Positions 1 through 64,000 of a DNA stretch of 64,000 nt are shown here, piece by piece. The position numbers and the translations under genes were made by a program. Source of the stretch: Balneola sp. Its GTDB lineage: Bacteria; Bacteroidota; Rhodothermia; Balneolales; Balneolaceae. The notes beneath the pieces are model-generated. The model searched no databases. It had not been told where the DNA came from and was given only the letters and a program-made list of their open reading frames with translations. How positions within the stretch are numbered: the stretch's first letter is position 1; each line of letters opens with the position of its first letter. The DNA lies in NCBI GenBank assembly GCA_002696035.1, contig NZQV01000022.1, forward strand, positions 1 through 64,000, written 5' to 3'.

Positions 1-91
1 ACTTATCAAGCCCGACTCGACCTCGTACACCAGTCAATACGTGATGTATAAACATACAATATACTGACCTTTCAACACGTCTGGATAAAAT

Positions 92-126
92 AAAAGCCCT
101 TCAGTTTGATCTGAAAGGCTTTTTTA
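92..126 (-). terminator. Rho-independent terminator after nuoN
   Basis: A hairpin with arms AAAAGCC and GGCTTTT is flanked by an A-run on the left and a T-run on the right, so it could end transcription in both directions. It lies about 30 bp past the nuoN stop and probably ends the nuoLMN transcript. The first 90 bases of the window hold no gene that I can recognise. Confidence 0.8.
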
Positions 127-158
127 AGTCTTTAGTAAAATTTGGGAAGTGCCGCTAC

Positions 159-1598
159 TTAATATCCACCATAACCGCTTAAGATCTCCATGAGTCCCTC
201 GGCAGGTAGTACAGGCTCTATACCAAAATATATTGTGAGCAGAGCAAGAACTACAATAGTTCCTTTATACATCAAGGTTGGAGTGAATAATGTGATTGGC
301 TGATGTTCTTCCCGGAAGTACAAATAAACCATCACCCGTAAGTAGTAATACACACTAGCAGCACTAGCCAGAACACCTATAATGGCCAAACCAACCATTT
401 CAGCATTGATGGCTGCTGCAAAAACATAATACTTCCCGACAAAGCCAACTAAAGGAGGAATTCCCGCCAGAGAAAATAAGAAGACAGATAAGGATACTCC
501 CATCATAGGTTCTTTAAAACCAAGTCCGGCAAGATTTTGTACCTGTGTAAAATCCAACCCTTTGTTCCGCTCGTAGTAAGCGATCACTCCAAAAGCACCA
601 ACGTTCATAATAGTGTAAGCAAAGAGATAGTAGAGTACAGCATTATACCCTTCGAACGTTCCGGCAGCTAAACCTACCAATGCGTATCCGGCGTGAGCAA
701 TACTTGAGTAAGCCAGCATACGTTTCACATTGTCTTGTACCAGTGCAATTATATTTCCAAATACCATGGTCAGAATTGCTATTACACTCAATACCAATTG
801 CCAGTTCAGTCCTTCCATGATTGGCAAAGCTCTGGACAAGACTAATATAAATGCGATAAAAGTAGCCGCTTTAGAAGCTGTTGCGAAATAAGCCGTAAGC
901 GTAGTTGGTGTTCCCTGATAAACATCCGGGGTCCACATGTGGAACGGTACAGCAGATACTTTGAATAAAAAACCTACAAGTAAAAGAGCAGTTCCTGCTA
1001 AAAATAACAGATCGGTACTGGCTGCGGCTCCGATCTCGGGAATGCTTGTGGTTCCGGTTGCTCCATAAATAAGAGCCATACCATACAGTAAAAATCCGGT
1101 TGAGAATGCTCCAAGCAGAAAGTATTTAAGAGCTGATTCTGCCCCGGTTTTCTCATTCTTGATCAAACCTGCCATCACATATAAACAGATAGACATGGTT
1201 TCGAGCCCTACAAATAGAGTGATCAGATCATTGGCTCCGGCTAAAGCTAACATTCCGGATGTCGCGAAAAGGATCAATGCATAGGTTTCCCCATAATAGT
1301 GCCCGATTCCCCGCAGATAGTCTTCACTGATAAAAACGGAGAATAATGCTCCAGCTAAAATTACCATGCTACCAAATGCCACGGGCCCGCCATGAACCAA
1401 CATGCCTGAAAAGGCTGTTTGCATTTCACTGCCTAATGAAAGTACACTGATAATGAGTCCGGCCGCTAAGGCTAAAATAGTTACATAAAAGTTAAGCGGA
1501 CTCTCTTTCTTAAGAGATTCAATTATAATAACCACCAATCCGGCTACGGCGGTGATCACTCCGGGTAAAAAAGCTTGTATATCGCCTAAATAATCCAT
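159..1598 (-). CDS. nuoN: NADH-quinone oxidoreductase subunit N
   Basis: This is one of the three antiporter-like membrane subunits of respiratory complex I, which couple NADH:quinone electron transfer to proton pumping across the inner membrane. The 479-residue product is hydrophobic throughout, with about 14 membrane segments, and has the usual family length. The Proton_antipo_M core is visible, including FHMWTPDVYQGTPT near residue 220 and the VKRMLAYSSIAHAGY stretch near residue 290. It is the last gene of the minus-strand set nuoL-nuoM-phhB-nuoN, 9 bp after the pterin dehydratase gene, and is followed by a terminator. The start ATG at 1598 is the only sensible one. The assignment is secure from motifs and neighbours. 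Confidence 0.96.
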   Translation of the reverse strand: MDYLGDIQAFLPGVITAVAGLVVIIIESLKKESPLNFYVTILALAAGLIISVLSLGSEMQTAFSGMLVHGGPVAFGSMVILAGALFSVFISEDYLRGIGHYYGETYALILFATSGMLALAGANDLITLFVGLETMSICLYVMAGLIKNEKTGAESALKYFLLGAFSTGFLLYGMALIYGATGTTSIPEIGAAASTDLLFLAGTALLLVGFLFKVSAVPFHMWTPDVYQGTPTTLTAYFATASKAATFIAFILVLSRALPIMEGLNWQLVLSVIAILTMVFGNIIALVQDNVKRMLAYSSIAHAGYALVGLAAGTFEGYNAVLYYLFAYTIMNVGAFGVIAYYERNKGLDFTQVQNLAGLGFKEPMMGVSLSVFLFSLAGIPPLVGFVGKYYVFAAAINAEMVGLAIIGVLASAASVYYYLRVMVYLYFREEHQPITLFTPTLMYKGTIVVLALLTIYFGIEPVLPAEGLMEILSGYGGY

Positions 1599-1607
1599 TC
1601 GCTGATT

Positions 1608-1892
1608 TTATAAAACGCTTTCTATTGCTTGAGCCAGGTCCACATCTTTTTGTGTGACTTTATCCCCTGCATCGTGCGTATTCAGGCTGATGTTAACCGT
1701 ATTGTACACATTGAACAGTTGGGGATGATGAACCTGTTTTTCAGCTTCCAGCCCTACACGGACGATAAATCCAAGGGCTTCACTGAAATCATTAAAACTA
1801 AATTCTTTGCTGATCTTGTCGTCGCCAAACTCCCATCCTTCCAGGGAACTCAACGCTTGCTTAATATCGGATTCAGATAGTGGCTGTGCCAT
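1608..1892 (-). CDS. phhB: 4a-hydroxytetrahydrobiopterin dehydratase (PCD/DCoH)
   Basis: The product is a 94-residue pterin-4a-carbinolamine dehydratase, which regenerates dihydropterin after aromatic amino-acid hydroxylation or acts as a moonlighting family member. The signature is clear: HHPQLFNVYNTV followed by LNTHDAGDKVTQKDVDLA. I chose the ATG at 1892. The open frame extends upstream to 1931, but the homology begins at MAQPLSES, and the later start leaves a clean 4-bp gap after the nuoM stop instead of an overlap. It sits between nuoM and nuoN and is presumably co-transcribed with them. That is an odd place for a pterin enzyme. No phenylalanine hydroxylase gene is visible in the window, so the actual substrate is open. 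Confidence 0.92.
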   Translation of the reverse strand: MAQPLSESDIKQALSSLEGWEFGDDKISKEFSFNDFSEALGFIVRVGLEAEKQVHHPQLFNVYNTVNISLNTHDAGDKVTQKDVDLAQAIESVL

Positions 1893-1896
1893 GATC

Positions 1897-3510
1897 TTAT
1901 TTGGTTGATGCGAATTGCGATTCTGATTCACTTACATCGTAAAATTTTGTCGTCCAATCCGGGAGCTCTTCAGTGCGAGCTTGTTCCATAACAGCCATGC
2001 TTTTAGCTTCAGAAGCTTCGATCAATTCTGTTACCTGTGCTTCAGAATATTTGGTAAAGTCTACAGGACGAATACCGATCCAGAACATGAAGATCACCAA
2101 TGGGATCAAAAGCCCGATCTCACGACCATTCAGATCAATCAATTTCTTGTTTTCATCATTGGTGAGAGGGCCAAACATCACGCGCTGGAACATCCACAGC
2201 ATATAAACAGCCGCTAAAATAACTCCGGTAGCTGCAAGGATGGCAAACACTTTGTTGTCATACAGTTCAGAGAAAAATGAACCATTTAAGATCAAAAATT
2301 CACCTACAAAACCATTCAGTCCGGGAAGGCCTATGGATGCAAAAGTGGCGATCATAAACATTACCGTAAAAATTGGCATTTGCTTTGCGATTCCACCAAA
2401 GTCTTTGATCATACGAGTGTGTCGGCGGTCATAGATCATGCCAACAATAAGAAAAAGTGCTCCGGTTGAAAGTCCGTGGTTGATCATTTGGATAATGGCT
2501 CCCTGTACGGCTACGGTATTCAGTGCAAAGATCCCCAATACTACAAATCCAAGGTGACTTACTGATGAATATGCAACCAGCTTCTTCACATCTTTCTGGA
2601 CCATAGCAACAAGTGCACCATAAATAATTCCGATCACAGCAAGAGCAGCCATCCATGGTGCAAATTCCATAAACGCATTGGGAAAGATTGGCAGACAAAC
2701 ACGGATCAAACCATAGGTTCCCATCTTAAGCATAATGGCTGCAAGTACTACAGAACCGGCTGTTGGGGCCTCAGTATGTGCATATGGCAACCAGGTATGG
2801 AATGGGAAAAGTGGCACTTTGATACAAAAGGCCAGTGCAAAAGCCAGAAATAAATAGGTTTGTTCAACCAGGCCAATGGTATAAATATCACTGGAAAGAA
2901 AGCGCCAGTCGGCAGTAAATGTGGTTCCGGCTCCCATCGCAGCTCCGGCATCGTATCCGAGGTAGATCAGCCCAACTAACATGATGAGTGATCCAACCAA
3001 TGTATAAATGAAGAACTTAACAGTGGCTTGAATTCGTCCCGCTCCACCCCAGATTCCTATCAGGAAGTACATGGGAATTAGAGAAAGCTCAAAAAATACA
3101 TAGAAGACCATCAGGTCAAGGGAAGAAAATACGCCCAAAGAGGCCGTTTGCAATAATAGCAACATGCTCCAGTATCCGGCCAGATGCTTACTCACAGAAG
3201 TCCATGAAGAAAGTATCACGATCGGGCCCATGAAGGTGGTCAGCATAAAAAGCAAAAGGCTTAATCCATCCAGGCCTACAAGATATTTTATATCAAGGGA
3301 TTCGATCAGCCGACCGCCTTCGGTAACAAACTGGGCGGTTCCTGAATTGGCTACATCGAAACCAAACATCAGTGGCAGTGAAGCCAAAAAAGTAATGGTA
3401 GTCACCAATAGGGCGATCCACTTTTGAGTGGTTTCATTCTTCGACAATATGATCAGCGGAATGCCGACCAGTGGTAAATAAATGACGATATTTAAAAGTG
3501 TTTCCATCAA
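1897..3510 (-). CDS. nuoM: NADH-quinone oxidoreductase subunit M
   Basis: This is the second antiporter-like proton-pumping subunit of complex I. The 537-residue polytopic protein carries the NuoM signature FHTWLPYAHTEAPTAGS near residue 240 and the VKKLVAYSSVSHLGF segment near residue 310, both typical of the Proton_antipo_M domain. The C-terminal 50 residues are hydrophilic and rich in Glu and Ser, a modest extension beyond the last helix. It lies 13 bp downstream of nuoL and 4 bp upstream of phhB, so translation is probably tightly coupled. Length and motifs fit a functional subunit. Confidence 0.96.
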   Translation of the reverse strand: MMETLLNIVIYLPLVGIPLIILSKNETTQKWIALLVTTITFLASLPLMFGFDVANSGTAQFVTEGGRLIESLDIKYLVGLDGLSLLLFMLTTFMGPIVILSSWTSVSKHLAGYWSMLLLLQTASLGVFSSLDLMVFYVFFELSLIPMYFLIGIWGGAGRIQATVKFFIYTLVGSLIMLVGLIYLGYDAGAAMGAGTTFTADWRFLSSDIYTIGLVEQTYLFLAFALAFCIKVPLFPFHTWLPYAHTEAPTAGSVVLAAIMLKMGTYGLIRVCLPIFPNAFMEFAPWMAALAVIGIIYGALVAMVQKDVKKLVAYSSVSHLGFVVLGIFALNTVAVQGAIIQMINHGLSTGALFLIVGMIYDRRHTRMIKDFGGIAKQMPIFTVMFMIATFASIGLPGLNGFVGEFLILNGSFFSELYDNKVFAILAATGVILAAVYMLWMFQRVMFGPLTNDENKKLIDLNGREIGLLIPLVIFMFWIGIRPVDFTKYSEAQVTELIEASEAKSMAVMEQARTEELPDWTTKFYDVSESESQFASTK

Positions 3511-3523
3511 GAGATCTGGGAAA

Positions 3524-5545
3524 TTACATTACCATTAAGTAGAGAATTACGATCACGCCTATAACAAAAGCCAGCGCATAGCTTGAAACCACACCGGTCT
3601 GTACATATCGGAACAGACTGCCAAACAGGCGAACCGTTCCGGCTGTAGCATTCACAACACCGTCCACCACCTTCATATCGAAGACGGCAAGAACTTTATC
3701 AGAAAACTTAACCAAGGGACGAGCGATCAAACCTTCGTACACTTCGTCGAGGTTATACTTGTCTTGCCAGGTTGTATACAAGCCGCCAAACATAGAAGCC
3801 AGTTTTGCATCCGACTCCTCCTGCTGATTGTTGTTGTACATCTTAAATGCCGTAAATACACCGGCAATCGCGATAACGATAGAGGCTCCCATCAGCGCCC
3901 ACTCCACCCCATGCGAAAGGGTTAGTTCATAGTCAGCGGTAATGTTGTAGAGCCAGTTGTGCAGTAAATTAATATGTGCTTCTTCGTGAGTAAAAGTCTC
4001 AACAATAAAATTCGGGACTCCCATAAAACCACCTACTGTAGCAAGACCTGCGAGAGTCCAAAGCGGGATCGTCATGGTAGAAGGACTTTCATGTAAATAT
4101 TTTTCAGCCCCGATCGCTTCCTTGAATCGTTTTCCAAGCTTAAATTCACCATGGAAAGTTGTCAGGGTTAGACGGAACATATAGAAAGCAGTCAGGAAGG
4201 CGGTGATAATCCCAACAACCCAAAGCGCCATGTACATATACTGCCCAAATTCTCCAGCTCCGGCGTTGGCTGTCATAGCAAGAACTTCATCTTTAGAGAA
4301 AAAACCTGCTAGCGGCGGAATACCTGCTATTGCGATCGTAGAGATCAGAAAAGTCTTGTAAGTGGAAGGCATATATTTTCGAAGCCCTCCCATATTGCGC
4401 ATATCCTGTGGATCGAAGTGAACATCCTTGCCATCGTGTTCTAATTCATGCTCTACATGATGCATAGCATGAATTACCGAACCGGAACCCAGGAATAAAC
4501 AAGCTTTAAAGAAAGCATGAGTAACTACGTGAAACATAGCAGCCGTAAATCCACCCGCACCAAGCGCCAGGAACATATATCCTAACTGAGAAACGGTTGA
4601 ATAGGCAAGCACACTTTTAATATCGTTTTGAGTGATGGCAATGGTAGCCGCAACAATAGCCGTAAGTGCTCCGATCACCGCTACGATAAGCATTACTTCA
4701 GGCGACATCACGAACATCGGCGACATTCGGGAGATCAGATAAATACCGGAAGTTACCATCGTGGCCGCGTGGATAAGTGCCGAAACAGGAGTGGGACCAG
4801 CCATCGCATCCGGGAGCCATACAAATAATGGGATCTGAGCAGATTTACCGGTCGCACCGATAAACATCAACAAACCAATACCGAAAATATACTCACTGGA
4901 GAAGACATCAAGGTTACCAAGGATCACATCAAAACTAAGGCTTCCCACAGTCTGGAATACCATAAACATGGCGATCAGGAAAGCAAAGTCACCAATTCTG
5001 TTGTAGATAAAAGCTTTTTTGGCAGCATCGGATTTCGCCATATCGGTGTACCAGAAACCGATCAATAAATAGGAACAAACTCCAACTCCCTCCCATCCAA
5101 GGAACAAGAGCAACAGGTTGTTACCCAACACAAGGTTCAACATCGCGAAGATGAAAAGATTCAGATAGGCAAAGAACTTCCAGTAACCTTCATCATCAGC
5201 CATATACCCCATAGAGTACAGATGAATCAAGAAACCAACTCCAGTTACCACTAAAGTCATTAATATTGAAAGCTGGTCAACACGATAAGCTATATCAACA
5301 CTGAAACTCCCGGCTTCCATCCAGGTAAAGAGCTTGTACACCACAGCTTCGGAACCGGAATTCATATTCAGGAAAAAATACACTGCAATCACAAACGGAA
5401 TAAAAACCGCAGTATTGGCAATGATCCCAATCAGTTGTTTCTTGGTGCGATAATTTTCTACAAAAAGCCCGGTAATCCCGTTTATCAGAAAACCCAGCAA
5501 TGGAAGAGCAATAATGAGAGTAAATAACGCCGAGGCGGATTCCAT
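3524..5545 (-). CDS. nuoL: NADH-quinone oxidoreductase subunit L
   Basis: This is the distal antiporter-like subunit of complex I. The 673-residue protein has the N-terminal NADHdh_5 domain, the Proton_antipo_M core with FVWLPDAMAGPTPVSALIHA near residue 240 and IKSVLAYSTVSQLGYM near residue 310, and a long C-terminal extension ending in a last membrane helix. That extension corresponds to the lateral helix HL that clamps NuoM and NuoN. It is the first gene of the local nuoLMN cluster. A 683-bp divergent region separates it from the Mrp operon, so nuoLMN has its own promoter here and is not read through from nuoK. Confidence 0.96.
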   Translation of the reverse strand: MESASALFTLIIALPLLGFLINGITGLFVENYRTKKQLIGIIANTAVFIPFVIAVYFFLNMNSGSEAVVYKLFTWMEAGSFSVDIAYRVDQLSILMTLVVTGVGFLIHLYSMGYMADDEGYWKFFAYLNLFIFAMLNLVLGNNLLLLFLGWEGVGVCSYLLIGFWYTDMAKSDAAKKAFIYNRIGDFAFLIAMFMVFQTVGSLSFDVILGNLDVFSSEYIFGIGLLMFIGATGKSAQIPLFVWLPDAMAGPTPVSALIHAATMVTSGIYLISRMSPMFVMSPEVMLIVAVIGALTAIVAATIAITQNDIKSVLAYSTVSQLGYMFLALGAGGFTAAMFHVVTHAFFKACLFLGSGSVIHAMHHVEHELEHDGKDVHFDPQDMRNMGGLRKYMPSTYKTFLISTIAIAGIPPLAGFFSKDEVLAMTANAGAGEFGQYMYMALWVVGIITAFLTAFYMFRLTLTTFHGEFKLGKRFKEAIGAEKYLHESPSTMTIPLWTLAGLATVGGFMGVPNFIVETFTHEEAHINLLHNWLYNITADYELTLSHGVEWALMGASIVIAIAGVFTAFKMYNNNQQEESDAKLASMFGGLYTTWQDKYNLDEVYEGLIARPLVKFSDKVLAVFDMKVVDGVVNATAGTVRLFGSLFRYVQTGVVSSYALAFVIGVIVILYLMVM

Positions 5546-6228
5546 CAGTTAGTCTTTATTTAATTGCAATAAAAAGGGAACTGCGCTAGTCACAGTTCCA
5601 AAATGGATGGCAAAGATACAAAAATCTTCAGCAAGGTAAAGACTGTTTTGGATGAATTTTAAGGAATTTAGAATGCGTTTAAGAATATCGAACATTGAAC
5701 AAAGAACAATGATTTTCGAAGTGGTTTAAGGGGGGATTCTGGCTCGTAAATCGGTCGATCGGTCCATCAGTTACTTGTGATCCTGTTTCTTATGATTTTT
5801 TTAAGCCATTAATGTATAAGAATGGAACACGGATAACACAGGTTAGATTGATGATGGCAAATATTATATCGCAATACCCCATCCATATTCCTACCCTCCT
5901 GCGACTGCACCTTTTACCTTCATCCACTCCAACGCAGAACCACTCCAGATCATAAATCCACATTTACAATCTTTAAACGCTTAGGCCATAAAATCTGAAC
6001 AGTCCATTTTGTTTAACATTAAAGGTGTTCTATTTTCAGGCTTCAGATTTTCTTAGCCTTTTGATGAACTGTCTTCACAAAAAATTCATTTTAAATCCCG
6101 TGTTTTGACACTTTCATCCACGCATATAATATAGTCTCGAGTTTGCTTCGATTTTCATTTCGGGTAATTCTCAGAATTTGTATGTTTGAAGCCATTAAAA
6201 TTTCTCTTAACTCATAATCTCACAACTC
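5546..6228. promoter_or_regulatory. Divergent intergenic region nuoL / mrpE
   Basis: These 683 AT-rich bases separate two divergent membrane-complex operons, so both promoters must lie here. I could not fix the promoter boxes with confidence. A stretch at about 5685-5725 (AACATTGAACAAAGAACAAT) and one at about 5825-5845 (GAACACGGATAACACAGG) look like decayed intergenic repeat sequence rather than coding DNA. No open frame of convincing composition was seen on either strand. Confidence 0.5.
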
Positions 6229-6789
6229 TTGAAGTCACTTTCTGCTAAAAGCGCTGTTGTTTCTTTTATCGTACTGATGGGATTTTGGTATCTCATGAGT
6301 GGCTTTTTTGATATTACCCATTCCATTATGGGGGTTATCAGTGTTGGAATTGTGATGGCCATCAACTACAAACTTAAAAGACACTCTTATTTTGAGGGCG
6401 AAACTGACATTATCAATGACCTTAGATTGTTGTACGTCCCCTATTATTTTGGATGGCTGCTCGTACAAATTGTGATCTCGGGAGTTCACGTTGCAAAGAT
6501 CCTACTGAGCCCTTCCCTTCCGATCGAAACTTCGGTTTTGAAATTTAAAGTGAATTTCCCGAACCCCCATTGCAAGATGATCCTTGGGAATTCCATCACA
6601 CTTACACCGGGAACGTTGACGGTAGATATCCAAGGCGATGAGTTTATTGTACACGCTATCTCACCTGCTTCCTTTGAAGGCATTGCAAGTGATAAAATGC
6701 CACAACAGGTTTTGAAATTATTCACTAATGAAATGTATCCCGTGGTCTCTGATTTTGAAGTTTTACACAGTAGGGAGGAATTGAGCTAA
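6229..6789 (+). CDS. mrpE: Na+/H+ antiporter subunit E (MnhE/MrpE)
   Basis: This is the first gene of a Mrp/Mbh-type cation/proton antiporter operon. The 186-residue product has two to three N-terminal membrane helices (MGFWYLMSGFFD onward) followed by the soluble MNHE domain with the typical LGNSITLTPGTLTVDI segment near residue 120. Subunit E helps assemble the hetero-oligomeric antiporter. Translation appears to begin at TTG 6229; no upstream ATG or Shine-Dalgarno is visible, and the N-terminus KSLSAKSAVVSF leads directly into the first helix. The stop codon overlaps the ATG of mrpF by one base (TAATG), which implies coupled translation. Confidence 0.93.
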   Translation: MKSLSAKSAVVSFIVLMGFWYLMSGFFDITHSIMGVISVGIVMAINYKLKRHSYFEGETDIINDLRLLYVPYYFGWLLVQIVISGVHVAKILLSPSLPIETSVLKFKVNFPNPHCKMILGNSITLTPGTLTVDIQGDEFIVHAISPASFEGIASDKMPQQVLKLFTNEMYPVVSDFEVLHSREELS

Positions 6790-7070
6790 TGGATCAGTTT
6801 TTTCTGTATAGCGCTGTCATCCTCACCGCAATTATTGCTGTTCCCGCATACCGGGTGGTGAAAGGTCCTACCGTTTTTGACCGACTGGTTGGAACCAATG
6901 CAATCGCCACTAAAACCATCGTGCTCATCTGCCTGATCGGCTATGTATTTGATCGCATCGGCATGTTCATCGATATTACACTGGCTTATGCCATCCTGGG
7001 TTTTGTTGGCTCACTCACCATAGCCAAGTATTTTTCATCAGAAAATGTAAACGTACGCTACGATGATTGA
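6789..7070 (+). CDS. mrpF: Na+/H+ antiporter subunit F (MnhF/MrpF)
   Basis: A 93-residue protein with three membrane helices belongs to the MrpF/PhaF family. The family hallmark VVKGPTVFDRLVGTNAIATK appears near residues 24-43, followed by helices ending in SLTIAKYF. It is a small structural subunit of the antiporter, packed near subunits E and G. Its start overlaps the mrpE stop and its end overlaps the mrpG start by 8 bp, as usual for these densely packed operons. Length is normal for the family. Confidence 0.93.
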   Translation: MDQFFLYSAVILTAIIAVPAYRVVKGPTVFDRLVGTNAIATKTIVLICLIGYVFDRIGMFIDITLAYAILGFVGSLTIAKYFSSENVNVRYDD

Positions 7071-7392
7071 TATAACCTCTGTTTTAACCATACTATTTGT
7101 AGCGGCCGGTATTTTCTTTCTTTTAGTGGGAAGTATAGGGATCATCCGTCTGCCGGATTTCTATTCCCGAACTCACGCCACCAGTAAAAGTGATACACTT
7201 GGGATGATGCTCGTTATCATTGGACTTATTATATATGAAGGACTGACGATAAATGGGGGGAAACTCTTTTTGGTCCTGTTATTCATATTACTGGCAAACC
7301 CCGTTGGAGCCCACGCACTGGCCCGGGCCGCGCTTAATGCCGGACTCAAACCCATCTTTCCCAATAATAAAAAAGACAAAGAGGAAAGCTGA
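7063..7392 (+). CDS. mrpG: Na+/H+ antiporter subunit G (MnhG/MrpG)
   Basis: A 109-residue membrane protein of the PhaG_MnhG_YufB family. The conserved segment IGIIRLPDFYSRTHATSKSDTLG around residues 26-48 is complete and diagnostic. Three membrane helices follow, with a short Lys-rich cytoplasmic tail. It is a small structural subunit of the Mrp/Mbh antiporter. It overlaps mrpF upstream and shares one base with the next start downstream (TGATG). Confidence 0.93.
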   Translation: MIDITSVLTILFVAAGIFFLLVGSIGIIRLPDFYSRTHATSKSDTLGMMLVIIGLIIYEGLTINGGKLFLVLLFILLANPVGAHALARAALNAGLKPIFPNNKKDKEES

Positions 7393-7637
7393 TGTTTTGG
7401 CAACTTGAACTCATTTTATTCATCTTTTTGCTGATCACGGCACTGATCGCCTTGGAATCCAAAGATCTTTTGGTTGCCGCTGTAATGCTCACCCTATTCA
7501 GTTTCCTAATGGCTTTATTGTTCACCACTATGGGCGCTGTGGATGTAGGATTTACCGAAGCCGTTGTTGGAGCCGGAGTTACCGGAATTTTGTTGATCGT
7601 AGCAATCTATCAAACCACTTATAAAACAGAAGATTGA
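7392..7637 (+). CDS. DUF4040 / MbhD-like antiporter subunit
   Basis: An 81-residue protein with three membrane helices matches the MbhD/DUF4040 module, which in classical Mrp systems is the C-terminal part of the large MrpA subunit and in membrane-bound hydrogenases is a separate subunit. The pattern VDVGFTEAVVGAGVTGIL near residues 50-67, with an acidic residue inside a helix, is the family core and lies on the presumed ion path. Its separate state is the first sign that this operon has the Mbh-like split arrangement. It overlaps the next gene by 4 bp. Confidence 0.85.
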   Translation: MFWQLELILFIFLLITALIALESKDLLVAAVMLTLFSFLMALLFTTMGAVDVGFTEAVVGAGVTGILLIVAIYQTTYKTED

Positions 7638-7948
7638 AGTACCTGAAATTACTTTTGATCATAGCGTTTACCCTTCTGCTGCTTTTTGCTGCATCAGATC
7701 TCCCATATCGTGGAGAGGCTGACAATCAGATGAATCAGGAGATCAGCATGACTGGTACGCCTGTACCCGGAAATTATTATATCCAGGAAGCTTATAACGA
7801 TGCCCACACCCCCAACATCGTGACGGTGATACTTGGAGATTATCGTAGTATTGATACCCTGGGCGAGCAAATTGTGATCTTCACCGCGGGCCTCATCGTA
7901 TTCTTGTTACTCAGAAACCGTAAGGAGGACGAAGAAAATGACCAATAG
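7634..7948 (+). CDS. MbhE-like antiporter subunit
   Basis: A 104-residue protein has one N-terminal helix, a periplasmic loop of about 60 residues (YYIQEAYNDAHTPNIVTVIL) and one C-terminal helix. The NIVTVILGDYRSIDTLGE segment is characteristic of the MbhE/MrpA-C-terminal family. Translation starts at TTG 7634 inside the stop of the preceding gene (ATTGA); no ATG fits. It overlaps the next ORF by 11 bp. Together with the DUF4040 gene it supplies what MrpA carries at its C-terminus in Bacillus-type systems. Confidence 0.82.
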   Translation: MKYLKLLLIIAFTLLLLFAASDLPYRGEADNQMNQEISMTGTPVPGNYYIQEAYNDAHTPNIVTVILGDYRSIDTLGEQIVIFTAGLIVFLLLRNRKEDEENDQ

Positions 7949-8378
7949 ATCCCCCAGTCCTATTATTTTATTGGGAACCCGATTCCTGAGTCCATATATC
8001 ATGGTCTTCGGGTTTTATGTGATCTTTCACGGACACTATTCTCCCGGCGGAGGATTTCAAGGCGGTACCTTATTGGCCGTTTCCCTTCTTTTGATCCGTA
8101 TTGCAAGTGGCACGCAGATCGCCAACCTCCAATTCAAAGATTATCTGGCAACTCCCTATGCCGCACTTGGTGTAGTCATCTATTTTGGTACCGGCTTGGT
8201 AGCTATGATCATGGGCGGATATTTCCTTGACTACGAGCAACTGCCCATTCCCGGACTTGAAGCCGCCGACCTTAGATACTGGGGCATTCTGATCATCGAA
8301 CTTGGAATTGGGCTGACGGTAATGACCGTACTAACCCTTATCTATGACAACATGGTAAAAGGAGAAGACTATGCTTGA
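7938..8378 (+). CDS. mrpB: Na+/H+ antiporter subunit B (MnhB domain)
   Basis: A 146-residue polytopic protein with the MnhB signature FHGHYSPGGGFQGGTLLAVS at residues 29-48. Four membrane helices are apparent. It corresponds to MrpB or MbhF and participates in the central ion-translocating region. It overlaps mrpC by 8 bp. The order E-F-G-D(DUF4040)-E'-B-C-D equals the mbhA-H order known from archaeal membrane-bound hydrogenases, but no hydrogenase genes follow here. Confidence 0.92.
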   Translation: MTNRSPSPIILLGTRFLSPYIMVFGFYVIFHGHYSPGGGFQGGTLLAVSLLLIRIASGTQIANLQFKDYLATPYAALGVVIYFGTGLVAMIMGGYFLDYEQLPIPGLEAADLRYWGILIIELGIGLTVMTVLTLIYDNMVKGEDYA

Positions 8379-8739
8379 TTTCTTTATGGGACATTATGCG
8401 TACTGGTTTACCATTATTCTGTTGGCCATCGGGTTATATGGTATGCTGATCAAAAAGAATTTGGTAAAGAAGACCATCGGGCTATCCATTTTCCAGGCTG
8501 GTGTGATCTTATTTTTTGTTTCCGTGGCCATGAAAGACGGAGCCACCGTGCCCGTTAAAGCCGATGGATTACCTGTCAGCGAAGTAGCCAATTACATGAA
8601 CGCCCTGCCTCACACCCTCATGCTTACCGCTATTGTTGTAGGGGTAGCGACATTAGGTGTAGCCTTTGCGCTGCTTATCAATATTTATAATCGCTACGGC
8701 ACCCTCAATGAAGAAGAACTTTTAGATAAGATTCAATGA
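8371..8739 (+). CDS. mrpC: Na+/H+ antiporter subunit C (MnhC/NuoK-like)
   Basis: A 122-residue protein with three membrane helices, homologous to NuoK of complex I. The segment MLIKKNLVKKTIGLSIFQAG near residues 25-44 and the helix ALPHTLMLTAIVVGVATLGVA near residues 79-99 are typical of MrpC. It bridges the small subunits and MrpD. It ends with a 4-bp ATGA overlap with mrpD, a sign of translational coupling. Confidence 0.93.
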   Translation: MLDFFMGHYAYWFTIILLAIGLYGMLIKKNLVKKTIGLSIFQAGVILFFVSVAMKDGATVPVKADGLPVSEVANYMNALPHTLMLTAIVVGVATLGVAFALLINIYNRYGTLNEEELLDKIQ

Positions 8740-10229
8740 TCGGATCCGAAATACCGGCGTTAATACCCGTCACATATATCCTGTTTGCGATCCTGATTCC
8801 CGTTATCGGACTCTGGAAACGTGAGATCACCTGGCACCTGGGTGTGCTTGGCACCGGAATAGCGACTTTATTTTCTGCATGGGGATTTATGCATCTCATC
8901 CAGACCGGCGAGACGATCCGCTATTTCTTTGGCGGCTGGGTCCCTCCCATTGGAATCGAATTTGTGTATGATGGCTTAGCTGCTTTTATCGTTTTAGTGA
9001 TCAACGCTATTGCCTTCCTGGTACTCATTCATTCCAAAGAGATCAGCAAAGTTGAATTCCCTGGTAAGAAAATGGCTTACTACGCTGTTTCCATGCTGCT
9101 TATGTTGGGTTTCAACGGAATGGTGCTCACCGGCGACCTCTTCAACCTCTACGTATTTCTCGAAATTTCTTCCCTCTCCAGCTACGCCTTGATAGCGATC
9201 GGAGAGAAACGAGCCCCTTATTCTGCTTTCCGATATTTGATCATCGGAACCGTGGGTGGTTCGCTCTATTTATTAGGCGTTGGATTTTTATACACCGTCA
9301 CCGGCACGCTGAATATTATCGATATGCACGATATGCTGCCGATGGTGATCGGACATTCTTCCGTGATCGCAGCGCTAATTTTGATGATCGTCGGTGTTGG
9401 AGTGAAAGCCGCTCTCTTCCCACTGCACGGATGGCTGCCTGATTCTTATACCTTTGCATCCTCCACTTCCTCTGCATTGATCGCCCCCATCGGGACCAAA
9501 GTAGCGGCATATATTTTATTCAGAGTCGTACTGTTTTTATTTGGGGTTGAACTTATTGACGATCAGCTTCCGGTTACCACTATCATCGGAATTTTTGCAG
9601 GAATTGGGATTCTTTACGGTTCCATCATGGCCATAGCCCAAAGCGAATTAAAGAAGATGCTGGCCTACAGTTCTGTTTCCCAGATCGGATATATCATTAT
9701 GGGAATCAGTCTGGCCAACCCGTTTGGCTTTATTGGAGCCGTGTTGCATATCCTGAATCACGCCATGATGAAAGCCCTCCTCTTCCTCGTTTCAGGAAGC
9801 ATGAGACTAAAAGAAGGTCATTCCCTGATCACGAAATTTGATAATTCATACCGCAAGAAATACCCCTGGACCATGGCTGCGTTTACCACTGCAGCAATTT
9901 CCATGGTTGGACTTCCACCACTCGCCGGATTCTTCTCAAAATGGTATCTGGCGCTTGGAACCATCGAAAACAGCAACTGGATCTTACTGGCTGTCATCCT
10001 GATCAGTTCACTGCTAAACGCTGTGTATTTCTTCCGAATTTTAGAAAAAGTATATCTCAACAATCCCGATGCGGAATCATCTGAAGAAACCGAAGTTGTA
10101 GAACGAGATGAAGTCGGTTTCAGCATGATGTTCCCCATGGCCGTGATGGCGATCGGGCTGTTATTGGTAGGTATCTTCAACGCCTACATCGTAAATGTAA
10201 TTTTCACCATGTTTCCGGCAGGATTTTAA
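8736..10229 (+). CDS. mrpD: Na+/H+ antiporter subunit D (NuoM/N-like)
   Basis: A 497-residue polytopic protein of the Proton_antipo_M family, the likely ion-pumping subunit D of the antiporter. Visible motifs include NLYVFLEISSLSSYALIAIG around residue 135, LFPLHGWLPDSYTFASSTSS around residue 230 and LKKMLAYSSVSQIGYIIMG around residue 305. The Glu in the LEISS helix and the Lys residues in the broken helices are those expected for proton conduction. Of the three large subunits in this operon it is the best match to canonical MrpD, since it directly follows mrpC. It is 11 bp upstream of the second large subunit gene. Confidence 0.92.
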   Translation: MIGSEIPALIPVTYILFAILIPVIGLWKREITWHLGVLGTGIATLFSAWGFMHLIQTGETIRYFFGGWVPPIGIEFVYDGLAAFIVLVINAIAFLVLIHSKEISKVEFPGKKMAYYAVSMLLMLGFNGMVLTGDLFNLYVFLEISSLSSYALIAIGEKRAPYSAFRYLIIGTVGGSLYLLGVGFLYTVTGTLNIIDMHDMLPMVIGHSSVIAALILMIVGVGVKAALFPLHGWLPDSYTFASSTSSALIAPIGTKVAAYILFRVVLFLFGVELIDDQLPVTTIIGIFAGIGILYGSIMAIAQSELKKMLAYSSVSQIGYIIMGISLANPFGFIGAVLHILNHAMMKALLFLVSGSMRLKEGHSLITKFDNSYRKKYPWTMAAFTTAAISMVGLPPLAGFFSKWYLALGTIENSNWILLAVILISSLLNAVYFFRILEKVYLNNPDAESSEETEVVERDEVGFSMMFPMAVMAIGLLLVGIFNAYIVNVIFTMFPAGF

Positions 10230-10240
10230 ATAGATAAATA

Positions 10241-11725
10241 ATGGATCTTACGTACATCCCTTTATATGCTGTTCTTGTATCGCTGGCTGCGGTGCCGTTC
10301 ATCTTGCTGAGTTCAAAAAAACCGAATCTCCGTGAGTTCTGGACCATCCTGGCCGGAGTGATCAAATTTCTGTTGGTACTCACCTTACTCCCCTCTGCCC
10401 TGCAGGGAAATGTGATAGAACTGGAGCTCTTAGAAATTGCGCCGAACCTGCCTCTGGTGTTTAAAGCCGATACCTTTGGTGTTTTCTTTGCATTGATCGC
10501 CTCCGGATTGTGGATCTTCACATCGTTCTATTCCATCGGCTACATGCGAGGTCACCACGAGAAAAAGCAGACCCGCTACTTCGCCAGTTTCGCCATTTGT
10601 TTGAGTTCCACTATCGGGATCGCCTTTTCCGGCAACTTGTTGACCTTCATCATCTTTTACGAGATGCTGACGCTTGCAACTTACCCGCTGGTCATCCACA
10701 GCGAAACCAAGAAAGGAATTGCAGCCGGACGCAAATATCTGACTTACACCTTAACCGCCGGACTATTACTGATTGCCGCCGCCGGGATCACCTATGCTTT
10801 AACAGGAACTTTAGAATTCACCCCGGGTGGTATTTTTGGAGATGTGGATCTATCTCAGTCAATGGCTGTGGTGATCTTCTTATTATTCCTCGGAGGCGTT
10901 GGGGTAAAAGCCGGTATCATGCCGCTGCATAGCTGGCTTCCTTCTGCAATGGCTGCTCCAACTCCGGTAAGTGCTTTATTGCACGCCGTAGCTGTGGTAA
11001 AATCCGGTGTATTCGGGGTGATCCGCGTAGTTGGATTTATTTTTGGTCCTGATGTCATGGCGGAATTTGGCCTCAACGAAATTTTGATGGTACTGGCGGG
11101 AATCACGATCATTGTTGCTTCCCTGCTCGCTTTTGCACAAGATAATTTGAAACGCCGGCTCGCGTATTCTACGGTAGGACATCTCTCCTACATCGTACTC
11201 GGAGCTGCTTTGCTGACCGAAACGGGATTGATCGGTAGCATGATGCACATTTCTTTTCACGCCACCATGAAGATCACCCTCTTCTTCTGTGCGGGAGCCA
11301 TCATGGTGAATCTCCATAAAAAAGATATTAGCACGATGAACGGCATCGCAAAAGTGATGCCCTGGACCATGGCCGCATTTACCATCGGCTCTATGGGACT
11401 TGCCGGAATTCCTCCGGTAAACGGATTTGTAAGTAAATGGTATCTCGCCTCCGGAGCGCTTGAAGGCGGAATGATAATACCCGTGGTCATATTAGTGATC
11501 AGTGGTTTATTGAACGTGGGATATTTCTTCCCCATCATTCATCGCGCCTATTTCAAAAAAGGAGGTCCTGAACTGGAAGGCCACACCGAAGCCTCCCCAT
11601 TCATGGTAGTACCGTTGATGGGAACAGCCGTTCTTTCCATTTTATTTGGATTGAACCCCGACCTGTTCTTCAATTTCTTTGATATGGCAACCGCTGTTGC
11701 TGCAAGTATTTTTAACCCCATATAA
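10241..11725 (+). CDS. Second NuoL/M-like antiporter subunit
   Basis: A 494-residue polytopic protein of the Proton_antipo_M family, paralogous to the preceding MrpD. Motifs include TFIIFYEMLTLATYPLVIHS around residue 135, MPLHSWLPSAMAAPTPVSAL around residue 230 and LKRRLAYSTVGHLSYIVLG around residue 305. The conserved helix Glu (FYEML) and Lys positions are kept, so it should be able to move ions. In Bacillus-type Mrp the second large subunit is MrpA. Here the MrpA C-terminal parts are separate small genes, so this or the next ORF may take the MrpA N-terminal place. Which one cannot be settled by eye. It is 2 bp upstream of the small ORF at 11728. Confidence 0.85.
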   Translation: MDLTYIPLYAVLVSLAAVPFILLSSKKPNLREFWTILAGVIKFLLVLTLLPSALQGNVIELELLEIAPNLPLVFKADTFGVFFALIASGLWIFTSFYSIGYMRGHHEKKQTRYFASFAICLSSTIGIAFSGNLLTFIIFYEMLTLATYPLVIHSETKKGIAAGRKYLTYTLTAGLLLIAAAGITYALTGTLEFTPGGIFGDVDLSQSMAVVIFLLFLGGVGVKAGIMPLHSWLPSAMAAPTPVSALLHAVAVVKSGVFGVIRVVGFIFGPDVMAEFGLNEILMVLAGITIIVASLLAFAQDNLKRRLAYSTVGHLSYIVLGAALLTETGLIGSMMHISFHATMKITLFFCAGAIMVNLHKKDISTMNGIAKVMPWTMAAFTIGSMGLAGIPPVNGFVSKWYLASGALEGGMIIPVVILVISGLLNVGYFFPIIHRAYFKKGGPELEGHTEASPFMVVPLMGTAVLSILFGLNPDLFFNFFDMATAVAASIFNPI

Positions 11726-11727
11726 TT

Positions 11728-11943
11728 ATGAAAACCTGGCACTGGATAGCACTTGGAGTCGTTTTTGTCATCAGTTTGATTCTTGAATTCTTTTTTATGG
11801 AGATTAAGAGTCCGCATTGGTGGAACAGCATCCCTGCGTTTTATGCGATATGGGGATTCCTTGGTACCGTGGCTATCATTTATATCTCCAAATGGTTAGG
11901 CAAATTGTTCATTTTTAGAGACGAAGACTACTATGATGCTTGA
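11728..11943 (+). CDS. Small two-helix membrane protein of antiporter operon
   Basis: A 71-residue protein has two membrane helices (WIALGVVFVISLILEFFF and AFYAIWGFLGTVAIIYISKW), with a short loop containing HWWNSIPAF and a charged tail ending in EDYYD. I recall similar small proteins with an EDYYD/E end beside multi-subunit antiporter genes, but I cannot name a characterised family. Its position between two large subunits, 2 bp after one and overlapping the next by 11 bp, suggests an accessory subunit that packs between them. Function is unknown. Confidence 0.75.
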   Translation: MKTWHWIALGVVFVISLILEFFFMEIKSPHWWNSIPAFYAIWGFLGTVAIIYISKWLGKLFIFRDEDYYDA

Positions 11944-13660
11944 GTTATTAACTGTCCCTGCTGTGATCCTGATCCTCGGAGCATTCCTGTTGCCGCTGAT
12001 ACCGGAACGTATCCGAAGTTCGGCATTTATCGTTTTCCCTTTGGTTGCCCTGGGAGTCCTGTGGTCTTTACCTGAAGGAAGCCTCATACAGGTTCCTTTT
12101 GCCAGTTATGAACTCCATCTCCTTACCGTTGACTCTCTGAGCCGCATTTTTGGAACTATTTTCGTGATGATCACCATCATTGGTGGCGTCTATGCTTTTC
12201 ACATCAAAGACCTGGGACAACAAACATCGGCGCTTGCCTATGCCGGTGGTGCCCTTGGAGTAACTTTCGCCGGTGATTTCTTCACGCTCTTTTTCTTCTG
12301 GGAAATTATGGCGGCCGCTTCCACCTATTTGATCTGGGCGCGTAGAACTAAAGAATCCGATAAAGCAGGAATGCGCTACGTGCTCGTTCACATTTTCGGC
12401 GGTGGCTTACTTTTCAGTGGAATTCTGATGCATTTAAATAATGGCGGCTCTTTCCTCATCGAAAACCTGGAGCAAACCTATTCCATCTCAAATATTTTTA
12501 TACTTCTTGGTGTAGGATTGAACTCAGCCATACCTCCGCTACACGCATGGCTGGCAGATGCTTATCCAAAAGCCACCATAACCGGGGCGGTTTTCATGAG
12601 TGCCTTCACCACAAAATCCGCAGTTTACATTTTGATCCGCCTTTTCCCCGGCTGGGATATCCTTGTGTACTGGGGGGTAGCAATGGCGCTGTACGGCGTA
12701 GTGTATGCCGTGTTGGTAAATGATATTCGTGAGATCCTGGCCTATCACATTGTTAGTCAGGTTGGATATATGGTAGCCGGTGTAGGTATCGGAACAGAGA
12801 TGGCTATCAACGGAACTACGGCACATGCCTTCAGCCATATTCTCTACAAATCACTTCTATTTATGGGAGCCGGGGCTGTCATTCACGCTACCGGTAAAAG
12901 CAAACTGACCGAACTCGGAGGTTTCGCTAAGAAAATGCCGGTGGTCGTTGGACTGTATATGATCGGTGCGTTCTCGATCTCAGGATTTCCGTTCTTCAAC
13001 GGCTTCATCAGTAAATCGATGGTGGTAAGTGCGGCCGGTTATGCCCACTTCGAAACGGTGATGTTGCTTCTGATCCTCGCTTCTGTTGGAACCTTCCTGC
13101 ACACCGGACTCAAACTTCCCTACTTTACCTGGTTCGGCGAAAAGAAGAGTGAATTTGATGTCGGTAAAGTCCCATTGAACATGAAAATTGCCATGGGAAT
13201 GGGCGCTTTCTTCTGTACACTTTTTGGGGTGTATCCAGCGCTTCTGTACAACTACCTGCCTTACGCTGTTGATTATCATCCATACACCATCTACCACTTT
13301 GTGGAGATGATGCAGATCCTGGTCTTTACATTCATCGGATTCTGGCTGCTTCGCAAGAAACTGGAAGGTACCCCAACCATTGCTGTAGATACCGACTGGT
13401 TTTACCGCAAGCCCGCTGATGCTGTTCGCTATGTTTTCGTGTCCATCCCCAACAGATTTTATGGCTGGGCCGAAAATTCCGCACTAGCTTCTGCAGAAAA
13501 GCTATCAGGAGTCTCTAAAAACCCATTAAAGTACATTCTTCCGTCCTTTGCAACCGAAGGGCGTGAAGTGCAATCTGATGGGTTTTCAGCCGGAATTGGA
13601 GCTGCACTGGCCTTCATCCTTTTTGGCTTTCTCGTAGCCGGAATTGCGACATTGATGTAA
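11933..13660 (+). CDS. Third NuoL/M-like antiporter subunit
   Basis: A 575-residue polytopic protein of the Proton_antipo_M family, the third large subunit of the operon. Motifs include FTLFFFWEIMAAASTYLIWA around residue 125, IPPLHAWLADAYPKATITGA around residue 205 and IREILAYHIVSQVGYMVAG around residue 270. It carries an extra C-terminal part of about 120 residues: a soluble stretch (DTDWFYRKPADAVRYVFV) and a final helix. This recalls the extended C-terminus of NuoL or MrpA. It ends the operon. Only remnants of dispersed repeats lie downstream and no clear terminator was seen. Confidence 0.85.
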   Translation: MMLELLTVPAVILILGAFLLPLIPERIRSSAFIVFPLVALGVLWSLPEGSLIQVPFASYELHLLTVDSLSRIFGTIFVMITIIGGVYAFHIKDLGQQTSALAYAGGALGVTFAGDFFTLFFFWEIMAAASTYLIWARRTKESDKAGMRYVLVHIFGGGLLFSGILMHLNNGGSFLIENLEQTYSISNIFILLGVGLNSAIPPLHAWLADAYPKATITGAVFMSAFTTKSAVYILIRLFPGWDILVYWGVAMALYGVVYAVLVNDIREILAYHIVSQVGYMVAGVGIGTEMAINGTTAHAFSHILYKSLLFMGAGAVIHATGKSKLTELGGFAKKMPVVVGLYMIGAFSISGFPFFNGFISKSMVVSAAGYAHFETVMLLLILASVGTFLHTGLKLPYFTWFGEKKSEFDVGKVPLNMKIAMGMGAFFCTLFGVYPALLYNYLPYAVDYHPYTIYHFVEMMQILVFTFIGFWLLRKKLEGTPTIAVDTDWFYRKPADAVRYVFVSIPNRFYGWAENSALASAEKLSGVSKNPLKYILPSFATEGREVQSDGFSAGIGAALAFILFGFLVAGIATLM

Positions 13661-13723
13661 TATTTCTCAAATAACCTGAGATTTACAGGGTTACAACCTA
13701 GAAAAATTCACACGCACCCAAAG

Positions 13724-13840
13724 TTGGCATTCCGAGTGCTCAGGAGAATACCAAGGCTCCCCAAGTTGAACACGAGGAATCTCAAAGTGTGATTGACTTG
13801 TGAAGTATTTCAACCTTTGAGACCCCTCGCGGTAAGCATC
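13724..13840. repeat. Decayed copy of 152-bp palindromic repeat (copy A)
   Basis: The left end reads TTGGCATTCCGAG and the inner arms are GAGGAATCTCAAAG and CTTTGAGACCCCTC, which pair with two mismatches. The right outer arm expected near 13875 cannot be recognised, so this copy looks truncated or decayed. Confidence 0.55.
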
Positions 13841-13960
13841 CTATGTCTGTTATAAACTACAAGGCGCGCAGGGGTTGTAGATGCTAAGTAATTCGTTGAC
13901 AGTTTTGGTTGAATTGAGTGGTAATTTTCCACCGTATGGTTTTTTACGTAGCTTCCGGAA

Positions 13961-14112
13961 TTGTCATCCAGAGCGCCTCTGGGGTGTATCGGGTATCGTA
14001 CGATTAACGCGATGGATCTCAACGTCTGCACCAGCAAGTGGTATTGAACTTTGAGATCCCTCGCTTAAAGAAAACCAATCTTTTGCACCACATCGGCGAC
14101 TCGGGATGACAA
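13961..14112. repeat. Palindromic dispersed repeat, copy B (152 bp)
   Basis: The element starts with TTGTCATCC and ends with GGGATGACAA as inverted outer arms. Inside are a second pair of arms, GATCTCAA and TTGAGATC, followed by CCTCGC. Length and layout equal copies C and D in this window, while the loop sequence differs. Confidence 0.75.
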
Positions 14113-14298
14113 CTTTTGGACTTGTAGTACTATTGGTTCGATGATACCTTCAGTTTCTTTGTTGTCAGCGAATTATCTGACATCTATAAAGGGTAAGAAC
14201 TTATGTTCAATTTTATTTTGAATTCACGCTAAATAATATCGCAGATATTGAATAACTTTAGTCTCTCTAAAACGGCTTAATTTACCCCCATTTTACTT

Positions 14299-15474
14299 TT
14301 GAATCTTAGAAAAGCACTCAAAGCTACTCATCTTCTTTTACTGGGATTGATCTTCAGCTCCACCCTATTTGCACAAGCTTCCTCCATTCCGGCTCCCACC
14401 GACACCACAGAAACAGTAGATTATGCATTCCTCCCCGCCCTTGCCTACAGCAGTGATCTCGGTTTGGTAGGCGGAGGCATCATGAGCCGCTACAAATTCG
14501 CTGATGACGTAAACCCCTTTTTCTCGTATTTACACTTCAATGCACTTTTTTCCACCAAGGGACTGATCTCCTCCACGCTCCTTTTTGATAAACCTCAGTT
14601 TTTGGGAAAAGACCAGCGATTCACCTCAGAACTTTTTGTTTCCCGTTTTTTGCAAAGCCAGTTTTATGGGATCGGAAATACGGATAGACTCCCGGACGCT
14701 TTAAAAGACAGCTCTGACTTCTATTTCTATAACTCATTTTCAACCGGTGTAGAACTTTCGTTTAGAAAGCCCATCTTCCGCAGTTCTGCCCAGAATAGGC
14801 TGGATATATTTGGGATCGCTAACTTTGAATATCGAACGCCCTGGGGCAATGATTCTGATCAATATATTATTCAGCAGCAACCGCTGGGTGTGGAAGGAAC
14901 CCGCGCGACATCTTTAGGCGGAGGCTTGATCTGGGAAAGCCGGGACAGTGAATTTGAACCCTCTACAGGATTTTACGGGAGAGCCGAGATCAAGGTTGGA
15001 AATGGCGTTTTGGGAAGTGCTGTGGATTATTTTATGGTTGAAAGTGATGTTCGTGCCTACACTTCATTTCACCTGATCAGGAATATTACCTTTGCCAACC
15101 GGCTCAGTTTCAACCACTCTTCCGGCGAAGTTCCTTACTGGCTGCTACCTGAATTAGGCGGAGAAGATCTGATGCGCGGCTACCCCGAAAACCGATTCCG
15201 GGATGACAACTCAATTCTACTCAATACCGAACTCCGAACCTGGCTTTTTGACTGGCCGGAGTATGATGTTCGTCTTGGCGGAACTTTGTTTATGGATCTG
15301 GGACGAACATTCCCAAATGGCACATCTATATCCGACATCACCGGAGACTTAAAACATACCTTTGGATTTGGAGGAACCAGCTCGTTCTTCAATCGTAATT
15401 TTATTCTTCGGGGTGATGTAGGCTTTTCCCCTGAAGGTTACGGGATCTACTTTACGGCTGGATACCTTTTCTGA
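14299..15474 (+). CDS. BamA/TamA-family outer membrane protein (D15 domain)
   Basis: A 391-residue predicted outer-membrane beta-barrel. It has a signal peptide (LLLLGLIFSSTLFAQA, cleavage near residue 26) and then a bacterial surface antigen (D15/Omp85) type barrel with alternating hydrophobic strands, such as GGGLIWESRDSEFEPSTGFY and GGEDLMRGYPENRFRDDN. The latter carries the conserved RGY turn of Omp85 barrels, and the protein ends in a strand with a terminal Phe (FTAGYLF). No POTRA domains are present, so it is a short stand-alone barrel and not BamA itself. Translation seems to start at TTG 14299. It stands alone between repeat-rich DNA and a convergent operon, so its cargo or role is unknown. 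Confidence 0.82.
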   Translation: MNLRKALKATHLLLLGLIFSSTLFAQASSIPAPTDTTETVDYAFLPALAYSSDLGLVGGGIMSRYKFADDVNPFFSYLHFNALFSTKGLISSTLLFDKPQFLGKDQRFTSELFVSRFLQSQFYGIGNTDRLPDALKDSSDFYFYNSFSTGVELSFRKPIFRSSAQNRLDIFGIANFEYRTPWGNDSDQYIIQQQPLGVEGTRATSLGGGLIWESRDSEFEPSTGFYGRAEIKVGNGVLGSAVDYFMVESDVRAYTSFHLIRNITFANRLSFNHSSGEVPYWLLPELGGEDLMRGYPENRFRDDNSILLNTELRTWLFDWPEYDVRLGGTLFMDLGRTFPNGTSISDITGDLKHTFGFGGTSSFFNRNFILRGDVGFSPEGYGIYFTAGYLF

Positions 15475-15612
15475 TTTCTTTTTGCCTCAAGATCTCTAAA
15501 ACACAAAATGTAATGATCTTATATCATCCACTTCTTATATATATTCATATAAAGTAAATTTTCAGCATTAGATTTGATGTTTATTGCCCAAAATAAATTC
15601 ATCAAAAAGATG

Positions 15613-15975
15613 CTATTCCTGTAAAACAGAGAGCAACTCCTCTCCTTTAACCTGCCAGTGCGAGCCGTCCCAACTTACTTTCTTTTCCTCAAGCAAAATT
15701 ACCTGCGGCGATTCGTGTCGAATACCGAGTTCTTTAGCAACTACATTTGAAACAGGCCGGTCTTGAATAACATCTATGATGTATAAATCAGCCCTCTTGC
15801 TTAGTTCCTCAAAGCTTGAATCCAGTTCCTGCTTCGCCATGAAACTAACACCGCAACTTGGGCTGTGCTTATAGATTAGCTGTGGCTTATTCTCTGACTT
15901 TTCTAAAATGGAATGAAAATCTTCTATCCCTGTAATCGTATTCCAGATTTGTTCAATTTCTGCTCTTGATGTCAT
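15613..15975 (-). CDS. ytxJ: Bacillithiol-system redox protein YtxJ (copy 1)
   Basis: A 120-residue thioredoxin-fold protein of the YtxJ family, associated with bacillithiol-dependent redox chemistry. The candidate active-site Cys41 lies in KHSPSCGVSF, where the family normally has a monothiol motif. The downstream IVDV-like strand (YIIDVIQDRP) and the cis-Pro region ELGIRHESPQVILL are intact. The open frame runs upstream to 16026, but I chose the ATG at 15975 because it matches the family start and avoids overlap with the hydrolase gene. It is the last gene of a five-gene redox operon. A second paralogue is at 54105. Confidence 0.88.
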   Translation of the reverse strand: MTSRAEIEQIWNTITGIEDFHSILEKSENKPQLIYKHSPSCGVSFMAKQELDSSFEELSKRADLYIIDVIQDRPVSNVVAKELGIRHESPQVILLEEKKVSWDGSHWQVKGEELLSVLQE

Positions 15976-16001
15976 TGTTTTGATTAAATTAGATATGAAG
16001 T

Positions 16002-16763
16002 TCAATTTAAATATCGCTCCGCCCATGCCCCAGCTACCCGGCCTACATAAAGTGCATCTTCTTCTTTAGTTAACAGGTGATCTGCATCGTCAAGCGAAAT
16101 AAAGCTCTTCGGATGTTTAGCCAGTTTGTAAATATGAGCTGCATTATCGATACCAACCGTATCATCAATAGGAGAATGAAAGATCAGTAGCGGCTTTCCG
16201 AGATTTTTGATGATCCCATCCATATTCTGTTCATTCAGGTCATCCAGAAACTGTTTCTTGATCGTGAACACTCGTCCGGCTAACTGAACTCTTGCTTCTC
16301 CTTTTTCCAAAATTTCTTCCTTTTTATCCAGCAAGTGATGTGTTACATGTTGCGGATTACAAGGCGCACCAATAGTAGCAACAGCCTCAACCGACTCGAT
16401 GAATTTTGTAGCTTGAAGAACAGCGGCCCCACCCAACGAGTGTCCCATTAACATTCTGGGTGCATGAAATTCTTGAGCCATAAACTCAGATGCCTTTACC
16501 AGATCTTCCACATTCGAGGAAAAGTTGGTATCGGCAAAATCACCTTCACTTTCTCCCAATCCCGTGAAATCAAATCGTAAAACGCCCATACCCTGATCGG
16601 TTAAAGACTGACTGATTCTCCCTACAGCTTTCAAATTCTTACTGCAGGTAAAACAGTGAGCAAACAGAACCGCCCCTCTTGATGTTCCATCTTCAGGCTC
16701 ATCAATTCTGGCAGATAATTTCTCCCCTTTACTTCCTTCAAATTGTACTTTTCTACTCTTCAT
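16002..16763 (-). CDS. Alpha/beta hydrolase (OsmC-fusion-type hydrolase half)
   Basis: A 253-residue serine hydrolase of the alpha/beta fold. The nucleophile elbow is MGHSLGG with Ser109; the likely Asp is in PIDDTVG near residue 198 and the His in DDADHLL near residue 227. The sequence (VLFAHCFTCSKNLKAVGRIS) strongly resembles the N-terminal half of the bifunctional hydrolase/OsmC proteins. Here the OsmC peroxiredoxin half is absent and the frame ends after the hydrolase. It is the fourth gene of the redox operon, 9 bp after the GDCCVxC gene and 26 bp before ytxJ. A role on thioesters or peroxide-damaged substrates is only inferred from the family and neighbours. Confidence 0.85.
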   Translation of the reverse strand: MKSRKVQFEGSKGEKLSARIDEPEDGTSRGAVLFAHCFTCSKNLKAVGRISQSLTDQGMGVLRFDFTGLGESEGDFADTNFSSNVEDLVKASEFMAQEFHAPRMLMGHSLGGAAVLQATKFIESVEAVATIGAPCNPQHVTHHLLDKKEEILEKGEARVQLAGRVFTIKKQFLDDLNEQNMDGIIKNLGKPLLIFHSPIDDTVGIDNAAHIYKLAKHPKSFISLDDADHLLTKEEDALYVGRVAGAWAERYLN

Positions 16764-16772
16764 ATACTTTGA

Positions 16773-16979
16773 TCAACAACAATTGTTTGAATTCTCATTT
16801 TGTTTCGGCGGACAGGGAACGGTTCCATAGCTGCAGAAAACACAACAGTCATTTTCCTTTGGTTTTGCTATTTCACCGCATGAAGGACATTCCCAAAAAT
16901 ATTGACAAGCATCCTCCGGCATTTTTTCTGAGACAGAATGGGCACAATTCGGACACATAATTTCAGAAATCAATTTCAT
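16773..16979 (-). CDS. GDCCVxC-domain cysteine-rich small protein
   Basis: A 68-residue protein with eleven cysteines. An N-terminal zinc-ribbon-like CPNC...CPSC pair is followed by NDCCVFCSYGTVPCPP, the hallmark of the GDCCVxC (seleno)protein family, in which the first Cys of a pair can be selenocysteine. Here all positions are ordinary TGC or TGT Cys codons and no in-frame TGA is seen, so this is the cysteine form. The first motif residue is Asn instead of Gly. Function is unknown; metal binding (mercury or copper) and thiol chemistry are the usual guesses. It is the third gene of the redox operon. Confidence 0.8.
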   Translation of the reverse strand: MKLISEIMCPNCAHSVSEKMPEDACQYFWECPSCGEIAKPKENDCCVFCSYGTVPCPPKQNENSNNCC

Positions 16980-16985
16980 ATTTAG

Positions 16986-17711
16986 CTACCTATATTCAGG
17001 ATTTTCAAAATTCCAGCGGGTTCCGTCATCCCAGTCCTTCCGTGAATTTCCATAGTTGGGATACCCATTATTTTCTTTCAACATTTTCGCAAGGTGTAAA
17101 AGATTATAGGTCATAAAAGTAGTATTTCTCTTGGTGAATTCATTATCAAAGCCAATAGTTTTTCCATCTCTTATATCCCCATAACTTGGTCCGGGCCCTG
17201 CTTCCCCGATCCACCCGGCATCGGCTTGTGGAGGAATGCTGTATCCTACATGTTGAAGTGCATACAAAATTCCCATAGCACAGTGTTTGATGCCATCTTC
17301 ATTTCCTGTCACCAGGCAACCACCGGCCTTTCCGTAGAAAGCATATTGTCCCTTTTCATTTTGAAGGCCACTCATGGCATACAATCTCTCGATCAACTTT
17401 GTGGCTACAGACGATTTCTCGCCTAACCAAATGGGAGTTCCAATGACCAGAATATCAGCAGCCTTAATTTTTTTCCAAAGTTCGGGCCACTCATCATTCT
17501 CAACTCCATGTTCAGTCATATCAGGATAGACCCCATATGCAACGTCATAATCAACGAGCCTAATACATTCAGCTTCAACACCTTCTTTTTCCAGGATACG
17601 CATGGAAACATCTATCAAGGTTCGAGTATGGCTATTTTGCGGAGACTTTTTTAGAGTGCAATTTACATACAAGGCTTTAAGGCCTGAAAAATCCGGTTTT
17701 TGATCAAACAT
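16986..17711 (-). CDS. NAD(P)H-dependent flavin oxidoreductase (flavodoxin family)
   Basis: A 241-residue protein of the NADPH-dependent FMN reductase/flavodoxin-like fold. The N-terminal strand ALYVNCTLKKSPQNSHTRTL carries the phosphate-binding loop, and the segment ILVIGTPIWLGEKSSVATK is the typical flavin-contact loop with a conserved Trp. A later GGCLVTGNEDGIKHCAMGIL region completes the fold. It would reduce disulfides, quinones or other oxidised compounds using FMN. It is second in the redox operon, 50 bp after the dsrE-like gene and 6 bp before the GDCCVxC gene. The physiological substrate is unknown. Confidence 0.83.
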   Translation of the reverse strand: MFDQKPDFSGLKALYVNCTLKKSPQNSHTRTLIDVSMRILEKEGVEAECIRLVDYDVAYGVYPDMTEHGVENDEWPELWKKIKAADILVIGTPIWLGEKSSVATKLIERLYAMSGLQNEKGQYAFYGKAGGCLVTGNEDGIKHCAMGILYALQHVGYSIPPQADAGWIGEAGPGPSYGDIRDGKTIGFDNEFTKRNTTFMTYNLLHLAKMLKENNGYPNYGNSRKDWDDGTRWNFENPEYR

Positions 17712-17761
17712 AGTTTATCCTGTTTATTGAAATGGTTTGAATGAGAAGTTCAGGGTTGATT

Positions 17762-18118
17762 TTAAAAGGTTACGATCTGATATCCATCAGTCATGAAGTT
17801 TCTAAGGCTGGGATGGTCATCATAATTATCCAACAAATTCACATCTGTTTTGTGTACTTCATTGATCACGCCAAACGCTTTTGAACAAAACTTACAGGCT
17901 CCATGTATACTTCCTTCGATGGCTTTATAGAGTGGATGCGCGTCGTGTTCTTCATCGGCGAGTTCAGGAACCCAAGTTGTGCCAGCTCCATCAAAAATGA
18001 CCTTTACGTCATCATCATGGTCTTGTAATTCTTTGGCAAATTCGAGGGCATTTACCACTCTTCCAAGGGCTTCATGAGTTCCAACTTCACTTAAAACAAC
18101 TACAGCTACTTTATTCAT
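17762..18118 (-). CDS. DsrE-family protein
   Basis: A 118-residue protein of the DsrE/DsrF-like fold, a family of sulfur-relay or persulfide-handling proteins. Typical features are the first strand VAVVVLSEVGTHEALGRVVN, the strand DVKVIFDGAGTTWV and a Cys-x-x-Cys in HGACKFCSKAFGV near residues 93-99. The CxxC points to redox activity or metal contact. It is the first gene of the operon running through YtxJ, so the operon promoter should lie in 18119-18300. The partner molecule is unknown. Confidence 0.83.
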   Translation of the reverse strand: MNKVAVVVLSEVGTHEALGRVVNALEFAKELQDHDDDVKVIFDGAGTTWVPELADEEHDAHPLYKAIEGSIHGACKFCSKAFGVINEVHKTDVNLLDNYDDHPSLRNFMTDGYQIVTF

Positions 18119-18622
18119 AATCCAATCAAACTTTGGTTAATGATTAACGGTGTCATAGACGCTCTGTCTTGCTTGATTCTTACTTACCTAAATAACTCCA
18201 CAAAGATTTACGCTTCACTCGGCGAAACTCCGCGTGAAATTTTTATTTAAAATAATTTTAGGTTCACTAATAACCATAGTTGTCTTTTTTGTAGATGCCA
18301 TCTTATTCGATAACAATATTCAGTGATGTAGCTATATCGAACTCGATACTAAAATTATCTTCACTGTTGTCACCCCGAGTCGCGTTGTTGCTGAAATAGA
18401 TTTGGGAAGTTCTCCGCGAGGGGTCTCAAAGTCTCCAATGACATATGGTATTTTACGTTGAGATCCCTCATGTTCAAGAAGTTCTCCCTTCGCACTTCAC
18501 GGGGCATTCGGGATGACAACATTTTTGGGTTGTTAAGGATTTTCTGTCTCATTCATTGTAACACGAATGAAATTATTATGAATAAATCTGTCTCTTTTGG
18601 TGTTGCGCAGAACTTAAGTCTC
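18119..18622. promoter_or_regulatory. Intergenic region before the redox operon with repeat copy C
   Basis: These 504 bases lie between egtD and the dsrE-like gene, both on the minus strand. The segment next to 18118 must hold the redox-operon promoter, but I could not assign boxes. The left part contains the 153-bp palindromic repeat at 18367-18519. A 60-codon open frame across the repeat is not a gene. Confidence 0.5.
18367..18519. repeat. Palindromic dispersed repeat, copy C (153 bp)
   Basis: The left arm TTGTCACCCCGAG and the right arm TCGGGATGACAA are inverted. Inner arms are GAGGGGTCTCAA and TTGAGATCCCTC, which pair with two mismatches. It has the same length and layout as copies B and D. 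The sequence resembles intergenic repeats common in Bacteroidota-like genomes. Confidence 0.78.
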
Positions 18623-19567
18623 TTACTTCGTTAAGAATTGCACTGTAAACATTTCTTTTTTATCGGTCCAGGTTTTTTGGGGTTGAAAGTGAGGGGCTGT
18701 TATCTCTCTAAAAGATTCCAAAGAGTATTTGTGGGAATTTTCGGTGTGAATGGTTTCCCCTTTCGAAAAGTGAATTACCGTTCCCATAATATCAACCTGC
18801 TGATCTTTTTGGCTGACCAAGTGCATCTCGATCCGACTTTTTTCTTCATTGAAAAAAGCCCGGTGTTCAAAAGAATCCACATCAAAATCTGCCGCCAGCT
18901 CCCGATTTATTCTTCTTAGTATATTTTTGTTGAATTTAGCGGTCACCCCTTTCGCATCATCATAAGCGTTGATCAGTGTATCTCTGTCCTTCAAGAGGTC
19001 AAACCCGATCAACAGTCCTCCGTTATCTCCCAACAGATCGGCGAGCAATGCGATGAAATCAGCTGCTTTTTCTTTGGTGAAGTTGCCAATGGTTGACCCG
19101 GGATAATAGGCGACTCGACGAGCATCAAGATCCGCCTCCGGAAGATCAAAAGGTTTTGTGTAATCAGCTGCAACAGGAATGATATCTAACAATGGGTACT
19201 CTCTCTGCAGGTTTTCTACTACATCAGCCAGAAAATCATTGGAAATATCCACCGGCACATACGAATTAATCTCCGGTAAATGATCAAGCAGTAATCTGGT
19301 TTTCAGACTGCTTCCACTCCCCAACTCGATCAGCTGAATTTTGGAACCAAGCTGGTCGGTGATCTCATCAATATTATCCCGCATAATGGAAAGCTCCGTT
19401 CTTGTAGGATAGTATTCATCCAGCTCACAAATTTGTTCAAAAAGTTCGGACCCTCTTTTATCATAAAAATATTTACTCGGCAAGCTTTTCTGTGGCTCCT
19501 TCAGTCCCTGCAGAACTTCTTCCAGCATTCGTGATACCCTGGCGCTCAACTTCGTTATTGTTGTCAT
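18623..19567 (-). CDS. egtD: L-histidine N-alpha-methyltransferase (EgtD)
   Basis: EgtD trimethylates histidine to hercynine with S-adenosylmethionine, the first step of ergothioneine synthesis. The 314-residue product has the family layout: an N-terminal region SLPSKYFYDKRGSELFEQI that precedes the Rossmann domain, the SAM-binding ELGSGSSLKTRLLLD near residues 81-95, YYPGSTIGNFTKE near residue 158 and a C-terminal antiparallel domain ending in TVQFLTK. It lies 28 bp downstream of egtB, with which it forms a two-gene operon. Confidence 0.94.
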   Translation of the reverse strand: MTTITKLSARVSRMLEEVLQGLKEPQKSLPSKYFYDKRGSELFEQICELDEYYPTRTELSIMRDNIDEITDQLGSKIQLIELGSGSSLKTRLLLDHLPEINSYVPVDISNDFLADVVENLQREYPLLDIIPVAADYTKPFDLPEADLDARRVAYYPGSTIGNFTKEKAADFIALLADLLGDNGGLLIGFDLLKDRDTLINAYDDAKGVTAKFNKNILRRINRELAADFDVDSFEHRAFFNEEKSRIEMHLVSQKDQQVDIMGTVIHFSKGETIHTENSHKYSLESFREITAPHFQPQKTWTDKKEMFTVQFLTK

Positions 19568-19595
19568 AAAAAAATCTGTAGATGTTTAAATTATT

Positions 19596-20903
19596 TTATC
19601 GAGCTAAGCGGATCCCATTAAACTGCCAGCGCTCGTTGGCATGGAAAAAATTGCGATAGGTTTTTCGAAAGTGTGATTTAGAGGTCGCACAAGATCCCCC
19701 CCGTAGCACGTACTGATTGCACATGAATTTTCCGTTGTACTCTCCCAAAGCACCGGGCAAGGGTTTGTATCCTGGATAAGGTGCGTACGAGCTTTGCGTC
19801 CACTGCCAGACCTCTCCAAACATTTGCTGAAGTCCTTCTTCTGCATTCTGTAAAGCTACGGGTTGAAGGTTCCCGGCATCCGCATAGTTACCTTCAATTT
19901 TCAGTGATTCAGCAGCCAACTCCCACTCCTGTTCGGTTGGCAATCGATAACCTTTCCACCGGGCGAAAGCATCAGCTTCAAAGTAGCTGACGTGCGTAAC
20001 CGGTTCACTCAAGTCTACTTTTTGCATTCCGCTTAGAGTATAATGCCACCATTCACCCTCTCTCTTCTCCCAATAAAGTGGAGCTGACCACCCATCGTCC
20101 CGAACCAGGGAAAAGCCTTCATCCAGCCACCATTTAGGTTCTTCATACGCGCCTGACTCAATGAATTCTATAAATTCGGCATTGGTCACTAGTCGGTTCG
20201 AAAGTTCAAAATCATGGATGTATGTTTTGTGCCGGGGGAATTCGTTGTCGTAGCCAAAGTCATTTCCCTTGTGACCTACTTCATACACACCCTCTTCAAA
20301 CGTGCTCCAACTAAGCTTTGGTACTGACTTCACTTTCGGACGATCTACATCCTTATAGCTAATATCCAGCGGATTCTGAGAGAACATATATTTCAGATCC
20401 GTCATCAGTAATTCCTGATGCTGCTGCTCGTGATGAATCCCAATTTCAATGATGGGCGCCCACTCTTGATACTGCCGATCGGTAGCATTTTTGATCAAAT
20501 TGAGGACATGCTCGTTGATGCTTTCCCGGTATTCAAAAACCTGCTTAACAGTAGGACGTGAAATATTGCCCCTCCGGGCCCGGCAGTGTGGAACTCCGGT
20601 TTGCAGATAATAGGAATTAAATAGATAGCTGTATTGGGGATGGATGGGATCATAATCCTCGATCTCTTTCTCCAGCAGAAAGGTTTCAAAAAACCAGGTG
20701 GTATGCGCCCGGTGCCATTTGGCCGGACTCGCATTTTCCGTGACCTGCACCACAAAATCTTCAATTTCCAGCGGTTCAGTGATCTCTTCTGTAAATGCTC
20801 TCACCTTATTAAATTTACTAATGAGTTCCTTCCTCGAATATCTGAATCCTTGGCTGTCTTCATCATTTTCTATCCGATCAGATTGTAAAGCAGGATTATC
20901 CAT
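19596..20903 (-). CDS. egtB: Ergothioneine biosynthesis sulfoxide synthase EgtB
   Basis: EgtB is the non-heme iron enzyme that joins a sulfur donor (cysteine or gamma-glutamylcysteine) to hercynine. The 435-residue protein has an N-terminal DinB-like domain with likely iron ligands in AKWHRAHTTWF (His64) and GIHHEQQHQE (His158, His162), and a C-terminal formylglycine-generating-enzyme/sulfatase-modifying domain (YRLPTEQEWELAAES, QYVLRGGSCAT, NGIRLAR). Length is as expected. No egtA or egtC gene is adjacent, which is common in bacteria whose EgtB uses cysteine directly. Substrate choice cannot be read by eye. It is the first gene of the egtBD operon. Confidence 0.94.
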   Translation of the reverse strand: MDNPALQSDRIENDEDSQGFRYSRKELISKFNKVRAFTEEITEPLEIEDFVVQVTENASPAKWHRAHTTWFFETFLLEKEIEDYDPIHPQYSYLFNSYYLQTGVPHCRARRGNISRPTVKQVFEYRESINEHVLNLIKNATDRQYQEWAPIIEIGIHHEQQHQELLMTDLKYMFSQNPLDISYKDVDRPKVKSVPKLSWSTFEEGVYEVGHKGNDFGYDNEFPRHKTYIHDFELSNRLVTNAEFIEFIESGAYEEPKWWLDEGFSLVRDDGWSAPLYWEKREGEWWHYTLSGMQKVDLSEPVTHVSYFEADAFARWKGYRLPTEQEWELAAESLKIEGNYADAGNLQPVALQNAEEGLQQMFGEVWQWTQSSYAPYPGYKPLPGALGEYNGKFMCNQYVLRGGSCATSKSHFRKTYRNFFHANERWQFNGIRLAR

Positions 20904-21063
20904 AGCGTCGCCGTTTTGTGTTTTTATTCAGATGCAGTGCATCCAGTAGTTCTTACTTTATCTATAAAAACATTTTTCTTAAAAGATAATTCGTAAGAAT
21001 GACACCTTTCTTCTCGTCAGTACATTTAGAATAGCACCGTATCTATGATAGTACCAACTCGGC

Positions 21064-21153
21064 ATGAAGTTTCAAGTACTCATTATTGCCACTTCCCTAC
21101 TTTATGTTTTCAAAGGAAATGCTTTAAACGCAGCTGTTGAGAACACGGATTGA
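21064..21153 (+). CDS. Possible tiny secreted peptide or gene remnant
   Basis: A 29-residue open frame begins MKFQVLIIATSLLYVFKGNA and ends ALNAAVENTD. It reads like a complete signal peptide (basic start, hydrophobic core, ALNA cleavage site) followed by only a few residues. It may be the 5' remnant of a secreted protein gene lost by deletion, a very small secreted peptide or chance. It lies on the strand opposite to both neighbours, and no ribosome-binding site is evident. Confidence 0.25.
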   Translation: MKFQVLIIATSLLYVFKGNALNAAVENTD

Positions 21154-21213
21154 TTTACTCAATTTAGATCCATAAAGACGTGGAAGAGGGGGTGAAACTT
21201 CTATTCCACTTAC

Positions 21214-21251
21214 AAAAAAAGCCTTTCTGAATTTCTTCAGAAAGGCTTTTT
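21214..21251 (-). terminator. Bidirectional-looking terminator after nuoK
   Basis: A perfect long hairpin AAAGCCTTTCTGAA - tttc - TTCAGAAAGGCTTT is flanked by A and T runs. It starts 24 bp past the nuoK stop and should end the nuoJK transcript, so nuoJK is not read through into distant genes. Confidence 0.9.
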
Positions 21252-21274
21252 CAATTTCATTAAAATGTAGCGTC

Positions 21275-21577
21275 TTACCAGCGCAGCAGATTGATCTTGG
21301 TTACATCCACAGAAAGATTATTTCGGAAGATTGCAATAATGATCGCCAAGCCAACTACGGCTTCAGCAGCTGCTACAGCTAAGGCAAAGAATACCAAAAT
21401 CTGTCCATCAATATTACCGTGATGACTCGCAAAGGAGATCAGCGATAAGTTCACTGCATTCAGCATCAGCTCAACACACATAAAGATCACAATGGCATTG
21501 CGGCGAATTAAAACACCGATCAAGCCAATGGTAAATAAAATAGCACTCAAGCCTAAAAACCAATCAATTCCAATCAT
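21275..21577 (-). CDS. nuoK: NADH-quinone oxidoreductase subunit K
   Basis: NuoK is a small three-helix subunit of complex I within the proton-translocation path. The 100-residue product has the conserved helix [20 protein letters not shown] near residues 30-49, with the functionally important Glu in CVELM, and the later Glu in [13 protein letters not shown] near residue 72. Length is typical. It lies 2 bp downstream of nuoJ. In most genomes nuoL follows directly; here a terminator follows, and nuoL is about 15.7 kb away on the same strand. Confidence 0.96.
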
Positions 21578-21579
21578 AA

Positions 21580-22098
21580 TTAAATTTCTTCTGTTCTTTT
21601 GATTTTATGTTGAGCGATCATAAGAGCTCCTACCACGGCAGCAGTCAACAGAACGGCCGTCATTTCGAAAGGAAGCAAATAGTCGGTGTAAAGCACGTCA
21701 CCAACGGCCTCTACCGTTCCGACGGTAGCCATTTGTTCGGAGATCGCAGGCAGCATATCAGTAACTCCGGCAAGGCTGTAAATAATTTGTCCCGCAACAC
21801 CAATTGCTAAAAGAAATACTAACAAATATTTGAAGCGGAATTTATCAAAAAGCCTTTCTTCATCCTGAACGTTCAACAACATGATCACAAATAAGAAAAG
21901 CACCATAATGGCTCCGGCATACACCAGAATTTGAATGATGGCCAGGAACTGCGCATTCAGCATCAGAAAGATTCCGGCCAAAGAAACCATATTCAAAACC
22001 AGGAACAGGGCGCTGTTAACAACATTTTTATTGATAACCATAGCCAAAGCCGATCCAATGGCCAAGACTGCTAACATGATGAAAAAATAAACGGTCAT
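21580..22098 (-). CDS. nuoJ: NADH-quinone oxidoreductase subunit J
   Basis: NuoJ is a polytopic subunit of complex I. The 172-residue product shows five membrane helices and the conserved stretch [25 protein letters not shown] around residues 52-76, whose pi-bulge helix takes part in coupling. Length fits the family. It is 2 bp before nuoK and 86 bp downstream of uppP on the same strand. The rest of the complex I genes (A-I) are not in the window. Confidence 0.95.
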
Positions 22099-22184
22099 AT
22101 TTCTTTTGTTTTATGAGCGACAAAGGTAGCCATATTTGGCTCCGCCTTCAAGGATAAGGCCTTCAAATTTCAGTAATTTTTTGT

Positions 22185-22994
22185 TTAGATCCATAGAAAA
22201 TAGGTAAGGCCCACGCCTCCTATTAACCAGCAGTAATAAGAGAAATAATGGAATCCCTTTTTTTTCAAGATCATGATAAGGTATTTCAATGCAAAGTATC
22301 CTGAAATAAAGGATGCTAAAAAGCCAACGATCAGGCTCATCATTTGTGCATCGCTTACCCCAACTTCCATCATTTCCTTTAGCTGTAGCATCATGGCGCC
22401 GGCTATGACAGGAATAACCATCAGGAATGAGAAATTCGCGGCGTCTTCTCTTTTTACTCCCAGATATAGAGAAACTGAAATAGTTGAACCCGCACGGCTC
22501 ACCCCCGGAATCATAGCAAAGGCCTGAGCTAACCCAATAATAAAACTTTTGGGCAGGTTGATATCTTTCGTTGTAGTGCCTGCAAACCGGGTTAAAAATA
22601 AAATAAAGCCGGTTACGATCAGCATTATGGATACCAAAAGCGGATCCATAAAAATATCTTCTATATAATCTTTGAGAGTAAACCCGATTACCATAGCCGG
22701 AATCATACTCACCAAAATAAACCCGATCATTTTAACCTGGGGATCATCTTTCTTCTTTGAGGGAGTTTTCAAGAATTCTACTCCAGACATTAATAATTCG
22801 CCCAGCAGTTTTCGATAATAAATCAATATGGCGCATAGGCTTCCAAAATGAACAACCACTTCGTAGGTGATCCCCGCTTCAAGATTTCCCCCTAAAATAA
22901 ATTTCCCCAGCACAAGATGGCCAGAACTACTGATTGGGAGAAACTCAGTTATTCCCTGAATTATCCCCAATAAAAATGATTGTAAAACGTCCAT
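22185..22994 (-). CDS. uppP: Undecaprenyl-diphosphatase UppP (BacA)
   Basis: UppP dephosphorylates undecaprenyl diphosphate to recycle the lipid carrier for peptidoglycan and other envelope polymers. The 269-residue membrane protein has both signature motifs: GITEFLPISSSGHLVLG at residues 15-31 and IPGVSRAGSTIS near residue 162. About eight membrane helices are apparent. It is upstream of nuoJ on the same strand, and its own start lies 74 bp from the divergent moxR gene, so their promoters share a short region. Confidence 0.95.
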   Translation of the reverse strand: MDVLQSFLLGIIQGITEFLPISSSGHLVLGKFILGGNLEAGITYEVVVHFGSLCAILIYYRKLLGELLMSGVEFLKTPSKKKDDPQVKMIGFILVSMIPAMVIGFTLKDYIEDIFMDPLLVSIMLIVTGFILFLTRFAGTTTKDINLPKSFIIGLAQAFAMIPGVSRAGSTISVSLYLGVKREDAANFSFLMVIPVIAGAMMLQLKEMMEVGVSDAQMMSLIVGFLASFISGYFALKYLIMILKKKGFHYFSYYCWLIGGVGLTYFLWI

Positions 22995-23068
22995 TGATTA
23001 TATTTGATTCTTTTTGAAGCCGAGAAAATAATCATATCATCCGCTAATATTAAATAAAGTTTTATCAA

Positions 23069-24070
23069 ATGACTGAATACGCAATTGACATGGAAGCGCT
23101 GAGCGAGAAGATCAAAAAAAACAGCGCCTTTATTGAAGACATCAGGAAAGAACTGGACAAGGTGATCATTGGACAACGATATATGATCGACCGGCTTTTG
23201 GTGGGGCTATTGACCAATGGACATGTGTTGCTTGAAGGTGTTCCAGGCCTGGCCAAAACGCTGACTGTTTCGAGTTTGGCTACGGTTTTGGACACAGCTT
23301 TTCAGCGGATTCAGTTTACCCCCGATTTACTCCCCGCCGACCTCATTGGTACGCTCATCTACAATCAAAAAGAAGCGGAATTCCTGGTTAAGAAAGGCCC
23401 CATATTTGCAAATATAATATTAGCGGATGAGATCAACCGTTCACCGGCGAAAGTGCAAAGTGCACTGCTGGAAGCGATGCAGGAGAAACAGGTAACTATC
23501 GGCGAAGAGACCTTCAAACTGGATGAGCCCTTTCTTGTGCTTGCCACGCAGAACCCGGTGGAACAGGAAGGAACCTATCCGCTGCCGGAAGCTCAGGTCG
23601 ATCGCTTTATGCTGAAGCTTAAGATCGACTATCCTACTGAAAAAGAAGAAATGCTGATCATGCGAGCGCAGGCTAAAACAGGGAAAAAGCCTCAGCTGGA
23701 TAAGGTGGTAAGTCCCCAAAAGATCATGGATGCCCGTGCTACCATCAATGAAATTTACATGGATGAAAAAGTGGAGCAATACATTGTTGACCTTGTTTTT
23801 GCCACTCGTAAACCCAAGAATTATAACTTGCACGACCTTGAAGATCTGATCAGTTTTGGAGCTTCTCCGCGTGCAACCATCAACCTGAATCTTGCGGCAC
23901 GAGCTCAGGCTTTTATGGAGCATCGCGCATATGTAACTCCGGAAGATGTGCGGACCATTGCAATGGATGTGCTACGCCACCGTATCATACCAACTTTTGA
24001 GGCAGAAGCTGAAGACATCACCCCTGAAGATATCGTCACGAAGATCATGAATAATGTACAGGTGCCTTAG
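23069..24070 (+). CDS. MoxR-family AAA+ ATPase
   Basis: A 333-residue AAA+ ATPase of the MoxR/RavA group, chaperones that help assemble or activate protein complexes, often with von Willebrand factor A partners. Walker A is GVPGLAKT at residues 57-64 and Walker B is ILADE at residues 117-121. The sensor 1 region FLVLATQNPVEQEGTYPLPEAQ and the arginine finger region of the C-terminal lid are present. Unusually for this family, no VWA, DUF58 or transglutaminase partner gene follows; the next genes are a convergent sigma factor operon. The target is therefore unknown. Confidence 0.93.
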   Translation: MTEYAIDMEALSEKIKKNSAFIEDIRKELDKVIIGQRYMIDRLLVGLLTNGHVLLEGVPGLAKTLTVSSLATVLDTAFQRIQFTPDLLPADLIGTLIYNQKEAEFLVKKGPIFANIILADEINRSPAKVQSALLEAMQEKQVTIGEETFKLDEPFLVLATQNPVEQEGTYPLPEAQVDRFMLKLKIDYPTEKEEMLIMRAQAKTGKKPQLDKVVSPQKIMDARATINEIYMDEKVEQYIVDLVFATRKPKNYNLHDLEDLISFGASPRATINLNLAARAQAFMEHRAYVTPEDVRTIAMDVLRHRIIPTFEAEAEDITPEDIVTKIMNNVQVP

Positions 24071-24106
24071 GAACATCCAACAAGAAACTTTTGAACATTG
24101 ATTTTG

Positions 24107-24137
24107 AAGGACGGTTTTTGCAGCCGTCCTTTTTTTA
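24107..24137 (+). terminator. Rho-independent terminator after the MoxR gene
   Basis: Arms AAGGACGG and CCGTCCTT enclose a short loop and are followed by seven T residues. It sits 37 bp past the MoxR stop. Confidence 0.88.
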
Positions 24138-24150
24138 TTAGTCATAACTA

Positions 24151-24230
24151 GCGCAAGCGTCCACTTGTGCGATGCTTTATCAAACAAAAATAAATAGAAT
24201 CAAACTTTAGTCTAAGCGGACGCTTGAAAT
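24151..24230. repeat. Small palindromic dispersed repeat with CAAGCGTCC ends
   Basis: GCGCAAGCGTCC at 24151 and its counterpart GGACGCTTG at 24218 form 9-bp perfect inverted ends separated by 55 AT-rich bases. The layout is that of a small mobile-element remnant or intergenic repeat. It lies between two terminators, where an insertion harms neither gene. Confidence 0.5.
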
Positions 24231-24268
24231 AGGTCTGCATAAACGCGGTTAGTAGCCACTTTTTTCAA

Positions 24269-24306
24269 TAAAAAAGCCCCGCACATCAAAGATCTGCAGG
24301 GCTTTA
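24269..24306 (-). terminator. Rho-independent terminator after rpoD
   Basis: Reading on the minus strand, AAAGCCCTGC and its partner GCGGGGCTTT pair around a loop and are followed by a T-run. It starts 20 bp beyond the rpoD stop. Confidence 0.85.
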
Positions 24307-24326
24307 TCTCACGAATAAAATCTATG

Positions 24327-25181
24327 TTAGCCTAAATAAGCTCTTAAGGCTGCACTACGATTGTGATGTCTGAGTTTGCGAAGTGCTTTCTCCTTGATCT
24401 GACGTACACGCTCACGAGTAAGGTCAAAACGTTCGCCGATCTCTTCCAGAGTAAGTGAGTGCTCTCGGCCAATTCCGAAATAAAGTCGGATAACCTCAGC
24501 TTCACGGGTGGTAAGTTTAGAAAGAGCTCTTTCAATTTCAACTTTCAGGGATTCACCCATTAAGTCAAAATCGGGATTGGGAATTTCTTCGTTTTCAAGA
24601 ACATCCAGAAGGCGATTGTCTTCACCCTGAGCAAATGGAGCATCCATCGACAGGTGACGGCCGGAAATTTTCAATGTATCGGCCACTTCACCAACGGTCA
24701 TTTCTAAACTTTCAGCCAGTTCATGGGCAGAAGGAACGCGTTCGTACTCCTGCTCTAATTTGGATAGCTCTTTCCCAATTTTGTTCAGTGCACCTACACG
24801 GTTCAGCGGCAGACGAACAATACGGGACTGCTCGGCCAGTGCCTGAAGTATAGACTGACGGATCCACCATACAGCATATGAAATAAATTTAAATCCACGG
24901 GTTTCATCAAAACGTTTAGCCGCTTTGATCAAACCGAGATTTCCTTCGTTTATCAGGTCACCAAGTGAAAGCCCCTGGTTCTGATATTGCTTTGCTACTG
25001 ATACAACGAAACGAAGGTTGGCTTTGGTAAGGTCTTCAAGAGCTCTTTGGCTCCCTTTCTGAATTTCTTTGGCCAGACGAACTTCATCATCCGGAGTAAT
25101 AAGTTTCTCTTTTCCAATTTCGTGCAAATAGCGATCTAATGACTCTGACTCGCGTGTAGAGATTCCTGAACTTTTTGCCAC
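24327..25181 (-). CDS. rpoD: Primary sigma factor RpoD/SigA-type
   Basis: This is a group 1-type sigma-70 factor, which directs RNA polymerase to housekeeping promoters. The 284-residue protein lacks region 1.1 and the non-conserved insert, as is usual for the short primary sigma of the Bacteroidota group. Region 1.2 begins near [12 protein letters not shown], region 2 contains [19 protein letters not shown] and [16 protein letters not shown] (2.4), region 3 follows, and region 4.2 is [20 protein letters not shown]. Translation starts with GTG at 25181; no ATG gives the family N-terminus MAKSSG. It is monocistronic with its own terminator. Confidence 0.94.
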
Positions 25182-25363
25182 TGTATATTTACCGTTTAAT
25201 GAATGTTTGCGTACGCTGCAGCGCAGATGATATTCTTATTGCTCAAGCTTTTTAATCACGTCTAAAAAACTCAAATATTGCGTCTGCGCTCTTATGAATT
25301 TTACAATTAGGAAATATACAAAATTATCGTCCTAATTTAAATTCATTAGATATAAATTATGCT

Positions 25364-26539
25364 TTACATCTTATTCTTAAGAAAGGAAGACCCAGGAAAA
25401 TCATTTTCCAAGCTAAAAAACTCTGCTACACTTTTGGCAATATTCGAAAACGTATCTCCTGTACCCAGATTTTCTTGATTAGCAGCTCCCTTTGGAAATA
25501 CGACCAAGGGAACAAATTCCCGCGAGTGATCGGTGCTGGTTGAACATGGGTCGTTGCCATGGTCTCCCGTAATGATGAGCAAATCATCTTCCCTGACCTT
25601 AGAAACGATAGCCGGGATAGCCCGGTCAAATTCTTCCAAACTCTCTGCATATCCTTTTGGGTTGAGCCGGTGACCGTAAAGCTGATCGGTGTCTATCAAA
25701 TTCACAAACACAAAACTGTTATCCAGGTCAGCTGACATTAAACTCAGCAACTGGGAAATTCCCTCGGCATTGCTTTTTGTGGGGCGGTATTGCGTAAAAC
25801 CTTCCCCACCAAACAGATCAGCCACTTTCCCTATGGAATATGTTTTCGTGCCTGAGTCATATAATCTTTTTACCACATTATTTTCCGGAGGTACTGAAGA
25901 ATAGTCATGCCTTTTATCAGAAATACGTTCAAACTTTCCGGGCTTGCCGGTAAAGGGACGGGCAATCACACGCCCTACTTCATGCTCTCCTACACAGATC
26001 TCATTCCTCGCAAATTCACACCACTCATACAGTTTTTCTACAGGAACTACATCATCGTGACAGGCTACCTGAAATACGCTGTCTGCGGAAGTGTACACAA
26101 TGGGATTCTCTGTTTTGAGGTGCTCTTCCCCATAATCGCGGATTACATCCGTGCCAGAATAAGGTTTGTTACACAACGCTTTATCTACCCCAATGCCTTC
26201 ACAAAAAGCATCCATCACTTCTTTTGGAAAGCCTTCCGGATAGGTAGGAAATGGTTTTTCAAGCTGAATACCTGCGATCTCCCAGTGACCGGTGGTAGAA
26301 TCTTTACCGGCTGAAACTTCACGGAGTTTGCCATAAGCTGCCAGCGGTTCTTCATTTTCAGGAACTGAAGCCAGCGGGATGATATTTCCCAGACCCATTT
26401 TTTGCAGATTCGGCAACTTCATGCCGGTTTCTTCCAATACATGCCCAAGGGTGTTCATATTTTCATCGCCGTATTCGGCTGCATCTTCCTGAGCACCAAC
26501 GCCAAGTCCGTCAACTATAATCAAATACACATTTCCCAT
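25364..26539 (-). CDS. deoB: Phosphopentomutase DeoB
   Basis: DeoB interconverts ribose-1-phosphate or deoxyribose-1-phosphate and the 5-phosphates, linking nucleoside salvage to the pentose pathway. The 391-residue protein is an alkaline-phosphatase-superfamily enzyme with two metal sites: LIIVDGLGVGAQEDAAEYGD at the N-terminus, the catalytic Thr region in GKDSTTGHWEIAG near residue 83, and LLIITGDHGNDP with the metal-binding Asp-His near residue 332. Its ATG overlaps the stop of the upstream GAF-domain gene by one base (TAATG), so the two are translationally coupled. Confidence 0.95.
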   Translation of the reverse strand: MGNVYLIIVDGLGVGAQEDAAEYGDENMNTLGHVLEETGMKLPNLQKMGLGNIIPLASVPENEEPLAAYGKLREVSAGKDSTTGHWEIAGIQLEKPFPTYPEGFPKEVMDAFCEGIGVDKALCNKPYSGTDVIRDYGEEHLKTENPIVYTSADSVFQVACHDDVVPVEKLYEWCEFARNEICVGEHEVGRVIARPFTGKPGKFERISDKRHDYSSVPPENNVVKRLYDSGTKTYSIGKVADLFGGEGFTQYRPTKSNAEGISQLLSLMSADLDNSFVFVNLIDTDQLYGHRLNPKGYAESLEEFDRAIPAIVSKVREDDLLIITGDHGNDPCSTSTDHSREFVPLVVFPKGAANQENLGTGDTFSNIAKSVAEFFSLENDFPGSSFLKNKM

Positions 26540-28002
26540 TATGCTACTACTACTTCGTTGTCATTATTATTCATTACTGTTGAAAGAGCTTTTTTCGCTT
26601 TTTCGACAACTTGATACGCATTCACATTTTCAGGTGTAATTTTGGTACACCCAACTTTGAATTGAATGGGGATAGAGCCACCGATGGATAGTTTGAGTCC
26701 TTCCCGAAGTTTTCCTTTTAGTTTTTCCAGCCATAACCCAACTGCGTCCTCATCACTACTCTGAATTATAAATGCATATACATAATCAGAATGATACCCT
26801 ATAATTCCGGGAATACCGTGGCGAGATGGATTCAGGATTGAAACAAAATCACCCTGTATTTTTTGAAGGTCTTCCAGCCGATATTTCGTTCGTAAACCGG
26901 ATACATCCTCAGGAGTAACCAGCCCAAACCATGTCATTTGCCCATCCCCGTTCTTGATCTTTGCCATTTCTGAATGAAGGGATAATTCCCACAATTCAGG
27001 CATGAAGGCACCGAAGTTTTGCGTCAAAATTTCATCCATAGCTCCTGATTTTTTCAGGGATGACTGTATACTAAGTGAAGCTATCCGAACCAAATTACTA
27101 AGCTTGTGCTTGGTCGATTCCTTGAAGGTCAATGGATCGTTATCATAGCAAACCACCACTCCCTGCCGGCGATCGTGGATCATGACTGGAATGGCATAAG
27201 TTGCTCCCTCACTTCGTTTTTCAGCAGAAGATATGCGGCGGGGATTATTGTTGAAGTGCATAGTAAAGATCGGCTCACCTTTGTCGAGTGCTTCGTAAGC
27301 CACGCTTTTTTCTTCCAGCTGAAGACCGAGATCCGGTGCATTATTTGCGTTTCGTGACCGAAAAACTACGTTCCAGGATTCCATTCCCGGAGCCAAGAAC
27401 ACCGCCCCGCCATTGGGCAGGTTCTTCTGCATTTCCTCCATCATGGTTCCAAGGATCTCTACCCGGTGCTGGTGATGATCGATCCGGTTCACTGCCGTTT
27501 CATAATCTTCCCATTCTTGTTGATTTTCGTGAAGGTCAACCACCTCCAGGTATGTATCCAAAACATTTACCAACGCATTGTTGTACGACATAATTCGATC
27601 CTGAAGTTCTTCCTGATCGATCTCATGCTCACTTTCCAAAATTGTCAGTGCAACTGTTTCGCCTTTATTTATAAAAGGGACGATCAGGATATTCTCTGCC
27701 TGAACAAAGTCGAAGTAATGCATAAGCTTTGCCTTCGGAATGTCTTCTCCAACCTTTAACTGAATGACCTCTTCCGTGTCCTTAAATTCATTCAGAAAAT
27801 GATTCTCAAATGCTACACGATCCTGAAACATCACATTGGGTAAGCCGGTGCTGTTAGTCTCCCACACAAACTGCTGTCGCGACCGGTTCACCCAGCACAT
27901 ATATGTTAACTGCGTCTTCGTTGACGTTCTTAGCAGATGTACCAGATCCTGCAGTATCTGTTTGAATTCTCTAAGTGCTTTTTCTTGTCGATCTAAAGAC
28001 AT
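26539..28002 (-). CDS. GAF-domain protein with GGDEF-like C-terminus (degenerate)
   Basis: A 487-residue soluble protein. Residues 1-165 look like one GAF-type sensor domain (IPFINKGETVALTILES), and residues 185-320 look like a second (GAVFLAPGMESWNVVF, IPVMIHDRRQGVVVCYD). The C-terminal 140 residues (MTWFGLVTPEDVSGL to EKAKKALSTV) have the spacing of a GGDEF-fold domain, but the GGDEF active-site motif is missing, so it cannot be an active diguanylate cyclase of the normal kind. It may be a ligand sensor. It overlaps deoB by one base, a surprising pairing with nucleoside salvage. Domain calls are by eye, and the GGDEF relation is weak. Confidence 0.65.
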   Translation of the reverse strand: MSLDRQEKALREFKQILQDLVHLLRTSTKTQLTYMCWVNRSRQQFVWETNSTGLPNVMFQDRVAFENHFLNEFKDTEEVIQLKVGEDIPKAKLMHYFDFVQAENILIVPFINKGETVALTILESEHEIDQEELQDRIMSYNNALVNVLDTYLEVVDLHENQQEWEDYETAVNRIDHHQHRVEILGTMMEEMQKNLPNGGAVFLAPGMESWNVVFRSRNANNAPDLGLQLEEKSVAYEALDKGEPIFTMHFNNNPRRISSAEKRSEGATYAIPVMIHDRRQGVVVCYDNDPLTFKESTKHKLSNLVRIASLSIQSSLKKSGAMDEILTQNFGAFMPELWELSLHSEMAKIKNGDGQMTWFGLVTPEDVSGLRTKYRLEDLQKIQGDFVSILNPSRHGIPGIIGYHSDYVYAFIIQSSDEDAVGLWLEKLKGKLREGLKLSIGGSIPIQFKVGCTKITPENVNAYQVVEKAKKALSTVMNNNDNEVVVA

Positions 28003-28086
28003 TTACGAATGTTTATAACGGTTTGTGTTTTCTTGAATTGTAAGGAATTATTGTGCTCTGTGCTTTGAAACTACCCCATCACCATA

Positions 28087-29886
28087 TCACCTAACAACCT
28101 TAGCCATTTCTTCTGCTGCTTCTACCATACGTTCAAAGGAAGCCAATCCCTTATTCCAGAAATCCGGCTGTGTGATATCGAGTCCCATTTTGGCAACCAG
28201 GTCTTCCGGCCATTCAGAACCCCCGGCACTTAAAAGCTCCATGTATTTATCGGCAAAGCCATCGGGACGTTGGCTGAATTCCTCGTAAAGCGCCAGTACC
28301 AGCAATTCCCCAAAGGCATATGCATACACATAGCCGGGCGTATGCAAAAAGTGAGGTATGTAGCTCCACCAGATTCCATATTCTTCGGTCAGAGTTACAG
28401 AATCTCCATAAAGGGCTTTTTGCTGTTCCATCCATAATTCTGAAAATCGTTCGGTCGTAAGTTCCCCTTCCTCCCGTCGTGCAGTGTGGATGGCATGTTC
28501 AAACCGATTCATAGAGATCTGCCGGAATACGGTAGCAATGGTATCGTCAATTTTACCCACCAGAAGTGCCAGTTTCTCTTTTGGATCATCGAGTTCCTTC
28601 ATCAATTTTTGAAACACCAGCATCTCCCCAAATACGGAAGCCGTTTCAGCCGTTGTAAGCGGCGTAGATGACTGCAAAACACCTTGCTGCCGCGATAGGT
28701 ACTGGTGAACGCCATGGCCCAATTCGTGCGCCAAAGTCTGTACATCCCGGATCTTTCCATCAAAATTCATGAATACGTAGGGGTGAACCGAAGGCACTGT
28801 ACTCGCTGAATACGCTCCTCCTCTTTTACCCGGCTTTATTGCGGCGTCGATCCAGCTCTTATCGAAAAACTCTTTTGTGATCTCGCCCATTTTGGGGTGA
28901 AATTTAGTATACGAATCGAGTACCATTTCCTGGGCTGAACTCCAGTCGATGGTCGCCTCATTCTTAAGCATAGGGGCATAGCGATCATAATCCTTCATCT
29001 CATCCAGGTCCAACAGATCGCGCTTCAACTTATAGTAGCGCTGAACCAGATCATATTTTCCGGTTACTGATTTAATGAGAGCATCCACCGTTTCACGATC
29101 GGTTTGGTTTGCCAGGTTCCGGGAATCGATCCAGCTATCATATTTCCGGAGTTTGTCGTTCGTTGATTTGTCAGCAAGGACGGTATTGAATACGAAAGTA
29201 AGCGGACGACTTAATTCTTTGAATTTCTTGGTGAGCGAGGCATGAGCGCGGGTTCTCAGATCTCTATCACTTTCATGCAGTTTACTAAGTACTTCCTGCT
29301 CACTAAGTTCTTCTCCATCCAGCTCAAATTTTGCAGCTCCCAGCGTTTCATCAAAAAAGCGAACCCAGGCACTACGACCTGTCACCGATTTGGCCGACAT
29401 GATCTTCTCCTGTCCTTCTTCCAGCACATGATCTTTATACCGACGAGAGCTCTCCAGGTAGTGCTTATATTTTTCAAGCTTGGGACTTTCGATCAGTTTT
29501 TGAGCAGCTTCATCTGAAATTTTAAGCCATTCTACATCAAGAAAAACCAGTTTCTGGGATACTTCTGAAGACAGCTCATTCGTTTCTGCCACCAATTTTC
29601 CATAATCCGTATTGCTGGTATCCGTAGACCATTGTAAATAAGCAAACGAGCCAATTTTTCCTGAGGTATCCAAAATGTTCTCGTACTCATCGAGCATGGA
29701 TTTGAACTCCCCTGCAGAAAGTTCACTGATCTTACCCCGGTACTTTTGGGCAAAAGCATCCGCTTCTTCCAGAACTGATTCTTTGTCTTTGGCCAATTGA
29801 GGATCTTCATTTGATGCATATAGATCAGATAGATCCCAGTTTATATTTTCTGCACTTTTTTTCTTGTGCTCAATGGTATTGCTCAT
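28087..29886 (-). CDS. pepF: Oligoendopeptidase F
   Basis: A zinc metallopeptidase of family M3 that cleaves short peptides inside the cell. The 599-residue product has the N-terminal PepF/M3 helical domain (SPKLEKYKHYLESSRRYKDH) and the catalytic HELGHGVHQYLSRQQG motif beginning at about residue 386, with the third ligand Glu in the downstream TAETASVFGEML segment. Length is as expected. There is no signal peptide, so the cytoplasm is the likely site. It is upstream of the GAF-domain gene on the same strand with an 84-bp gap, and divergent from the oxoglutarate dehydrogenase gene. Confidence 0.95.
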   Translation of the reverse strand: MSNTIEHKKKSAENINWDLSDLYASNEDPQLAKDKESVLEEADAFAQKYRGKISELSAGEFKSMLDEYENILDTSGKIGSFAYLQWSTDTSNTDYGKLVAETNELSSEVSQKLVFLDVEWLKISDEAAQKLIESPKLEKYKHYLESSRRYKDHVLEEGQEKIMSAKSVTGRSAWVRFFDETLGAAKFELDGEELSEQEVLSKLHESDRDLRTRAHASLTKKFKELSRPLTFVFNTVLADKSTNDKLRKYDSWIDSRNLANQTDRETVDALIKSVTGKYDLVQRYYKLKRDLLDLDEMKDYDRYAPMLKNEATIDWSSAQEMVLDSYTKFHPKMGEITKEFFDKSWIDAAIKPGKRGGAYSASTVPSVHPYVFMNFDGKIRDVQTLAHELGHGVHQYLSRQQGVLQSSTPLTTAETASVFGEMLVFQKLMKELDDPKEKLALLVGKIDDTIATVFRQISMNRFEHAIHTARREEGELTTERFSELWMEQQKALYGDSVTLTEEYGIWWSYIPHFLHTPGYVYAYAFGELLVLALYEEFSQRPDGFADKYMELLSAGGSEWPEDLVAKMGLDITQPDFWNKGLASFERMVEAAEEMAKVVR

Positions 29887-30269
29887 TCTCTGTTTTTATT
29901 TATTCTGAAATGATTTTTACAGACTTGGAATATAGGGTTTGATGGAAGCTAATTAAAGCCTGTAAGTCAGACTTATGAATGTATTATTAGCTGACGTTTT
30001 ATGTATGAACAGTACTGATATCTTGCCCCGGTTGGGATCTCAATAATTCCGACAAAAAGTTTAACTCAGTAACCGATAACTAAAAACTTTCACCAACAAT
30101 GAAAATACCCTTAAAAGCCTTGATATTTTATCGTTTTTTAAGAATCTAATCCTTAATTTTAGAGTCGTTTAAAAATCTGCACAGATCAGTTATTTTTTGA
30201 ACCATTCTAAAGGAATTTTCATTAGCATATTAAATCGCTGCCTAAACCCCGCACGAGGTTAACAAACCA
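29887..30269. promoter_or_regulatory. Divergent region pepF / 2-oxoglutarate dehydrogenase
   Basis: These 383 AT-rich bases hold promoters for both flanking genes. I see no open frame of protein-like composition, no strong hairpin and no recognisable regulator site. Confidence 0.45.
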
Positions 30270-33200
30270 TTGAAATCACTTGAAGCCGTATTTGGCCCTA
30301 ATTCCGCACTTGTAGAAGAACTATACGACCAATATCAATCCGATCCCTCTTCCGTTCCTGCTCACTGGAAACGTTATTTTGACGAACTGGAAGGTAAACC
30401 GGTTGATGCTTCAGAGCCAGAAGAACTTCAACCTTCCAAGCAAAAATCGTCAGGCGAAGGCACACAAGTTCAGCAGAAACAATCGCAGCCTCAGAAAAAA
30501 CAGGAGCCTAAAAAAGAAGCTGAAGCTCCCAAAAATGCATCCCTCGAAAAGATCAAAGGTGTTGCTACCAAGATCGTCGAGAATATGGACGAGTCGCTGG
30601 AAGTGCCTACAGCTACCTCCCTTCGCGTACTTCCTGTAAAAATGATGGTGGAAGACCGAAGCATCATCAACCGGCATTTATTGAAACGGAATGAGCCTAA
30701 AGCTTCATTCACACATTTTATTGCCTGGGCTATCATTCGTGCACTCAAAGATTTTCCAAATCTAAACAGCTCATATTTATCTCAGGATGGAAATCACTAT
30801 CGGGTAAATCCTGATTCAGTGAACCTTGGCGTGGCAGTTGACCTTGAGAGCAGAGACGGTTCCCGTAACCTGGTTGTTCCGAACATCAAGGGTGTGGATA
30901 AAATGAATTTCAAAGAGTTTTTGCATGCTTATGCGAAACTTATTGACAAAGCCCGGAATGGAAATCTGCAAATTGAAGATTTTCAGGGAACCACGATCAG
31001 TATTACCAATCCCGGCACCATTGGCACGGTCTCCTCGGTTCCGCGTTTGATGAAAACCCAGGGAGCTATTATCGCTACCGGGGCTATTGACTATCCCGCT
31101 GAATACCGCGCAATGTCGAAAGAAGTGCTCAATCAGCTTGGCGTCAGTAAAGTAATGACGGTGACGTCAACCTACGATCACCGCGTAATTCAGGGTGCCG
31201 AATCCGGTATGTTCCTGAAGAAAATGGATGATCTGCTGAGCGGACAAGAAGATTTTTACGATCAGATCTTTTCAGATCTCGATATTCCTTACGAGCCTCT
31301 CCCTTATGGACAAGACAAATATTCCGGTCCATTTTCAGGCGGCGCAAATACGCTTGAACATGATCAGCGTGTGGTGGGCGTTTATCGTCTCATCAATATG
31401 TACCGCATGCGCGGGCATGTACTTGCCGATCTGGATCCGCTGGGTAAAGAACCGGGCAAAAATCCGGAACTGGATCTGGAATATTACGGATTATCACTTT
31501 GGGATCTGGACCGCGAATTTTATTGTGGCGGACTTGGCGGCAAAGAACGTGCTCCGCTCCGTGAGATCATCAGCGTGCTGCGGGATACTTACTGTGGAAA
31601 TATTGGTGTGGAATACATGCACCTGCTGGATCTGGAAGAGCGCAAATGGTTGCGGGAGACGATGGAGTCGACCGGGAACAACGCTCAGCTTTCCAAAGAT
31701 GATAAACGCGAGATTCTTCATAAGCTGAATCAGGCTATGGCCTTCGAGGAATTTCTGCATAAGAAGTACATCGGCCACAAACGATTTTCTCTGGAGGGAG
31801 CCGATACCCTCATCCCGATGATCCACTTTTTGCTGGAGCGCGCCGGAGAACATGGTATCGAGAAATTCTTTATGGGCATGGCTCACCGTGGTCGGCTGAA
31901 TATGCTGGTAAACATTATGAACAAGCCGTACCACCGCGTATTTGCTGAATTTGAAGGCAACATCGATCCGGATTCCATTCAAGGTTCCGGTGATGTGAAA
32001 TACCACCTTGGCGCAAGGGGCGTTCATAAAGCAGGAAATGGTTCTGAAATTGAACTTCAGCTGATGCCAAATCCTTCTCACCTTGAAGCCGTAAATCCGG
32101 TAGTTGAAGGAGCGGTCCGAGCCATGCAGGATCATCATGAAAAAGAAGATTCCCGTGAGCGAGTGATTCCTGTGTTAATGCACGGTGACGCTGCTTTTGC
32201 CGGACAGGGTGTAGTTGCTGAGACGCTGAATATGTCTCAACTGGAAGGTTACAGCACCGGTGGAACCATGCATATCATTATTAACAACCAGATCGGATTT
32301 ACCACGCTTCCCAAAGATGGACGTTCTACCGAGTATGCTTCCGATCTCGCCAAAATGATTCTTGCGCCGATCTTTCACGTAAACGGAGATACGCCGGAAG
32401 CAGCAGTTCATGCTATCCAAATGGCGCTCGATTACCGACAGAAGTTTGGTAAAGATGTGGTCATTGACCTGATAGGATATCGTAAGCACGGACATAATGA
32501 AGGCGACGAACCTGCTTTCACTCAGCCCGGAATGTATAAGGAGATCAACGATCATTCACCTGTTAGAGATGTATACACCGAGCATCTGGTGAAAAACGGA
32601 GAGCTCACCAAAGAAGAAACTCAACAGATCTTTGACGAATTTGATCAGCTGTTGCAGGAGGCTTTTGAGGATGCTAAGAAAGCACCTAATCTTGAGATCA
32701 CTGAGAACCTGATCGACCGTACCGAAACACCTCAGGATAAGTGGAGAGACTACCCCGACACTACCTACCCCGCAGATGATCTGAAAGAAATTGCGATCAA
32801 ATTAAATACCGTTCCAAAAGATTTCGATGCCAATCCAAAGCTACTGAAGCAACTGGCCAAGCGCGCCGAGATCGTAGACAAGAATGAGAAAAAAATTGAC
32901 TGGGGCTTTTCTGAGCTGCTTGCCTTCGGTTCGCTCCTCAAAACCGGAACCACCATTCGTCTTACCGGACAAGATGTGGAACGGGGAACTTTCTCTCACC
33001 GGCACTCCGTACTTCATGGAACCGAGACCAATCAAAAGTTCATTCCGCTGAACAATTTATCCGAAGACCAGTCTCATTTTTATGTGTACAACAGTTTGCT
33101 CAGTGAATTTGCCGCACTTGGATATGAGTTTGGATATAGTGCCGAAAAACTGGATGCGCTTGTGATCTGGGAAGCACAGTTTGGTGATTTCGCCAACGGA

Positions 33201-33926
33201 GCACAAGTCATCATCGATCAGTTTATTAGTTCAAGTGAAGCCAAGTGGGGGCAAAAATCCAATTTGGTTATGAATCTGCCGCATGGTTATGAAGGTCAGG
33301 GACCAGAGCACTCTTCTGCCCGACTGGAGCGATATCTGCAGCTTTGTGCCGAAGATAATATGCAGGTCATGAACCTGACAACACCGGCTCAGTACTACCA
33401 TATGTTACGTCGTCAGGCGCTTTCTGATGTGAAACGACCTGCGATTCTGATGACTCCAAAAAGTCTTCTTCGCCACCCGATGGCTACTTCAAGTCGTGAT
33501 GAACTTGCTGACGGAAAATTCCAGCCGTTTATTATTGATAAGGATTACAACGATCCAAAATCACTTGAGCGTCTCGTAATTTGTTCCGGTAAGGTGTATT
33601 ACGACCTGCTGAAATATCGTAACGAAAATGAAGTAGAGAACGTAGCCATTGCACGACTCGAACAATTTTATCCCTTTGCTGATGAAGAGATCGAAGAGCA
33701 ACTCAAGGACTTTACTTCTATAAAAGACATCGTTTGGTGTCAGGAAGAACCCAAGAATATGGGTGCGTGGACCTTTGTAGCTCCGCGATTCATGGAACTT
33801 CTCCAAGACGGACAAAAGTTACGATATGTGGGTCGACAGGCATCTGCATCTCCAGCTGCAGGACAGAAGAAGATCCACGAGGCAGAGCAATCCAAGCTTG
33901 TGGAAGATGCAATGTTGGTGAAGTAA
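30270..33926 (+). CDS. kgd: Multifunctional 2-oxoglutarate dehydrogenase E2/E1 (KGD-type)
   Basis: A 1218-residue fusion acting in the TCA cycle. Residues 1-40 (VFGPNSALVEELYDQYQ) are the 2-oxoglutarate dehydrogenase N-terminal segment. A low-complexity Gln/Lys/Glu linker follows, and residues 110-345 are a dihydrolipoamide succinyltransferase catalytic domain with STYDHRVIQGAE (His304). From about residue 370 the thiamine-diphosphate E1 subunit runs to the end, including MAHRGRLNMLVNI and YRKHGHNEGDEPAF (His740). No lipoyl domain is present, so it must use the lipoyl domain of another E2. This architecture is well known in actinobacteria (KGD/OdhA) and also occurs in some Bacteroidota-like lineages. 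Translation starts at TTG 30270. Decarboxylase or dehydrogenase output depends on partners not seen here. Confidence 0.94.
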   Translation: MKSLEAVFGPNSALVEELYDQYQSDPSSVPAHWKRYFDELEGKPVDASEPEELQPSKQKSSGEGTQVQQKQSQPQKKQEPKKEAEAPKNASLEKIKGVATKIVENMDESLEVPTATSLRVLPVKMMVEDRSIINRHLLKRNEPKASFTHFIAWAIIRALKDFPNLNSSYLSQDGNHYRVNPDSVNLGVAVDLESRDGSRNLVVPNIKGVDKMNFKEFLHAYAKLIDKARNGNLQIEDFQGTTISITNPGTIGTVSSVPRLMKTQGAIIATGAIDYPAEYRAMSKEVLNQLGVSKVMTVTSTYDHRVIQGAESGMFLKKMDDLLSGQEDFYDQIFSDLDIPYEPLPYGQDKYSGPFSGGANTLEHDQRVVGVYRLINMYRMRGHVLADLDPLGKEPGKNPELDLEYYGLSLWDLDREFYCGGLGGKERAPLREIISVLRDTYCGNIGVEYMHLLDLEERKWLRETMESTGNNAQLSKDDKREILHKLNQAMAFEEFLHKKYIGHKRFSLEGADTLIPMIHFLLERAGEHGIEKFFMGMAHRGRLNMLVNIMNKPYHRVFAEFEGNIDPDSIQGSGDVKYHLGARGVHKAGNGSEIELQLMPNPSHLEAVNPVVEGAVRAMQDHHEKEDSRERVIPVLMHGDAAFAGQGVVAETLNMSQLEGYSTGGTMHIIINNQIGFTTLPKDGRSTEYASDLAKMILAPIFHVNGDTPEAAVHAIQMALDYRQKFGKDVVIDLIGYRKHGHNEGDEPAFTQPGMYKEINDHSPVRDVYTEHLVKNGELTKEETQQIFDEFDQLLQEAFEDAKKAPNLEITENLIDRTETPQDKWRDYPDTTYPADDLKEIAIKLNTVPKDFDANPKLLKQLAKRAEIVDKNEKKIDWGFSELLAFGSLLKTGTTIRLTGQDVERGTFSHRHSVLHGTETNQKFIPLNNLSEDQSHFYVYNSLLSEFAALGYEFGYSAEKLDALVIWEAQFGDFANGAQVIIDQFISSSEAKWGQKSNLVMNLPHGYEGQGPEHSSARLERYLQLCAEDNMQVMNLTTPAQYYHMLRRQALSDVKRPAILMTPKSLLRHPMATSSRDELADGKFQPFIIDKDYNDPKSLERLVICSGKVYYDLLKYRNENEVENVAIARLEQFYPFADEEIEEQLKDFTSIKDIVWCQEEPKNMGAWTFVAPRFMELLQDGQKLRYVGRQASASPAAGQKKIHEAEQSKLVEDAMLVK

Positions 33927-34069
33927 GTAGCACAATTCTTTATCAGGTTCTGAGCTTCAAACAATCTTAAAAATACATCTCTACTGACACAGCGTCGGTG
34001 GAGATGTAATTTGTTTGGCAGAGAGCATTTATTTATGATTGGAGTGATCACTACTTCAACTACCTCCTT

Positions 34070-37000
34070 ATGTATACCATTAAAAGGCTTTTCTTCTCAT
34101 TTCTTGTCTTGTTAAGTGTGCCGGTTTTAAGCAATGCTCAGGACATAATTTTTAGTCCTGACAAAGCAAAAACTTCTGGTGAAATATATTATAAGGCCGA
34201 AGTCTCAGAATATTTCACTCCCACAAACCTTGCAAAAGGCCAGGACCTTGACCTTAAATTCAACGGCACCAGATTCACACAGCATATTCAGGAAGTAGCC
34301 AAAGAACGTTTTGGATACACTACCATTTCCGCTATCTCAAAAACCGGTTTCCGAAGTCACAGTCACCTGTTAATGAAGGATGGCGACCTATCCGGAATAC
34401 TCACTTTTGATGGCAGATCATATCGTCTGTCAAAGAAAGATGGCCAACAGCATTTGCGAGAAATCAATGAGCCTGTTTTGGGATGTTCTGTCGGTGAACA
34501 CGAAATTCCTTCAGCGTTACAAAAGTCGACCGCTGTTCCACCCGGCGGGCAACATGCCATTCCAAGCTATGATCTCACCCAATTCAATGATACTACAACG
34601 GTAGATGTCCTCATTCTATATACCACCGCTGCAAAGCAATGGGCTGCCAACAGCAGTTCAGTAACGGATATTGATGAGGTCCTTGCGCTGAATGAAAGTT
34701 TCCGGAATCAAATCATCGATAATTCTGAGATCGCTCTTAAAATACGCTTTGTAGATGCCCTGGAGGTTGACAATCCCACCGCAGCAAGTACTTCTGACGT
34801 ATTGGAGAATATGAAGGATAACTCCTACACCGGAAGTACGCATACCTCTGACACGGTTGACATTCATTCTCTCAGAGATCAATATGGAGCGGATCTTGTG
34901 GCATTATTGCACAAAATTGACGACACCGGCGGCATTGCATACCGGGCAAATAATGTGGGCGGGGCTATAGATTATGCCTTCTCCGTAAACCGGATCCAGC
35001 AAATGTATTTCGATTACGTATTGATGCACGAGATCGGCCATAATTTCGGAAATGCTCATGGGCGTACACAGGCATCAGCTGAGGCTGGAAATTCAGGCGG
35101 ATTGTTTCAATTTTCAACAGGACATCTTTTGACTTCCGCAAGCGATTCTTCTGTAACCGTAATGCATTATGAAAACCTCGGAGACGGAAAAGAAGCCACA
35201 TCTATTCCCTATTTCTCAAACCCAAGAGTTACATACAATGGCATCGCCACCGGCTCATACGCTCTGAATACTGAAGGACCTCCATCCGATAATGCTTTAT
35301 CCATGAGCATCAGCAAGAATTGGCTGGCAGATTATCGGCTACCTGTCATTGATCCTCCTGCCATTTCCACCACTACAACCGCCATCGAAGACACGGTTTA
35401 CCCGGCAGGCGTTTCAACCCGAAATTTGATTCTTCAGAATACAGGAAACTCAGATCTTGAGATCAAACTGGATGGCAAAATGGAGTTCTCGGGCAGCTTG
35501 AAAAGCACCAACGCAAATACCATCAAACAGTCTTTAGATCTTTTTTATGGTTTTGAGGAATCGGAAGGATATGAGAGCGGAAGTTATACCGGCTATCGTA
35601 ACTGGATCGTTGTGGACGAAGCTTCACCTTTTGAGATTTCTTCTGCAAGAGCCGTCAGCGGAACCCAGTCTTTGAAATTGGATCGATCAGCCGGTACACC
35701 AAATGTACTTTCTCCTTTCTTCTCCTCCACCTCACGCTATTCTTCTTACGAGATCACCATGAAAGTGTATGCTGAAAGCGGCCCCATTGATGGCTACCTC
35801 GAATTCAATTCTTCTATTGATGAAGAAAATGCGGCATCTATTAGCCTCAAAAGTGATAACTCTATCGGTTTTTACGGGATAAATGGCCCGGATGACAGCA
35901 AATCTTATTGGTTCTATTCCGGGGATAACCAAATAACTGACCAATGGGTTGATGTTTCCATACAGATCTCATCCGCTGATTCCGGAACCATCACCTATAA
36001 CTATGGACCGGATATCACCCGAACATTTACTCATAACGGCTTCTATCATCCCGAAAACCTGCAGCTTTATATTTCTGGAAGTTCTTCCGGGGATCTATAT
36101 GTCGACGACATTCAGATCAAAGCTCAAGATCTCTATGGTCCGGCTCTTACTATAAGTGATAACCAAATGACGATACCTCCCGGAGAAACCGATACTATGA
36201 CCGTTACTTTCTACGGAAATGGAAACAATGAAGGGACGTATGCCGGCAATCTATATCTGCAAACCAATGCCCCAAATAATACGAATCTCACCATACCTAT
36301 AGATCTTCGGATTGACCCCAACAACCTGTATTCCAATGGGAAATTTGCTGTGGAACTCACAGGTCAGGCCGGCTTCAGAATGCTTACTGCGCCAACAGAT
36401 ATCAATCTTCAGGAATTTTTGGAGCCTCTGCATACACAGGGAATGACCAATGCTGATTTCACAAATGGAAGCCCCAATATATGGACCTGGGACCGGACTT
36501 TTGTGGGGGATTCTGCAGAATCAAATCTTGGCTGGAGATCCATTTCTGATCTTGATACCACCATACAAGCTGGTGATTCCTTCCTTATGTATGTGTATGA
36601 CGAAGATGTTGTGGGAGATTCAACCAGCCGCGGTTTTCCAAAATTGCTTACTGCTGAAGGTCAGCTTGTTAGTTCATTCTCTCCTGCCATCAATCAAATT
36701 GCGGAGGGGTTTACATTAATTGGTAATCCCTTCCCTTCCACCGTTGACTGGGACCAGATCTACCAGAATTCAGGTACCGATGAATTGAGCGGCTCGATCT
36801 ATGCCCATGATCCAAATTCCGGATGGAAAAGCTATAATTCCGATTCGAATACCGGAGATCTCACGAATGGACTTATCAAACCTTTCCAAGGATTTTTTGT
36901 GCAATCCTCAGAAAATATCACCAATGGCTCCAGTCTAACGGTTGAATCCAACGACATTGTGACCGGCGGAGAATTTTATGGGAAAGAACAGAACCAAAGT

Positions 37001-37747
37001 CCCTTTGTGCGTTTTGAGATCACGGATAGCAAGCGATCAATTTCCAACAGCGCTTTTGTTGTACTGAATGATAAAGCCAGATCTGTCAAAGATGATCTTG
37101 ATGCAGTAGAAATGGTGCCCCTTTCACCTTCCTACATCACTTTGGGATCCATGAGCACAGACGATAAAGAGCTTGATATCAATTCTATTCCTTATTTTGA
37201 TGAATCCATCCGGATTCCGTTATCGGTTCAGGCCAGCCATTCCCAGAAGATCTCATTCACCCTTACAGAACATTCCGGCTTTGAGGATATAACGATCAAG
37301 ATTACCAATGGGGAATGGATCAAAGAGGTAGAAACCGATCAAGGCATCGTATTGGAAATTGTTCCAGATCAATCAGCCTCCAAGTACCCATCCGGCTTCC
37401 CGGTAAGAAGTAAACAAAACCCTGTTTATACCCTTATTTTGGAAAAGCAGAGAGCAACTTCCACCGGGCAAACAGAACTTCCTACAGAGTTCTCACTTTC
37501 CCAAAATTATCCAAATCCGTTCAACCCATCTACATCCATCCGATTTGGGATACCTTCCACTTCTCACGTGAAATTATCGGTTTATAATGTATTGGGACAG
37601 TTGGTTAAAGTGCTCGAGAACGACATCAAGAAACCCGGCTATCATTCCGTGCATTTTGATGGAGAGAACCTTTCCAGTGGAATCTATCTCTACAGACTTG
37701 AAGTAGGTTCGTTTGTGAATACAAAAAAGATGCTCTTGATGAAATAG
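34070..37747 (+). CDS. Secreted reprolysin-like metallopeptidase with T9SS sorting tail
   Basis: A 1225-residue secreted protein. The signal peptide is LFFSFLVLLSVPVLSNA. A propeptide-like region is followed by a metzincin catalytic domain with HEIGHNFGNAHG at residues 320-331, the HExxHxxGxxH zinc motif of the reprolysin type. The middle holds Ig-like/choice-of-anchor and jellyroll regions, and the C-terminal 85 residues form the type IX sorting domain (SQNYPNPFNPSTSI, then YNVLGQLVKVL, SGIYLYRLEVG and KKMLLMK). The protein should cross the outer membrane by the type IX system and be anchored or released. It stands alone; substrates are unknown. The repeated Asn-Pro-Phe region is normal for this tail. 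Confidence 0.9.
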   Translation: MYTIKRLFFSFLVLLSVPVLSNAQDIIFSPDKAKTSGEIYYKAEVSEYFTPTNLAKGQDLDLKFNGTRFTQHIQEVAKERFGYTTISAISKTGFRSHSHLLMKDGDLSGILTFDGRSYRLSKKDGQQHLREINEPVLGCSVGEHEIPSALQKSTAVPPGGQHAIPSYDLTQFNDTTTVDVLILYTTAAKQWAANSSSVTDIDEVLALNESFRNQIIDNSEIALKIRFVDALEVDNPTAASTSDVLENMKDNSYTGSTHTSDTVDIHSLRDQYGADLVALLHKIDDTGGIAYRANNVGGAIDYAFSVNRIQQMYFDYVLMHEIGHNFGNAHGRTQASAEAGNSGGLFQFSTGHLLTSASDSSVTVMHYENLGDGKEATSIPYFSNPRVTYNGIATGSYALNTEGPPSDNALSMSISKNWLADYRLPVIDPPAISTTTTAIEDTVYPAGVSTRNLILQNTGNSDLEIKLDGKMEFSGSLKSTNANTIKQSLDLFYGFEESEGYESGSYTGYRNWIVVDEASPFEISSARAVSGTQSLKLDRSAGTPNVLSPFFSSTSRYSSYEITMKVYAESGPIDGYLEFNSSIDEENAASISLKSDNSIGFYGINGPDDSKSYWFYSGDNQITDQWVDVSIQISSADSGTITYNYGPDITRTFTHNGFYHPENLQLYISGSSSGDLYVDDIQIKAQDLYGPALTISDNQMTIPPGETDTMTVTFYGNGNNEGTYAGNLYLQTNAPNNTNLTIPIDLRIDPNNLYSNGKFAVELTGQAGFRMLTAPTDINLQEFLEPLHTQGMTNADFTNGSPNIWTWDRTFVGDSAESNLGWRSISDLDTTIQAGDSFLMYVYDEDVVGDSTSRGFPKLLTAEGQLVSSFSPAINQIAEGFTLIGNPFPSTVDWDQIYQNSGTDELSGSIYAHDPNSGWKSYNSDSNTGDLTNGLIKPFQGFFVQSSENITNGSSLTVESNDIVTGGEFYGKEQNQSPFVRFEITDSKRSISNSAFVVLNDKARSVKDDLDAVEMVPLSPSYITLGSMSTDDKELDINSIPYFDESIRIPLSVQASHSQKISFTLTEHSGFEDITIKITNGEWIKEVETDQGIVLEIVPDQSASKYPSGFPVRSKQNPVYTLILEKQRATSTGQTELPTEFSLSQNYPNPFNPSTSIRFGIPSTSHVKLSVYNVLGQLVKVLENDIKKPGYHSVHFDGENLSSGIYLYRLEVGSFVNTKKMLLMK

Positions 37748-37782
37748 AACTTCCTCCATCTACATAAAGAATATATCTCCAT

Positions 37783-38205
37783 ATGCTCCCCTCCTTCCGA
37801 AAAAACCTGAAATATATTCTGCCAGTAGTTATTCTGATCATGGTTTTTGGACTTATTTTATCAAGAGTTTACACCCCTGACCCCGGCATTCCTGAACCTG
37901 AGATCCGCATCCACTCTGATGAAGCTAAAGATCATATTGGGAAAGCGGCTGAAGTTTGTGGCATGACCGCCAGTGTACGTTTCATCCCTGAAATTGGAGG
38001 AGCTCCAACCTTTATCAACTTTGGGCTACCGGATCCAAATCAAACATTTACTGCTGTCATTTGGGGTGAAAACCGTTCTAAATGGGAATCATCGCCTGAA
38101 TCAATCTATCCTGAACAAGAAATTTGTGTGAACGGAAGAATTGAATCTCATGAAGGGACTCCACAGATCGAAGTAAGAAATCCGGAGCAAATACGGTTAA
38201 ACTGA
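37783..38205 (+). CDS. Membrane-anchored OB-fold protein
   Basis: A 140-residue protein has one N-terminal hydrophobic helix (YILPVVILIMVFGLILS) and a C-terminal domain that looks like an OB fold of the tRNA-anti/nucleic-acid-binding kind (EAKDHIGKAAEVCGMTAS, FTAVIWGENRSKW, ICVNGRIESHEGTPQIEV). Small periplasmic OB-fold proteins of this kind often have unknown ligands. It follows the T9SS peptidase by 35 bp, so it may be co-transcribed. No catalytic residues are evident, and function is unknown. Confidence 0.7.
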   Translation: MLPSFRKNLKYILPVVILIMVFGLILSRVYTPDPGIPEPEIRIHSDEAKDHIGKAAEVCGMTASVRFIPEIGGAPTFINFGLPDPNQTFTAVIWGENRSKWESSPESIYPEQEICVNGRIESHEGTPQIEVRNPEQIRLN

Positions 38206-38230
38206 GTAGTTGGTGAATCTTGGTAAATTT

Positions 38231-38260
38231 ATGCGCATTGTTTATATTTTTTATGCGCAT
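38231..38260. promoter_or_regulatory. Twin ATGCGCAT operator of the toxin-antitoxin pair
   Basis: Two copies of the self-palindromic octamer ATGCGCAT lie at 38231-38238 and 38253-38260, 22 bp apart centre to centre, which is close to two helical turns. An AT-rich stretch TTTATATTTTTT lies between. They end 16 bp upstream of the antitoxin ATG. A likely reading is that the antitoxin, or its toxin complex, binds here and represses its own promoter. Confidence 0.6.
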
Positions 38261-38276
38261 TAAACTCTATTTCCTC

Positions 38277-38540
38277 ATGAGCAAGCAAACACTTAATCTT
38301 TCCGTTGAAAAGCACATCAAAGAGCGGGCGAAAAGAATCGCCAAAGAGCGAGGTATAAGCGTATCTAAACTATTTGAGGAGGCCGTTGAGCAAGTTGAGG
38401 AGCCTATCGAAGAATACACCCCAAAACCAGGAAGTGCTGCTGAACGAATTTATAATGCTATTCCCGAATCTGAGAAGTTGGATAATTACGATTACAAAAA
38501 ATTGAAAATAGACGCCCTAAAGGATAAGTATGACCTTTAG
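38277..38540 (+). CDS. DUF6364-like antitoxin
   Basis: An 87-residue protein starts MSKQTLNLSVEKHIKERAKR and continues with a RISVSKL-like helix (ERGISVSKLFEEAVEQV), the pattern of ribbon-helix-helix DNA-binding antitoxins. The acidic/proline-rich C-terminal half would wrap the toxin. The frame is open upstream to 38220, but that upstream part codes for chance residues across the operator, so I place the start at ATG 38277. It overlaps the PIN toxin gene by 11 bp, typical of coupled antitoxin-toxin expression. Confidence 0.83.
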   Translation: MSKQTLNLSVEKHIKERAKRIAKERGISVSKLFEEAVEQVEEPIEEYTPKPGSAAERIYNAIPESEKLDNYDYKKLKIDALKDKYDL

Positions 38541-38952
38541 TAAGGTACTAATCGACACCAATGTTTGCCTTGATGCAGCGCTCTTTCGCAAACCATTCGC
38601 ATCAACGGCTTTAAAGATCTTTGAAGTTGCAGAAGAGAAATCTGTTGACCTGCTCATTTCTGCACATACCTTTGACACCATATTTTACATACTGCGTCAA
38701 GATTTTTCTATCGAGAAAACATACAAACTAATAAGAGAGTTAAGATCTGCCTCTCGGGTTAGCCCTGTAAATCAACCAATTATTGATGAAGCAATCTCTC
38801 TGAAATGGCCTGATTTCGAAGATGCCATTCACTATCTCTCTGCTGTTCACACCAATTGTGATGCTATTGTAACCCCCGATCCTTCCGGATTCGATCAGTC
38901 TTCCATTCCCGTCTTTTCCCCTTTCGATTTTTTAGTTCAGCTTGAAAACTGA
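38530..38952 (+). CDS. PIN-domain toxin (VapC-like)
   Basis: A 140-residue PIN-domain protein, a Mg-dependent ribonuclease fold common in VapC toxins. Acidic positions likely to bind metal are Asp9 (VLIDTN), Glu97/Asp98 (WPDFEDAIHY) and Asp117 (IVTPDPSGF); a canonical Glu near residue 40 is not clearly identifiable. It follows the antitoxin gene by overlap. Its 3' end overlaps the convergent DUF3224 gene by 16 bp. Toxic activity and RNA target are unknown; the pair is called from fold and context. Confidence 0.85.
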   Translation: MTFSKVLIDTNVCLDAALFRKPFASTALKIFEVAEEKSVDLLISAHTFDTIFYILRQDFSIEKTYKLIRELRSASRVSPVNQPIIDEAISLKWPDFEDAIHYLSAVHTNCDAIVTPDPSGFDQSSIPVFSPFDFLVQLEN

Positions 38953-39332
38953 TACTCAAACTCATAGAAATGCTTCCCTTCTTCTATGATGATAGCCATC
39001 TTGCCAGACAGACCTTTTAGCTCGTCTGTTCCAGAATCCGGTATCACTTCAAGAATCAGTCTGTCTTTGCCTTTATCCATGGTTCCAAAATGCTGAAGTA
39101 CAAAACTTCCCTTTTTCCCTGAGAGTGCACCCGACACTTGTTCAATAGCTACATATCCGGCCGAGCCTTTTACCGGAGTGCGCGCACTTAGCATCTCTCC
39201 TTTACTTGTAGCATCCAGTTCACCGTGAAAGGTTTTATCGATGGACATTCGGTTTAGGGAAATTCCATTCTCTCCTTCTGCATAAGCCTCAATCGGGTTG
39301 AGATCTACATTAAATTCACCGGATATTTTCAT
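38937..39332 (-). CDS. DUF3224-domain protein
   Basis: A 131-residue protein matching the DUF3224 family, small beta-rich proteins of unknown function with an allene-oxide-cyclase-like barrel fold. Typical stretches are SIDKTFHGELDATSKGEML, KGSAGYVAIEQVSG, GKKGSFVLQHFGTM and DELKGLSGKMAI. It is convergent with the PIN toxin and its promoter faces the RtcB gene. No catalytic residues are known for the family. Confidence 0.88.
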   Translation of the reverse strand: MKISGEFNVDLNPIEAYAEGENGISLNRMSIDKTFHGELDATSKGEMLSARTPVKGSAGYVAIEQVSGALSGKKGSFVLQHFGTMDKGKDRLILEVIPDSGTDELKGLSGKMAIIIEEGKHFYEFEYQFSS

Positions 39333-39563
39333 GCCTTAATTAATTTGAATGTGAAATGATCGTCTTTCGCTATAATAAGCCAATGGAGTACACGCTGCAA
39401 CCAGATAAATTTCACTAAATAGAAATTGAAAAACCAAGTCTAATACTTACTTAGAGTACTCTTTCGGTTCATTTTTTCTACTGCTGCTTATCGGAGTAAT
39501 TGAACTCAAACAGAATGTAACTTGTATTTGTAGAAAAGGGAATTTCCTAAATTTTTCGCATCT

Positions 39564-40721
39564 ATGGAACAAGTAATTACCTCAGAAAAACTGCCTATCA
39601 AACTTTGGCTTAATGATATTGAGGAAGGAGCTTTGCAACAGGCCAAAGACCTCGCAAATCTTCCTTTTGCTTTCAAACACATTGCCATAATGCCTGATTC
39701 TCATCAGGGATATGGAATGCCCATTGGCGGTGTTCTCGCCTCAGAAGATGCGATCATTCCTAATGCCGTGGGCGTGGATATTGGCTGTGGAATGTGTTCG
39801 CTACGCACCAACCTGGAGCATATCAAAACCGCTGATCTTAAGAAGGTGTTGGGAATCATTCGGGAGCATGTGCCGGTGGGCTTCAATCACCACAATAGCA
39901 AACAGAATGAACAATGGATGCCTGACATTGGAGATCAGAACCTTCCCATCGTAGAGCAGGAATATGACGATGCCAGAACACAAGTTGGTACCCTGGGCGG
40001 AGGAAATCACTTCATCGAAGTTCAGCAAGGCTCTGATGGGTTTGTCTGGATCATGATTCACTCCGGCTCACGAAATATCGGCTATACAGTGGCCAAGCAT
40101 TACAATAAACAGGCCAAAAAGAAAAATGAATCGTGGCATGCTAAAGTACCCAAAGATCTGGCTTTCTTCCCAAAGGATTCGGAGGAGTTCAACGACTACA
40201 TCAATGAAATGAATTACTGCATTGAATTTGCCCTGCAGAACCGAAAACTAATGATGGAACGAGCTAAAAATGCTTTCTCTGACGTCTTTAACAGTGTTGA
40301 GTTTACTGATTTTATAAACAAGCCTCATAACTTTGCATCGTGGGAAAATCACTTTGGCAAAAACGTGATCGTCCACCGTAAAGGCGCCACACAAGCCCGA
40401 CAAGGAGAACTTGGAATGATTCCCGGTTCACAAGGAACAAATTCATACATCGTGAAAGGAAAAGGGAATAAAATGGCGTTTGACTCTTGCTCTCATGGCG
40501 CCGGAAGAACGATGAGCCGAACCCAGGCGCGAAAAACCCTGTCTGTGAAAGAGCAGACAAAATCGCTTGAGGAAAGAGGAATCCTACACGCCATTCGCTC
40601 TGACAACGATCTGGATGAAGCGCCCGGCAGCTATAAAGACATCGCAAAGGTGATGGATCTCCAAAAAGACCTGATCGATATAGTACATGAACTTAAGCCA
40701 CTCGGAGTGATCAAGGGATGA
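39564..40721 (+). CDS. rtcB: RtcB-family RNA-splicing ligase
   Basis: RtcB joins RNA 2',3'-cyclic phosphate or 3'-phosphate ends to 5'-OH ends using GTP and Mn. The 385-residue product has metal-binding motifs GVDIGCGMC (Asp72, Cys75, Cys78), GGGNHFIE (His149) and IHSGSR (His166), and the guanylation His311 in SCSHGAGRTMSR. All key residues are present, so it should be active. It is a little shorter than the Escherichia coli enzyme. No rtcA, rtcR or archease gene is adjacent. The 231-bp region upstream holds its promoter. Confidence 0.94.
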   Translation: MEQVITSEKLPIKLWLNDIEEGALQQAKDLANLPFAFKHIAIMPDSHQGYGMPIGGVLASEDAIIPNAVGVDIGCGMCSLRTNLEHIKTADLKKVLGIIREHVPVGFNHHNSKQNEQWMPDIGDQNLPIVEQEYDDARTQVGTLGGGNHFIEVQQGSDGFVWIMIHSGSRNIGYTVAKHYNKQAKKKNESWHAKVPKDLAFFPKDSEEFNDYINEMNYCIEFALQNRKLMMERAKNAFSDVFNSVEFTDFINKPHNFASWENHFGKNVIVHRKGATQARQGELGMIPGSQGTNSYIVKGKGNKMAFDSCSHGAGRTMSRTQARKTLSVKEQTKSLEERGILHAIRSDNDLDEAPGSYKDIAKVMDLQKDLIDIVHELKPLGVIKG

Positions 40722-40742
40722 ACCCAGGCCACTTCAGACCGA

Positions 40743-41183
40743 TCATTCTTCAACGCCAATACGTTTAGGCGTTTGATATTTTTGAATGAGCCAGCCGGCT
40801 GAATATGCTACCGGAATATATGCCAGTACAACATCCGCAATAGCAAACCATGTTGGCGAAGGAAGCATCACTACATTAGCAATTCCACCCAACAAAAAGA
40901 ATACACCTATACTCAGCGCATATTCCATTTTGTGTGATGTCACAATAAAGGCGGTGAATAGTGCTCCCACAAATGTTCCAAGAGCATGAGCTAGAAAAGG
41001 CATCAAAAAATGTTTGGGTTGAAAGAGATGCATGGACTCCTGCAATCCTTCCATGGTAGTTACATCCGCCCCTGCCGGCGGAGGAATGACAGATCCGCTG
41101 ATCATGATGATCGACATATTAACGGTCCCGCCGATTACTATTCCCGTTAGTACCGCCAGTATTTTTCTTATGATCTTTTTCAT
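40743..41183 (-). CDS. Conserved four-helix membrane protein, unknown function
   Basis: A 146-residue hydrophobic protein has four predicted membrane helices (ILAVLTGIVIGGTVNMSIIMI, FLAHALGTFVGALFTAFIV, ALSIGVFFLLGGIANVVML and the last near FAIADVVLAYIPVAYSAGW). Between helix 1 and helix 2 is a loop with PPPAGADVTTMEGLQESM. I recognise no named family. It is convergent with rtcB, and its function is unknown. Confidence 0.75.
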   Translation of the reverse strand: MKKIIRKILAVLTGIVIGGTVNMSIIMISGSVIPPPAGADVTTMEGLQESMHLFQPKHFLMPFLAHALGTFVGALFTAFIVTSHKMEYALSIGVFFLLGGIANVVMLPSPTWFAIADVVLAYIPVAYSAGWLIQKYQTPKRIGVEE

Positions 41184-41269
41184 AAGGCTTGGGTTAATGA
41201 ATTGTAAGACAGAAGATTATAGGTAATTTTAAAAGGATCGTAAAGATAAACTACGCCACAATTATGGAT

Positions 41270-42334
41270 TCAGTTCCAAAAATCAGATTCCGCATTTCGT
41301 GTGCCGATCAAAACATGGGTGCCGTTCGCTACTGCAACATCTCCATTTGAAAATACTTCAAGCCTGGAATAGGTAAACGAATTTTCCAGATCATAGCCTT
41401 CAGGCCCCGCTATGTATAACTTTGATAAACTATCCGGTTTTCCCACTCCTACGCCGTACGAAGTAGATGTATACAACTCCCCTGTTGGTGTAAAATCAAC
41501 ATCCCGGTAATAATAATCCGGGTTGTAGTAATCTTTAACTCCATGGATCTGTATAGGGTCGGAATTCCAGGTTTCGCCATCATCTTTCGATTGGTGCAAC
41601 TCTTTTGTTGAGATAGCGATGATCATATCCCCGGTTACTTCAACCTCTTCAATATCATCCAAAAATGATCCTCCGCCCTGAATGAGTCTTTCCCAATTCT
41701 CACCCTGATCTTTTGTGTGATACAAACCTCTGTCGGTTCCCACAAAAATTTCGCCCTGATCATTTTGTAGCAACACATTCGCAAATTCTGGATTAGAGCC
41801 CTCAGGCATAAATTCCATAATAGTCTCTTTCATTGTGGGAATGTGCAATCTTGAAACCCCTAAATACTTGGCTATATATAAATATTGGTGATCATCCAAA
41901 ATAATATCATACATCCAGAATGGACCCAGAAGTTGCTCCCAGTCTGAGCCGTTTGATGATCTGAAGATGCCATCACTTTTTACTGTAGTGGGGCTTCCAA
42001 ATACCGAGACCTCGGTATCATATTCTCCAATGGCATAGTATTCATCGCCAAACTTTTTCACGATCTTAAAAATTACGGAATCAGGCACACTGTGATAGGT
42101 AAATGTTTTTCCATGGTCTGAAGAGCTGTGCCACGACTTTACCGTTCCTACAAATAGCTCATCCCCCGGGGTGATGTGAATGAACGTAATATTATTTGAA
42201 GCAAATCTATAGGCCTTTTCCCATTCAAAAGCAGGGATCTCTTCGGTTTCGGATCCACCGCGATCACCAAAAATATCACAGGATGTGATACAACATAGGA
42301 GAACTAAAAAGGATATGATCGTTAACCTGTTCAT
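41270..42334 (-). CDS. Lipoprotein with BNR/beta-propeller-like repeats
   Basis: A 354-residue putative lipoprotein. The start is ATG 42334 (MNRLTIISF), giving a lipobox-type signal LLCCITSCD with the modified Cys near residue 18; the open frame upstream is not used. The body contains repeated short blades with sialidase/BNR-like Asp-box patterns (SSDHGKTFTY, SKDDGETWNS, TKDQGENWERL), as in YCF48/photosystem-assembly and sortilin-like propellers. It probably folds as a beta-propeller on the cell envelope. No catalytic residues or ligand can be named. It is downstream of groEL but behind a terminator. Confidence 0.75.
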   Translation of the reverse strand: MNRLTIISFLVLLCCITSCDIFGDRGGSETEEIPAFEWEKAYRFASNNITFIHITPGDELFVGTVKSWHSSSDHGKTFTYHSVPDSVIFKIVKKFGDEYYAIGEYDTEVSVFGSPTTVKSDGIFRSSNGSDWEQLLGPFWMYDIILDDHQYLYIAKYLGVSRLHIPTMKETIMEFMPEGSNPEFANVLLQNDQGEIFVGTDRGLYHTKDQGENWERLIQGGGSFLDDIEEVEVTGDMIIAISTKELHQSKDDGETWNSDPIQIHGVKDYYNPDYYYRDVDFTPTGELYTSTSYGVGVGKPDSLSKLYIAGPEGYDLENSFTYSRLEVFSNGDVAVANGTHVLIGTRNAESDFWN

Positions 42335-42389
42335 AGCTGATATTGTAACAAATATAGATGAACTGCAACTATACAAACACTGATGCATA

Positions 42390-42424
42390 AAAAAATCCCG
42401 CCCAAAATGAATTGAACGGGATTT
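42390..42424 (-). terminator. Rho-independent terminator after groEL
   Basis: On the minus strand, AAAATCCCG and CGGGATTTTT pair around a loop and are followed by T residues. It lies about 90 bp past the groEL stop, beyond the hairpin repeat at 42441-42487. Confidence 0.78.
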
Positions 42425-42440
42425 TGAATTTTGTTCCTTG

Positions 42441-42487
42441 TTACAACGCTCAGCGTCGTAACAGCTGTACCAACGGAGACCGTCGGC
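42441..42487. repeat. Tandem hairpin repeat after groEL
   Basis: Two adjacent hairpins are visible: TTACAACGCTCAGCGTCGTAA, nearly self-complementary, and CCAACGGAGACCGTCGG, complementary with one mismatch. The pair lies in the 3' region of the groESL transcript and might protect its end. It resembles small intergenic repeat units found in many genomes. Confidence 0.5.
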
Positions 42488-42516
42488 ACAAGCAGGAGGT
42501 AATTATGGGGGATGAA

Positions 42517-44190
<1,674 letters not shown>

Positions 44191-44239
44191 AATTATCTAT
44201 AATTTAAGTTTGTGATTTAATTTCTTAGAAAGGCTGGGA

Positions 44240-44527
44240 TCAGGATACAATACCCATGATGTCAGATTCGCGCATGATCAAGTACTCTTCTCCTTCAAGA
44301 GTTACTTCAGTACCTGCATATTTTCCATAGAGCACTTTGTCTCCTTCTTTTACGCTCATCTCAATTTTGTTGCCGTTTTCTACTTTACCGGCACCAACCG
44401 CTATCACTGTTCCTTGTTGCGGTTTTTCTTTAGCCGTATCGGGAATGATAATTCCGGAGCTGGTTTTCTCTTCAGCAGGCTCGGCCTGTACCAACACGCG
44501 GTCGCCTAAAGGTTGAATCTTAGCCAT
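44240..44527 (-). CDS. groS: Co-chaperonin GroES (10 kDa)
   Basis: GroES caps the GroEL chamber as a heptameric lid. The 95-residue product has the family N-terminus [11 protein letters not shown], the mobile loop [14 protein letters not shown], and the [14 protein letters not shown] segment. An AGGAG ribosome-binding site lies 8 bases upstream of the ATG, an exception in a window where most genes lack one. The upstream region has no CIRCE-like inverted repeat that I can recognise, so HrcA control is not supported here. A 6-bp inverted repeat GCAATA/TATTGC at 44595-44608 might be another operator. Confidence 0.97.
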
Positions 44528-44693
44528 GTTTATGACTCCTGTTAGTTTTTGGTTTGTGTTTAAATTTTTCTGGGCATAAGCCCTTCATTGTTTCGCAATA
44601 CTTATTGCAACATCCGTACCAAACCAATCAGAAGGTTTTATCGCCTCCTCAGAATAGCAAATAGCCGTGTTTTCCCAGGAATGTCTGACGAAA

Positions 44694-45467
44694 TTAGGAA
44701 AGGCTGTCAGACTGCTCTACATGCTCTGCCAACTTTGCATAAATTTCAGGAGCCCAATGCTCTGCCCTGTCATCAAAATTGAAGCCTGCGGGAAGTTCAT
44801 CACCCAAAACAGGTTTCAGTGAATTGCTGAGTTTTTTACGTCGCTGGTTGAAGGCCGTTCGTACCACCGACTTCAGTGTTTTGTCAGAAAAGCCTGATGT
44901 TTTTTTATCAAACCTAAGCTTGATGACTGCGCTATCAACTTTGGGAGGGGGACTGAATGAATGCGGAGCTACATCAAACAAAATTTCGGGCGTACAAAAA
45001 AGCTGTGTCTGTACACTAAGGATTCCATATTGTTTGGATGAAGGTTCCGCAACCAGGCGTTCGGCCACTTCTTTCTGCATCATCAGGATGGCTTCCGAAA
45101 AAAGCTCCCGGTTTTCCAGCAGGTCAAACAATATCGGGGAGGTTATATAATAAGGTAAGTTGCCCACCACAATATTATTCGTATCAGGATCTACCATCTC
45201 TTCCCAGTTCACCTTCAGTACATCTTGCTGGTGGATAGTTATATTATTGAACTCCTTCTTCAGCACCTGAACAGCCCTTTGGTCAAGTTCAATCACATGA
45301 AGATTGGGATGTCGTTCAGCCAGCCACTTCGTTAAAGCCCCGGTACCAGGACCGATCTCTATCACTCTGTCACTTTCTTCGGCTTCCACAGCATCCATAA
45401 TTTGAAAGAGTACCATTTTATCAGTGAGAAAATGCTGGCCAAGACTTTTTTTGGTTCTGAAGGACAT
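44694..45467 (-). CDS. rsmA: 16S rRNA dimethyladenosine transferase RsmA (KsgA)
   Basis: RsmA dimethylates two adjacent adenosines near the 3' end of 16S rRNA during small-subunit assembly. The 257-residue product has SLGQHFLTDK at the N-terminus, the SAM-binding IGPGTGALT at residues 38-46 and the catalytic VGNLPYYITS at residues 101-110. The C-terminal rRNA-binding part ends with VRTAFNQRRKKLSNSL and further helices. Length is normal. It is divergent from the 7TM-HD gene; a 169-bp region separates them. Confidence 0.95.
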   Translation of the reverse strand: MSFRTKKSLGQHFLTDKMVLFQIMDAVEAEESDRVIEIGPGTGALTKWLAERHPNLHVIELDQRAVQVLKKEFNNITIHQQDVLKVNWEEMVDPDTNNIVVGNLPYYITSPILFDLLENRELFSEAILMMQKEVAERLVAEPSSKQYGILSVQTQLFCTPEILFDVAPHSFSPPPKVDSAVIKLRFDKKTSGFSDKTLKSVVRTAFNQRRKKLSNSLKPVLGDELPAGFNFDDRAEHWAPEIYAKLAEHVEQSDSLS

Positions 45468-45636
45468 TCGGGATTGATGATTGTAGATTTATATTTGTTG
45501 ATTTAGTTAAGATTGGGGCATTATCTGCTAATGTCAACAAATCCCCAAATCACTATTTCAGGTCTTTGATATCAGTTCACAGTATACTGCAAAAAGATTT
45601 GTAAATTTGGGGTGGGTTAACAACCTTTCATAAAAT

Positions 45637-48102
45637 TTGAATACAACCACGTTAATGAGCTTCCTCGAAAAAATAGGCCTTGGCCAAAAGAACAAAGAGC
45701 TTGCACCTCTTATTGGTGAGAAAAAAAAGAAAGAGCAGGAGAAATATTCTCTTAAAAGAAATCCATACATACGGTTAGCTATTTTAGTGCTGTTTATTGG
45801 GATCACCGCTTTTTCATTGCCAAGAAATCCTGTTAGTTCAGGTCTGAATTATACTGCGGGACAGCCCTGGAGAAATGCCGACCTGACCGCTCCTTTTGAT
45901 TTTGCAATCAACAAAACCGCTGAGGAACTTGAAGAGGAACGTCAGCAGATCAGAGAGACCACACCTCCTATTTTTCGGGTAGATGGCAATGTTCCCATCA
46001 GCATTCAAGCCAAACTGGATTCGGTATATCGTGAAATTCAGCCCATCCTTCAAAACTACCATGAATGGCAATCTTTGCAGCGTCAGGAAGGCACGGCTAC
46101 AGAAGACAGCCTGGAATTTTTCAGGTCTCTGGAAGAATCAAATATAGAGTTGACAGATCCTTCCTGGAACATCCTTCTTGATAGTTTTGATGAAGTACAG
46201 CGCAGAGGTCTTCCTCCCAGTCAGTTTGAGGGTATTCAGATCAAACAGCAGCTCGAAAACCTCATAGATCAGCTCATGAATCAGGGTATCATCAACCGGG
46301 CTAAAAGCACGCTTAGTACCGACAAGATCACTCTTCGAAATACCAGCGAAAGTACCGAACGATCTGCGGACCTTTCGCGGGTCAGAGATCTCAGGGAGGC
46401 CAATGAATTTATGCAGTTCAGGCTGAATCGGGTGTTTGATGAGGAGCGCAAAAGGTTAGCTATGGAGTTGTATAACAAGATCATTCAGCCGAATTACATC
46501 TTCAGCGAAGAGGATACCCAAAGCCGACTGCAAGAGGAACTGGCAAAAATTTCTGAAACCAAAGGAGCTATCGCGCAAGGACAAGTGATCATTCGTCGTG
46601 GTGATATAGTAACGGCAGAACGTGCTAACATCCTGGAAAGCCTGGCTGAAGCGCGGTCTCAAAATGCAACCCAAATTGAACGCTGGGTTCGCTTTGCCGG
46701 ACAGCTGGTCATTATCATCGCCATTACCTTTGTCTTCTTCATGTACAATTTTTTGTATCGAAGAAATATAACTTCCGACAACGCCCTCTTCTTCCTGGTG
46801 TTTCTGACAATGGGACTGGTATCACTTGCTGCCGGCCTCGTGAATTATTTTGATTTTGCCAATCCATACGTCATCCCGGTAGCTATAGCTCCCATTATAC
46901 TTACCATCATTTTTGATTCCCGGGTAGGCCTTGTATCGTCTATTACCCTGGCCACATTACTGGGACTAATAAATGGAAACAGCTTTGAGTTTGTGATCGC
47001 AACATTTGCGGCCTGTAGTCTTGGCGTGTTTTCAGTTCGGGATATTAAAGACCGTTCCCGCTTTTTCTTTACCACTCCAGGCGTTGTACTCATTACCTAT
47101 CTGATTGTATTGGGATCTTTCAGTGTTACCGCCTTAAAAGGATGGGAGCAATTTGGCGTCGACTTACTTTACGTGATCATTAGCAGTGTCTTTATCCTGT
47201 TTACTTACCCCATGATCTTATTATTTGAAAAGATCTTTGGAGTGACTACTGATTTCACCCTCATTGAACTCGGCGACACCAATCAACCAGTGCTAAAAGA
47301 ACTTATGAACAAAGCCCCGGGCACCTTCCACCATAGCCTGCAGGTTGCCAACCTTTCGGAAGCAGCCGCTTCAGCTATTGGTGCCAATTCCCTTTTATGC
47401 CGGGTTGGCGCATTATATCACGATATCGGTAAAATGGTGAAGCCCGAATATTTTGTTGAAAATCAGACCAAAGGGACCAACGAGCACGATAAGCTAAAGC
47501 CTCAGATGAGTGCTATGGTTATTAAAGCTCATGTAAGTGAAGGGGTGAAAATGGCTGAAAAAGAGGACCTGCCTGATATCATCATCGACTTTATAAAAAC
47601 ACATCATGGTACATCTGTGATCCGCTATTTCTATGAGAAGGCAAAAGAAGATGATGACCTGAAAAGCATTCTGCAGGAAGACCAATTCAGGTATGAAGGC
47701 CCCCTTCCATCAACCAAAGAAACCGGTATTTTGTTGCTGGCAGATGGTGTTGAAGCAGCCTCTCGCGCTATGAAAAACCCAACCTATCCCAAACTGGAAA
47801 ACCTCGTCAATCGCATGGTGGATGACCGTGTGGCAGAAGGTCAGCTTAGTCATTGTCCCCTCACCTTTCGTCACCTGCAAGTGATCAAGGAAACCTTTCT
47901 GAATATTTTGGTGGGTGTATACCACAGTCGGGTTGAGTATCCTGAAGACAAAGAGCGCGAAGCTGAAGAGAAAGCTGCCGAAGAAAAAGCCCAGAAGGCT
48001 AAGCAGAAAAAAGAGCAGGCTTCCGAAAATACAACAGAAGAGCAGATCTCAGAAAATGGTACCGAGTCAACGCAACAGGAAGAAGAAAAAAGTAGCGAAT
48101 AA
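45637..48102 (+). CDS. 7TM-HD phosphodiesterase (YqfF/PgpH family)
   Basis: An 821-residue membrane protein of the 7TMR-HD family, whose characterised members (PgpH) hydrolyse cyclic di-AMP. Residues 1-45 are cytoplasmic, a first helix is near residue 48, and a large extracytoplasmic 7TM-HDED-type domain spans about 70-345. A membrane block lies near 350-540, and the HD domain near 560-720 contains HHSLQVANL and ALYHDIGKM with the metal-binding His-Asp pair. The last 60 residues are a charged Lys/Glu/Gln tail. The start TTG at 45637 is likely, but the nearby ATG 45655 is possible. A 2-bp gap separates it from the Xer gene. Confidence 0.92.
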   Translation: MNTTTLMSFLEKIGLGQKNKELAPLIGEKKKKEQEKYSLKRNPYIRLAILVLFIGITAFSLPRNPVSSGLNYTAGQPWRNADLTAPFDFAINKTAEELEEERQQIRETTPPIFRVDGNVPISIQAKLDSVYREIQPILQNYHEWQSLQRQEGTATEDSLEFFRSLEESNIELTDPSWNILLDSFDEVQRRGLPPSQFEGIQIKQQLENLIDQLMNQGIINRAKSTLSTDKITLRNTSESTERSADLSRVRDLREANEFMQFRLNRVFDEERKRLAMELYNKIIQPNYIFSEEDTQSRLQEELAKISETKGAIAQGQVIIRRGDIVTAERANILESLAEARSQNATQIERWVRFAGQLVIIIAITFVFFMYNFLYRRNITSDNALFFLVFLTMGLVSLAAGLVNYFDFANPYVIPVAIAPIILTIIFDSRVGLVSSITLATLLGLINGNSFEFVIATFAACSLGVFSVRDIKDRSRFFFTTPGVVLITYLIVLGSFSVTALKGWEQFGVDLLYVIISSVFILFTYPMILLFEKIFGVTTDFTLIELGDTNQPVLKELMNKAPGTFHHSLQVANLSEAAASAIGANSLLCRVGALYHDIGKMVKPEYFVENQTKGTNEHDKLKPQMSAMVIKAHVSEGVKMAEKEDLPDIIIDFIKTHHGTSVIRYFYEKAKEDDDLKSILQEDQFRYEGPLPSTKETGILLLADGVEAASRAMKNPTYPKLENLVNRMVDDRVAEGQLSHCPLTFRHLQVIKETFLNILVGVYHSRVEYPEDKEREAEEKAAEEKAQKAKQKKEQASENTTEEQISENGTESTQQEEEKSSE

Positions 48103-48104
48103 CC

Positions 48105-49016
48105 GTGGCTTTTAAGCAAGAACTGGATCTATACCTTCAGTTTATAAAGCTTGAAAAAGGACTTACCAAAAATTCGGTGATTTCCTATAAAAATGACCTG
48201 GAGCGGTATTTCGTCTATCTCACTACCCAAAAAAAGATCAAAGACCTGGCCGGGGTTACGCTCAATCACATTGAAGATTTTCTGAATTATTTAGTTGATG
48301 AAGAGTTATTGTCAGCCAGTTCTCTGGCCCGGAATATTTCAAGTATCCGCGGGTTTCATGAATTTTCGGTGGTGGAAGGCATTACCAAAGCCAATCCTGC
48401 CGAACTGGTGGAATTACCCAAAAAAGCCTCCAAGCTTCCCGAAGTTTTAGACCGCGAAGAGGTCGAAGCCATCCTCTCCACACCGGATTTGACCACCAAT
48501 ACCGGCATCCGAGATAAAGCCATCCTGGAAACACTCTATGGAACCGGAATGCGCGTAAGTGAACTCACCGGACTGGAACAAGACCGTCTCATTTTCGAGA
48601 TCGGATTTATTCGGGTGATCGGAAAGGGAAATAAGGAACGCCTGGTTCCGGTAGGAGAAATTGCACAAGATGCTATTTCGCATTACACGGAGCAGATCCG
48701 CCCACAGTTTTACAATCCGGAGAAAGAACACAAAGCCAAGAACAAAGTATTCCTAAGCGTTCGCGGAAGTGCCCTTTCTCGTATGAGTATTTGGAACATC
48801 GTGCAAAAAGCTGCCGAAAAAGCCGACATTCAAAAGAACGTGTATCCTCACATTTTCCGGCATTCCTTTGCCACACATTTATTGGAAGGCGGCGCTGATC
48901 TGCGGGCGGTTCAGGAAATGCTGGGACATTCATCCATTCTTACCACTGAAATTTATACGCACATCGATAGGTCTTTTCTACACCAGGTGCATAAGGAGTT
49001 TCATCCCCGGGCGTAG
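48105..49016 (+). CDS. xerD: Tyrosine recombinase XerC/XerD-type
   Basis: A 303-residue site-specific tyrosine recombinase. All catalytic residues are present: Arg150 (GTGMRVSEL), Lys174, His249 and Arg252 (HIFRHSFATH), His275 (GHSSI) and the nucleophile Tyr284 (EIYTHID). Length and sequence match XerD, which resolves chromosome dimers at dif. No dif-like site is seen next to it. It starts with GTG 48105, 2 bp after the preceding stop, so it is co-transcribed with the 7TM-HD gene. Whether it is XerC or XerD is not certain. Confidence 0.9.
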   Translation: MAFKQELDLYLQFIKLEKGLTKNSVISYKNDLERYFVYLTTQKKIKDLAGVTLNHIEDFLNYLVDEELLSASSLARNISSIRGFHEFSVVEGITKANPAELVELPKKASKLPEVLDREEVEAILSTPDLTTNTGIRDKAILETLYGTGMRVSELTGLEQDRLIFEIGFIRVIGKGNKERLVPVGEIAQDAISHYTEQIRPQFYNPEKEHKAKNKVFLSVRGSALSRMSIWNIVQKAAEKADIQKNVYPHIFRHSFATHLLEGGADLRAVQEMLGHSSILTTEIYTHIDRSFLHQVHKEFHPRA

Positions 49017-49100
49017 AATTTTTCTTTACATATTCCGTTCAGCATTCACTTCTTAAACCATTATTTTAAATCGAAATTTAAATCATCCCCAAAGAACAAG

Positions 49101-50786
49101 ATGCGAATACTACTTTTACTCCTCACCTTTGTATTTACTTCCCACTCCCTTTCCGCACAAGTTCTAAATTCTAAGTCATATAAAAATGGCTTAGTGGTTA
49201 CCGCCGATAAGTACGCTTCGGAAGTGGGTAAAGAGATCCTTCAAAAAGGAGGAAATGCCGTTGATGCCGCCGTAGCTGTTCAGTTCGCGCTGGCTGTCAC
49301 CCTTCCACGCGCTGGTAATATTGGAGGCGGCGGATTCATGGTAATTCACCTCGCTGATGGCGAAACAGCAACGCTTGATTTCCGCGAAAAGGCTCCCCAA
49401 AAAGCTACCCGCGATATGTACATCCGCAATGGAGAATTTGACGGAGACCTGAGCTGGGAAGGCATTCTCGCTGTGGGCGTTCCCGGCACGGTGGATGGTA
49501 TGATCAAAGCATCGGAACGATACGGACGTTTGCCCCTCGACATGGTGATGCAGCCTGCAATTAAGCTGGCTCGTGAGGGATACCTCCTTTCTTACTCCCA
49601 TGCTCAGGATCTCAACAACCATAAGGATACTTTTATCAAATACCGAGCTTCACGTGATTATTTTACGACCGGAGATTCTACCCTCTTTGAAGAGGGCGAC
49701 CTTTTTGTTCAGGAAGATCTGGCGACCACACTTCAGCGTGTTGCCAGGTTTGGTCGCGAAGGATTTTATGCCGGTCCTACTGCCGATGCCATCGTGGCCG
49801 AAATGGAACGTTATCGTGGCCTGATCACACATAGCGACTTGTACGATTATGAAAGCGTATGGCGCGACCCGGTTACTGTAGATTACAAGGGGTATTCGTT
49901 GCACATCATGCCGCCCCCAAGCAGTGGAAGTGTGGCCATCGCACAGATCCTGAAGATGGTTAATGATTACGACCTGAAATCAATGGGCCATAACTCTGCC
50001 GATTACGTGCATGTACTGGCTGAAGCCATGCGTCGCTCCTTTGCCGATCGCTCCTATTATCTCGGCGACCCTGATTTTGTGAATATCCCGATGGAAGAAC
50101 TCACGAGTGAATACTACAATGATGTCCGTATGGGCGATTTCTCCATGGATTCAGCTACGGCCTCTTCTTCTATTTCTCACGGTGAAATCTCCGGCTATAC
50201 TGAACCTTCAGAAACCACGCATTTTTCGGTGATGGATGTAGATGGAAATGCCGTCTCCGTAACTACAACACTCAATGGTTCTTTTGGGAGTCATGTCTCG
50301 GTAAGCGGAGCCGGATTCTTATTGAATAACGAAATGGATGATTTCTCAGCTCAACCCGGAGAACCCAACACCTATGGTTTGATCGGAGCTGAAGCCAATG
50401 CTATAGAACCGGGAAAACGAATGCTGAGCAGTATGTCGCCCACCATTGTTACTAAAAATGGAAAGGTAGATATGATCCTGGGAGCTGCTGGCGGACCCCG
50501 AATCATCACTGCAACCCTGCAAACTTTCTTGAACCGGGCCGTTTTTGATATGCGAGCTCAGCAGGCAACTTCTCTTCCCCGGTTTCATCACCAGTGGTTG
50601 CCGGATGTTTTGCTGTTTGATGATTTTGGATTGAGTCCTGACACACAGAAATTACTGGAAGAAAAAGGACATCGCATCTTCCCATATCCTGCTGTTGGTC
50701 GTGCCCACAATATCTATGTTGGCTCCGATGGTTCACTCACCGGCGGCGTTGATCCCCGTGGCGATGGCCATGCCTCAGGCTATTGA
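49101..50786 (+). CDS. ggt: Gamma-glutamyltransferase (Ggt)
   Basis: A periplasmic gamma-glutamyl hydrolase/transferase that acts on glutathione and related gamma-glutamyl compounds. The 561-residue precursor has a signal peptide (LLLLTFVFTSHSLSAQ), the glycine-rich NIGGGGFMVIH near residue 73 and the autoprocessing site at Thr373 in ETTHFSVMDVDGNAV, which becomes the catalytic N-terminal residue of the small subunit. Length is standard. It stands alone between the Xer gene and repeat copy D. Given the bacillithiol genes nearby, its natural substrate may not be glutathione; that is an inference. Confidence 0.94.
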   Translation: MRILLLLLTFVFTSHSLSAQVLNSKSYKNGLVVTADKYASEVGKEILQKGGNAVDAAVAVQFALAVTLPRAGNIGGGGFMVIHLADGETATLDFREKAPQKATRDMYIRNGEFDGDLSWEGILAVGVPGTVDGMIKASERYGRLPLDMVMQPAIKLAREGYLLSYSHAQDLNNHKDTFIKYRASRDYFTTGDSTLFEEGDLFVQEDLATTLQRVARFGREGFYAGPTADAIVAEMERYRGLITHSDLYDYESVWRDPVTVDYKGYSLHIMPPPSSGSVAIAQILKMVNDYDLKSMGHNSADYVHVLAEAMRRSFADRSYYLGDPDFVNIPMEELTSEYYNDVRMGDFSMDSATASSSISHGEISGYTEPSETTHFSVMDVDGNAVSVTTTLNGSFGSHVSVSGAGFLLNNEMDDFSAQPGEPNTYGLIGAEANAIEPGKRMLSSMSPTIVTKNGKVDMILGAAGGPRIITATLQTFLNRAVFDMRAQQATSLPRFHHQWLPDVLLFDDFGLSPDTQKLLEEKGHRIFPYPAVGRAHNIYVGSDGSLTGGVDPRGDGHASGY

Positions 50787-51106
50787 TTTATAGCACACGG
50801 ATTTAGCGGATGTTACGGATTTTTATAGAAACCACCTTTAAACGTTTGAGGATTCGCAATTTTGAGTCAGGTTCCCGTTATTCAGAATGTTGTCAATTAA
50901 ACATAAACACTGTTGTCTTTATTTGTCATCCTGAGCGTTTGGTATTTTCAACTTTGTCCATCGGGTTAAACGCGAAGAGTCTCAAAGTCTAATTCTTGCC
51001 TTATTTAGAATTTGAGACTCTTCGCGATAAACAGGAGGGATTCGTGTTGATTTTTGATGCGCTCAGAGTGACAACTTGTACTATACATATAGAAATAAAA
51101 TAAACT
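50787..51106. other. Gene-free region with repeat copy D
   Basis: These 320 bases hold the palindromic repeat at 50923-51074. The left part (ACGGATTTAGCGGATGTTAC near 50800) looks like a decayed dispersed repeat too. The last 30 bases are AT-rich and may contain part of the mtnA promoter. Confidence 0.55.
50923..51074. repeat. Palindromic dispersed repeat, copy D (152 bp)
   Basis: Outer arms are TTGTCATCCTGAG and CTCAGAGTGACAA. Inner arms at 50971-50986 (CGCGAAGAGTCTCAAA) and 51011-51026 (TTTGAGACTCTTCGCG) form a perfect 16-bp inverted repeat with a 24-base loop. It is the best-preserved copy in the window. Confidence 0.82.
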
Positions 51107-52150
51107 ATGAAACAATCCTACGAATCTATTTCCTGGCAAGATGACCATCTCGTAATCTTAGATCAAACCCAGCTTCCGCTTCGGGAGATCTATTCTGAAA
51201 TTCATACAGTCGGACAGGTTTGGGAAGCCATCAAAAAGATGAAAGTCCGGGGAGCTCCTGCCATTGGCATTGCAGCTGCATATGGGTTGTATTTGGGTGT
51301 TCGCGAGCTGGAATCCAAGAATTTCACCAGCTTTAACGTAGAACTCAACCGCTGGATCGAATACCTTACATCTTCCAGACCTACCGCTGTGAACTTGAGC
51401 TGGGCACTGGATCGTATCAGTCAAACCGTGTATGCCAATAAAGATGAGGATCTCGAAGACGTTAAAGAGGTGATCCTGGAGACGGCTAAAACCATTCACG
51501 ATGAAGATAAGCGAAGATGTGAGCAGATCGGCAAGAATGGCGCTGAACTCGTTCAAAAAGAATGGAATATTTTAACCCATTGTAATACCGGTGGATTAGC
51601 CACAGGCGCCTACGGCACTGCCTTTTCGGTACTGTTACAAGCCCATGCAGACGATAAAGACATTCATGTTTGGGCAACCGAAACACGTCCCCTTTTGCAA
51701 GGTGCACGACTGACAACCTGGGAGTTACAGCAAGCCGAAATCCCCTTTCACCTGATCGCTGATTCGGCTGCCGGACATCTTATGAGAACGGGAAAAGTAG
51801 ATATGATTGTAGTTGGAGCCGATCGCGTGGCTGCAAATGGCGATACCGCAAATAAGATCGGGACCTATCCCCTGGCGGTTTTGGCAAAAGAAAATGACAT
51901 TCCTTTTTATGTAGCACTGCCTCTGTCAACCTTTGACCGTGCTTCAGAAACCGGAGAAGAAATTAAAATTGAAGAGCGGGAACCGGAAGAGGTCACCCAT
52001 CTTGCCAAAACTCCCATCACCCCGAAAAAAACAGATGCTTACAATCCGGCTTTCGATGTAACGCCCAGCAAATACATAACGGGATTCATAACAGAGAATG
52101 GCATTGTGGAGCCGGATTTCACCAAGAACATTAAAGCTCTTTTTGGTTGA
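51107..52150 (+). CDS. mtnA: S-methyl-5-thioribose-1-phosphate isomerase MtnA
   Basis: MtnA converts methylthioribose-1-phosphate to methylthioribulose-1-phosphate in methionine salvage. The 347-residue protein belongs to the eIF2B-like fold. Catalytic Cys159 is in LTHCNTGGLATGAYGT and Asp239 is in VVGADRVAANGDTANKIGT; the VRGAPAIGIAAAYG segment near residue 48 is also diagnostic. No other salvage genes (mtnB, mtnC, mtnD, mtnK) are nearby. Its 3' end overlaps the convergent small membrane protein gene by 20 bp. Confidence 0.95.
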   Translation: MKQSYESISWQDDHLVILDQTQLPLREIYSEIHTVGQVWEAIKKMKVRGAPAIGIAAAYGLYLGVRELESKNFTSFNVELNRWIEYLTSSRPTAVNLSWALDRISQTVYANKDEDLEDVKEVILETAKTIHDEDKRRCEQIGKNGAELVQKEWNILTHCNTGGLATGAYGTAFSVLLQAHADDKDIHVWATETRPLLQGARLTTWELQQAEIPFHLIADSAAGHLMRTGKVDMIVVGADRVAANGDTANKIGTYPLAVLAKENDIPFYVALPLSTFDRASETGEEIKIEEREPEEVTHLAKTPITPKKTDAYNPAFDVTPSKYITGFITENGIVEPDFTKNIKALFG

Positions 52151-52379
52151 TCTTTGAAGGGGAGCTAGTTTGGTTAGTGCTCTCCTCTTCATTCAGGTCT
52201 GTCATCTCAAACTCCTCTTCCCGCTCCCGGTGGATGTTCCATGTTACTCCCAAAGAACTGCCTATGATCACCCCGCCCCCCAATAGCAGGTACACGTTCA
52301 GGTTGATTAAAAAACTTACTCCATAGCCGGCTAAAACGCCAAGTATCACAAAAAAGATCCAGATGAAGAAAGATTTCAT
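52131..52379 (-). CDS. Small membrane protein downstream of histidine kinase
   Basis: An 82-residue protein, starting at MKSFFIWIFFVILGVLAGYG, has two membrane helices (the second LLLGGGVIIGSSLGVTW) and a charged cytoplasmic tail rich in Glu, Asn and Ser. The reading frame is open upstream to 52427, but I start at ATG 52379 so that it follows the kinase stop by 22 bp. It overlaps mtnA tail to tail. I recognise no family; it may be an accessory to the kinase or simply co-transcribed. Confidence 0.6.
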   Translation of the reverse strand: MKSFFIWIFFVILGVLAGYGVSFLINLNVYLLLGGGVIIGSSLGVTWNIHREREEEFEMTDLNEEESTNQTSSPSKINQKEL

Positions 52380-52401
52380 AGAGCTTTGGATTGAATTCGA
52401 T

Positions 52402-54009
52402 TTAAGAATCTTCGACTGGTACTTCAACCTTGAAGGAGGTATTCTCAGAGGAAGTCACTTCTAAACTTGCATTCAGTTGTTTGCTGAAAGCCCGAACCAT
52501 TCTCATGCCCAGGCCTCGCTTAGAGAGAGACTCAAAATCAGCCGGGAGTCCTATTCCATTGTCGGTAACTTTTACGGATAATTTTTCAGCCCCTTTAAAG
52601 ATCTCGACCACAATAAGCCCTTCATCGCCGCTCACAAAACCATGTGTACAGGCATTCATAACCAGTTCATTGGTGATCAAAGCGAACGGAATGGCACGAT
52701 CCATATCTAATTCTATGCCGTCATCAGCATTCACTCTGATCTGAATGTTTTTGTTCTCTTTTCGAAGTGATTGTCCGATGCGGTTACTTAGCTTAATAGC
52801 ATAATTTTTGAGGTTTACGCGGTTAGCCCTACCGGTTTGCGCCATCGATTCGTGAACGATGGTAAGCGAACGAATTAAAGAATGGGATTCTTTAAGAATT
52901 TGCTCATTCGATTTGCCGGTATCACTTTTAAGCTGCAGTTCCAATATGGCAAGTACCATCGTTAAATTGGCTCGTACGCGGTCGTGAATTTCATTCAGAA
53001 GTTGATTGCGTTCATTGAGGGCACTGCTCAGTCGAAGTTCCTTTTCACGCAGCAGATGCGTTTGTTCATCTACTTTCTCTTTCAGATTCGTATTCCAGCT
53101 GCCCACCAGGTAAATACTTCCTATCCCGATAAAAAAGACCAGGGAAATAGATATCCAGGTCACGATCTCAAAGGATTCATTCACGCTCATCATGCTCATA
53201 AATACTTCCTGAGACATTCCTGAACCGGCAATTTCATTTTCAATGGATTGAGAGCCTAACAACTTTGCTGAGATGATAAACATCCCCAAAACTACCACAA
53301 GAACAGATATAGTGGAATAGATCCATTTTATGGATACCTCCTCTTTATCGGGGATCTCAAACTTCTTTTTTCTCCATTCGTAGATCATAGGGGTGAAAAA
53401 ATAAAGCAACGGGCCTGCCACCAAAAACGACTGCAAGAATAAACTCACCCACCAGCTTTTCCAGATAATAAGTGTTTCAAATAGGGGCAGGTGATAAAAA
53501 CGACTCCACACAAAAGCGCCCAGCGAACAGGCCAAGGCTGCAAAAAGAGACACCACGATATAGAATGTAAAGCTCTTCAGGCTTCGCAAACTTACATCAA
53601 AGGAAACACAGTAGTACGATAAGGCGTAAATAGACAGCCCAAGCGTAAACGACATCGAGTATAAAAGTGCCCAGTGCCAGGTCATAGCTGCCGTAAAAGC
53701 CAGCACAAAGGTTGATACGAACACGGGTATGAATCCCCATTCAAATCCAACCCAAAAGACCAGCAGCATCCCGATAAGCATAGGAACCTGTATCAAAAAA
53801 ACCTGCCCGATCTTATCCTGACTAAGGATATCAGAAAAGCCAAAAAAGTGTTCCACTATAAAAGCGGAAGAAATACTCAGGCCAATAAGTGCAATCCAAA
53901 TGGCAAATAAGCTCAGGACCCGTCCGCTGCCCACACCAAATCTGTCGAGGGCATAATCCATGGTCAAAGGTTGATAAGAAAAACCGTCTGCTTTTTCAGA
54001 TTCCGCCAT
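52402..54009 (-). CDS. Membrane sensor histidine kinase (HisKA_2 type)
   Basis: A 535-residue kinase. Residues 30-205 contain about six to eight helices of a MASE1-like sensor region, another helix follows near 230-250, a periplasmic loop of about 30 residues comes next, and a last helix ends near residue 303. The cytoplasmic part starts with a coiled coil (KEKVDEQTHLLREKELRLSS). The phosphoacceptor is His342 in NEIHDRVRANLTMVLAIL, the HisKA_2 form, though the usual HHRVKNN is HDRVRAN here. The ATPase domain shows an N-box (LITNELVMNACTHGF) and a G-box (DNGIGLP). No response regulator gene is adjacent; the orphan receiver at 61085 is a possible partner. Confidence 0.86.
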   Translation of the reverse strand: MAESEKADGFSYQPLTMDYALDRFGVGSGRVLSLFAIWIALIGLSISSAFIVEHFFGFSDILSQDKIGQVFLIQVPMLIGMLLVFWVGFEWGFIPVFVSTFVLAFTAAMTWHWALLYSMSFTLGLSIYALSYYCVSFDVSLRSLKSFTFYIVVSLFAALACSLGAFVWSRFYHLPLFETLIIWKSWWVSLFLQSFLVAGPLLYFFTPMIYEWRKKKFEIPDKEEVSIKWIYSTISVLVVVLGMFIISAKLLGSQSIENEIAGSGMSQEVFMSMMSVNESFEIVTWISISLVFFIGIGSIYLVGSWNTNLKEKVDEQTHLLREKELRLSSALNERNQLLNEIHDRVRANLTMVLAILELQLKSDTGKSNEQILKESHSLIRSLTIVHESMAQTGRANRVNLKNYAIKLSNRIGQSLRKENKNIQIRVNADDGIELDMDRAIPFALITNELVMNACTHGFVSGDEGLIVVEIFKGAEKLSVKVTDNGIGLPADFESLSKRGLGMRMVRAFSKQLNASLEVTSSENTSFKVEVPVEDS

Positions 54010-54104
54010 TAATTACTCCTGGCTACATATTAGCCTGATGATGATCTAAATTTCCTGCTGTCATTCAATGCTCACAAAATATGTTAACACTATATTGTGC
54101 ACAA

Positions 54105-54503
54105 TTAGAATTGCAAGAGATCTGAAAGTGCCTGTGCTTTTACCTGATAATGCGAGCCATGCCATATTACGCTACCTTCTTCCACCACAATAAGTTGGGG
54201 TGATTCGTGTCTCACACCCAATTCATCCGCAATGGTACGGGACAGGCCCCGCTGCTGAATAACATCCACCAAATAGAAATCCGCTTTCTCAAGATCCTCT
54301 TCCGACAAATTCTGCAGATCTTTCAGCGCTAAATAACTGGTAGCACATCGCGTGCTGTGTTTATAAATAACCTGAGGCAAACTATTGGATTTCATCAGAA
54401 TCTCTTTGATGGCCTCTTCACCGTCAACTGCATTCCAATGTTTATATTGGGGTGAATGATCTTCCAAAGCAGAGCCAAAAAATTGTTTAAGTGCGTTTAG
54501 CAT
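54105..54503 (-). CDS. ytxJ: Bacillithiol-system redox protein YtxJ (copy 2)
   Basis: A 132-residue YtxJ paralogue, about 12 residues longer at the N-terminus than copy 1. The candidate active-site Cys53 is in YKHSTRCATSY, closer to the KHSTxC form known from Bacillus YtxJ than copy 1 (KHSPSCGVSF). The partner strand YLVDVIQQRGLS and the cis-Pro segment GVRHESPQLIVVE are intact. It stands alone, with promoter DNA on both sides. Two divergent copies suggest different partners or conditions. Confidence 0.88.
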   Translation of the reverse strand: MLNALKQFFGSALEDHSPQYKHWNAVDGEEAIKEILMKSNSLPQVIYKHSTRCATSYLALKDLQNLSEEDLEKADFYLVDVIQQRGLSRTIADELGVRHESPQLIVVEEGSVIWHGSHYQVKAQALSDLLQF

Positions 54504-54668
54504 GCATGTTTGTATTAATGAATTAAGAATATAAAGTATTCGCTGTTCGACTTAAAATTTAGCTTTTTGAGTAAAACGAGATTTTGAAATTCTTTCGAAT
54601 CTTTTTTTCATGAAATTCATTTACTTAAGCACATAGCAAAAACGACTTAACCAAAACATGGAGTTTCA

Positions 54669-55373
54669 ATGGATACACAAGTTAAAGCACATTGGCTGGG
54701 GCATTCAGCTTTTAAGCTGGAAAGCCAAAGCGGAAAGATTATTTATGTAGACCCTTTCCTGAAGGACAACCCTTCTACCCCCGACGATTTAAAAGAAGTG
54801 GATAAGGCTGATTACGTTTTACTTACACACGGACATGAAGACCACGTAGGCGATACTTTGGAAATTGCCAAGAATACAGGTGCCAAAGTGGTAGGTATTT
54901 TAGAACTCATGGGAATATTACAGGAAGAAGGTCTGTCTGAAGATCAGGCTATTGGTATCAATAAAGGTGGAACGGTTCATTTTGAAGACTTTTCAGTAAC
55001 CCTTGTTTCTGCCAACCACAGCTCTTCTTATAAAGGGAAATATGCTGGCGATCCCGGTGGATTGGTGATCTCTTTTGAAGATGATATCTGCATTTATCAT
55101 ATGGGCGATACCAATATTTTCGCCGACCTTGATCTGTATGGCGAGCTTTATCGGCCACATGTTGTACTGGCTCCCACTGGCGATCATTTCACAATGGGTC
55201 CCGAAGAAGCAGCATATGCTGTTGAACTTGTGGGTTGTGACATTGCCGTTCCTATCCATTACGGAACCTGGCCTCCAATTGACAGTGATCCAGAAGAATT
55301 CAAGGAAATTCTTGAAGGTATTACCGATACTGAAGTTCGTATTCCTGAGAAAGGCGCGAATTTTCTGGGCTGA
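54669..55373 (+). CDS. UPF0173 metal-dependent hydrolase (metallo-beta-lactamase fold)
   Basis: A 234-residue protein of the UPF0173 (YtkL-like) family. The start WLGHSAFKLES is typical and the metal-binding HxHxDH motif is LTHGHEDHVGDT near residue 54, with further ligands in SANHSSSYKG, HMGDTNIF and PIHYGTWPPI. All metal ligands are present, so it is probably a functional hydrolase, but the substrate is unknown for the family. It is followed by a clear terminator. Confidence 0.92.
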   Translation: MDTQVKAHWLGHSAFKLESQSGKIIYVDPFLKDNPSTPDDLKEVDKADYVLLTHGHEDHVGDTLEIAKNTGAKVVGILELMGILQEEGLSEDQAIGINKGGTVHFEDFSVTLVSANHSSSYKGKYAGDPGGLVISFEDDICIYHMGDTNIFADLDLYGELYRPHVVLAPTGDHFTMGPEEAAYAVELVGCDIAVPIHYGTWPPIDSDPEEFKEILEGITDTEVRIPEKGANFLG

Positions 55374-55398
55374 TTTCAGCTTAACTTAAATTGACCAT

Positions 55399-55431
55399 AA
55401 AGCCGCAGATGAAGATCTGTGGCTTTTTTTG
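55399..55431 (+). terminator. Rho-independent terminator after the UPF0173 gene
   Basis: Arms AAAGCCGCAGAT and ATCTGTGGCTTT pair with one wobble and are followed by seven T residues. Confidence 0.9.
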
Positions 55432-55497
55432 TTTTAGCTTCATTCTGTTACTTTTAAGTAATACAATAGTACATATTAGGATCTAAATTCTTTTGGC

Positions 55498-55974
55498 ATG
55501 AAAACACAATTCAGAGCTCCCTGGGATGGCATGTTGATCATGATCACGACGGTGATCGTACTTATTCTTGTAGGGCTGGATTATTTTAATGAAGGCTGGA
55601 TATCAACCGTCATTAGCTGGAGTATTATTTTTGGCTCCGCTGCTTTTGGAGTATACGGATATAGTTTACAGGACGGTCAACTAAGAATACTCAGGCTGGG
55701 GTGGTCGAAAGATATTGAGTTTTCGGAGATCAAATCGGTAGAGCTTAAGCCAGATGCTATGATGGGATCCTTTCGTAAATGGGGCATTGGTGGTTTTTTT
55801 AGCTACCTCGGCTATTTCTCGAACCGTATTCTGGGAGATTATAAAGCCTATGCCACCCACCGAAAGCGTACAGTACTGATCACTACCACAAAGAATGATC
55901 AAATTGTGGTCACTCCGGACAACCCAGAAGAATTTGTCGTGTGTTTAGAAAAAGCACGATCCGACCACAGTTAA
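55498..55974 (+). CDS. Two-helix membrane protein with PH-like domain
   Basis: A 158-residue protein has two N-terminal membrane helices (LIMITTVIVLILVGLDYF and TVISWSIIFGSAAFGVYGY) followed by a soluble C-terminal domain resembling bacterial PH domains (LRILRLGWSKDIEFSEIKSV and TVLITTTKNDQIVVTPDNPEEF). Such proteins are common in Bacteroidota-like genomes and have no known function. It stands alone between terminators and a zinc-ribbon protein. Confidence 0.7.
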   Translation: MKTQFRAPWDGMLIMITTVIVLILVGLDYFNEGWISTVISWSIIFGSAAFGVYGYSLQDGQLRILRLGWSKDIEFSEIKSVELKPDAMMGSFRKWGIGGFFSYLGYFSNRILGDYKAYATHRKRTVLITTTKNDQIVVTPDNPEEFVVCLEKARSDHS

Positions 55975-56144
55975 ACAGCTCAAAACTTATTAAATATTCT
56001 CTTTAAGCGAACAGAGCTATGTTGACACTGGGTTTTCGCTAATCCATTGTATCACTTGCAGTTTAGTCTTTTATTCGTTTGGTTTACTTGTCAGATAATT
56101 CTGATAATGGGGTATATTCAACTATAGAAAACAAAGGGGTAGAC

Positions 56145-56729
56145 ATGGAATGTCCGAATTGCGAGAAGGAACCTTCAGGACTAAAGCATTTTGTAACATT
56201 AGGTGGCGTCAATCTTGATTTAAGTATAAAAGGATACATACGTTGCAAACACTGTAATACACTGTTAAAACAGCCTAAATACCTGGGCGTTTGGGGTAAA
56301 TTTGATTCTAAGATCTGGCTTTTACTTTTAGGCATTGTAGCCGGTATATATATCGTTTTCTTCTTTAGTGAACATATTTTCTTATCACTTGAAACAGTAG
56401 TCGCAAAATCAACCGCAGCTCTCGGCCTTCTTATTATCATGGGAATCACCTTTCTGACTGCCTTTGTTTCTATACTCGCTCTTATACCCCGATTTGCTAT
56501 CTATGAATTGGCAGATGAAGAAGAAATTGAAGATGAGATCTCATTAACCAAAACCGGAACCCGAATTTACACCGCCTTTCTCATTTTAGTGCTTTTTGGC
56601 AGTATTGGTCTTTTACCGATGATTGATTGGGGATCCTTAAATATTTGGCTCCTGGCAACCGGTGTAGCCATATATGTTGCAGCAATTTTAATGGTCTCCA
56701 ATTGGCTCACTGAAAAATACCAGAAATAG
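56145..56729 (+). CDS. Zinc-ribbon membrane protein
   Basis: A 194-residue protein begins with a zinc ribbon (MECPNCEKEPSG and IRCKHCNTLLKQPKY) and continues with four membrane helices. I place the start at ATG 56145; the frame extends upstream to 56079, but the zinc ribbon is the natural N-terminus. An acidic loop, ADEEEIEDEI, separates helix pairs. The family is not known to me. A sensing or structural role at the membrane is only a guess. Confidence 0.7.
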   Translation: MECPNCEKEPSGLKHFVTLGGVNLDLSIKGYIRCKHCNTLLKQPKYLGVWGKFDSKIWLLLLGIVAGIYIVFFFSEHIFLSLETVVAKSTAALGLLIIMGITFLTAFVSILALIPRFAIYELADEEEIEDEISLTKTGTRIYTAFLILVLFGSIGLLPMIDWGSLNIWLLATGVAIYVAAILMVSNWLTEKYQK

Positions 56730-56840
56730 CTTACCTTTTTTCTTACAATTATTTCGCTTAAAATATTGATCAATAAATACATGGAGGAAATATTATACGG
56801 ATCATAGTTACCACATCTTTAACCAAGCCACTTAAAAACT

Positions 56841-57179
56841 ATGAAGACCGTATTCCCTATCCTGCTTGCCTTGATACTGGCAGGCTGCTCCAACTCCCTG
56901 ACTCCAGAATTAGAAAATGTTGGCACAACCAATATTGCTTTCGCTTTATCCGAAGATAGCCTTGTGAAATTATGGGTTGAAAACTCCTATCAATCTACCG
57001 TTAAAGTTCTTGTTGATGAGTTTAAAGCAGAAGGGGTTTATAATGTCCAATTAGAAATGATCGACGGAAATGGAGATCCGCTTCCAGAAGGTCTTTATAC
57101 TTATTTCTTAGAAACTGAACAGCACTCAACCTCAAGAGCGTTCCTATACACTACAAAAAACCGACCGGGGAAACAGTGA
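56841..57179 (+). CDS. Small lipoprotein with FlgD-like Ig domain
   Basis: A 112-residue lipoprotein. The signal peptide with lipobox (ILLALILAGCSNS) places the modified Cys near residue 16. The remainder (LSEDSLVKLWVENSYQSTV, VYNVQLEMIDGNGDPLPEG, LYTYFLETEQHS) has the beta-strand pattern of the FlgD Ig-like domain, also seen in T9SS-type tails. Its TGA overlaps the ATG of the following gene by one base, so the two are coupled. They probably form a small envelope pair of unknown function. Confidence 0.7.
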   Translation: MKTVFPILLALILAGCSNSLTPELENVGTTNIAFALSEDSLVKLWVENSYQSTVKVLVDEFKAEGVYNVQLEMIDGNGDPLPEGLYTYFLETEQHSTSRAFLYTTKNRPGKQ

Positions 57180-57838
57180 TGAAGAATCTACTCGTACTAA
57201 TTATCATAAGCTTTACTCTCTTCAAGTGCACTGATTTAAAAGCGCAAAATTCCGTAAATATTTCACTTTTCCCGGGATATCATGTAATAAATTCCGATGA
57301 AGTATATCCACAACGCGAACATTCAGACATCAACCCAAAAACGAATTTTATTGCTGGGATTTCTGCCGCCTACCAAACCTTAGTTAAGGACTATCCCATT
57401 CAATTTAATCTCAGCTATAGTTTTGGCCAATCTATGGTGTATAAATATAGAACCGCTGCCGATATTTACATTCCAAATCCCGTTTCGGCTGACCTGAGAT
57501 ATAGCACTCTCCCTATCGAAGCATTTTGGATTCATTCCCGGAATGAAAAGACCGACTTTTATCTGGGACCAAATCTCGTTTTTCAGCATCGTACATTTCT
57601 GTTTACAAATGCTGAGATTCCAAATGATCGCCTTTTAAGTGTTGGAATCGGGATTTCCGGAAAAGCCCAGCGGATCTTAAATACCTTTAAATCGAACAAT
57701 GGACATATATTTGCGGCGCTCGGTTTTAGATGGACGGAATTTGTTTTCCATCACGCCAATGGCAGAAATGTAGATGATTTCACGATGCGTCACCTCACGT
57801 TAACCCCACAACTGGGTTTAAGTTTGAATCTGGATTGA
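57179..57838 (+). CDS. Putative outer-membrane beta-barrel, unknown function
   Basis: A 219-residue protein with a signal peptide (LLVLIIISFTLFKCTDLKA) and a mature part of alternating strands typical of a small beta-barrel (VNISLFPGYHVINSDE, PIQFNLSYSFGQSM, FYLGPNLVFQHRTFL, GFRWTEFVFHH, LTPQLGLSLNLD). A GTG at 57176 in the same frame is an alternative start; I chose ATG 57179, which shares one base with the preceding stop. No named family is recognised. It pairs with the lipoprotein upstream. Confidence 0.7.
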   Translation: MKNLLVLIIISFTLFKCTDLKAQNSVNISLFPGYHVINSDEVYPQREHSDINPKTNFIAGISAAYQTLVKDYPIQFNLSYSFGQSMVYKYRTAADIYIPNPVSADLRYSTLPIEAFWIHSRNEKTDFYLGPNLVFQHRTFLFTNAEIPNDRLLSVGIGISGKAQRILNTFKSNNGHIFAALGFRWTEFVFHHANGRNVDDFTMRHLTLTPQLGLSLNLD

Positions 57839-57911
57839 GTATTTCAGTAAGCCTTCACAACTATCCCAATTTAGCTTTAGATTGGCTTGAATTTGAATAT
57901 AAGCGCTGATC

Positions 57912-58484
57912 ATGAAAACTATTTTGAACTACTTTTTCCGAGGGATGCTCATCCTTCTACCTCTTGTGGCAACCGTCTACTTCATGTATTCCATCTTGAT
58001 CTGGATGAACGACCTGTTCAATAATCTGCTCTTCAGCTGGATCAAATACGAGATTCCCGGACTGGGCATTGTAACCGGATTTATACTCATAACCATGGTA
58101 GGATATGTGTTGTCGCTCACGTTTACTCGGCCGGTGGTCTTCCTTTTTGAGAAGCTGATGAGCAAAACACCTTTGGTGAATATCGTTTATAACTCTCTGA
58201 AAGACCTTACAGAGGCTTTCGTAGGCGACAAGAAAAAGTTCAATAAACCCGTCTATATTGAATTCAGTGAACCTATGGGGATGAAGCGATTTGGGTTTAT
58301 CACCGAAAACTCGCTGAAACACTTTGGTCTTAACGAGGAAGTGGCCGTCTATTGTCCACATTCTTACAACTTTTCAGGTAACCTCTACATCGTTCCACGC
58401 GATAAAGTAACCCCGATCAAAACCGATTCTACCGATTTTATGCGCTTTGTGGTTTCAGGTGGCGTAACCAAAATTCATAAATGA
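57912..58484 (+). CDS. DUF502-domain membrane protein
   Basis: A 190-residue protein of the DUF502 family. Two N-terminal helices (GMLILLPLVATVYFMYSIL and GIVTGFILITMVGYVLSL) are followed by a conserved soluble part (SKTPLVNIVYNSLKDLTEAF, FGLNEEVAVYCPHSYNFSGN and FVVSGGV). The family is widespread in bacteria and of unknown function. Length is typical. It is convergent with the FNR gene; the palindrome at 58624 lies between. Confidence 0.92.
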   Translation: MKTILNYFFRGMLILLPLVATVYFMYSILIWMNDLFNNLLFSWIKYEIPGLGIVTGFILITMVGYVLSLTFTRPVVFLFEKLMSKTPLVNIVYNSLKDLTEAFVGDKKKFNKPVYIEFSEPMGMKRFGFITENSLKHFGLNEEVAVYCPHSYNFSGNLYIVPRDKVTPIKTDSTDFMRFVVSGGVTKIHK

Positions 58485-58623
58485 GATATATTCCAATTAC
58501 CCACACACGCAGTTCACAAGTCGCAACCCAAAGATCATTCCCGTGAAGGCAATAGTCTAATTGTTATAACAGATTCAAAAATTGATTCCTGAAAACAATC
58601 AGATCTTTCAAATAAGAATTAAA

Positions 58624-58645
58624 GGTCGGACAAAGCTGTCCGACC
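58624..58645. repeat. Perfect 9-bp hairpin between convergent genes
   Basis: GGTCGGACA and TGTCCGACC form a perfect hairpin with a four-base loop AAGC. There is no adjacent T-run, so it is not a classical terminator, but it lies exactly between two convergent genes. It resembles a small dispersed intergenic repeat. Confidence 0.65.
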
Positions 58646-58661
58646 TACGTCCCTAATTTGC

Positions 58662-59588
58662 TTAGTACACTTCTTCAAAAGTACGATCACTGGGTTTTAC
58701 ATTTCGGGTCATTTCGTCCCAGTCCCAATCGGCCGGGTCAATATCCTCAAAATCACCTTTCAGTACCAGGTATTCGGGGAACCCGTTCTTGGCCAGATTT
58801 TGGTAGATTCCTTTTTCCATGCCCTTCAACCCGCAAATATAAATGAGCGTATTTTCCTGCTCCAAAATGGGATGAAGCTGCTCTTTATTGTCATCGATTG
58901 CAGTTTGTACGTAGTGCTTGGAACCATCCGGACGACGATCTTCTCTGGATATCTTGGCGATATAGTGAAAATTGTCGTGCTCTTTTTCAGTCTCCATCAG
59001 AAAATCAGGATAGATAAGGTCCGTTCGGTAGGCAGCACCAAAAACCATTGCTATATGGCCTTCGTAATCAGATTCCATCAGCTCCTTGATCATTCCACGG
59101 AAGGGAGCTATTCCGGTTCCCGTAGCAAAAAACACATAATTAAAGTCTTCAGGATTTTCAGGAAGCAAGAACCGCTTACCACTTGGTCCGGTAGCTTTCA
59201 CCTTGTCGCCAGGTTTAAGATCAGCAAGATAATTTGAACATACGCCGGTGTACAACGTGCCGTCTTCCAGCTCTTCGATAGTTCGTTTTACCGTAGTTGA
59301 AATAAGATTAGACTTTCCCCCTTCGCCCTTAGTGGGAGAAGAAACTGAATACAGTCGAAGCTTATGGGGACGTCCGCGTTCATCTTCTCCGGGAGGTAAT
59401 ATCCCGATAGATTGACCAATACGAACCCGGCCTTCCAGCTCGGTTCCGGATACATCGAAAGTTACATGACGCACAAAATTTGGACTGCTTTCCTTTGTGC
59501 AAACATAATTTTCGACAACGGTTATTTCAGTGGGGTCTTTGGGTGAATATATATTTAGTTCAACTTCAGGTAGTACTAATTCGGCCAT
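58662..59588 (-). CDS. Plant/cyanobacterial-type ferredoxin-NADP+ reductase
   Basis: An FAD enzyme that transfers electrons between ferredoxin or flavodoxin and NADP(H). The 308-residue product has the FAD-binding RLYSVSS near residue 77 and a GVCSNYL segment near residue 115, the NADP-binding FFATGTGIAPFRGM near residue 152 and the C-terminal Tyr (TFEEVY) that stacks on the flavin, which is typical of plant-type FNR and not of the thioredoxin-reductase-like type. The start is ATG 59588 (MAELVLPEVEL); the upstream extension to 59639 is not used. It stands alone. The electron direction cannot be told from sequence. Confidence 0.9.
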   Translation of the reverse strand: MAELVLPEVELNIYSPKDPTEITVVENYVCTKESSPNFVRHVTFDVSGTELEGRVRIGQSIGILPPGEDERGRPHKLRLYSVSSPTKGEGGKSNLISTTVKRTIEELEDGTLYTGVCSNYLADLKPGDKVKATGPSGKRFLLPENPEDFNYVFFATGTGIAPFRGMIKELMESDYEGHIAMVFGAAYRTDLIYPDFLMETEKEHDNFHYIAKISREDRRPDGSKHYVQTAIDDNKEQLHPILEQENTLIYICGLKGMEKGIYQNLAKNGFPEYLVLKGDFEDIDPADWDWDEMTRNVKPSDRTFEEVY

Positions 59589-59637
59589 ATTTCTGAATTT
59601 GAGTGAGAGTGAGTGATGTTTATGAGTGATATAAAAC

Positions 59638-59673
59638 AAAAAAATCCCGCACCGGTTAAGCGCGGGATTTTTA
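59638..59673 (-). terminator. Rho-independent terminator after the beta-barrel gene
   Basis: On the minus strand, AAATCCCGCGC and GCGGGATTT pair around a short loop followed by a T-run. It lies 18 bp beyond the beta-barrel stop, so that gene is transcribed separately from the FNR gene. Confidence 0.88.
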
Positions 59674-59691
59674 AAATAGGATATTTTTTGC

Positions 59692-60258
59692 TTAGAAATA
59701 AAATGTAAGTCCTACTGACAGCACATTGCCACTGTATTGTTTTTCGGTGAGGTCATCATTCCCATCCAAAAACAGATATCTGTAATCTACATTAAAAGCA
59801 GCACTTTCATTGATAGCGAGGTCAGCACCAAATCCAAGGTGATATCCCACTTTCACTTCGGTGTCATCACCGGGATTTATGAATCCTCCGTCATAATCAT
59901 AAATGGTGTAATAACCTCCCAAGCCTGCCAGACCATACGGGGCAAAATTCTTTGTAATGGGGGCAAATACCATAAGCGAACCGGTTACCGGAACCTGACT
60001 TACAGTGAGTTCTCCGCCTGTAGTAGTATAGGTTTGCTCACCGCGATATTCCACTGTAAACTCGCCTCCCAGGTATTTTCCTTTGGTTCGCAGCTGAGCT
60101 CCAAGAAACATGGTACCATCTTCAGCATCCGGGGCTTTATAATATCCGGCTTTTGCTCCCAGCCCGGAAGTGTTCTCGATCATAAAATCCTGGGCTGCAG
60201 CAGTTGATAGAAATCCGGTTAACAGAAATACCGTATAAATTGTAATAAGTCTTTTCAT
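59692..60258 (-). CDS. Outer-membrane beta-barrel protein (OmpA/W-like)
   Basis: A 188-residue protein with a clear signal peptide (IYTVFLLTGFLSTAAAQ) and an eight-strand-type barrel pattern (GAKAGYYKAPDAEDG, GGEFTVEYRGEQTYT, YGLAGLGGYYTIYDYDGG, VGYHLGFGADLAI, FNVDYRYLFLDG), ending with the terminal Phe of outer-membrane barrels (SVGLTFYF). It is of the porin_8/OmpA-like barrel group. The exact family is not certain. It is followed by a terminator and preceded by the helical-repeat protein gene. Confidence 0.82.
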   Translation of the reverse strand: MKRLITIYTVFLLTGFLSTAAAQDFMIENTSGLGAKAGYYKAPDAEDGTMFLGAQLRTKGKYLGGEFTVEYRGEQTYTTTGGELTVSQVPVTGSLMVFAPITKNFAPYGLAGLGGYYTIYDYDGGFINPGDDTEVKVGYHLGFGADLAINESAAFNVDYRYLFLDGNDDLTEKQYSGNVLSVGLTFYF

Positions 60259-60332
60259 TTCAATGGGTTTAGTTATGATTTATTACTTAAAATGACCTTA
60301 ACCCTGAAATGTTCCGAACTTTAACAATTCCT

Positions 60333-61019
60333 CTACTGATTGCTGATCATATAACGGATAAGCTCATCAACGGTTAGTTTTGAACCGGCTTCATTCATCC
60401 TTCTTTCTGCTAGTTGATGAGTTACGCCAATATTCCGCATGCGCATCAGGTTCTCTTTTGTCAGTTCATCCATGGTATACCCCAGATCCATCATATTACT
60501 GGTGAAAAAAGCCGTCACATTGTTATTCCGAAGATCGATCAGATCCTGAATGCTCAGTTCGTAGCCCAGCTCTTTCATCATGCGGGCAAAAGTAGCACTC
60601 ACATCAGCATTTTGCAGTGCTACAAGCTGTTCGGTGGTTACCTCAGTGTAGCCCACTTCTCTTATCTGTGAGGTATATGTAGCCGTTACCCCTTCGTTCC
60701 TCAGCGCGATCAGCTCTTCATGCGTCAGTTCTCCATAGCCCATTTCAGTCATCCAGGCTCCCATTCTGTTAAGCAGGTCTTCGTTGGGTTGACTTAGTTC
60801 CTGAACAATATTCTCAATGGGATTCAAGTCACTCATCGAAAAATTGATTTTGGTTCCCGCATAGAAAAGAAGAGAGATCAGAAATGCGAAAAGCAGGACG
60901 TAACTAGAGATCTTTGAACTGGAACGCGCTTGTTCAGAAGAGGAATCATTCCGAAGGCCAAATTGTCCTTCTTCAATATCTTCTAAATTATTCCTCAGAT
61001 TTTTGAATTTTGTACTCAT
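60333..61019 (-). CDS. Membrane protein with four 29-residue helical repeats
   Basis: A 228-residue protein has one membrane helix near residues 39-56 and then four tandem repeats starting at residues 94, 123, 152 and 180, each beginning with Gly-Tyr and containing a LxxLxN-type core (HEELIALRNEGVTATYTSQI, TEQLVALQNADVSATFARMM, IQDLIDLRNNNVTAFFTSNM). The spacing is 29, 29 and 28 residues. Similar repeats are known in BlaR1/M56-linked proteins of Bacteroidota, where they probably form a protein-binding surface, but no M56 peptidase is near. It follows the orphan receiver protein gene by 65 bp on the same strand. Confidence 0.75.
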   Translation of the reverse strand: MSTKFKNLRNNLEDIEEGQFGLRNDSSSEQARSSSKISSYVLLFAFLISLLFYAGTKINFSMSDLNPIENIVQELSQPNEDLLNRMGAWMTEMGYGELTHEELIALRNEGVTATYTSQIREVGYTEVTTEQLVALQNADVSATFARMMKELGYELSIQDLIDLRNNNVTAFFTSNMMDLGYTMDELTKENLMRMRNIGVTHQLAERRMNEAGSKLTVDELIRYMISNQ

Positions 61020-61084
61020 ACCATAAGCTCATTTGTTAAGTGAAAGAGTACGCAAATCTCAGAGAAAAGATTCATCAACTAAGA

Positions 61085-61480
61085 TTATTTTACCCGATCG
61101 AGGGATCTTGTGAGTTCACCAATGGTAAAAGGTTTTGAGATAAGGTCGATACATTCGGTTGCCTTGGCCCGGTCGTAATTCACTTTATCAGAATTTCCGG
61201 TCAGGTAGATCACATCTGTGTCAATATGCTCTTTGATTCGGGTAACAGCTTCAATGCCATCCATCTCGCCTTTCAAGCGAATATCCATAAGGATTATATC
61301 CGGTTTATGTTCCAAAGCCAGATCGATGGCTTCCTCTCCTGATGCAGATTTACCTACCAAGGTATGGCCAAGTTTTTTGATCATATTTTCTACTACCAAC
61401 GAGATGATCATATCGTCTTCAACAATGAGGATTTTTTTTGTTTCTGTACTCAAAACGTTCTGGCTGTCTGTTTTTAACAA
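61085..61480 (-). CDS. Orphan single-domain response regulator
   Basis: A 131-residue receiver-only protein. The acidic pocket is VEDD (residues 20-23), the phosphorylated Asp66 is in ILMDIRL, Thr94 is in IYLTGNS and Lys116 is in SKPF. All key residues are present, so phosphorylation is expected. There is no output domain, so it must act by protein contact or phosphorelay. The sequence style (LVGKSASGEEAIDLALEHKP) is typical of receivers that pair with HisKA_2/HWE kinases, one of which is at 52402. It is followed at 65 bp by the helical-repeat protein. Confidence 0.9.
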   Translation of the reverse strand: MLKTDSQNVLSTETKKILIVEDDMIISLVVENMIKKLGHTLVGKSASGEEAIDLALEHKPDIILMDIRLKGEMDGIEAVTRIKEHIDTDVIYLTGNSDKVNYDRAKATECIDLISKPFTIGELTRSLDRVK

Positions 61481-61583
61481 TTCTAGTTATATATAGGAGG
61501 TTTCTACATGGTATATGTTACAAAATAAGTAGATTAAACTATCCAATTATTCCCAACAAAAGAAATTTATCCGACTATTGTTT

Positions 61584-62438
61584 TTATCGGCTTTTTATTT
61601 GAATTAATAAGCCCTCTTCTATATCCACATATGCCCACCATCCCTTAAAATCTTCTTCCCTGAAATCAACCGGTACGGCCCAGCAATATCGTATTTCAAT
61701 GTTATTGGTGTCTTCATTTTCAAACGGAAAAAGCACTTTTTTAGGTCGTTGTTGAAGATCACCAGCCTCAATAGTATAGATCTCGGGTTTACCTGTGTAG
61801 GGACGCAAATCAATTTCCCAGCCAACCATCCCTTCCTGAACGTCCATATATCCATAGTTCACAAAATCCGGGATCACAATATCGGGATACCAGTTTCCCC
61901 AAATGCGGTTCACTCCTTCTGCATCTAAAAAAACCACGATCTCGGTATCCGGTAATTCCAGGGTATCAATTTTTTGATTCTTGAAGGTGATCTTCCACTC
62001 AATGGGTACGTTATTCACATTAGGGCCATCACAAATAGTACAACCATATAGGGGCAGGCTTTCCTTCACTTCTAACAAAGAGGTGTCCTGAACGCCGGTG
62101 TATTCTTCATTCTTCAGAATAGATCGTTTTGCAGCCGAAACAAGGGTATCAGGATCTTTCATTTCAACACGTACGATCTCGCGTTCGGCGCAAGGACTTT
62201 CTCCTCCCTCAAAGAAAAGCTCACTGAAGCCCGTAAAACCATACTTGTTGAGCGTGGAGCATATCTTGTTATCATTGGCAGACTGATATTCTTCATTCAT
62301 TTGTTGAAGGTCAGAAAACTCAATGGAAGTGTAAATAGTGGGATAATCGAGTTCAGGCTCCTCTGCCGTAAGCAGGTTACAAGAAATCCCTGCCAAAATA
62401 AGCACCCCAAATAAGCTAAAAAGTAGTATTCTTTGCAC
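61584..62438 (-). CDS. Lipoprotein of unknown function
   Basis: A 284-residue putative lipoprotein. The signal sequence LLFSLFGVLILAGISCNLL has a lipobox with Cys20. The mature part has no recognisable domain; it contains several paired cysteines (DNKICSTLNKYG, ESPCAEREIV, YGCTICDG) and a C-terminal region with many Trp and charged residues. It may be an envelope structural or binding protein. It is divergent from the D-amino-acid-oxidase-like gene with a 100-bp gap. Function is unknown. Confidence 0.72.
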   Translation of the reverse strand: MQRILLFSLFGVLILAGISCNLLTAEEPELDYPTIYTSIEFSDLQQMNEEYQSANDNKICSTLNKYGFTGFSELFFEGGESPCAEREIVRVEMKDPDTLVSAAKRSILKNEEYTGVQDTSLLEVKESLPLYGCTICDGPNVNNVPIEWKITFKNQKIDTLELPDTEIVVFLDAEGVNRIWGNWYPDIVIPDFVNYGYMDVQEGMVGWEIDLRPYTGKPEIYTIEAGDLQQRPKKVLFPFENEDTNNIEIRYCWAVPVDFREEDFKGWWAYVDIEEGLLIQIKSR

Positions 62439-62538
62439 GATGAAACCTGTCTGATGATGCTTTTAATTTAGAAAAAACTGACTTTACATCACAAAAAAAC
62501 TCCTATAGATTGGGTTAATAACTTCCAATCATTCTTAT

Positions 62539-63642
62539 ATGATATTACATAAAAAAATTGGCATCATTGGCTGTGGAGTAAATGGCCTGAGCGTGGCTTA
62601 CCTCTTACAAAAAAAAGGATATCATGTCTCCGTAATAAGCAAGCATCATCCCTTTAACGACTCCATAGATCCTGCCTTTGCCAGCCTTTTTCCTGCGGCT
62701 TCAGTCATACCCCATTCCGTTAGCGGACAGAATATTGAGGAGCTTTTCAATACGAGTCAGGCTTTCTTCAATGAGCTTCATCAAGCTTCGTTCCCGGGGT
62801 TATCAGTTTTTCGGCATTACGAACTTTTCGCTGATCCAAAAGAACTTCCATGGTATAAAAGATCAATGGATGATTTTCTTACTCTAAAGGATTTTGAGAA
62901 CGATTTCTACCCCACACATCCTGATATAAAAGTACGCTCAGGTTGGAAATTCAACTGCTTTTTTGCAGACTGGAAGCTTTATTATCCGGCCCTGTTCAAG
63001 AAGGTTTTCGCAGATAATGCAACGCTTACCATTCGCGCCCTAAGCGCAGATGATATCTCATCTCTTCCTTTTGATATATTGATCAACTGTGGTGGATTGG
63101 AAGGTGCTGAACTTTTTGGGGATGATGATAACCTGCTTTATCGCGGACATCTTCTGTCCATTCTTGATGCTCCCAAATTAAAAGGAAATAATGATCAAAC
63201 CATTTCCTATAATTTCTCTCCTGGAAAGGATATTTATGCTACCCTGGACGGCATTCCACAGGATGTCTATTGCTATTCAAGGAATGATGGCTGGGTATTT
63301 GGTGGCAGCCGCCAAAAAGGAGTCTTAGATGCGCAGGGAAACTGGTGCGGGGATAAAACAGCTGAGCCGAGACAAGATCTCGATGGAATCTCATTTCCTG
63401 CTGCTATATTAGATCTGAATGCTGCTATCATTGAAAACAGTTTTGGCATCCGTGTTCAGGACTTCCCAAAAAGAGCAGTAAAAGTCGCATACCGGTTTGT
63501 TCGCAGTGCGGAAAATGGATTGCGCCTAGACGCTGAGGAAAAATTCGGGAAACAGATCATCCATAACTATGGTCATGGTGGCGCGGGGGTGACATTAAGC
63601 TGGGGTTGTGCCAAAAAAATAATAGAACTGATAGAATCGTAA
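62539..63642 (+). CDS. FAD-dependent D-amino-acid oxidase-like protein
   Basis: A 367-residue flavoprotein of the DAO family. The N-terminal FAD-binding motif IGIIGCGVNGLSVAYLL at residues 7-23 is a Rossmann signature and the C-terminal NYGHGGAGVTLSWGCA resembles the DAAO/DASPO consensus that binds FAD and orients the catalytic site. Other DAO-like segments are INCGGLEGAELFG and IRVQDFPKRAVKVA. Substrate residues cannot be judged, so it may oxidise D-amino acids or another amine. It is monocistronic. Confidence 0.85.
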   Translation: MILHKKIGIIGCGVNGLSVAYLLQKKGYHVSVISKHHPFNDSIDPAFASLFPAASVIPHSVSGQNIEELFNTSQAFFNELHQASFPGLSVFRHYELFADPKELPWYKRSMDDFLTLKDFENDFYPTHPDIKVRSGWKFNCFFADWKLYYPALFKKVFADNATLTIRALSADDISSLPFDILINCGGLEGAELFGDDDNLLYRGHLLSILDAPKLKGNNDQTISYNFSPGKDIYATLDGIPQDVYCYSRNDGWVFGGSRQKGVLDAQGNWCGDKTAEPRQDLDGISFPAAILDLNAAIIENSFGIRVQDFPKRAVKVAYRFVRSAENGLRLDAEEKFGKQIIHNYGHGGAGVTLSWGCAKKIIELIES

Positions 63643-63714
63643 CCTAAAGATCTCTCCCACTGGCTGCATATTTCAGCTAATGATATCGAAATCAGGAAAA
63701 GAGCAAAAAATCCT

Positions 63715-63990
63715 TTAACGCTGATTAGGACTTACAAAGCGACTTACATCTTCCCTGCGTTTTTTGCGATGTTTGGTATCTCTTCCTGTAACTCTTTTCC
63801 TCCACATCTTAAAGCTGGAGCGCTTCATCTCAGATCGCATCAGCTCTATGGTCTCATCTTCGCTTAACCCAAACTGATATTCAATTGCACCAAAAGGCGT
63901 TCGGTCTTCCCACGCCATCTCAATGATTCTGCTTTTGTCTGCTTGTGAAAGTTGATCAAAATTTGCCATGCTTAACTTTTTATAAGCCAT
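63715..63990 (-). CDS. TIGR03643-family protein
   Basis: A 91-residue protein matching the TIGR03643 family of small conserved bacterial proteins. The key segment is KSRIIEMAWEDRTPFGAIEYQ near residues 19-39, followed by GLSEDETIELMRSEMK and a basic C-terminus (KMWRKRVTGRDTKHRKKRRED). ATG 63990 (MAYKKLS) and ATG 63969 (MANFDQ) are both possible starts; the longer one is shown. The helix-turn-helix-like layout and basic tail could suggest nucleic-acid binding, but the function is unknown. Confidence 0.85.
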   Translation of the reverse strand: MAYKKLSMANFDQLSQADKSRIIEMAWEDRTPFGAIEYQFGLSEDETIELMRSEMKRSSFKMWRKRVTGRDTKHRKKRREDVSRFVSPNQR

Positions 63991-64000
63991 ACAAAAATCC

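Follow-up and report, generated by a model that had tools for sequence, protein, structure and literature searches.

A possible accessory thiol-stress cassette in Balneola sp. with member genes that recur near each other in relatives

The bacilliredoxins BrxC/YtxJ of Bacillus and Staphylococcus carry a TCPIS motif, named in PMC4360819, which also describes the disulfide-stress logic of the sigmaR/RsrA system. In actinomycetes, the sigmaR/RsrA thiol-stress regulon combines an ECF sigma factor, a small anti-sigma factor with an HxxxCxxC motif and thiol-redox genes. Members of the GDCCVxC family are found in mer operons of the types merTP-GDCCVxC and merT-merP-GDCCVxC, the DsrE/TusD family is defined by a common fold, and some alpha/beta hydrolases are fused to an OsmC domain. 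Here we describe a locus that, by itself or through its counterparts in relatives, shares features with all of these systems and differs from each of them.

The window, which is the entire 64,000-nucleotide stretch of Balneola sp. DNA that was analysed, contains five tightly packed open reading frames in the same direction on the minus strand. They encode a protein of predicted DsrE/F fold with a C75-x-x-C78 pair (dsrE, 17762..18118, 118 aa), a flavodoxin-fold protein resembling NAD(P)H-dependent FMN reductases (fmn, 16986..17711, 241 aa), a Cys-rich GDCCVxC-domain protein in which the motif reads ENDCCVFC (gdc, 16773..16979, 68 aa), a stand-alone alpha/beta hydrolase of the OsmC-associated type (abh, 16002..16763, 253 aa) and an accessory monothiol bacilliredoxin, YtxJ/BrxC (brxC, 15613..15975, 120 aa). 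The first four genes are separated by 50, 6 and 9 bp. The first ATG of brxC, at 16026, gives a frame of 137 aa (15613-16026) that overlaps abh by 25 bp, and a start at the next ATG, at 15975, leaves a gap of 26 bp. The run of five minus-strand genes with small gaps reported in the first-pass annotation is thus as described. The same strand continues upstream of dsrE, where a 504-bp gap (18119..18622), a candidate promoter region, is followed by two ergothioneine genes on the minus strand, egtD for histidine N-alpha-methyltransferase (18623..19567; TIGR03438, 405 bits, above the cut-off) and egtB (19596..20903; TIGR03440, 554 bits, above the cut-off). A scan of the locus for promoters and terminators yielded matches at the level of chance, with no significant promoter in the 504-bp gap.

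The exact gene row is local, and several of its member genes recur near each other in relatives. The order dsrE-fmn-gdc-abh-brxC was found nowhere else among the genomes examined; this comparison had been set beforehand as the refuting test for the idea of a conserved five-gene operon, which we reject. Partial copies in the same order consisted of dsrE-fmn-gdc-brxC in L053, with the last two genes broken, dsrE-fmn-gdc in L054 and egtB-egtD-dsrE-fmn in genome G173 (loci L035/L060). The cluster genes are patchily distributed among the 117 genomes of the class, each with its own pattern. We scored genes as co-localised if they were located within 20 kb of each other, among genomes having both, counting the genome of the window (G000) where it has both. 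By this measure, dsrE and fmn were co-localised in 5 of 6 genomes, dsrE and gdc in 4 of 7, fmn and gdc in 5 of 15, and fmn and abh in 5 of 23, while the anti-sigma factor gene c6 was co-localised with fmn in 8 of 8 genomes and with dsrE in 6 of 7. Most pairings of dsrE, fmn, gdc and abh co-localise above the expectation for random placement, with p-values that are too small since related genomes are not independent. The pairs abh and gdc (2/32 outside G000) and gdc and egtB (0/27) were not above chance. Among the brxC matches listed, G000 and G173 are the only genomes with the gene near dsrE or fmn, a remnant being present also in L053, and brxC belongs only weakly to the co-localising set. 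Across 18 regions, fmn was found alone in 3, gdc in 5 and egtB in 1.

In relatives, the island further carries genes for an ECF sigma factor and its anti-sigma factor, MerA-like FAD disulfide reductases, AhpD-like and AhpC/TSA-TlpA proteins, CcdA and DoxX. A small anti-sigma factor with HxxxCxxC is located beside the ECF sigma factor in 10 of 10 cases, as in the sigmaR/RsrA regulon. Unlike in that system, the island anti-sigma factor is only weakly RsrA-like (22.6 bits, cut-off 62.5), and a homology search with c6 gave no match in G000, so that the cluster is there probably controlled by another regulator. The MerA-like gene of G000 that matched best lies on a different contig, and the 20 kb read there contained none of the other query genes. 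To our knowledge, no role has been firmly assigned to GDCCVxC, the CxxC DsrE group, the OsmC-linked hydrolase, DUF302 or DUF3179. These families recur together with a sigma/anti-sigma pair of the redox type, in some cases also with genes for bacilliredoxin and ergothioneine, and this puts them in a testable context, thiol stress in Balneolaceae.

We also examined the family assignments of the individual proteins. The brxC product matched both PF11009 (E = 3.5e-33, 114 bits, cut-off 24.2) and TIGR04019 (116.9 bits, cut-off 77.25) and, like its counterparts in Bacillus and Staphylococcus, has one Cys. It differs from them in that this residue is found in SCGVS instead of TCPIS, and in being an additional copy: the genome has a brxC paralog outside the cluster, in the same window (54105..54503, minus strand), that is probably the core copy. 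BshC, a bacillithiol enzyme, is encoded in the genome of the window and in 116 of the 117 class genomes, in agreement with the bacillithiol link suggested earlier. The fmn product matched the FMN_red profile (E = 3.5e-15) and is 41% identical to a plasmid gene annotated as rosB; the only solved structure related to it by sequence is 5mji, which we take to be RosB. Its residues C144 and C18 are conserved in 20 and 19 of 21 sequences, respectively.

The abh product (Hydrolase_4, E = 2.5e-14) is homologous to the hydrolase half of alpha/beta-hydrolase/OsmC fusions, carries GHSLGG and a C37-x-x-C40 pair, the latter conserved within an HCFTCSK segment, and shares 50-56% identity with plasmid homologs that are fused or annotated as fusions, with GHSLGG and HCFTC kept. 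In contrast to the fusions it contains no OsmC domain. The first-pass annotation was right about the missing partner, which is however not special to this locus: a short hydrolase frame (251-314 aa) is present in 39 of 39 genomes of the family with a match, as compared to frames of at least 409 aa in 19 of 22 such genomes of other families. A split OsmC partner adjoining abh was rejected for G000, as none of its six OsmC genes is on the contig of abh, C26. The thiol/redox theme proposed for the cluster was upheld, whereas thiol chemistry for all five members was not supported as stated, being at most putative for the flavodoxin-fold protein and the hydrolase. Sec members are described for AhpD-like, CMD, OsmC-like and DsrE-like families; a selenoprotein reading of the five genes was dropped, their frames being open with standard codons.

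Membership of the gdc product in the GDCCVxC family was clear (NF041374, E = 1.4e-26, 92.5 bits, cut-off 40), and the invariant Cys residues of the family are retained. Its structure model is moderately confident (pLDDT 80) and had no match among solved structures at E <= 0.001; the weak matches include zinc-ribbon proteins such as rubredoxin and LysW, none of them significant. Literature searches for GDCCVxC, for OsmC-linked alpha/beta hydrolases in connection with hypochlorite, and for DsrE proteins together with mercuric reductase or glutamylcystine reductase found nothing in a collection with few subscription papers, and are weak negatives.

The reading that we favour, with little better than even confidence, is that the run dsrE-fmn-gdc-abh-brxC constitutes a single operon and serves as a compact accessory cassette against thiol stress, put together from parts of a mosaic island of the Balneolaceae. 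Its direct basis is the reading frames, their families and packing, the co-localisation of most members in relatives, the neighbours, the predicted DsrE fold, BshC and the adjoining egtDB. Such a cassette would probably protect the sulfur chemistry of the cell against oxidants and soft metals. When the cell is exposed to oxidants, electrophiles or soft metals, BrxC would remove bacillithiol from S-bacillithiolated proteins, and DsrE may connect a flavin disulfide reductase to its client, its CxxC pair carrying a dithiol or persulfide from one to the other. Electrons from NAD(P)H could be delivered via FMN by the flavodoxin-fold protein, GDCCVxC may bind a soft metal ion, for example Hg(II), and pass it on, and the hydrolase, with its CxxC, might remove some ester or thioester.

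Alternatively, recombination at a hotspot may have juxtaposed unrelated stress genes that share no pathway, as could be expected from the unconserved gene order and the separate patchy distribution of each gene. At 13 of 15 fmn loci in the phylum, with about 6 kb read on each side, no other cluster gene is present, and four members of other classes have fmn proteins of higher similarity (71-74% identity) than 8 of the 11 further family members in which there was a match (52-67%), which points to transfer. However, the same small gene set recurs in several genomes in differing orders, suggesting shared selection or a shared regulon, and a sigma/anti-sigma pair accompanies many of these; we consider mere juxtaposition unlikely, if the least so of the alternatives. 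Somewhat more doubtful is a soft-metal (mercury) tolerance operon with GDCCVxC as its core, the other proteins repairing thiol damage caused by the metal. In 8 of the 13 plasmid records that were examined, an annotated MerT, MerP or MerTP is located no more than two genes away from the GDCCVxC gene, and a MerT/MerP homolog is present at 22 of 57 GDCCVxC loci in IMG/VR. These data bear out the metal link put forward earlier; the accompanying statement that GDCCVxC has no known role holds for function and overlooked this mer context. A MerR homolog is located directly upstream of gdc in L040, L141, L143 (137.7 bits, though under the cut-off of 150.85), L144 and L145, and MerR-MerTP in L148. Yet L148 is the only one of 12 distinct genomic gdc loci scanned with MerTP, the FAD reductases adjoining gdc in three islands fall under the MerA cut-off, and, unlike in mer operons, no MerR, MerT or MerP homolog was found near the cluster in the window.

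We find it less probable still that the genes serve a persulfide or sulfur-transfer pathway, in which DsrE would be a sulfur carrier like TusD/DsrE and the other proteins would reduce the resulting persulfides. The DsrE fold is common to TusBCD and DsrEFH, the Cys pair is conserved, and a Haloferax plasmid has a rhodanese-like gene at a distance of about 4 kb from dsrE. On the other hand, no sulfur-transfer family was detected among 20 island proteins scanned, disulfide reductases and peroxidase-like proteins are common among the neighbours, and the CxxC pair, which takes the form UxxC in DsrE-like selenoproteins (PMC1088965), suits dithiol chemistry at least equally well.

Within the favoured thiol-stress cassette, the clearest new lead is the CxxC DsrE protein and its linkage to FAD disulfide reductases. 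Its sequence scored 20.0 bits against PF02635, under the cut-off of 22.7, and since a search against solved structures gave one weak match (E = 0.2), the fold was predicted. The AF2 model (pLDDT 97.4) was matched by Foldseek to TusD (TM 0.65) and DsrEFH (TM 0.61), with one match at E <= 0.001 and DsrE-family chains at probabilities of 0.99-1.00, so the predicted fold is DsrE-like despite the sub-threshold Pfam score. Both C75 and C78 are kept in every one of 35 close relatives aligned, and the first Cys is absent in 2 of 12 sequences (L042, L047) of a wider alignment. The protein departs from DsrE/TusD in its CxxC pair, its sub-cut-off sequence and the FAD disulfide reductases linked to it in many relatives. 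MerA-like FAD reductases are located near the DsrE gene in 39 of 80 loci, and the matches peak beside dsrE, with 25 within 5 kb versus 7 at 5-10 kb (41 loci). Conceivably, though we doubt it, the CxxC DsrE serves the disulfide reductases of low-molecular-weight thiols as their dedicated thiol relay, in Archaea as well as in Bacteria. In haloarchaea it would work with a FAD reductase that may be bis-gamma-glutamylcystine reductase, and in Methanoperedens with a reductase of the MerA type. In Balneolaceae it would be paired with MerA-like reductases and with genes for bacilliredoxin and ergothioneine, and the flavodoxin-fold protein and GDCCVxC would there complete a pathway for clearing bacillithiol damaged by metals or oxidants. 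If functional, the linkage in two domains of life would represent a new carrier for the recycling of low-molecular-weight thiols. Of the 30 dsrE loci that have a reductase no more than 3 kb away, 25 come from haloarchaea, on which the link mainly rests.

The five ORFs at 15613-18118 all lie on the minus strand and encode a DsrE-like protein (dsrE, 17762-18118), a flavodoxin-fold FMN_red-like protein (fmn, 16986-17711), a GDCCVxC protein (gdc, 16773-16979), an alpha/beta hydrolase (abh, 16002-16763) and a YtxJ/BrxC bacilliredoxin (brxC, 15613-15975). The first three intergenic gaps are 50, 6 and 9 bp, in line with the 6-50 bp of the first-pass annotation; at the last junction, between abh and brxC, the genes overlap by 25 bp if brxC starts at its first ATG and are 26 bp apart if it starts at the next (our search query, 15613-15987, started four codons ahead of the ATG at 15975). 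Beyond 504 bp upstream of dsrE, egtD and then egtB follow on the same strand. The families named in that annotation were broadly borne out by profile matches, with the DsrE sequence under the Pfam cut-off yet predicted to have the DsrE fold. The run is real, packed and largely thiol-themed, as had been proposed, but it is no conserved operon: the five-gene order is absent from every other genome examined. It is most likely a local, compact version of an accessory island that recurs as a mosaic of thiol-redox genes in Balneolaceae relatives. Any mechanism for the cluster is putative, being read from families and neighbours alone.

Partial gene orders were observed in relatives. In Rhodohalobacter sulfatireducens (G173, same contig as L060), egtB-egtD-dsrE-fmn are consecutive, with brxC about 6 kb further and, within about 23 kb, abh and a GDCCVxC copy carrying an in-frame stop. 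A Gracilimonas MAG (L053) has dsrE and fmn at 90% and 87% identity, followed by a broken GDCCVxC gene, of which only residues 20-68 are present in a frame without a start-codon ORF of at least 40 aa, and by a 28-residue brxC remnant; no match to the hydrolase was found at this locus. The two fragments occupy 11184-11632, behind the intact dsrE-fmn pair. In this MAG, either the cluster is decaying or the assembly is faulty. In a Balneolaceae MAG (L054), dsrE-fmn-GDCCVxC reaches the contig edge and is separated from the end of egtD by two other genes. From these partial orders, dsrE-fmn-GDCCVxC is therefore common to three loci, and it probably ran on into brxC in two of them, while abh looks to have been inserted in the window's cluster or lost from the relatives' loci.

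We searched 117 genomes of the class, the window's own among them, using thresholds that differed between genes. Matches were obtained in 9 genomes for dsrE, 26 for fmn, 41 for GDCCVxC, 61 for the hydrolase, 87 for brxC, 57 for EgtB, 116 for the bacillithiol enzyme BshC and 18 for c6, a small anti-sigma gene of the island. For genomes with both genes, excluding the window's own, pairs within 20 kb were compared with the expectation for a uniform 3.7-Mb genome: fmn-c6 (8/8 vs 0.09 expected), dsrE-c6 (6/7 vs 0.08), dsrE-fmn (4/5 vs 0.05), dsrE-gdc (3/6 vs 0.14), c6-gdc (5/14 vs 0.30), fmn-gdc (4/14 vs 0.26), dsrE-abh (2/8 vs 0.09), c6-abh (4/17 vs 0.2), fmn-egtB (3/14 vs 0.16) and fmn-abh (4/22 vs 0.26); these counts are non-independent trials because the genomes are related. 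Counting against the island reading, abh-gdc (2/32 vs 0.53), gdc-egtB (0/27), c6-egtB (0/11) and, in a partial brxC list, the brxC pairs, which outside the window's genome occurred in G173 alone, were not above chance.

It is rather improbable that recombination merely brought unrelated stress genes side by side at a hotspot, with no common pathway. Toward such a hotspot count the regions in which fmn (3/18: G030, G178, G225) or gdc (5/18: G205, G061, G159, second contigs of G189 and G193) is the sole query gene; egtB is so in one (G191). Of 148 genomes sampled across the phylum, 17 had an fmn match (E<=1e-15), and 13 of 15 such loci, read for about 6 kb on each side, contained none of the remaining cluster genes; of the other two, L020 has egtB and egtD nearby and L024 has dsrE and the beginning of the hydrolase.

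In the recurring accessory island that we prefer, the cluster genes of relatives are accompanied by varying sets of an ECF sigma factor, c6, AhpC/TSA-TlpA, CcdA, DoxX, an AhpD-like/CMD protein, FAD disulfide reductases (one or two), DUF302 and DUF3179, the last two of which are seen repeatedly, in L041, L035 and L138. All 10 c6 proteins inspected contain the ZAS-type motif HxxxCxxC; the best named match of the one scanned was RsrA, below the cut-off (22.6 vs 62.5 bits). In two genomes of the window organism's genus (G185, G219) fmn is directly followed by the ECF and c6 genes. This run of fmn, ECF sigma and HxxxCxxC anti-sigma genes, located at L134 (10050-11810) and L133 (8340-10100) in two genomes of the genus, is a candidate thiol-stress unit. 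In L101 (8170-10351), c6, ECF and dsrE lie together; this is a Rubrobacteraceae MAG and the sigma/anti-sigma link therefore extends to another phylum. Of the sigma/anti-sigma pair, c6 was the gene searched for in the window's own genome, and it gave no match there. The top-scoring MerA-like gene of this genome lies on contig C25, and the 20 kb read around it contain none of the other query genes.

The AF2 model of DsrE (pLDDT 97.4, built from 35 sequences) gave one Foldseek match at E<=0.001, and the DsrE-family chains SSO1126, TusD and DsrEFH at probabilities of 0.99-1.00 (TM up to 0.65). Both cysteines are invariant in 35/35 closer relatives, and the first is missing from L042 and L047 in a wider set of 12. 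A table in PMC1088965 lists UxxC in DsrE-like selenoproteins, which fits a redox role for the CxxC. Among the best 80 of 207 dsrE relatives from species-level genomes, 48 are haloarchaeal by title, 39 have a MerA-like FAD reductase homologue in the fetched flanks and 19, haloarchaea included, have DUF3179 nearby. In the 72 non-Balneolaceae loci, a reductase homologue is within 3 kb in 30 (25 haloarchaeal; one, L075, an open-ended frame), and in 22 one lies immediately upstream in the same orientation, no more than 1.5 kb away. In 41 full-flank loci, reductase matches numbered 25 at <=5 kb vs 7 at 5-10 kb. Gaps of 9-151 bp were seen in twelve loci including Methanoperedens L079, the reductase of which is above the MerA cut-off. 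The CxxC DsrE gene adjoins the reductase gene around 8300-11760 of each locus in haloarchaea and Methanoperedens (L079, L083, L093, L104, L110, L116, L118, L127, L129, L131). CLNRGC is present in 25 of 36 reductase entries compared; the haloarchaeal proteins that carry it share 66-93% identity with two members taken as references. The two that were scanned scored above the cut-off for a 'dihydrolipoyl dehydrogenase' subfamily, and their runner-up matches included mycothione reductase. According to PMC7278568, a Halobacterium protein annotated MerA has no mercuric reductase activity but is a gamma-glutamylcysteine (bis-gamma-glutamylcystine) reductase, and its haloarchaeal homologues are often labelled dihydrolipoamide dehydrogenases; we infer that the haloarchaeal neighbour of dsrE may be this enzyme. 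In G189, contig C29 (4870-6226; L038/L059), an OsmC gene with the same orientation as dsrE lies some 700 bp upstream of it.

The surroundings of the GDCCVxC gene were read in thirteen plasmid records (five from the best matches and eight evenly spread): annotated MerT, MerP or MerTP is within two genes in 8, and single records place it inside an ars operon, near a heavy-metal P-type ATPase, near nikR, beside DoxX or with only a MerR-family regulator nearby. The merR-merP-GDCCVxC records may correspond to the mer region of Tn5563, a locus called defective in a passage of PMC4785139. MerT/MerP homologues are present in 22 of 57 IMG/VR GDCCVxC loci. In Balneolaceae and class relatives, a MerR homologue precedes the gene in L040, L141, L143, L144 and L145, and MerR-MerTP in L148. 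An FAD oxidoreductase adjoins it in three distinct Balneolaceae/class loci (L036, L055 = L037, L138), all three scoring above the cut-off for PRK06370 'FAD-containing oxidoreductase' and under that for MerA.

The fmn product is a putative flavin reductase, with 5mji as the only solved relative found by sequence and 41% identity to a gene annotated rosB. Plasmid relatives lie one gene from a fused hydrolase/OsmC gene (Mesorhizobium) or directly behind a peroxiredoxin-like gene. The window EgtB (egtD 18623-19567, egtB 19596-20903, minus strand) is 86% identical to G191, 78% to G173 and 57-66% to other family matches; because it is closer to these two, egtD-egtB may be a separate, transferred lineage. 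The cluster BrxC has a single cysteine, in SCGVS. A second brxC paralogue is located at 54105-54503 on the minus strand; most family members with a match carry one copy, 32-51% identical to the cluster copy, and the paralogue is therefore probably the core gene. HCFTCSK and GHSLGG are invariant in 7/7 aligned hydrolases. By identity to the window copy, the hydrolases of the family fall into one group at 75-77% (G081, G161, G173, G189, G224) and another, the remaining members, at 59-66%. Plasmid homologues of abh (16002-16763) numbered 726 records, 294 from Klebsiella and 493 predicted conjugative.
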